The notes beneath the pieces were generated by a model, which was not told the DNA's origin, searched no databases, and saw only the letters and a program-made list of their open reading frames with translations. From positions 1 to 25,302 of IMG/VR virus record IMGVR_UViG_3300025655_005251: 25,302 nucleotides of DNA. One strand, 5' to 3'. This DNA is from a virus. A program made the translations under genes and the position numbers. Shown here piece after piece: positions 1 through 25,302 of this stretch (within the stretch, counting starts at the first letter, position 1; each line of letters starts with the position of its first letter).

Positions 1-755
1 CAATAAGCAGACATTACAAAACAAGATTAGGTTTTGACTGTAAATTATTTATTATTGGTAATAATGTTGACATAAATGAGTATGACTCCACATACGGAGA
101 AATAGAAGTGGTACCTTTAGTTGAAGGGGTTCCATCAATAATACAAGCACTTATTGGTAAATTTTATTACACACTAACCGAACCAAATACCACATGGAAA
201 ATTGGTGATTTAGATTTATACCCACTACAGAAAAATCATTTTGTAGAAAAAATAAAAGATATTGATGATGACAAATATGTACATCTTCACTCTCACGCAT
301 ATGGCGAAAATTGGCGTGATACAGTTTATGGTCTAGCCGGTTATTACCATGTAGCTAAAGGTAAAGTATTTGAACGTGAATTAAAATTTACAGATAAAAC
401 CTTCAGTGATGTGGTACATGAAATATACAACGGAAATAGATGGGGTATAAAATTTTATGAAAATAATGCATCTGAAGTTAGTAAAAAAGCTTCTCCTCAT
501 TGGGGATGGTTTTGTTGTGAGGAAATGTATACTGGTGAGATGTTAAGAACCTCAACCAATTTAATTGAAATAAAAGCAGAAGAAACTGAAGGTATTTACA
601 AGGGAATTTATAGGAGAATTGATAGGTCTAATTTAAACTATATTGAGGATGATTTGATTAATGGAAAATATATTGATTTTCATTCTCCAAGACCCTATGA
701 AGACCATTCTGAATTTATTGAAAACCTCATAAAACAACCTAACGATTTTAATTAA
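1..755 (+). CDS. Glycosyltransferase-like protein, 5' end cut by window
   Basis: The reading frame is open from the first base, so this is the 3' part of a gene (250 codons visible) and not a gene that starts at the internal GTG at 108. I do not recognise it with certainty. The stretch around visible residues 40-80 (a V-P-S run followed by an aromatic-rich FYY segment and then GDLDLYPL, with a DxD-like D69-x-D71) resembles the sugar-nucleotide-binding region of a glycosyltransferase group. Later segments, LHSHAYG and YYHVAKGKVF, would fit the same fold. It ends one base before the sulfotransferase ATG, and all following genes make or move sugars, which supports a role in glycan assembly. The function is an inference; the truncated frame is directly seen. 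Confidence 0.5.
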   Translation, partial: ISRHYKTRLGFDCKLFIIGNNVDINEYDSTYGEIEVVPLVEGVPSIIQALIGKFYYTLTEPNTTWKIGDLDLYPLQKNHFVEKIKDIDDDKYVHLHSHAYGENWRDTVYGLAGYYHVAKGKVFERELKFTDKTFSDVVHEIYNGNRWGIKFYENNASEVSKKASPHWGWFCCEEMYTGEMLRTSTNLIEIKAEETEGIYKGIYRRIDRSNLNYIEDDLINGKYIDFHSPRPYEDHSEFIENLIKQPNDFN

Positions 756-756
756 A

Positions 757-1446
757 ATGATTTATTTATTGGCATATCCAAGAAGTGGTAGTTCTTTTTT
801 TAGATATCTTTTAGGTTTTTTAACCGAATCTAAACCCATGCAACCTGACGGTCATTGTGAGTTGGATAACCTTTTAAAGGATTATTATAAAAAAGAACCA
901 TACATTAAAAAATTTCATAAACCCGTTGAATCTTTCACACATATGATACAACAAAATGGTAATGATAAATTAGTTTTATTATTACGAGACCCAGTTGAGA
1001 ATATATTATCATTCGCATTATCAAATGAAAATTTAAATAAAAAGAATTTTTCAGATTCTTTTATCAATAATTTTGTTAATAAAGAATTTAATAATGGAAG
1101 TTTTGTATTTCACAGATACACAAAATCTTTTTTAGAAAATATTAATTTTTATAAAAACTGGCAAGGTGAAAAAACTGTAGTTAATTATGAAAACTTAATG
1201 ACTGATATTGAGAATGAACTATTAAAACATTGTGATTTTTTTGGTTACTCAAAAGAAAGAGTTGATTTACTAATGTCTGATATTGAATATCATCGCAATC
1301 TAATGTTAAAAGAAAAAACAAAAAACACCGACCCTTTTTCAGTTAATACTAAAGGTAAAGATTTAAATAAATTTAAAAATACACTTAACGAAGATAATTT
1401 ACTATATTTAGAAAAAATGGTTTCTAATAATGTCGGTGAATTATGA
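757..1446 (+). CDS. PAPS-dependent sulfotransferase family protein
   Basis: A 229-residue protein with the two hallmarks of the sulfotransferase family. The N-terminal 5'-phosphosulfate loop is YPRSGSSFFRYL at residues 7-18. The 3'-phosphate-binding segment is LLLRDPVENILS around residues 74-85, with R77 and S85 in the expected places. Family members move sulfate from PAPS to a hydroxyl on a carbohydrate or other acceptor; the acceptor cannot be read from sequence. The gene overlaps the UDP-galactopyranose mutase gene by 17 bases and follows the upstream gene by one base, so translation is probably coupled. Its place among fucose and galactofuranose genes suggests a glycan acceptor. No signal peptide or membrane segment is visible, so it should be cytoplasmic. 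Confidence 0.82.
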   Translation: MIYLLAYPRSGSSFFRYLLGFLTESKPMQPDGHCELDNLLKDYYKKEPYIKKFHKPVESFTHMIQQNGNDKLVLLLRDPVENILSFALSNENLNKKNFSDSFINNFVNKEFNNGSFVFHRYTKSFLENINFYKNWQGEKTVVNYENLMTDIENELLKHCDFFGYSKERVDLLMSDIEYHRNLMLKEKTKNTDPFSVNTKGKDLNKFKNTLNEDNLLYLEKMVSNNVGEL

Positions 1447-2530
1447 TTTTCTTATAGTTGGTTCAGGATTTTTTGGTTCAATATGTGCTTATGAATTAAA
1501 AAAATTAGGATACTCAGTATGCGTAATTGACTCAAGAAACCATATTGGTGGAAATTGTTATACTCAAAAAGAATCAAATATTAATGTTCACAAATACGGA
1601 CCACATATATTTCATACTTCAGATGAAGAAGTGTGGAAATGGATTAATCAGTTTGTCGAATTTAATAACTTTACACTTAGACCTGTTGCAAATTACAAAG
1701 GGGAAATTTATTCATTACCTTTTAACATGTGGACATTCTCAAAAATGTGGGGAATAACACAACCTGAAGAAGCAAAAAAAATTATTGAAACACAATCATT
1801 AGAAATAACAGGTACACCAAAAAATTTAGAAGAACAAGCAATTAGATTAGTCGGTACTGACATATATCAAAAACTTATAAAGGGTTATACCGAAAAACAA
1901 TGGAAGAAATCTTGTAAGGAATTACCACCTGAAATAATTAAAAGATTACCTGTTAGATTTACATACGATAACAACTATTTTAATGACAAGTATCAGGGTA
2001 TACCGATTGGTGGATATACTCAAATTTTTGAGAAACTTTTAAAAGATGTTGATGTATTGTTAGATACAGATTTTTTCGAAGATGAAATACCAAACTATAA
2101 TAAATTAATATATACCGGACCAATAGACCGTTTTTATGATTATAAATTTGGTGAGCTAGAGTATAAAACTACAGATTTTATACATCATACTCTTGATGGT
2201 ATTTCTAATTTTCAGGGAACTGCTATGATGAATTTTACATCTAAAGATGTTGAACATACTCGCATAATTGAACACAAACATTTTGAAGATACGGAATCAT
2301 ATAACACCGTTATTACTTACGAGTACCCAAAGGATTATAAAGCCGGTAAAACCGAACCATTGTATCCTGTTAATGATAAAGAAAATAATGAAAAGTACCT
2401 AAAGTATAAATCTTTATCCGAAAATGAAGAAAATATTTACTTCGGTGGTAGATTAGGTGAATATAAGTATTATGATATGCATCAAGTTATAAAATCAGCA
2501 TTAGATTTTATAAGAAAAATAAATAACTAA
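1430..2530 (+). CDS. glf: UDP-galactopyranose mutase
   Basis: A flavoenzyme converting UDP-galactopyranose to UDP-galactofuranose, the donor for galactofuranose in bacterial surface glycans. Length (366 residues) equals that of typical bacterial enzymes. The FAD-binding start GSGFFGS is at residues 11-17, followed by the acidic end of the second strand and RNHIGGN (36-42), then the family signature GPHIFHT (57-63). The mid-region YTEKQW and RLPVRFTYDNNYF (172-184) carry the arginines that bind the substrate diphosphate; R176 corresponds to the conserved active-site arginine. The ATG at 1430 lies inside the sulfotransferase gene. It gives the usual short N-terminus before the dinucleotide fold, so the 17-base overlap is probably real. 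The product should be cytoplasmic. Confidence 0.95.
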   Translation: MSVNYDFLIVGSGFFGSICAYELKKLGYSVCVIDSRNHIGGNCYTQKESNINVHKYGPHIFHTSDEEVWKWINQFVEFNNFTLRPVANYKGEIYSLPFNMWTFSKMWGITQPEEAKKIIETQSLEITGTPKNLEEQAIRLVGTDIYQKLIKGYTEKQWKKSCKELPPEIIKRLPVRFTYDNNYFNDKYQGIPIGGYTQIFEKLLKDVDVLLDTDFFEDEIPNYNKLIYTGPIDRFYDYKFGELEYKTTDFIHHTLDGISNFQGTAMMNFTSKDVEHTRIIEHKHFEDTESYNTVITYEYPKDYKAGKTEPLYPVNDKENNEKYLKYKSLSENEENIYFGGRLGEYKYYDMHQVIKSALDFIRKINN

Positions 2531-2555
2531 AATAAATAACTAAAAAAAATAAAAA

Positions 2556-3452
2556 ATGAGATTAATAACAGGAAATGGATTGGTTGGTTCAGCGTTAGAT
2601 GGGGACGTAAAAATCTCGTCACACCACTTTGATTTAAGGGACACGGAAAGTGTTAAATCAATGTTTGAATTTTATAAACCTACAGAGGTTATACATACAG
2701 CCGCGAAAGTTGGAGGTTTGGGTTCAAATATGAAATATAAAGGAGAATATTTTTACGATAACATTATGATGAATACTAATGTTATTGAGCAAGCCAGACA
2801 AAATGGTGTTCAAAAATTAGTTGCCTTTTTATCTACTTGTGTTTTCCCTGATGATGTTGAATACCCCCTAACGGAAAAGAAAATTCATTTAGGTGAACCA
2901 CACTTTTCAAACAACGCATACGCATACGCTAAAAGAATGACGGATGTTCAAATTAGAGCTTATAGAGAACAATATGGTCTACAATACAAATCGGTAATCC
3001 CGACAAACATTTATGGACCTAATGACAATTTCTCATTAACACATGGTCACGTGATGCCGATGCTAATACACAAAATGTATTTAGCTCAGAAGAACAACAC
3101 TCCTTTTGAGGTTTGGGGTTCGGGTAAACCATTAAGAGAGTTTATCTTCTCTAAAGATGTTGCACAGTTAACTGAATGGGTTATGAAGAATTATGATGAA
3201 GATGAACCTATTATTCTATCTACATCAGAAGAAATATCAATTAGAGATTTGGTTGATTTGCTTGTTCAGGAATTTAATTTTAAGGGTGAGGTTATTTTTG
3301 ATTCATCTAAACCTGATGGACAATTTAGAAAACCATCAGATAATAGTAAGATTAAAAATTATCTTCCTGAATTTAAATTTACACCAATAGAAGAAGGAAT
3401 AAAAGAAACAGTAAAATGGTTTATTGAAAATTATGAAATTACAAGAAAATAA
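2556..3452 (+). CDS. fcl: GDP-L-fucose synthase
   Basis: A short-chain dehydrogenase/epimerase that makes GDP-L-fucose from GDP-4-keto-6-deoxymannose with NADPH, the second step after Gmd, which is encoded just downstream. Seen in the 298-residue product: the nucleotide-binding GNGLVG loop at 6-11, the family-specific AAKVGGLGSN segment (49-58), STC at 93-95 (catalytic Ser and Cys positions of the family), and the Y122-x-x-x-K126 pair. The N-terminus begins immediately at the first strand, slightly shorter than cellular homologues, but no key residue is missing. It overlaps gmd by about 20 bases. An A-rich 25-base leader without a Shine-Dalgarno motif precedes the ATG. Confidence 0.93.
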   Translation: MRLITGNGLVGSALDGDVKISSHHFDLRDTESVKSMFEFYKPTEVIHTAAKVGGLGSNMKYKGEYFYDNIMMNTNVIEQARQNGVQKLVAFLSTCVFPDDVEYPLTEKKIHLGEPHFSNNAYAYAKRMTDVQIRAYREQYGLQYKSVIPTNIYGPNDNFSLTHGHVMPMLIHKMYLAQKNNTPFEVWGSGKPLREFIFSKDVAQLTEWVMKNYDEDEPIILSTSEEISIRDLVDLLVQEFNFKGEVIFDSSKPDGQFRKPSDNSKIKNYLPEFKFTPIEEGIKETVKWFIENYEITRK

Positions 3453-4419
3453 AGTCGCATTAATTACAGGAATTAACGGACAAGACGGTTCGTATTTATC
3501 TGAATTTTTATTAGAAAAAGGTTATACCGTTTATGGTATATTAAAGAGAAATTCTGTTGCAGAAAACCAAACAGCAAGATTAGATAATGTATACGATAAA
3601 ATTAAATTATTTTATGCGGATATGACTGATTTATCGTCATTAATATCTGTTATACAAAAAATAATGCCAGATGAGATTTATAACTTAGCTGCACAATCAC
3701 ACGTAAGAATTTCATTTGACCAACCAATATATACTGCAAATGTTACGGGTCTCGGTACTTTAAATTTACTTGAAGCTGTGAGGTTAATTAAACCAAACGC
3801 TAAGGTCTATCAAGCATCATCTTCTGAGATGTTTGGTAACAGTATAGATGAAGATGGTTTCCAAAGAGAAACAACACCTTTAAATCCAGTATCACCTTAT
3901 GGTTGTGCTAAGGTTTTTTCATATAACATTTGTAGAAATTATCGTAACTCTTATGGAATGTTTATTTCAAATGGTATTCTATTTAATCACGAATCACCAC
4001 GAAGAGGAACAAACTTTGTAACAAATAAAGTTGCAAAAGAGGCAGTAAAAATTAAGTTAGGGTTATCTAATGAACTTAAGTTAGGTAACTTAGATGCGAC
4101 TCGTGATTGGGGACACGCTAAAGATTATGTTGAGGCAATGTGGATGATTTTACAACAAGAAAATTCTGATGATTATGTATGTTCAACAGGTATTTCACAC
4201 TCAGTTAGAGATTTATGTGAATATACATTTTCAAAACTTGGACTTAATTATGAGGACTATGTAAAGATGGATGAAAAGTTTTTAAGACCTGAAGAGTTAC
4301 ATGATTTAAAAGGTGACTCAACAAAATTAAGGTCACACACAGGATGGAACCCTGTTTACACTTTCGAATCTATGATGGATGAAATGATTGATTATTGGTT
4401 AAATTATTATACATTATAG
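3433..4419 (+). CDS. gmd: GDP-mannose 4,6-dehydratase
   Basis: Converts GDP-mannose to GDP-4-keto-6-deoxymannose, the first step toward GDP-L-fucose. I use the ATG at 3433; a TTG nine bases upstream is in frame, but ATG gives a normal N-terminus running straight into the fold. In the resulting 328-residue protein the NADP-binding GINGQDG is at 13-19. The catalytic SSSEMFG is at 129-135, with E132. The Y156-GCA-K160 pair follows, and the Gmd signature NHESPRRG is at 185-192. All catalytic residues are present, so the enzyme should be active. It is the partner of the preceding fcl gene, which it overlaps by 20 bases; together they form a complete GDP-fucose route from host GDP-mannose. Confidence 0.95.
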   Translation: MKLQENKVALITGINGQDGSYLSEFLLEKGYTVYGILKRNSVAENQTARLDNVYDKIKLFYADMTDLSSLISVIQKIMPDEIYNLAAQSHVRISFDQPIYTANVTGLGTLNLLEAVRLIKPNAKVYQASSSEMFGNSIDEDGFQRETTPLNPVSPYGCAKVFSYNICRNYRNSYGMFISNGILFNHESPRRGTNFVTNKVAKEAVKIKLGLSNELKLGNLDATRDWGHAKDYVEAMWMILQQENSDDYVCSTGISHSVRDLCEYTFSKLGLNYEDYVKMDEKFLRPEELHDLKGDSTKLRSHTGWNPVYTFESMMDEMIDYWLNYYTL

Positions 4420-4444
4420 TAAATAAATTAAATATTAAGGATAT

Positions 4445-5167
4445 ATGCCCGCAAGAAAGAATAGTAGTGAGATGAGTACCTCACAACAAAAAATGACAAC
4501 AAAAGAATTCATAAACTCATTAGTAAAAAAGACACCAAGAAAAAAGTTTTTAACGGAATCACAAAAACATTATTTTGAAACTTTAGAAACCAATGAAATA
4601 ACAATTTGTACAGGACCTGCTGGTGTTGGTAAATCTTACATCGCCATGAACGCAGCGGTACAACTATTATTAGACCCTAACAATTCGTATGAAAAAATAA
4701 TCATTGTTAGACCAGCGGTTGAGGCGGAAGAGAAATTGGGAGCATTACCCGGTAATGTTGAAGAAAAATTAGACCCATATATTTTCCCATCTTATTATCT
4801 TTTAAATAAAATTATTGGTAAGGACGCTAGAGAAAAATTAAAAAATTCAGATGTTATTGAGGTTTTTGCTTTGGCGTATATGAGAGGTATGAACATCGAC
4901 AATTCAATTTTGATTTTTGAAGAAGCACAAAACTGTACACCAAAACAAATGAAATTGTTGTTAACTAGAATTGGTTTTAATTCTAAGTTTTTTATCTCAG
5001 GTGACTTAGAACAAACCGATAGATATAAAGATAAAACACATTCAGGATTGTGGGATGCGATTGAAAGATTTAAAGGACTTAATAATATTGGTATATTTCA
5101 GTTTGAATCTAACGATATTATTAGAAACCCATTGATTACAAAAATTTTAGATAGATACGAAGAATGA
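4445..5167 (+). CDS. phoH: PhoH-like P-loop ATPase
   Basis: A 240-residue PhoH-family protein, common in marine phages; its biochemical role is still debated (RNA-linked ATPase/helicase-like in cellular homologues). Walker A is GPAGVGKS at 57-64. The family-specific RPAVEAEEKLGALPG is at 89-103, and Walker B ILIFEEAQN at 155-163, followed by the conserved region ending in SGDLEQTDR. The first 50 residues are a basic extension ahead of the ATPase core. AAGGA lies a few bases before the ATG, one of the few Shine-Dalgarno-like sequences in the window. The stop overlaps the next start by four bases (ATGA), so translation is probably coupled to the HAD-like gene. It lies between the fucose genes and the glycosyltransferases. 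Confidence 0.92.
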   Translation: MPARKNSSEMSTSQQKMTTKEFINSLVKKTPRKKFLTESQKHYFETLETNEITICTGPAGVGKSYIAMNAAVQLLLDPNNSYEKIIIVRPAVEAEEKLGALPGNVEEKLDPYIFPSYYLLNKIIGKDAREKLKNSDVIEVFALAYMRGMNIDNSILIFEEAQNCTPKQMKLLLTRIGFNSKFFISGDLEQTDRYKDKTHSGLWDAIERFKGLNNIGIFQFESNDIIRNPLITKILDRYEE

Positions 5168-5775
5168 AAATCGCGGTAGACGTTAACGGGGTTTTAAGAG
5201 ATACTTTTGGTAAAGCTGAACAGGTTTATCAAAAATTCTTTATTGATGATTATGTTAAAGAAGAAAATGAGGAAGAGTTTGAGTATAAATTAAATTTACC
5301 CGTAACATCTTTAAATTTATTGGACCATTTTGCATTTCCCAAAAATGAAGATTTATATGATTTTCTTTATGTTGATTTCCCTATGAATATTTTTGGACAT
5401 GCAGCTTCATTAAGTTCAAATACATTTAACATTCTTAATGAAATTTATGAGGATTTAAGAGATGAAAATGACCTTTATATTGTATCTGATGAAATTCAAA
5501 AATCAAAACCAGCAACTCTTTTCTTTTTGTCAAAATATGGTTGTTTGATTGAAAGATATGTTTTTTATTCTAAAATAACATTAGAAAATGTATTTTCAGA
5601 GTTTGATTTATTGATTACTGCAAATCCTGACTTATTATCATTAAATAGAGAAAATTTAATTGTTGTAAAATTTGAAACAACATATAATGAGAATATTAAA
5701 TCAAATTACACAATTAAAACATTAGATGAGTTTAAAAATCTATATAATGAATTAAAATTAAAAAATAATGATTAA
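5164..5775 (+). CDS. Degenerate HAD-like protein
   Basis: A 203-residue protein with the outline of a haloacid dehalogenase-fold phosphatase but changed catalytic positions. The N-terminal strand ends in D6-V-N8-G-V, where active HAD phosphatases have D-x-D-G. A motif-II-like IVSDE has its Ser at 108, and a lysine-rich KSKPATLFF (113-121) fits motif III. The late segment DLLITANPDLL (148-158) sits where motif IV normally shows paired acids (IDDNP). Loss of the second Asp and of the motif-IV acids suggests altered or lost activity; the HAD assignment rests on motif spacing only. It overlaps phoH by four bases and the next small gene by eight, so it is part of one transcription unit. Confidence 0.5.
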   Translation: MKIAVDVNGVLRDTFGKAEQVYQKFFIDDYVKEENEEEFEYKLNLPVTSLNLLDHFAFPKNEDLYDFLYVDFPMNIFGHAASLSSNTFNILNEIYEDLRDENDLYIVSDEIQKSKPATLFFLSKYGCLIERYVFYSKITLENVFSEFDLLITANPDLLSLNRENLIVVKFETTYNENIKSNYTIKTLDEFKNLYNELKLKNND

Positions 5776-6043
5776 AGTATTAGGTGAAATATATTATCTT
5801 GATTTCGATGAGTTAGACAAACAAATTGAGATTATAGATACTATTAAAAAAGAAGATGAGGAATCTACTCATAATGTCAATTTGGTTAAATTTGAGTTAT
5901 TTAAAATAATGATTGAAGTTTTACTAACAGAAAAAGAAGATTATGATGAAAATCTTGGTAGTTACGGAGCTAAAGATTTAAGTATTCCTTTTCGTCTGGC
6001 TTTTAATACTTTATTAAAACACAAAATTTTAAAAAGTTTATAA
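5768..6043 (+). CDS. Small acidic protein of unknown function
   Basis: A 91-residue protein that I do not recognise. It is rich in Glu, Asp, Ile and Leu and looks mainly helical, with a central ELFKIMIEVLL helix candidate and a basic last dozen residues. There is no signal peptide, cysteine cluster or membrane segment. The start overlaps the HAD-like gene by eight bases and its stop is one base before the next ATG. This tight packing is the main evidence that it is a real gene. Confidence 0.6.
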   Translation: MIKVLGEIYYLDFDELDKQIEIIDTIKKEDEESTHNVNLVKFELFKIMIEVLLTEKEDYDENLGSYGAKDLSIPFRLAFNTLLKHKILKSL

Positions 6044-6044
6044 A

Positions 6045-7109
6045 ATGGAATTAGAAAAAATTAAAAAAATCGAAGATTCAATCAGTAGGTTATCTAATCG
6101 AAATGCTAAAATATATTTTTTAGTACAAGATACTAAGGGTAACGCCAAAGGTTCTATTAGATACATTTACCAAATGGCAATGACACTAAAAGAAAATAAT
6201 TTTAATCCTATTATTATTCATGAAGCCAAGGATTATAAAGGCGTTGGAGAATGGTTAGGTGAAGAGTATATGGAATTACCTCACCAATCTATTGAAGGTC
6301 AGAATTTAGAAATCTCACCAGAAGATTTCATCATTATACCTGAAATATATGGTCACGTATTAGAACAAATTTCAAATTTTCCATGTGGAAAAATTGTTTT
6401 ATGTCAGGCGTATGACCATATGTTAGAAACATTAGCACCAGGTGCAAATTGGGCACAGTTTGGTTTTAGAAAAGCAATTACCACAACATTAGAACAGAAA
6501 AAATATATTACAGATATAATGAAGGCAACAGATGTTGATATTGTTGAACCAACAATACCTAATATTTTTTCTGAAAAAGAAAAACCTTCTAAACCAATAA
6601 TCTCAATCTCATGTAGAGAACCAAGAGAAACAGCGAAGATAATTAAATCCTTTTATTTAAAATATCCACAATTCAGATGGATAACATTTAGAGATATGAA
6701 AGGTTTAACACAAGCGGAATATGCAACCTATTTGAAAGATAGTTTCGTATCTGTTTGGGTTGACGATGAATCAGGTTTTGGAACATTCCCAATAGAATCT
6801 ATGGCATCAAGAACACCAGTAATTGGTAAAGTACCTAATATGAAACCTGAGTGGATGAATGATTATAACGGTATTTGGTCTTATGAGTTTAATAATATCA
6901 TCGATATTTTAGCAGAATTCATACAGAATTGGTTGGAAGATAATATCTCAGAATCTCTTTATGAGAATTCATTACAAACCGCAGAAAAATTTAAAAATGA
7001 ATCTGAATTTACAACAAATGTTTTGAATTTATTCAATGAATATTTTGAAGTGAGAAAAGAAAGTTTTGAATTACAACTTGATAAAATGAAAGTAACAGAA
7101 GAAAATTAA
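6045..7109 (+). CDS. Glycosyltransferase, GT-B fold (GT4-like)
   Basis: A 354-residue protein with the two-domain outline of GT-B glycosyltransferases. The N-terminal domain shows a glycine-rich segment after strand one (VQDTKGNAKGSIRYIYQMA, residues 27-45), as in acceptor-side loops. The C-terminal domain carries GFGTFPIESMASRTPVIG at 244-261, which corresponds to the donor-binding E-x7-E region of GT4-type enzymes. Family knowledge predicts transfer of a sugar from a nucleotide donor; neither donor nor acceptor can be read directly. GDP-fucose and UDP-galactofuranose, whose pathways are encoded upstream, are attractive donors by inference only. Two bases separate it from a GT2 gene, and no membrane anchor is visible. 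Confidence 0.75.
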   Translation: MELEKIKKIEDSISRLSNRNAKIYFLVQDTKGNAKGSIRYIYQMAMTLKENNFNPIIIHEAKDYKGVGEWLGEEYMELPHQSIEGQNLEISPEDFIIIPEIYGHVLEQISNFPCGKIVLCQAYDHMLETLAPGANWAQFGFRKAITTTLEQKKYITDIMKATDVDIVEPTIPNIFSEKEKPSKPIISISCREPRETAKIIKSFYLKYPQFRWITFRDMKGLTQAEYATYLKDSFVSVWVDDESGFGTFPIESMASRTPVIGKVPNMKPEWMNDYNGIWSYEFNNIIDILAEFIQNWLEDNISESLYENSLQTAEKFKNESEFTTNVLNLFNEYFEVRKESFELQLDKMKVTEEN

Positions 7110-7111
7110 TT

Positions 7112-7915
7112 ATGGAAAATTTTAACGTATCGGTAATTTTACCAATAGAATCATCTAAACATAAGGATTTTACTGAATATTATGAAAAATGTATTCAATC
7201 AATATTAAATCAACAAACATCAGTTAATGAAGTTGTTATTGTACACTCAGGTGAAGAAACTCTCCAAAATATTGTTGAGAATTTTGATTATAGTGGTTTA
7301 ACAGTAAACATTGTTAAAAATGATGGTTCTACAGATTTTGCATCTCAAGTAAACTTAGGTGTAAGTAATTCAAAATCACAGTGGATATCAATCTTAGAAT
7401 TTGATGACGAATATGCATCAATATGGTTTAAAAATGTATCAAGATATAGTAAAGCATATCCCGAAATGCAAGGGTTTTTACCTATTGTTGTTGATGTTGA
7501 TAACAGAGGAGTGTTTGCAGGTTTCACTAATGAAGCCACATTTGCAGCTAGTATGAATAGTGAGATTGGTATTTTAACAAATGAAGTTTTATTAAATTAC
7601 CAAAACTTCCAAAGTAGTGGTATGGTAATTAAGAAAGAAATTTTTGAAGATTTTGGTGGTATTAAACCATCAATGAAACTAACTTTTGTTTATGAATTCT
7701 TATTAAGATTAACGTATAATTCAGTGAACATTATGACCATTCCAAGAATTGGTTACAAACACACAAACTTAAGAGAAGGTTCTATTTTTTGGAACTACAA
7801 AAATGGTAGTACAATTATAACTGAGGACGAGGTTAAGTTTTGGTTAGAATCGGCAAAAAAGGAACATTTCTTTACCAACGATAGAGGTATAAAATACGAA
7901 CCACAAGATGCTTAA
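7112..7915 (+). CDS. Family 2 glycosyltransferase
   Basis: A 267-residue GT-A fold glycosyltransferase. It opens with a typical GT2 strand (VSVILPIE, 6-13), then a CIQSILNQ helix (27-34) and VVIVHSGEE (41-49). The metal/nucleotide site is represented by EFDDEYA near 96-102 in place of the usual DxD. A later segment around SSGMVIKKEIFEDFGG matches the second conserved region in which GT2 enzymes describe the acceptor site. It follows the GT-B gene by two bases and shares one base with the sigma-factor start (TAATG), so it is transcribed with both. Donor and acceptor are unknown; the upstream nucleotide-sugar genes suggest fucose or galactofuranose as possibilities. Confidence 0.8.
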   Translation: MENFNVSVILPIESSKHKDFTEYYEKCIQSILNQQTSVNEVVIVHSGEETLQNIVENFDYSGLTVNIVKNDGSTDFASQVNLGVSNSKSQWISILEFDDEYASIWFKNVSRYSKAYPEMQGFLPIVVDVDNRGVFAGFTNEATFAASMNSEIGILTNEVLLNYQNFQSSGMVIKKEIFEDFGGIKPSMKLTFVYEFLLRLTYNSVNIMTIPRIGYKHTNLREGSIFWNYKNGSTIITEDEVKFWLESAKKEHFFTNDRGIKYEPQDA

Positions 7916-8670
7916 TGTTTTTATCAGAACTAAGTGCAACATCTGTTAATAGTGAAGTTAAAAAAAGAGGTCGTAAACCAAAAGAAACGACTAATTATTT
8001 CGCTGAGCGTGAGGAACATGCGGTAAGAATGTTCCTCACTGCCAGTACTATGTCTGAAAAAAACGATATATATAATGAATTTTTAAAAGCACCTCTTGAT
8101 AAAATGATTGAGTCAATTATTAGGAGGTACAAACTATATAGAAAAGATATGGATTTTAGAGAAATCCATCATGATACTCATTCATTTTTAATTACAAAAG
8201 TAGATAAGTTTAAACCGGCAAGAAATAAAAAGGCATACTCTTATTTTGGTACTATATGTAAAAATTATTTGATGGGTCAGATAATAAAAGACCAAAAAGA
8301 AACTAATAGAAAAATTTCATACGAAGACATATCAAGTACATTAGAAAATAGACCTGATATGATATATTATTTAGAGTATGAAAAAGTAGAGCCGGATAAG
8401 ATAATTCAAGAATTTTTAGACCAACTTAAAGATTTTATTAAAACCGAGAATTTAAACATTAATGAAAAAAAGTTAGGGTTGGCATTGGTTGAGTTATTTG
8501 ATAATTATGAAGAAATTTTTATAGGGACAGATAATAATAAATTTAATAAAAATATTATTTTATTGTCTTTAAGAGAAATGACAAACCTTTCAACCAAAGA
8601 AATAAGGTCGTCTATGAAAAAATTCAAAAATCTTTACTATGAGTTAGTAAGAACAATGAGTAATCAATAA
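7915..8670 (+). CDS. Phage late-transcription sigma factor, gp55-like
   Basis: A 251-residue protein resembling the region-2 core of sigma-70-type proteins found in T4-like phages (gp55, the late sigma factor). Evidence is the segment FLKAPLDKMIESIIRRY (57-72), where sigma region 2.1 normally has its core-binding helices, and the aromatic/basic KKAYSYFGTICKNYLMGQII (105-124), which matches region 2.3/2.4 in position and chemistry. A basic AT-hook-like KKRGRKPKE lies at 16-24. T4 gp55 is shorter (185 residues); the extra length is in the C-terminal third. In T4, gp55 with gp33 and gp45 recognises TATAAATA. A recurrent ATATTTAT[A/T] element in this window is the likely target here. The identification is by pattern and context, not by alignment. 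Confidence 0.65.
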   Translation: MFLSELSATSVNSEVKKRGRKPKETTNYFAEREEHAVRMFLTASTMSEKNDIYNEFLKAPLDKMIESIIRRYKLYRKDMDFREIHHDTHSFLITKVDKFKPARNKKAYSYFGTICKNYLMGQIIKDQKETNRKISYEDISSTLENRPDMIYYLEYEKVEPDKIIQEFLDQLKDFIKTENLNINEKKLGLALVELFDNYEEIFIGTDNNKFNKNIILLSLREMTNLSTKEIRSSMKKFKNLYYELVRTMSNQ

Positions 8671-8683
8671 AATCTTATTTTTT

Positions 8684-8692
8684 ATATTTATA
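8684..8692 (+). promoter_or_regulatory. Late-promoter-like ATATTTATA element
   Basis: ATATTTATA lies in the 27-base gap after the sigma-factor gene, five bases before the ATG at 8698. Transcription from it would give a nearly leaderless mRNA for the AT-hook-like protein and the structural genes behind it. Confidence 0.5.
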
Positions 8693-8697
8693 GTATT

Positions 8698-9072
8698 ATG
8701 GGAAGACCTAAGAAAAAAGAAATAGTACTATCCAAGGATTCGGTCCTTAGTTTAATGCAAGAAATCTACAATGAGTTGGTAGAACAAAGAGCGACTGCCG
8801 TAAGAATTCAGAATAAAATGTTGGCAATGTTGAAAGACCCTGAGGATATGACTGTTATAGGTCCTGTAATTAAAGAACAACAAAAAATAATAAACGATAC
8901 AATCGAGAAAAAACTAACCCTTTCTAAATTACAATCTTCAATATGGGAAAAGGCATCTAATAATGATTCTGAAACTTTCAATTTAGCAGAAATGGATGAT
9001 GATGTATTACAAGCATTAATACAAAAAGATTTAAGTAACGATAATAGAGACGAGGGTTATAGTATAAGTTAA
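8698..9072 (+). CDS. Small protein with AT-hook-like N-terminus
   Basis: A 124-residue protein starting MGRPKKKE, similar to the minor-groove-binding core of AT-hooks. It continues as long amphipathic helices (about residues 12-90, coiled-coil-like) and ends in an acidic tail. I do not recognise the family. Size, helical content, a nucleic-acid-binding N-terminus and a place before structural genes are compatible with a small terminase subunit or a transcription co-factor, but nothing in the sequence decides this. A promoter-like ATATTTATA ends five bases before the ATG, so its transcript would have a very short or no leader. It ends 10 bases before the next gene. Confidence 0.6.
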   Translation: MGRPKKKEIVLSKDSVLSLMQEIYNELVEQRATAVRIQNKMLAMLKDPEDMTVIGPVIKEQQKIINDTIEKKLTLSKLQSSIWEKASNNDSETFNLAEMDDDVLQALIQKDLSNDNRDEGYSIS

Positions 9073-9082
9073 TCATACTACC

Positions 9083-11017
9083 ATGTCTATAGATTTAAGT
9101 CAAGATAACGCAACCATAAAGGCAAAATTAAGTGCCTATGTTACCGTATTAGAGACAGATTCTAATGAGAAAAAACTTAATAAGGGTTTATTTGGTGATG
9201 CACAAGATTTAGATAATAAAAAAACAACTCAATCTATTTCTGAATTAACTTCAGGTGTTACAAAATCAATTAAAACAGTAAAAAATCAATTTGAAGAATT
9301 AATTGATATTTTTAAATACACTTTACCTAATAATCAAAGTGGTTCATACAATAGTACATTAGTTAGATTATTTGCCCAAGCAGCAATTAGAACAAAAGAA
9401 AGAGTTTTACAAATCTTAGTAGAAGAGGTATTAGCCGCGATTGGGTGTTCACAGGAACAAACTTTTATTCTTAATCAAGCATTATACATTAAAGTTGAAT
9501 CTATTGATTTATTTGACCAATTAAAAAATAACCCTAACAGTGAACCTGCATCACTTATGTATGAAGCAGTATCAACATCTCCTGGAACTATTCCTTTTGC
9601 AATGAATAGAGCTTTGTATGAAAGAATACAAGATGAAGGAGTAAGTTTTAAAAACGATACAGGTAGTAATTATATAGGTTCTTCAGGTGGTGACATATTT
9701 GATTTCGAATATGTTAAACAAGATAATAATGGTAATGTTGGTAATTTCCTAAAAGTAACATTAGTAAAACAAACAAGTCCCGTTAAAAGAATATCAGATT
9801 TCTTAATGGATTATTACCAATCTATAGATGTTCTTAATTTTGATGTTTTAATGGCAAATGTTTTTCAACAATTAACCGGATTTATTAGTATTGGTGGTGG
9901 GGTTTCAGACGGAAAACAATTTGATATATCTAAATTTCAAAAAATATTAACACGTATAATGGGTTTATGTTTTGATGACACTCAAGAAATTGCGGTTAGT
10001 GGTAATGCTAAGTTATCTGAGTTAGATTTAATAGATGAATCATTTTTTGAATTAACTCCATTAGATTTAAGAAATATAGATGTTGAATTAAGTAATGTCA
10101 GACAAGGTGTTGTTGAATTTGAGGATTGTGATAATGTTAAACTACCTGTGGATGTCAACGCAATCAGTGGAGTCATAAGAAAAATTCAAGGAGAAACTAG
10201 TGATAGTAGAAAAGTTAAAGCGGTAGAAGATGCAATTGATACTGTTGCAAATAACAAAGATTGGAAAACTTTAACTCTACCTAAATTTAATATTAATGCA
10301 AATATTAAGTTAGATTTTATAAAATCATTACCAAGAGGTATTGTTTGTACGGTACTTTCTCCAAAAGTAATGTTTGGTTTTATGGTTGCATTAAAATCTT
10401 TAGGTTCACTAATCGGTGATAACATTGATAGTTTGTCTAGCTTTATGAATAGATTTAAAAAATTTATAGTAAATCTAATGAGTAGAATACTTTCAATCTA
10501 TATAGAAGAATTATTCAATTTAATTAAGAAAAATATTAAACGATTGGTTGGTGACATTATAAGGTCGATTTCAATAGAAAGTCAAAATAAAAAAGTTAGG
10601 ATATATTCAACAATTATATATGCACTTTATTTATTAGGTAGTGCATTTTTAGATTACAGAAAGTGTAAAAGTATTGTTGATGAAATATTAAAATTATTAA
10701 ACTTAGCACTTCAATCTTTAGGATTTAATCAGATTAGTATTCCTTTACCATTCTTAGCTGGAAGTGCATTACTACCAGGTGTATCAGATATTAGGGCATT
10801 TTCAAACACAATTGAACAATTACAAAAATCAGGACTACCAACTGGTGACTTACCCGATGGTTCACCTAATCTTATGAATATAGGTATGTTATCTATGATT
10901 AAGGGAATGAATCAAGAACAGTCAGAAAATAGTAAAACAGAGGTGTTTATACCACCATTAACAATAACACCTGCAGGTGTTACAGTTCCCGCTAGAGGTT
11001 GGGGTAAATCATTTTAA
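9083..11017 (+). CDS. Large putative virion (baseplate/tail) protein
   Basis: A 644-residue protein without a family I can name. The first 60 residues are polar with Lys and Asp, and a mixed region follows. Residues roughly 400-560 are strongly hydrophobic and helical (for example IIYALYLLGSAFLDY), which could be membrane-active or an internal helical bundle. The C-terminal 80 residues are Pro/Gly-rich and end PARGWGKSF. It lies directly before a coiled-coil gene and a gp5-like baseplate hub gene, so a baseplate or tail-tube role is the most reasonable inference. The hydrophobic C-terminal half also allows a role at the host membrane. It starts at the ATG 10 bases after the previous gene. Confidence 0.6.
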   Translation: MSIDLSQDNATIKAKLSAYVTVLETDSNEKKLNKGLFGDAQDLDNKKTTQSISELTSGVTKSIKTVKNQFEELIDIFKYTLPNNQSGSYNSTLVRLFAQAAIRTKERVLQILVEEVLAAIGCSQEQTFILNQALYIKVESIDLFDQLKNNPNSEPASLMYEAVSTSPGTIPFAMNRALYERIQDEGVSFKNDTGSNYIGSSGGDIFDFEYVKQDNNGNVGNFLKVTLVKQTSPVKRISDFLMDYYQSIDVLNFDVLMANVFQQLTGFISIGGGVSDGKQFDISKFQKILTRIMGLCFDDTQEIAVSGNAKLSELDLIDESFFELTPLDLRNIDVELSNVRQGVVEFEDCDNVKLPVDVNAISGVIRKIQGETSDSRKVKAVEDAIDTVANNKDWKTLTLPKFNINANIKLDFIKSLPRGIVCTVLSPKVMFGFMVALKSLGSLIGDNIDSLSSFMNRFKKFIVNLMSRILSIYIEELFNLIKKNIKRLVGDIIRSISIESQNKKVRIYSTIIYALYLLGSAFLDYRKCKSIVDEILKLLNLALQSLGFNQISIPLPFLAGSALLPGVSDIRAFSNTIEQLQKSGLPTGDLPDGSPNLMNIGMLSMIKGMNQEQSENSKTEVFIPPLTITPAGVTVPARGWGKSF

Positions 11018-11019
11018 TT

Positions 11020-11223
11020 ATGGACGAACACAAAATTAAAAATGTACTTTTAGATTATAGAAATAAATCTAACAAGGATTTAACAGAAGCCATGGATTTT
11101 TTAAATTCCGATTTTGAGGAAACAAAAAAAATGATTGTAAAATTAACTTACCATTTAGATGGTGTTGAAAGGGCTTACAATAAACTTTTAGAAGAATATC
11201 AAAAAAGAAATAATACAAAATGA
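11020..11223 (+). CDS. Small coiled-coil protein
   Basis: A 67-residue, highly charged, apparently all-helical protein; the second half (FEETKKMIVKLTYHLDGVER) has heptad-like spacing. I do not recognise it. It starts two bases after the large virion protein gene and shares four bases (ATGA) with the gp5-like gene, so it is co-translated with baseplate components. It could be a small assembly chaperone or a structural linker; this is inference from context only. Confidence 0.6.
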   Translation: MDEHKIKNVLLDYRNKSNKDLTEAMDFLNSDFEETKKMIVKLTYHLDGVERAYNKLLEEYQKRNNTK

Positions 11224-12857
11224 GTATAGTTGATAATATATTAAATACTCAAGTATTTTTTGCCGGTAGAGTTATTGACAACAATGACCCTATGTTATTA
11301 GGTAGAATACGTGCCTTACCTGAAACAGACAATGCACAAGAATTAGAAAAATCATCTAAAGATTTTAACGAAAATAGTATAACTCCGGATGAGAATGGTC
11401 CGTGGTCACCAAAAGACCCATTCTTGGTTTTACCAATGTTACCTATCTTTATAAACCCTGTACCTGAAATAGGTGAGTATGTACATTTATTTTATCAGTA
11501 TAGAAGCACAAGAACATCAAAAAACAAATTTTATATTCCAGGACCATTTTCTACACCTGTTAATTTAAAATATGAAAATATAGAGAAAGCCAAAACAGAT
11601 TTAGACGCGGGTGTTAGAACAAAAAGACCTGTTAATAATATAAAACAAAATCTTTCGACTGAAGCCGCTCAAAGATTATTTGAATCTAGAAAAGGTTTAG
11701 GTCAATATGATGGACGTAGAAACGCGGAATTTATAAATGACAAAACCAAAGGTGTTTTTCCTGAACCAAAAGATAATTCTTTATTGGGGAGAGGTAGTGC
11801 CGATGTTATAGTTAAAGAAAATGATGTACTAATAAGAGCGGGTAAGTACAAACCTTTTAATCCTCCTACCCAACCAGATGCGAATGGAGATAGAGCATTT
11901 TTACAACTATCTAAATTTGATTTTACTAAAACATTAGGAACTAAAAACAAAAGACAACGTTTAGTTAAAGATGATACTTTTCTAAAGTATTTGATTGAAT
12001 ATAATATATACAACCCTGAAAATACTCAGGATAGTTTTAGAGGTGATGTAACTCTTTATAAATTACCAAGTCAAGTACCACAAACAAATACAGCCAATTT
12101 TGATATCGATACTGTCATTGATAGTACCATAAGTGTATCATCAGTAATTGCACAATTCGATAGTAAAACAAAAGACGAGGTTGTGACTTTTGTTAATGAC
12201 TTTTTAACGGAATTTATGACTGGTGAATTGTCTGAATTTTTTGATGTTAATGGTGCACTAAAAAATGGTGAACAATATCCATTTTACTTTAGACCAAAAC
12301 GAAACTTACTAGCTATTTTAAATAATGTTAATTTAAATAGTGATTTAAAATCTATAGAAAATCTTGGGTATATAACAAATAAAATAAAAATTAATGATTT
12401 TGATACTACACCAGGATATAGTTTAGTGTATAACGCTAAAGGAGACGATTCTGTTCCTTACAGTTTGGTTGATGATTCGTTTTCTCCTGAAATAATTAAC
12501 AATAGTGATGAAACAACCGCATTATTGGGGGCTAAAAAACTTTATTTATTATCGAATAGTGTATTAGGTACGGGAAGTGGAAAAAGCCAAATAAATTTTT
12601 CAGATTTTGACATATACGGTATAAGTCAAGATACTATTTTAAATGAAATACAACCAAACACATCATCAATGGTTAGAGGAGAAGAATTGATGGAATTGTT
12701 AAATTTAATTGTAAAATTTTTAATAACACACGTTCATCCTTATCCTGGTTTACCTCCCGTTCCTGTATCTCAGGATGGTACTAGCTCATCTGATATTCTA
12801 AAATCCATATTAGAAGCACAACAAAAAATATTAAACGGCAATATTAGGATTAATTGA
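11220..12857 (+). CDS. Baseplate hub protein, gp5-like (OB-fold, no lysozyme)
   Basis: A 545-residue protein whose start (FFAGRVIDNNDPMLLGRIRA, residues 13-32) matches the N-terminal OB-fold of T4 gp5 and related hub/VgrG-type proteins, where 'NDP...LGR' is the strongest signature. PWSPKDPFLVLPMLP and PEIGEYVHLFYQY continue the OB-fold barrel. The C-terminal end has THVHPYPGLPPVP (about 503-515), a His/Pro pattern common at the base of phage spike and hub proteins. The T4 lysozyme domain is not visible, so cell-wall digestion must be done elsewhere. It overlaps the coiled-coil gene by four bases. The protein should sit at the centre of the baseplate. Confidence 0.72.
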   Translation: MSIVDNILNTQVFFAGRVIDNNDPMLLGRIRALPETDNAQELEKSSKDFNENSITPDENGPWSPKDPFLVLPMLPIFINPVPEIGEYVHLFYQYRSTRTSKNKFYIPGPFSTPVNLKYENIEKAKTDLDAGVRTKRPVNNIKQNLSTEAAQRLFESRKGLGQYDGRRNAEFINDKTKGVFPEPKDNSLLGRGSADVIVKENDVLIRAGKYKPFNPPTQPDANGDRAFLQLSKFDFTKTLGTKNKRQRLVKDDTFLKYLIEYNIYNPENTQDSFRGDVTLYKLPSQVPQTNTANFDIDTVIDSTISVSSVIAQFDSKTKDEVVTFVNDFLTEFMTGELSEFFDVNGALKNGEQYPFYFRPKRNLLAILNNVNLNSDLKSIENLGYITNKIKINDFDTTPGYSLVYNAKGDDSVPYSLVDDSFSPEIINNSDETTALLGAKKLYLLSNSVLGTGSGKSQINFSDFDIYGISQDTILNEIQPNTSSMVRGEELMELLNLIVKFLITHVHPYPGLPPVPVSQDGTSSSDILKSILEAQQKILNGNIRIN

Positions 12858-12865
12858 TATTTATT
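12857..12865 (+). promoter_or_regulatory. Late-promoter-like ATATTTATT element
   Basis: GATATTTATTATTT begins on the last base of the gp5-like stop codon, 15 bases before the ATG of the beta-rich virion protein. Confidence 0.55.
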
Positions 12866-12880
12866 ATTTAAAAGGTAGAA

Positions 12881-14398
12881 ATGTCAATTCACAAATCTTA
12901 TTTTAATAAAAGTAATACAATAATTTACAACTCATACACCAATACGGGACAAAACCCTATTGTGGAACTTTTCTATGGTCGTGTTGATAATGTAATTTCA
13001 CCAAAAGGATATAGTCGTTATCTTTTTGATATTAACTTAACATCTTTACAAAATAAATTCGATACCGGTGTTATATCTACCGGTTGTACAACAACAGGTA
13101 TTACACATACACTACGAATGACAAATACTTCGGCGTTCGATACCGAATTATTAAACACAAAAACATCTCAGGGAAGAAGAAGAGCCACATCATTTGATTT
13201 AATCTTATTTAAAATACCAAACGTATCAGGTACTACAGGAGACCCACAGACATGGGATTCAGGTGTTGGATATGATTACTACAATAACTCAAGAGCATTA
13301 AACACAAGTAATGCTATGAGTATTCCTGACGCTTTAGCAACGGATAAAAGTTTTTCTGATAGACCTTCTAATTGGTTCCAAAGAACAACAATAGATAATT
13401 GGTCCTTACCTGGTTTATATGATAATACCAATTCACAAACAGGAGCAACTTCAGGATTAAATTATAACCAATTAGTTATACTTGATACTCAACATTTTGA
13501 ATTTGGTAATGAAGATATTGAATTTGATATGACAAATGAGATTAATTCTATTTTGTCAGGTGGTACTACAGGTAGTACTGGTTACGGTGTAGCTTATTTA
13601 CCACAAGTTGAAAATATTACAGGTTTAACTGAAAATTACTCAGTAGGATTTTTCTCTCCACATACTCAAACTTTTTATGAGCCATATTTAGAAACAAATT
13701 ATGATGACTTAATTTTAGATGATAGAAACGTATTCTATCAAGACAAAGTTAATTATCTGTATTTGTATTCTTATAGGAATGGTAACCCAATAAACTTTGA
13801 TACAACACCCACTGTTGACATATTAGACCAAAATGGTGATGGTGTAAACGGATTTACAGGTTTAACAACTTGTTTAGTAACCAAAGGAGTTTACCGTGTT
13901 GAAGTTTCAGGACTAACTGCAACTACAGTTCCATGTTTTTACTACGATAAATGGTATGATATCGAAATTGATGGAAACTCTGTTTCTGATGTTGAAAACG
14001 AATTTGTTTTAAAATCATCTGACGGGTACTATCAAATTGGTACAAGAACAGAACAACCAAAAATTTACGGATTTGATTATAGTGGTATCAAACAAGATGA
14101 AAAGATACTCAATACTGACGTAAGAAATGTAAGTGTCTATATTAAAAAGGCATATTCAGTTGCTGAAGTAATAAATGATATTGAGGCATTCTATAGAGTA
14201 TATGTTATGGAAGGTACAACAGAAGTTCAAGTACAAGATTGGACTCAGATTAATAGAACTCCTGACGGATATTATTTTGTATTTGACACTAGAGATAAAA
14301 TACCAAATGAATATTTTGTTGATATGAAAGTGAATACAGACAGAAATGTTGATACTTATAAGAGAACATTAAAATTCCAAATAGTTAACAAAAAATAA
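12881..14398 (+). CDS. Beta-rich virion protein, possible tail or fibre component
   Basis: A 505-residue protein rich in Thr, Asn, Ser, Tyr and Gly with short alternating hydrophobic strands, as in phage tail or fibre proteins; no catalytic motif is visible. The first third has an 'FNKSNT...NPIVELFYG' opening, and later stretches (DILDQNGDGVNGFTG, YRVEVSG) look like Ig- or jelly-roll-type strands. I do not recognise the family. It follows the gp5-like gene after a 23-base gap holding a strong late-promoter-like element, so it may be expressed separately and more strongly than its upstream neighbours. Its stop shares a base with the next ATG (TAATG). Confidence 0.6.
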   Translation: MSIHKSYFNKSNTIIYNSYTNTGQNPIVELFYGRVDNVISPKGYSRYLFDINLTSLQNKFDTGVISTGCTTTGITHTLRMTNTSAFDTELLNTKTSQGRRRATSFDLILFKIPNVSGTTGDPQTWDSGVGYDYYNNSRALNTSNAMSIPDALATDKSFSDRPSNWFQRTTIDNWSLPGLYDNTNSQTGATSGLNYNQLVILDTQHFEFGNEDIEFDMTNEINSILSGGTTGSTGYGVAYLPQVENITGLTENYSVGFFSPHTQTFYEPYLETNYDDLILDDRNVFYQDKVNYLYLYSYRNGNPINFDTTPTVDILDQNGDGVNGFTGLTTCLVTKGVYRVEVSGLTATTVPCFYYDKWYDIEIDGNSVSDVENEFVLKSSDGYYQIGTRTEQPKIYGFDYSGIKQDEKILNTDVRNVSVYIKKAYSVAEVINDIEAFYRVYVMEGTTEVQVQDWTQINRTPDGYYFVFDTRDKIPNEYFVDMKVNTDRNVDTYKRTLKFQIVNKK

Positions 14399-14844
14399 TG
14401 AAAAACGAAAGATATATGTTTTTTAGTAATCTTCAACAAATGAGAAGACAGTGTGACTTGTTGTTAGATTTAGATGAACAAATGGTTGAATCAATATTAG
14501 ATAACGGTCATGATTGGGCTCAAGACCATATTGCAGAAGCTAAAAACAATTTGGACCAAGTTTTTGATTTCATGATGAATGAAACAAAAAAAGATAATGT
14601 TGATATGATAGAAGAGAGAGATTTACTTGAACAAATTATACGTAGAGTCATTGACGAAAAAAAGAAAAAAAAGAAAAAAGACACAACACTCTGTGCAAGA
14701 GGTAAGTCAGCGGCTAAAGCTAAATTTGAGGTTTACCCTTCAGCTTACGCCAATGGTTACGCAGTACAAGTGTGTAAAGGAAAGATGCCAGGTTTAGACG
14801 GAGAAAAAAGATGCTCAGGAAAATATTGTTCAGGTAAAAAATAA
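14398..14844 (+). CDS. Lys- and Cys-rich phage protein with C-terminal 'VYPSAYAN' motif
   Basis: A 148-residue protein with two parts. Residues 1-85 are acidic and helical. A run of lysines at 88-94 leads to a C-terminal module with four cysteines (C99, C126, C139, C144) around KFEVYPSAYANGYAVQVCKG. I recall this YPSAYAN-type module from many phage and large-virus proteins of unknown function; the cysteine pattern suggests metal binding, and the basic charge suggests nucleic-acid contact. The lysine run is encoded by an A/G-only tract at about 14659-14680. The gene follows a virion gene with a one-base overlap, so a packaged or assembly role is plausible but unproven. Confidence 0.62.
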   Translation: MKNERYMFFSNLQQMRRQCDLLLDLDEQMVESILDNGHDWAQDHIAEAKNNLDQVFDFMMNETKKDNVDMIEERDLLEQIIRRVIDEKKKKKKKDTTLCARGKSAAKAKFEVYPSAYANGYAVQVCKGKMPGLDGEKRCSGKYCSGKK

Positions 14845-14856
14845 ATTGTATATTTG
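14824..14856 (+). promoter_or_regulatory. Bacteroidetes-type host promoter
   Basis: A perfect TAnnTTTG -7 element (TATATTTG, 14849-14856) lies 20 bases after a TATTG -33-like element (14824-14828). This spacing is the published pattern for the primary sigma factor of Bacteroidetes. The predicted start of transcription is about 14 bases before the ATG at 14877. It supports both the small gene that follows and the host assignment. Confidence 0.6.
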
Positions 14857-14876
14857 CACTTTAATTTTTACTAAAA

Positions 14877-15044
14877 ATGTCACACGTTACCTACCAACTA
14901 TCAAAAGATGATGAAATAATTATGGAAACTCAGGCTGTTGATGCAGAAAGAGCCATCGATTATTTCTATCTTGACTACCCAGAGATGTTTACAGAAGATG
15001 GGTTTTCAGTCAAAATCAAAAAAAAAGAAAAAGAGAGGGTTTAG
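14877..15044 (+). CDS. Small phage protein, 55 residues
   Basis: A short gene beginning MSHVTYQLSKDDEIIMETQA and ending in a lysine-rich KIKKKEKERV. It has an acidic, helix-prone middle (AERAIDYFYLDYPEMFTEDG). The family is unknown. Three things support it: an A-rich leader before the ATG, a host-type promoter 20 bases upstream, and a stop codon placed in the loop of a strong terminator. The lysine-rich end may contact nucleic acid. It converges on the minus-strand cupin-like gene and overlaps its stop. Confidence 0.72.
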   Translation: MSHVTYQLSKDDEIIMETQAVDAERAIDYFYLDYPEMFTEDGFSVKIKKKEKERV

Positions 15045-15056
15045 TCCCTCTTTTTT
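15034..15056. terminator. Bidirectional terminator holding two overlapping stop codons
   Basis: The 6-bp stem AGAGGG / CCCTCT (15034-15039 with 15046-15051) encloses loop TTTAGT. A T-run follows on the plus strand (15051-15056), and a run of T with C follows on the minus strand (complement of the A-rich tract before 15034). The TAG of the plus gene (15042-15044) and the TAA of the minus gene (15043-15041) both lie in the loop. Confidence 0.85.
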
Positions 15057-15604
15057 GTTTCCCTAATAACCCAATTATATCCGGCATTTCCACCCCTCAA
15101 CAACCAATCAATATATTTACCGTCTTCGTGGGGTTTACCTTTATAAGATTCAGTCAATGTCACATTATTTTTATGTGAATCAAAGAATGATTTAAATTCT
15201 TTTATTACATCAATACTAACATAATCTGATTTAGATATTTGTTCAAATAATGGGGACCTTTTTCCCGACCTTCTAAGGTAAATAAGACCTCTTTTTATAT
15301 TCTCTTTTACAACCTTAGGTACACGTCTTTTCCCAACACTCTCATCTATAACGATTTTAAGGTCACCAGACCCTTTAAAAATTCTATGATAGGTCATCTT
15401 AGGTATGAAGTATGTTTGTCCTTCTTGCAAGACCTGGGGTAGTTCATTGTCCATTTGCAACATCCATCCATTACTTGATTCCACAAAAACCTCACGGTCT
15501 TCACGGTCACGGTGCCAAACCAACTCTTCAGTATCCACATTTTCTGTGAAAACTCTTCTAAACTTATTCGTTTCTATATTTTCTTGAGAGTATACCATTA
15601 CCAA
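15041..15604 (-). CDS. Cupin-like protein with C-terminal 'WLLRGG' module
   Basis: A 187-residue protein of two parts. Residues about 28-87 look like a small cupin/jelly-roll barrel: WHRDREDREV, a tryptophan/glutamine pair (GWMLQMD), GQTYFIPKMTYHRIFKG, and a following strand ending in VI. The conserved His residues could bind metal. Residues about 100-185 (RGLIYLRRSGKRSP then YIDWLLRGGNAGYNW) resemble a short helical module that recurs in phage head-associated and other phage proteins, here in a divergent form. Function unknown. It is translated after the 448-residue protein, overlapping it by seven bases. Its stop falls in the loop of the shared terminator with the convergent small gene. Confidence 0.6.
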   Translation of the reverse strand: MVMVYSQENIETNKFRRVFTENVDTEELVWHRDREDREVFVESSNGWMLQMDNELPQVLQEGQTYFIPKMTYHRIFKGSGDLKIVIDESVGKRRVPKVVKENIKRGLIYLRRSGKRSPLFEQISKSDYVSIDVIKEFKSFFDSHKNNVTLTESYKGKPHEDGKYIDWLLRGGNAGYNWVIRETKKRD

Positions 15605-16944
15605 AATCTTCCTGGAACATTATTACCAAAATCTTTGTGAGCTCTACATGCCCAATATCCTGCCTTGGTTCTGTCTTTCTTTTTATCACATTGATGTCTT
15701 GCAGCAAATGATGCTCTTGCACCCGCATCGTTCCACTTAGCAGTCATCACAGGTGAACCGTATGATACTTTAACAATCTTACCTGTCTTTGGGTTTCTAA
15801 CATAAACATACCATTTTTTAGAACCCCCCTTTTTAGGTTTTCCTAATTCTACCGTTTTTCCTTGATACTCCGCCTCATTAATCATAGGGAAGTCAAGTGG
15901 CATTCTTTCACCATTATATACAAAGAACTTACCCAAATCACTCTCTAACATTTCTAAATCATCCTCATTAGAATATAATCCTTCATTATATAAGGTTCTT
16001 GCCTCAGAAATAATATTGAAGTACTTATCACTACCAACTCTAAAAACATTTTCCGTTACAGGTATGTTGTTATCTATGTGGTATTGTAAATCCTCAGATA
16101 TTGTTGGTTTATTTTTAATTTTTTCCAATTCTTTTTTGATAGATTCTTTAATACTAAAAGATTTTTCTATCCTCTTTGATGGTTTGTCCATATATTCATA
16201 ATATTTGTTAAAAACATTCATGATTGCATAATAATCAGAATCTTTATTTGCCTTTTCAAATTCGTTTGATAACCATTGTTCACCGTTGGTGTACTCATTA
16301 TTCAACTCATCGTAAACCAATAACCTACCGGGACCTTCACCCCATCCACGATAGAGTCCAAACTTTTCATTATTCATTCTCTGAGCCAAATCTTTATCAC
16401 GAATAATCAAATAAGTCAAAACACCCCCAACAATATGTTCATCAAACATCTCATCACTATCTCTGTTTGTTGTACACCATTTTGTATTGGCACCATACTT
16501 ACAAGAGGCGTTATGTGTGAGAGGGGCAACCAATAGATAAGTGTCATTATCTAAAAGTTTTTGATATTCGTTTTCACTTACCTTAAATTTTTCTGTAATA
16601 ATATTCACCAATTGGTCCAAAGATTCTTTCTTTGTTTTTTTCTTATGTGAAACCCAATTTGGTTTTTGACCTTTTCCTGTTTGAGTGTCTTTTTTCTCAA
16701 CTCTTCTTTTTTGTGAACATGCTGACTTTTTTTCCGCAGCAGACATTTTACCCGCAACACCGGCAGCCCTACACTTAGGGTATGCCCCTTTATCTGCATC
16801 AGACCTTCCGCAAGGTGGATGTTTTCCATCCTTGTCTTTGCGACAAATATCAACCCAAGGACCCTTAGGTTGTTTGCTTCCTTTTGGTTTCTTTTTTTTA
16901 CCAAACCAAACGGCTAAATCTTCACTTAAAATATATTCAGACAT
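15598..16944 (-). CDS. Three-module Cys-rich phage protein, likely head-associated
   Basis: A 448-residue protein built of three parts. (1) Residues 29-80 are basic with four cysteines in a DUF5872-like pattern (WVDICRKDKDGKHPPCGR, then YPKCRAAG and a third cluster SACSQKR). (2) Residues 122-235 contain LLVAPLTHNASCKYG and GANTKWCTTN, a KYGxxTKWC signature seen in phage proteins of unknown role. (3) Residues 358-448 are basic with KWYVYVRNPKTGKI, RHQCDKKKDRTKAGYWACR and a terminal tryptophan. The third module directly follows MINE/A (E357, A358), a site of the type cut by T4 prohead protease, so it may be released and packaged. Two other I-x-E sequences lie at 282-284 and 312-314. It is the first gene of a minus-strand pair. 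Confidence 0.6.
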   Translation of the reverse strand: MSEYILSEDLAVWFGKKKKPKGSKQPKGPWVDICRKDKDGKHPPCGRSDADKGAYPKCRAAGVAGKMSAAEKKSACSQKRRVEKKDTQTGKGQKPNWVSHKKKTKKESLDQLVNIITEKFKVSENEYQKLLDNDTYLLVAPLTHNASCKYGANTKWCTTNRDSDEMFDEHIVGGVLTYLIIRDKDLAQRMNNEKFGLYRGWGEGPGRLLVYDELNNEYTNGEQWLSNEFEKANKDSDYYAIMNVFNKYYEYMDKPSKRIEKSFSIKESIKKELEKIKNKPTISEDLQYHIDNNIPVTENVFRVGSDKYFNIISEARTLYNEGLYSNEDDLEMLESDLGKFFVYNGERMPLDFPMINEAEYQGKTVELGKPKKGGSKKWYVYVRNPKTGKIVKVSYGSPVMTAKWNDAGARASFAARHQCDKKKDRTKAGYWACRAHKDFGNNVPGRFW

Positions 16945-16975
16945 ACTTGATTTTTCGCCTTTTTGTTATATATAT

Positions 16976-16984
16976 TATAAATAT
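16976..16984 (-). promoter_or_regulatory. Late-promoter-like ATATTTATA element
   Basis: The minus strand reads GATATTTATAATAT 32 bases before the 448-residue protein. The same bases on the plus strand read TATAAATAT, 15 bases before the ATG at 17000, an exact copy of the T4 late element TATAAATA. It could therefore serve either or both of the divergent genes. Confidence 0.5.
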
Positions 16985-16999
16985 CAAAGAAAACCGATT

Positions 17000-17281
17000 A
17001 TGGAAGAAACTCAAGAGCAAAATCAACAACCACAACCAATGGGTACTTTGTTTGAAATCATCAACTATTACTCAAACGAAGATTTAAATAAATTTGTTGA
17101 CCAAATGACACAAGAACAAGCATTATATTGTGTTATCCACGCAACACGTTCAGGACACAGAAGAGGGGTTTATGGTATGGAAGAATCGGAAGTAATCTCC
17201 AAAGCCATTAGGGTTTTAACAACCCCACCACCGTTGAGTGAAAATGATTTTCCTGAACCTGAAATACATAAAGCTGAATAA
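17000..17281 (+). CDS. Small phage protein, 93 residues
   Basis: Starts at the ATG at 17000; the open frame extends farther upstream only because it reads through the complement of the neighbouring gene. The protein opens with a Gln-rich MEETQEQNQQPQPMG and then has a helical body (TLFEIINYYSNEDLNKFVDQ and CVIHATRSGHRRG). I do not recognise it. It faces away from the 448-residue gene with a 55-base AT-rich region between them, and it is closed by its own hairpin terminator, so it is probably monocistronic. Confidence 0.68.
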   Translation: MEETQEQNQQPQPMGTLFEIINYYSNEDLNKFVDQMTQEQALYCVIHATRSGHRRGVYGMEESEVISKAIRVLTTPPPLSENDFPEPEIHKAE

Positions 17282-17291
17282 TTTTTAAATG

Positions 17292-17317
17292 GAGGACTTA
17301 TTAGTCCTCTTTTTTTT
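17292..17317 (+). terminator. Rho-independent terminator
   Basis: A perfect 7-bp stem GAGGACT / AGTCCTC with loop TATT is followed by eight T, ending the 93-residue gene. It separates it from the synthetase-like gene. Confidence 0.88.
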
Positions 17318-17364
17318 GCCCAATAAAAACTAAATAAACATAAATAAAAACAAAAAAAACAAAA

Positions 17365-18195
17365 ATGAAAAACACAGAAACGTACAATGAATTAGTTCAG
17401 AAGATGAGACAATTCTTCTTAAACAAAAACTTTAAAGAAGTTCCAACACAAAGTAGATTATCAATTTTGGCCGCATGTGAGAACCCACACTCAATTGCAA
17501 CCTTTAACTACAACGGTGAAATTTGGCCATTACCACAAACAGGTCAAATGTGGTTAGAGTATGAATTACTCAAAAATCCACAATGGGATGGTGTATTTTG
17601 TATATCAACTTCTTACAGACAAGAAAAAAACCCAATACCGGGTAGACATGAATTAATTTTCCCGATGTTTGAATTTGAATCTAAAGGTGGAATTACAGAA
17701 ATGTTAAAACTTGAATCTGAACTTTTAGAGTGGTTAGGGTTTGAGGAACCTGTTGAAGTAACTTATGACGATGTATGTGAAGAGTATGGTGGAGTTGAAA
17801 TATTAGAAAATGAACACGAACAAAGAATGTGGGAAGAAAAAGGACCTGTTATTTCATTACAACATTTTCCTCTAAGAACTAATCCATTTTGGAACATGAG
17901 AAATAAAAGTGGTGAAATCTTCAATAAAGTAGACGTTATCCTTTATGGACAAGAAACCATAGGTTCTGCTGAACGTTCTTGTGATGTAGAAGAAATGAGA
18001 CATATGTTCTACACTATTGAAGATGGTGGATATTCCGCCAAGTTGTTTGAACTATTTGGTAAAGAAAGAGTAGAAAAAGAATTAGAAGAGTTTTTATCTT
18101 TTAGATTTTTCCCTCGTTTTGGTGGTGGAATTGGTATGACTCGTTTAGCGAGAGCATATGAATTAATGAAAGAAGAACAATTAGCTGTAGTTTAA
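17365..18195 (+). CDS. Class II aminoacyl-tRNA-synthetase-like core (AsnRS/AsnA-type)
   Basis: A 276-residue catalytic core without an anticodon-binding domain. Class II motif 2 is visible as STSYRQEKN...GRHELIFPMFEFE (81-105, with R85, E87, R94, H95, E103). Motif 3 is GGGIGMTRLAR (253-263, with R260). The loop GQETIGSAERS (195-205) resembles the Asp/Asn-specific region of AspRS/AsnRS, and WPLPQTGQMWLE (54-65) resembles the GxGQ-type strand. The nearest relatives by pattern are stand-alone asparaginyl-tRNA-synthetase-like enzymes, some of which make asparagine instead of charging tRNA. Missing tRNA-binding parts argue against normal aminoacylation. It is flanked by terminators on both sides and forms its own unit. 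Confidence 0.75.
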   Translation: MKNTETYNELVQKMRQFFLNKNFKEVPTQSRLSILAACENPHSIATFNYNGEIWPLPQTGQMWLEYELLKNPQWDGVFCISTSYRQEKNPIPGRHELIFPMFEFESKGGITEMLKLESELLEWLGFEEPVEVTYDDVCEEYGGVEILENEHEQRMWEEKGPVISLQHFPLRTNPFWNMRNKSGEIFNKVDVILYGQETIGSAERSCDVEEMRHMFYTIEDGGYSAKLFELFGKERVEKELEEFLSFRFFPRFGGGIGMTRLARAYELMKEEQLAVV

Positions 18196-18220
18196 AAAAA
18201 TAAAACATACCAAAATAAAA

Positions 18221-18242
18221 AAGGGGACCGATTGGTCCCCTT
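18221..18242. terminator. Bidirectional terminator
   Basis: The 9-bp stem AAGGGGACC / GGTCCCCTT with loop GATT has an A-run on its left, which becomes a long T-run for minus-strand transcripts. It ends the capsid gene on the minus strand (strong T-run) and the synthetase-like gene on the plus strand (weaker TTTCTATTT tail). Confidence 0.88.
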
Positions 18243-18266
18243 TCTATTTATTCAGTTTGAGTTAAA

Positions 18267-20126
18267 TTATCTCAATTCTCTCAAGTCGAATGTTCTAACA
18301 CCATCAACGATGATTCTACCATAGAAACGGTTGTTAACCATTTTCTTAGCGTATCTTGTCATGATACCCTTGATAGGTGTAAAGTTGAATGGGTTGTACA
18401 TAGTTGGAGTCAACTGAAGAGGTACATATGGTGCGTAAACGTAACCTGTATCCAACAAAGAGTTACCTTTGTGTCCTAACAATACTGTGTTAGGTGGGAA
18501 GTATGGGTCACGGTAAACTTGATATCTACCAGCTAATGTACCAACTCTCTCAATACCCATGTTGTACTGGTCCTGGTCAGGAGATGCATTTGAAACGTGG
18601 AAGTACTCCAAGTCATCAAAGATAGCTGAAATTTCAGAAGATACAACAATCCAGTTAGCTCCACCTCTCAATGTAGATTTGTGAATCTGAGCTGAGATTT
18701 GGTTGATAGCTGTAATCAACGTTTGGTTCCAGTCCTTTTGAGTGTACTGAGTTAATGGATTTGCAGAAGTACCTCTCTTCCATCCGTTGTAATCCCAACG
18801 TAATGTCCAAGCCGCACCTTTTCTCAAATCTCTTAAGATTTCACGGTCAATTTCTGCCGCAACTTGCTCAGACAATAAAGCTGTTAATTCAGCTTCAGCG
18901 TCGATGTTGTGGAAAGCAGAAACGTCTTGTGCTAATTCAGGTGACCATTGAGCTCTCAACTTTCTTTCTGTAACAGAAACAGTTACTGACTCTAAGTCAA
19001 ATGAAACTTCACCAATTTGGTCTTCAAATTCCAAGTTAGCATATACTCTGTATGTTGCGTTGAATGAATTTAACGCAGCTGTAGTGTGAGCGTCACTTGC
19101 AGGTAATGTGTAACCTGAGTAACCATCGATAGAAGCTGCTCCGATAGAAGCTGGAACTTGTGTATCGATTTCTAAGTAAATTACACCGTTAGCATCACAG
19201 ATGTTATCGTATGCACCACCGTTACCTTTGTAAGAACCACTGTAGAATGTAGTTGATTGTTGAGTTCCGTATTGTACAATACCTTTACCGTATTTCTGAG
19301 TAACAACTCTGAAGATAAGGTCACCAGTACCTAAACCTGAGAATGTAGTGTTAGCACTTGAATTAACGTTAATAGTTAAATCAGATAAGAATGATTCGTT
19401 ATCCATTTCTTGACCGTCAGGACCGATAAGTTTACCAGCACCTGCGTTTGAGAAACCTGACAATGCAATGATAACTTTTCTGTGGATAGCTCCACCTGTA
19501 GCAGCACCACCTGTAGTACCACCGTTAGTTGTAGTGTAAAGACCAGCATTCAACTCACCTGTATTTGAGTTCCAAAGTTGAGTTACAGTTGCTACTGTTA
19601 CAGCACTGAACTTACCCTTTGAGTAATCAAATAATCCAGGAGGGTCTAATGAAGGTTCGTTACCTTCGTAGAAACGGTCATACAAGTTCTTACCTGTTGA
19701 GTAACCTGAGTCTGGAGTTTGTGCTCCACCTGCGTTAGGTGCTCCAAAAGGTGCGTAGTGGTTACCACCAGCAGCACTTTCGTTTTGGTATGACTGAATT
19801 TTAGGTACAAAGTAGAACAATTTACCGATAGGTAAGTTCATAGCTTGTACTGATACGATGTCGTTAGCCAACAATTTAGAGAATACTCTTCTCACGATTG
19901 GAAAAACTACAGTTTCGAATGAACCTGAGTTATCTGATGACGACGCTTCGTTGATTAAATGTGACGCTTGGTTTTCGTATAACTGCGCCATGTTTTCTTT
20001 AACGTGACCTTTAAGACCCTCTAAGAATCCTAATTTGTCCCATTTGTTGATTGTGTCTTCTTTGATAACTTTCAAGTGCTTAAGACCGATGTTACCAACA
20101 AGACCTGATTCTAATAATGCTCCCAT
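18267..20126 (-). CDS. Major capsid protein, gp23-like
   Basis: A 619-residue homologue of T4 gp23. Two conserved regions are plain: SFETVVFPIVRRVFSKLLAN and DIVSVQAMNLPIGKLFYF (69-106), and the C-terminal QWSPELAQDVSAF with AEAELTALLSEQVAAEIDRE, the P-domain helix set. A prohead-protease site I-N-E/A lies at 58-61, at nearly the same place as T4 E65/A66, so the mature capsid protein should start at A61. It is longer than T4 gp23 (521 residues); the extra residues lie between the conserved blocks and probably form surface loops. The base composition looks more GC-rich than that of its neighbours by eye, as expected for a very highly expressed gene. It is 26 bases downstream of the scaffold gene. 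Confidence 0.95.
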   Translation of the reverse strand: MGALLESGLVGNIGLKHLKVIKEDTINKWDKLGFLEGLKGHVKENMAQLYENQASHLINEASSSDNSGSFETVVFPIVRRVFSKLLANDIVSVQAMNLPIGKLFYFVPKIQSYQNESAAGGNHYAPFGAPNAGGAQTPDSGYSTGKNLYDRFYEGNEPSLDPPGLFDYSKGKFSAVTVATVTQLWNSNTGELNAGLYTTTNGGTTGGAATGGAIHRKVIIALSGFSNAGAGKLIGPDGQEMDNESFLSDLTINVNSSANTTFSGLGTGDLIFRVVTQKYGKGIVQYGTQQSTTFYSGSYKGNGGAYDNICDANGVIYLEIDTQVPASIGAASIDGYSGYTLPASDAHTTAALNSFNATYRVYANLEFEDQIGEVSFDLESVTVSVTERKLRAQWSPELAQDVSAFHNIDAEAELTALLSEQVAAEIDREILRDLRKGAAWTLRWDYNGWKRGTSANPLTQYTQKDWNQTLITAINQISAQIHKSTLRGGANWIVVSSEISAIFDDLEYFHVSNASPDQDQYNMGIERVGTLAGRYQVYRDPYFPPNTVLLGHKGNSLLDTGYVYAPYVPLQLTPTMYNPFNFTPIKGIMTRYAKKMVNNRFYGRIIVDGVRTFDLRELR

Positions 20127-20152
20127 TTTAGTAATATTTAAATTTTAATTTT

Positions 20153-21505
20153 TTATTTTGTGATTTTATTCATCAAATCCTTCATTCTTAAGAATTGAGG
20201 ATTCTCATAAGTTTTGCTCTCAATAAGATTTGTTGCAGAACCTTTAGAAGGTGACTTCTGTACTTTAGATTCAACTGATTCTTTAACTACAGTTTCTTTA
20301 CCTTCATAATCTTCTTTCAATGTCTTATATAAAGCTTTTGATTCCTTCAATGTTTCAACAGAGTCAAAACGTCTTAGGATGTTTATTTTTTCTTGCTTTG
20401 TAGTTGAGTGTTCTGTGAACAAACGAGTAGCGTAAGCCAAGTTTGAATTAAATACAGCAACTTCATTTAACTTTTCTCTAAAGATGTTCAATGCTTTTCT
20501 GTACTCTTCGTTTTTAGCTCTTAAAGAAGTAACTTCAGCTTTTAACTCACTTTCGTTAACAGGTTTTACTTTCATTTTTGGTAATGACTTCTTAGATGCG
20601 TCATTTCTTGAACCGTTTCCTAAAGTGTGTGCAGCTTCAGTAGTTTCTGCGTCATTCATGTAACCCATACTTTTATCTCCTGAGTATTTTCTATTTCCCA
20701 TAGCTTTTTCCATTCCTTCACTTTCTTTTCTTCTGTCAGCAAATGACTGTTTCATTTTTTTGCCATGGTCTTTCATACCCAAAGAATCGTCAAGGTCTGC
20801 ATTATAACCTTCTTCTACTTCTTCTTCGTTCCATCCTTCATCAACCATTTCGGTATCTTCTTCATCATCCTCTTCACCAATCTCAATCTCGTAAACTACA
20901 TCATCATCACCTTCTTCAACATCCATCATTTCAGATGTCATATCAAGTTCTAATTCTTCGTCTTCTGATTCAGTTTGGATAATGTACTCAACATTTTCTT
21001 CTTCATCATTAAGGTGGATTTCGTCACCGTCTTTTTTAACGATAATTCCGTCTTCATCACCCATTGCTTTGAAAACCTTTAAGATTTCATCGTCAGATGC
21101 TCCTGTTAAGTCAAGAGGAAGTAAAACTTCTTCTTCATCATCAACTTCCAACTCTCCACCAGGTAAGTCCATTCCTAACATGTCACCCATGTCAAGACCA
21201 CCTAATTCATCGTCTTCCATTTCAGAATCTTCATCAGAATCCATGTCACCCATTTCAGGTTCCATTTCAACTTCTTCTTCGTCTTCCATGTCAACGTCAA
21301 CATCTTGTTCTGTTACGTCACCCATTTCGACTTCCGTGTCAACCATTTCATCTTCTTCAGATAATGATTCTTTTACTAATTCACTGATTTCTTCCTTCAT
21401 AGTAGAAGCAAGTATTCCTTTTGCATTCTCAGTTACGGCTTCTTCCAAATTTCTCATTTGTAATAATGCCTCTTCAACTAATGATTTTTTAGTATTTTCT
21501 GCCAT
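20153..21505 (-). CDS. Prohead core scaffold protein, gp22-like
   Basis: A 450-residue protein in the gp22 position between protease gp21 and capsid gp23. Residues about 45-250 are extremely acidic (runs of Glu/Asp with Met), as expected of a scaffold that is later digested. Residues about 320-400 form a helix with heptad spacing (AEVTSLRAKNEEYRKALNIF), typical of scaffold coiled coils, and the C-terminal 20 residues are basic (FLRMKDLMNKITK). It is longer than T4 gp22 (269 residues) because of the acidic middle. Assignment rests on position and composition, since scaffolds diverge quickly. It has its own promoter-like element 33 bases upstream. Opposite-strand open frames over it are composition artefacts. 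Confidence 0.85.
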   Translation of the reverse strand: MAENTKKSLVEEALLQMRNLEEAVTENAKGILASTMKEEISELVKESLSEEDEMVDTEVEMGDVTEQDVDVDMEDEEEVEMEPEMGDMDSDEDSEMEDDELGGLDMGDMLGMDLPGGELEVDDEEEVLLPLDLTGASDDEILKVFKAMGDEDGIIVKKDGDEIHLNDEEENVEYIIQTESEDEELELDMTSEMMDVEEGDDDVVYEIEIGEEDDEEDTEMVDEGWNEEEVEEGYNADLDDSLGMKDHGKKMKQSFADRRKESEGMEKAMGNRKYSGDKSMGYMNDAETTEAAHTLGNGSRNDASKKSLPKMKVKPVNESELKAEVTSLRAKNEEYRKALNIFREKLNEVAVFNSNLAYATRLFTEHSTTKQEKINILRRFDSVETLKESKALYKTLKEDYEGKETVVKESVESKVQKSPSKGSATNLIESKTYENPQFLRMKDLMNKITK

Positions 21506-21537
21506 TTTTTTTATATACGCAAGCGTTTATTTTACTA

Positions 21538-21546
21538 TATAAATAT
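21538..21546 (-). promoter_or_regulatory. Late-promoter-like ATATTTATA element before gp22
   Basis: ATATTTATA on the minus strand, 32-33 bases before the scaffold ATG, followed by AT-rich sequence. It lies between the terminator of the upstream minus-strand genes and gp22, so gp22 and gp23 form their own transcription unit. Confidence 0.58.
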
Positions 21547-21589
21547 TACGACATTTAAAAAAAGTTAATTTTAACATAAAGAGCAAAAA

Positions 21590-21613
21590 AAAATCGGGTA
21601 TTAACCCGATTTT
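21590..21613 (-). terminator. Terminator after the small DUF4494-like gene
   Basis: Stem AAAATCGGGT / ACCCGATTTT (21590-21599 with 21604-21613), loop ATTA. Read on the minus strand it is followed by a long T-run (complement of the A-run before 21590), so it ends transcription of the gp21 unit and isolates gp22-gp23. Confidence 0.85.
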
Positions 21614-21639
21614 AATTTTTATCTGATTGTTGTCAGATA

Positions 21640-21849
21640 TTATTCGTATACTTCATCAATCTTACTTTCAGAAACTGCCGTGATTCTCCAATCGTAGGTA
21701 AATCCTTTGAATTTATTCGTAACTTTTGCCTCAACATCTGTTACGTTATAACCCTTAACAAGTTTCTCTTCTCTGATTTTTTTGATTTTACCACTGTTCT
21801 CGTCAGGTAAATCATACTGAATTTTTGCTACAAAATATTTCTCATCCAT
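21640..21849 (-). CDS. DUF4494-like small protein
   Basis: A 69-residue protein. Its layout, an opening YFVAKIQYD strand, then a KIKKIREEKLVKG strand and NVTDVEAKVTNKF helix, matches the DUF4494 family, which I know chiefly from Bacteroidetes genomes. No function is established. It sits directly downstream of the protease gene (12-base gap) and before a strong terminator, so it is transcribed with gp21. A host-derived origin is possible, but the phage may simply carry its own form; the match is by pattern only. Confidence 0.55.
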   Translation of the reverse strand: MDEKYFVAKIQYDLPDENSGKIKKIREEKLVKGYNVTDVEAKVTNKFKGFTYDWRITAVSESKIDEVYE

Positions 21850-21861
21850 AATTTAAGTTTT

Positions 21862-22590
21862 TTAATACCCTAAATAATCGGATAATTTTTTCATTAAGTC
21901 AAGCGATTTATTTAAACCTTGTCCACCATCTATTCTTGGTTCCTGTGCTCTTAACTTAGTTTCCTCCTCAAGATTCTCTTCGTATTTGTTTTTATCTTCT
22001 TTATTTAAGAACAAATAAGCACCTGGTGTAGATGGTGATGATACTAAGTCAAAACAAATTAATTCAAAATCATCTTGTACTTCATTACGCTCACCTTTTT
22101 TAACTAAAGAACCAACACCACGAGATGATACACCCATTGTAACCCCTTGTCTCATTAAGTTTGCAGCCATGTCACCAGGACAAGAAACAACACCTCTTTC
22201 ATGATAACCAGGAGAAGTTAATAATTTAATTTTACCCATTAAGGTATTACCTTCCCACCACATATCAGTGATAAGGTGAGATACACGGTCTAAATCAATA
22301 AGTGAAGATTCAGGGTGATTTAATTCTGATATAGATAAACCTTTATCGATTGCCTTTCTATAATTTTCAGCTTCTCTACGTAATATTTTTTCAGGATAGA
22401 TACGACCATTTCTGTTTGGCGTATCAAACTTTTGTAATACAGCATAAAAAACAAATGGCTTAGAATGGTCTAATTGACCATATGATTCTTTAATAACTTC
22501 TGCGTTTCTTGAATCATTTGGTGAAATAAAACCAGCATCCCATTCTACTAATATACCTTTTCCTGAATCGTTTGGACCTAATATTTTCAT
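21862..22590 (-). CDS. Prohead core protease, gp21-like
   Basis: A 242-residue homologue of the T4 prohead protease gp21 (serine protease of the herpesvirus-assemblin type). Conserved blocks in order: NGRIYPEKILRREAENY (61-77), ELNHPESSLIDLDRVSHLI (89-107) with the likely catalytic H92, GVTMGVSSRGVGSLVKKG (149-166) with the likely catalytic Ser at 155 or 156, and ELICFDLVSSPSTPGAYL (176-193). It should cut scaffold and capsid proteins after I/L-x-E. It is slightly longer than T4 gp21 (212) because of a Lys/Glu-rich C-terminal tail. A promoter-like element precedes it by 12 bases. Confidence 0.95.
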   Translation of the reverse strand: MKILGPNDSGKGILVEWDAGFISPNDSRNAEVIKESYGQLDHSKPFVFYAVLQKFDTPNRNGRIYPEKILRREAENYRKAIDKGLSISELNHPESSLIDLDRVSHLITDMWWEGNTLMGKIKLLTSPGYHERGVVSCPGDMAANLMRQGVTMGVSSRGVGSLVKKGERNEVQDDFELICFDLVSSPSTPGAYLFLNKEDKNKYEENLEEETKLRAQEPRIDGGQGLNKSLDLMKKLSDYLGY

Positions 22591-22602
22591 TGTATTTTAT
22601 TT

Positions 22603-22611
22603 TATAAATAT
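22603..22611 (-). promoter_or_regulatory. Late-promoter-like ATATTTATA element before gp21
   Basis: The minus strand reads ATATTTATAAAATAAAAT here, 12 bases before the protease ATG; nearly the same bases precede the gene at 24771. Confidence 0.6.
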
Positions 22612-22621
22612 GTTGTATTAC

Positions 22622-23008
22622 TTAATATAGATGTAAAACCACATCATACTCAGTTAAATTATTAGGTAATACTTTCTTTACCATATTATCTATATTCTCA
22701 ACAATGAATATTTTTATCAACATACCTAATGGTAAATCATCAGAAGTATATCCATCAATTATTGAATATATTTTGGCAAATTCACTAACATCAACATTAT
22801 CATGTAATATCTTATTGACTTTAGCTTCTATAGATATATCATCAATATCCCCAACTAATTCTATATCTTTTAAATAAACTTTAGTATTACCATGTTCATA
22901 TACCATTTTACTTGGCATATAATTGTTTAAAACCCCTAACTGGTCTTTTTCTTCAGTTAGGGATTTTTTTATGTTTTTTAATTGTTTTTCTGAAATTACA
23001 ATTTTCAC
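22622..23008 (-). CDS. Hypothetical head-region protein, GTG start
   Basis: A 128-residue protein starting at GTG (23008-23006). I accept GTG because the resulting N-terminus, MKIVISEKQLKNIKKSL, is a pattern often seen at the start of marine phage proteins, and because a promoter-like element sits 13 bases upstream. No domain is recognised; it is acidic with a hydrophobic C-terminal helix. It lies between a 146-residue unknown and the protease in the head cluster. An unusual 9-bp hairpin lies inside its early codons (22934-22962). Confidence 0.62.
   Translation of the reverse strand: MKIVISEKQLKNIKKSLTEEKDQLGVLNNYMPSKMVYEHGNTKVYLKDIELVGDIDDISIEAKVNKILHDNVDVSEFAKIYSIIDGYTSDDLPLGMLIKIFIVENIDNMVKKVLPNNLTEYDVVLHLY
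22934..22962. repeat. Perfect 9-bp inverted repeat inside a coding sequence
   Basis: CCCTAACTG (22934-22942) and CAGTTAGGG (22954-22962) around an 11-base loop. It lies in codons about 16-25 of the 128-residue gene, and seven T follow on the plus strand (22964-22970). It could stall transcription of antisense RNA, or fold in the mRNA to affect translation. Confidence 0.65.
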
Positions 23009-23021
23009 AACAAAGTTTTAT

Positions 23022-23030
23022 AATAAATAT
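23022..23030 (-). promoter_or_regulatory. Late-promoter-like ATATTTATT element
   Basis: The minus strand reads GATATTTATTATAAAA, 13 bases before the GTG of the 128-residue gene and touching the stop codon of the gene upstream. It supports the GTG start. Confidence 0.55.
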
Positions 23031-23470
23031 CAAACTTTGGTTGTTTTTGTTTTTGATAATGTAAAATAGGGTGAAGTGTAAAGTTCATCAGTATAAACAG
23101 AACTTACTATTTTTTTTATTTTATCTCTTAACATAATTGATTTAAAATCTTCATTTTTATTTTTTAAAAATAATGTCATTTCTAAATTTAAAAACGAACG
23201 TTTATCTAATTGTATTCCACTTGTCCTTAAATCTAAATCTACGATTGAATTATTTTCAAATGTAAACATGTCTACACTCTCTAATAAATTATGTTGTATT
23301 TGTCTTTTTAAATTACCCGTTACTCGGTCCCAATTTGATACTTCTTTTGTGGGTTCAACCCATGATTGTATTACAATATAAATTGATTTTAGTTCTTTAG
23401 AATCTACTGTTCCATAAAAACATTTAGCATTTTCAAAAATATTTAATTTTGAAGTTTTTCCTTTTTTCAT
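23030..23470 (-). CDS. Hypothetical head-region protein
   Basis: A 146-residue protein with alternating hydrophobic strands (YIVIQSWVEP, FLNLEMTLFLKN) and a basic C-terminus; I do not recognise the fold. It starts in the region shared with the divergent bS21 gene and precedes the 128-residue gene by 21 bases. Its promoter looks like a host-type element, unlike the other head genes, so it may be made earlier. Position in the prohead gene cluster hints at a virion or assembly role, nothing more. Confidence 0.6.
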   Translation of the reverse strand: MKKGKTSKLNIFENAKCFYGTVDSKELKSIYIVIQSWVEPTKEVSNWDRVTGNLKRQIQHNLLESVDMFTFENNSIVDLDLRTSGIQLDKRSFLNLEMTLFLKNKNEDFKSIMLRDKIKKIVSSVYTDELYTSPYFTLSKTKTTKV

Positions 23471-23504
23471 TCATCTCGCTATTTCTTTTGTTTATTATAT
23501 GTTG

Positions 23505-23536
23505 AAAATATAAAACATTTTTTGTTCTAAGTCAAA
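23505..23536 (-). promoter_or_regulatory. Bacteroidetes-type host promoter
   Basis: On the minus strand, TTTG (23536-23533) is followed after 20 bases by TATATTTT (23512-23505), one mismatch from the TAnnTTTG -7 element. It would drive the 146-residue gene and lies back to back with the bS21 promoter. Confidence 0.5.
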
Positions 23537-23538
23537 AC

Positions 23539-23567
23539 TTGACAAAAGAGAATATATTTATTAAGAT
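23539..23567 (+). promoter_or_regulatory. Promoter region of the phage bS21 gene
   Basis: TTGACA (23539-23544) lies 17 bases before TAAGAT (23562-23567), and an ATATTTATT late-like element (23554-23562) overlaps it. The ATG is only 11-12 bases after the -10 element, so the leader would be a few bases. No Shine-Dalgarno sequence is visible. Confidence 0.5.
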
Positions 23568-23578
23568 AATATTCATCT

Positions 23579-23773
23579 ATGATAGTAATTACAGTCGGTA
23601 AAAACGAAAATATTGAAAGGGCTTTAAAAAGGTATAAGTATAAAGTCATTAAGTCAAAACAAATGGAACAATTACGAGACCGACAGGAGTTTAAAAAGAA
23701 ATGTGTTAAGAAAAGAGAGAAACTAAAAAAAGCCAAATACGTTCAAAAATTAAAAGATAACGAAAGAGATTAA
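23579..23773 (+). CDS. rpsU: Ribosomal protein bS21
   Basis: A 64-residue basic protein matching small-subunit ribosomal protein bS21 along its whole length. It has a short opening strand (MIVITVGKNENIERALKRYK), then the characteristic K/R-rich helices with QLRDRQEF (31-38), and KREKLKKAKYVQKL (45-58), a C-terminal pattern I associate with Bacteroidetes bS21. bS21 binds near the 3' end of 16S rRNA. In Bacteroidetes it is part of the pocket that hides the anti-Shine-Dalgarno sequence. Phage-encoded bS21 is known from several aquatic viruses and is thought to join host ribosomes. This copy is on the plus strand within a minus-strand head module, between its own promoter and a strong terminator. 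Confidence 0.9.
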   Translation: MIVITVGKNENIERALKRYKYKVIKSKQMEQLRDRQEFKKKCVKKREKLKKAKYVQKLKDNERD

Positions 23774-23776
23774 ACA

Positions 23777-23802
23777 AAAAAGTCCCCATTTGGGGACTTT
23801 TT
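23777..23802. terminator. Bidirectional terminator between bS21 and the membrane protein gene
   Basis: GTCCCC / GGGGAC (23782-23787 with 23792-23797), loop ATTT, extended by five A/T pairs on each side, giving a T-run on both strands. It ends the bS21 gene and the convergent minus-strand gene. Confidence 0.9.
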
Positions 23803-23824
23803 AATTTTTAATAGTTTTTAAATA

Positions 23825-24037
23825 TTATTTTTGGAATTTTGAAGTTAACCAATTCTTTAAGATATCCCAGTTACGAGTTGCGAAAACTCCAAATGAAAAA
23901 CCTGCCCAAATCTTATAACCCATAATCCAAAGTACTAAACCTACCAATAGACCTAATACTCCTTCTACACCATTTGCTTCAATCCAATTTTTGCATATAG
24001 CATAGATTTTTTTAATAAATTCTAAAACTTTTTTCAT
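23825..24037 (-). CDS. Small membrane protein in the prohead region
   Basis: A 70-residue protein with a basic, amphipathic first 20 residues and a long hydrophobic segment (GVLGLLVGLVLWIMGYKIW, about 26-44) followed by FSFGVFATRNW. This gives one clear membrane segment, perhaps two, and a basic C-terminus. It could be a holin-like or inner-membrane anchor protein; no family is recognised. It overlaps the 245-residue gene by four bases (ATGA), so the two are translated together, and it ends at the terminator shared with bS21. It occupies the region where T4 carries small prohead genes 67 and 68, but shows no likeness to them. Confidence 0.65.
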   Translation of the reverse strand: MKKVLEFIKKIYAICKNWIEANGVEGVLGLLVGLVLWIMGYKIWAGFSFGVFATRNWDILKNWLTSKFQK

Positions 24038-24771
24038 AATCCGTTATTTAATTGTTTAAGTTTATAAAGTGATACTAAATCACTTTTTGATTCTGAAATT
24101 TTTTCAATAGTTTTGTTTATTCTTTCTGTAATCTCAGAATCGGTGGATTCATTTAAATTTGTATTTAATTTACTTAAAACATTCTCTTTAATTTCCTCAA
24201 ATTCTTTTTTCACTTCTTCTTTAGAAAGTGATAATAATTTTTTTAACTCTTCCTTTTCAGATTCATTAATATTTTCAAATTCTTTATTAAATGAATTTGT
24301 AGCTATTTTTAACATTGATGATAATGGAATATTAATTGACTCTGTTACAACTTTTTCTTCTTTTTTAGATGCAATTAAATTTTTAATATTCTTTTTTGAT
24401 TCTAAAACTTTCTCTAAATTTTTTATTGATTTGTTATTGTAAACAACATTATCAATATCTGAGTAGTTGTTTGAAATATCTTCTTTTAAAATAGAATCAA
24501 TCCACTCAGTTAATGAGATTATATCTTTATTACTTTTTTCAATTAAACTCTGTAATTGTTCAATTGATTCATTTACATAATCTCCGGCAATTTCATTATC
24601 AACACCTTTTTTAGTTGATAAGTCATCATAGATATAATAGATTTTAGAAATGTTTTTATTTTCTAAAACATTCTTTTTGAAGTTTTTTAAATGGTTCTTA
24701 AATTCACTCTTACCGTAGAGTTTAACCATCGATTCTTCAATTTTAGTTTTAATTACTCCGAATTGTTTCAT
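24034..24771 (-). CDS. Helical head-region protein between portal and protease
   Basis: A 245-residue, Lys/Glu/Asn-rich, nearly all-helical protein starting MKQFGVIKTKIEESMVKLYG. It has several I/L-N-E-S sequences (for example INESE and LNEST in the C-terminal third) that fit the I/L-x-E rule of prohead protease sites, though such tripeptides are common. Its place just after the portal gene corresponds to the prohead core genes in T4, so a scaffold or internal head role is a reasonable inference. A promoter-like element 12 bases before the ATG overlaps the portal stop codon. It is co-translated with the membrane protein gene. Confidence 0.6.
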   Translation of the reverse strand: MKQFGVIKTKIEESMVKLYGKSEFKNHLKNFKKNVLENKNISKIYYIYDDLSTKKGVDNEIAGDYVNESIEQLQSLIEKSNKDIISLTEWIDSILKEDISNNYSDIDNVVYNNKSIKNLEKVLESKKNIKNLIASKKEEKVVTESINIPLSSMLKIATNSFNKEFENINESEKEELKKLLSLSKEEVKKEFEEIKENVLSKLNTNLNESTDSEITERINKTIEKISESKSDLVSLYKLKQLNNGL

Positions 24772-24783
24772 AACATTTTATTT

Positions 24784-24792
24784 TATAAATAT
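24784..24792 (-). promoter_or_regulatory. Late-promoter-like ATATTTATA element
   Basis: The minus strand reads AATATTTATAAAATAAAAT, 12 bases before the ATG at 24771 and overlapping the last base of the portal stop codon. It is almost identical to the element before gp21. Confidence 0.6.
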
Positions 24793-25302
24793 TACGAATT
24801 CAACAACTCGCTCAATTTGTCGTCTATTTCGTTTAATGATTTCTTACCCTTTGATAAATCTATAGAATCTATACCATTAATCATATCATCTTCTAATATC
24901 AGATTTAAATCATCCATTTTTCTTGATTCAGGTGCTAATTCAGGTGCCGGTGCTGCTTCACCACCAGGTTCAGGTGTTTCAGGTGCTGGTGGTGTTCCTC
25001 CACCCCCCAAGTCACCCCCCAAGTCGCCGAATCCTGTATCAGCCGGTTCTGTTACTTCACCCTCAGGAGTTGCACTACCACCTTCACCAGGTTTGTTACC
25101 GTATAACTTATCAATGTTAGCGAATATACCTGTCTTAGTGATAACCTCAGCTGTCTTTTCAAGTTCAGCTGCGACCGCTTTTTCAATTCTTTGTTGTTGG
25201 ATGTCTAACTTAATTTCTTCATCAGAGAATCCAAGAATATGTTTCTTAGCCCAAGATGATGAAACAGGTAGAATACCATTACCGGGGTCTGTTGTTGCAT
25301 CA
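24792..25302 (-). CDS. Portal vertex protein gp20-like, C-terminal part only
   Basis: The minus-strand frame is open to the window end, so the gene starts beyond it; 169 C-terminal residues are visible. The stretch SSWAKKHILGFSDEEIKLDI (visible residues 13-32) matches the end of the T4 portal protein, where a 'K-ILxxTDEEI' motif closes the clip/stem region. After a helical segment comes a tail of Pro, Gly, Ala and Glu (about 75-125), then a short acidic helical end (DDLNLILEDDMINGIDSIDL). Such a tail is not found in T4 gp20. The gene heads the head module in T4 order (gp20, gp21, gp22, gp23). An internal TTG at 25022 is not the start. Confidence 0.75.
   Translation of the reverse strand, partial: DATTDPGNGILPVSSSWAKKHILGFSDEEIKLDIQQQRIEKAVAAELEKTAEVITKTGIFANIDKLYGNKPGEGGSATPEGEVTEPADTGFGDLGGDLGGGGTPPAPETPEPGGEAAPAPELAPESRKMDDLNLILEDDMINGIDSIDLSKGKKSLNEIDDKLSELLNS

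Follow-up and report, generated by a model that had tools for sequence, protein, structure and literature searches.

A phage bS21 gene lacking a Shine-Dalgarno sequence in a T4-type head-gene cluster and its possible bearing on host rpsU control

Identity and setting of the phage bS21 gene

Why would a T4-type phage keep a gene for ribosomal protein bS21 among its head genes, and would this gene obey the control that applies to the host copy, rpsU? These questions are raised by an IMG/VR virus record of 25,302 bases (the window, analysed over its whole length), in which the segment 23471-23802, singled out in a preliminary description, comprises a divergent intergenic region, the bS21 gene and a terminator. 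The preliminary description had read the product as a Bacteroidetes-like bS21 and had made this depend on a profile match to Ribosomal_S21. The product does match the Pfam family Ribosomal_S21 (PF01165) above the cut-off (42.6 bits against 27, E 4.9e-11, model positions 2-54 of 55), as well as NCBIfam TIGR00030 (S21p; 33 bits, cut-off 28.95) and PHROG 21469 'ribosomal protein S21', and its top PDB match is 7jil chain z (E 3e-12), from the Flavobacterium johnsoniae ribosome (PMC9723584). All four matches agree, the top solved relative is the F. johnsoniae protein and Tyr54 is present; judged by its sequence, the product is a bS21 of Bacteroidota type. Annotated phage records gave three matches, all of them weak and partial.

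The bS21 gene sits antisense within a T4-type head cluster, as had been described: the Gp23, Peptidase_S77 and portal genes all lie on the minus strand. The cluster consists of the following genes.

18267..20126, minus strand: major capsid protein (gp23; PF07068, 4.1e-72)
20153..21505, minus strand: probable scaffold, an acidic protein before the capsid gene, assigned by position and composition, without a family match
21862..22590, minus strand: prohead protease (gp21 type), Peptidase_S77 (PF03420, 1.8e-23)
22622..23008, minus strand: hypothetical head-cluster gene with a TATTTAT motif, kept in relatives
23030..23470, minus strand: conserved divergent neighbour of bS21, possibly the bS21_CN of Chen et al., adjoining bS21 in nearly all relatives
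23579..23773, plus strand: bS21 coding sequence (phage rpsU), 64 aa, ATG start, based on PF01165, TIGR00030, PHROG 21469, PDB 7jil and dN/dS
23825..24037, minus strand: small hydrophobic protein, restricted to the window clade
24034..24771, minus strand: conserved hypothetical beyond bS21, on the opposite strand to it, with a TATTTAT motif
24792..25302, minus strand: C-terminal part of gp20, the portal protein, truncated where the window ends and assigned to phrog_213 via relatives

The portal assignment comes from full-length copies in two related loci, one of them near-identical to the window (L002, L003), both of which match phrog_213. For the neighbour protein, the predicted structure (pLDDT 84.6) gave no PDB match below E 0.001; its one match is viral and uncharacterised.

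Outside the cluster, the gene adjoining the capsid gene (17365-18195, plus strand) codes for 276 aa with a class II aminoacyl-tRNA synthetase-like catalytic domain (PF00152, 5.5e-12), a weak PDB match to asparaginyl-tRNA synthetase and a match at 1e-100 to PHROG 29758 (function unknown); it was seen in four fetched relatives, all near the window. Sugar or surface-modification genes (sulfotransferase, UDP-galactopyranose mutase, epimerase and GDP-mannose 4,6-dehydratase) occupy 757-4419 on the plus strand, and bS21 phages have been reported with sugar-related genes (Chen et al. 2022, PMC9723584). The gene at 7915-8670 was considered as a gp55-like late sigma factor and dropped, since family searches gave no support.

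Relatives were collected by two scans of IMG/VR, one with the window bS21 as the query (68 loci) and one with the neighbour gene (80 loci), with some contigs common to both sets. Among the 68 loci, nearly all of those that are sufficiently long keep one gene order, from capsid through scaffold, small gene, protease, hypothetical, neighbour, antisense bS21 and hypothetical to portal; some of the small genes are absent from the cluster in distant relatives. A profile search located bS21 in 76 of the 80 neighbour-gene loci, always on the opposite strand. In two of the remaining loci, L169 (2914-2998) and L197 (1010-1086), the neighbour and the gene beyond it are separated by a short gap without bS21, and bS21 is therefore dispensable for some phages; L201 (2367-2998) has no adjacent bS21 either, its longer gap being filled by other sequence, and the fourth such locus, L218, is cut. 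Hence bS21 usually belongs to the cluster without being obligatory there, and the neighbour gene is independent of it. L169, L197 and L201, as head clusters minus bS21, are natural comparators for the effect of bS21.

Shine-Dalgarno pairing and transcription signals

The pairing of the 24 nt before each start codon with the 16S tail AUCACCUCCUUUCU, one tail being assumed for all hosts and not read per genome, was scored with ViennaRNA, and values below -13 kcal/mol were regarded as an extended Shine-Dalgarno (SD) sequence. All 80 host rpsU genes of the first set, almost all from Flavobacteriaceae, lie at or below -13 kcal/mol (median -19.8), while a mock region farther upstream gives a median of +1.2. 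A second host set of 34 rpsU genes spanning the phylum, four genomes of which are shared with the first set and the rest of which are best-scoring matches from a phylum-wide draw, has 23 genes that reach -13. The window bS21 gene scores -1.1 kcal/mol, far from an extended SD, and the 23 phage copies comprising the window and its close relatives have a median of 0.1 and a minimum of -4.8. In the wider phage set (n=76) the median is -1.1, none reaches -13, and five reach -7 (-7.4 to -12.2), among them L189 and L199 (both -12.2) as well as L207 and L211. SD-poor starts extend to the whole window, where none of 28 genes scores -7 or below.

The preliminary description is thus borne out on the extended SD of cellular rpsU and on the SD-poor genes of the phage; its statement that the phage copy has no SD is accurate for the window and its closest relatives and has to be softened for the five wider relatives with moderate values. 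The related genes in L189 and L199 carry AAAGGAGG about 8 nt before the ATG, unlike other copies, a possible partial return to host-type control.

The intergenic region and the end of the gene contain these candidate signals.

23507..23535, minus strand: divergent sigma-70-like promoter, TTGACT-N17-TATATT, facing gene 23030-23470
23531..23543, no strand: inverted repeat GTCAA-AAC-TTGAC between the divergent genes, with a 3-4 nt spacer in close relatives
23539..23567, plus strand: alternative sigma-70-like promoter for bS21, TTGACA-N17-TAAGAT
23554..23562, plus strand: ATATTTATT, promoter-like element ahead of bS21, probably of late type, belonging to a recurrent motif
23777..23802, no strand: bidirectional intrinsic terminator, 11 pairs

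All eight copies of ATATTTATW in the window fall in noncoding sequence, which accounts for only 3% of its length, and each is in sense and shortly before a gene. Relatives have TATTTAT ahead of bS21, scaffold, protease, portal and two hypothetical genes, with far fewer copies in antisense. Among 72 distinct 70-nt regions upstream of bS21, which are related sequences and hence not independent, it occurs in sense in 68 and in antisense in two, where base shuffling predicts about 6, and it lies at a median of 19 nt from the ATG (quartiles 17-21). Because of this sense bias and narrow spacing, TATTTAT appears to behave like a promoter element; the genes behind it, together with the transcript data of Chen et al., suggest a late one. 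The T4 late promoter reads TATAAATA in sense, whereas the recurrent motif reads TATTTAT, and identity between the two is not claimed.

A dedicated promoter region had been proposed for bS21, which holds in that ATATTTATT belongs to this recurrent motif; on the sigma-70 side, a generic scan returned 32 sites against 30.7 expected, which is chance level, and the TTGACA-N17-TAAGAT site is therefore not relied on. Its TTGAC/TTGAT part is kept in close relatives and not in the wider set. The neighbour gene has no TATTTAT; by eye, a TTGACW-N17-TATAAT-like site stands in its place, and similar divergent-promoter-like sites were seen by eye in relatives, as well as in the bS21-less L169, L197 and L201. 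The inverted repeat may represent overlapping -35 elements or an operator. The bidirectional terminator, already noted in the preliminary description, is taken to be real because hairpins lie at the same place, often with differing sequence, in five close relatives (L003, L004, L005, L009 and L012); they are absent in more distant relatives.

Possible effects on ribosomes and on host rpsU

McNutt et al. 2023 (PMC9976891) found that ribosomes without bS21 favour rpsU mRNA and do worse on SD-less mRNAs, and that bS21-replete ribosomes translate rpsU poorly and SD-less messages better. These data and the SD contrast make it reasonable to predict that the phage gene would escape the autoregulation of rpsU. 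We consider it moderately probable that a late, SD-independent phage bS21 keeps ribosomes bS21-replete and should thereby hold host rpsU repressed. A T4-type myophage infecting Bacteroidota would supply bS21 itself and express it late, with transcription from a promoter-like element of the capsid-gene kind and a short SD-less leader. A start about 6 nt past TATTTAT would give a leader of about 10-15 nt, which leaves too little room for an extended SD of the host type. The phage protein should enter host ribosomes, since the features for the 30S platform and for hiding the anti-SD are kept, and should keep them bS21-replete, the state that would initiate best on SD-less mRNAs, as all phage genes of the window appear to be. 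With residue 54 retained, it should repress host rpsU and leave its own SD-less message untouched; as rpsU is a poor message for replete ribosomes and the phage copy can do without an SD, phage supply would continue with the host loop off. Identity, synteny, the SD contrast, the common motif, purifying selection and the single clade come directly from the sequences; late timing in this phage, published for relatives, is a prediction, as are ribosome incorporation and the effect on host rpsU.

The protein itself bears on this scheme and on its rivals. In a tree of 71 distinct phage and 90 Bacteroidota proteins, the phage copies fall on one side of a branch (support 99/98, 98% of bootstrap trees), in agreement with the separate clustering reported by Chen et al. 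2022; built on only 64 columns, with long branches and a long stem to the phage clade, this tree shows the separation of phage from bacterial bS21 but tells neither when nor how often the gene was acquired. For pairs of phage copies, dN/dS, where computable, is 0.03-0.31, rough ratios with many dS values near or above 1, and clearly points to a gene kept under purifying selection. At residue 54, the one that in F. johnsoniae stacks on the anti-SD, 62 phage copies (the window included) have Tyr, seven His and two Phe (n=71), and Lys40 and Arg46 are invariant. Since this residue, which helps to hide the anti-SD, is kept, a simpler reading is that ribosomes are held in their normal SD-blind state, and the SD contrast is most economically explained by repression of host rpsU, which requires no preference for phage messages. 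Moderate SDs in some relatives and the bS21-less L169 and L197 count against a regulatory reading. Across the wider phylum, many rpsU products (L234, L236 and L241 among others) have Arg, not an aromatic residue, near position 54, and several of these genes nevertheless keep extended SDs.

A different account, put forward by Chen et al. 2022 and in the preliminary description, is that of specialised ribosomes that favour phage messages; here an altered N-terminal helix and linker in the phage protein would shift mRNA choice. Compared with 63 distinct Flavobacteriaceae-type sequences, the phage proteins differ at positions 8-9, 21, 23-24, 27-28, 30, 34, 37 and 57, and Lys27-Gln28 is present in 71 of 71 phage copies; at position 27, 62 of the bacterial sequences carry Gly and one carries Lys, and at position 28 they carry Thr or Val. 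The single phage clade with its long stem fits this account, as does the divergence in the same helix noted earlier by Chen et al. 2022 (PMC9723584). However, this divergence may reflect age alone, no phage-specific leader common to all genes and absent from the host was found, and host mRNAs, being SD-less as well, would benefit equally; we regard such a shift as unlikely. Plain dosage, with phage bS21 merely replacing host bS21 that is lost or unmade late in infection and the missing SD having no regulatory meaning, would agree with the universal SD-less leaders of the window, with the strong conservation of core residues and with the speculation of McNutt et al. that removal of host bS21 might be something phages bring about (PMC9976891). 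It leaves the phage-specific invariant residues unexplained and is hard to tell from repression of host rpsU without experiment; we judge it rather improbable.

A role outside the ribosome, such as packaging of bS21 in the virion, which Chen et al. mention (PMC9723584), head assembly or RNA binding, would suit the fixed position among head genes and the promoter-like motif common to them, but the ribosome-type core residues, including aromatic position 54, are kept and the antisense gene has its own transcription signals, making this role very improbable.

An extension of the repression reading, in which the late SD-less phage bS21 fills ribosomes, hides the anti-SD, silences host rpsU and escapes the same control, would end in a lasting one-way replacement of host bS21 by the Lys27-Gln28 form; we regard it as somewhat less likely than not. 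Because the phage's genes are SD-less by default, the missing SD need not reflect selection for escape. The bS21 of Pelagibacter phage HTVC008M was shown to enter E. coli ribosomes, which favours incorporation of the phage protein; in vitro, however, such ribosomes had about 5% of the activity of the wild type (Mizuno et al. 2019, PMC6375957), and a benefit from replacement is therefore not assured.

Relation to known bS21 systems

The gene, its position and the takeover idea are already in Chen et al. 2022 (PMC9723584), and the window phage is one more member of their group. From 47 curated genomes, these authors described Bacteroidetes myophages in which bS21 lies on the reverse strand in a region of terminase, portal, protease and capsid genes, with late expression alongside structural genes and conserved Tyr54, and proposed replacement of host bS21 and ribosome takeover; their clades a-e follow the terminase phylogeny at more than about 70% terminase similarity, and among the genes of the window no terminase was identified. 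The window shares with these phages the opposite-strand bS21 in the capsid, protease and portal region, the flanking conserved hypotheticals, the Flavobacteriia-like bS21 with aromatic residue 54 and the separation of phage from bacterial copies, with no structural difference; a candidate for their bS21_CN also occurs here in three loci without adjacent bS21. HTVC008M likewise encodes a bS21 but belongs to another host group. Promoters, autoregulation and terminators receive no mention in the main text of Chen et al. 2022 (PMC9723584), and in the open-licence literature nothing combining these topics was found beyond Chen and McNutt.

New here are the SD contrast with host rpsU and the TATTTAT motif common to capsid-cluster genes, to which the comparison adds the single phage clade with its aromatic residue 54 and invariant Lys27-Gln28. 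Flavobacteriales rpsU (PMC9976891) and the phage gene share the protein family, Tyr54 and C-terminal residues, whereas an extended SD and autoregulation mark the former, and the latter has Lys27-Gln28 and no SD. Bacteroidota lend themselves to a clean test, since in Flavobacteriales rpsU is typically the sole strong-SD gene, and the SD contrast narrows the general takeover idea to a testable question, namely whether phage bS21 turns host rpsU off while the SD-less phage gene remains on.
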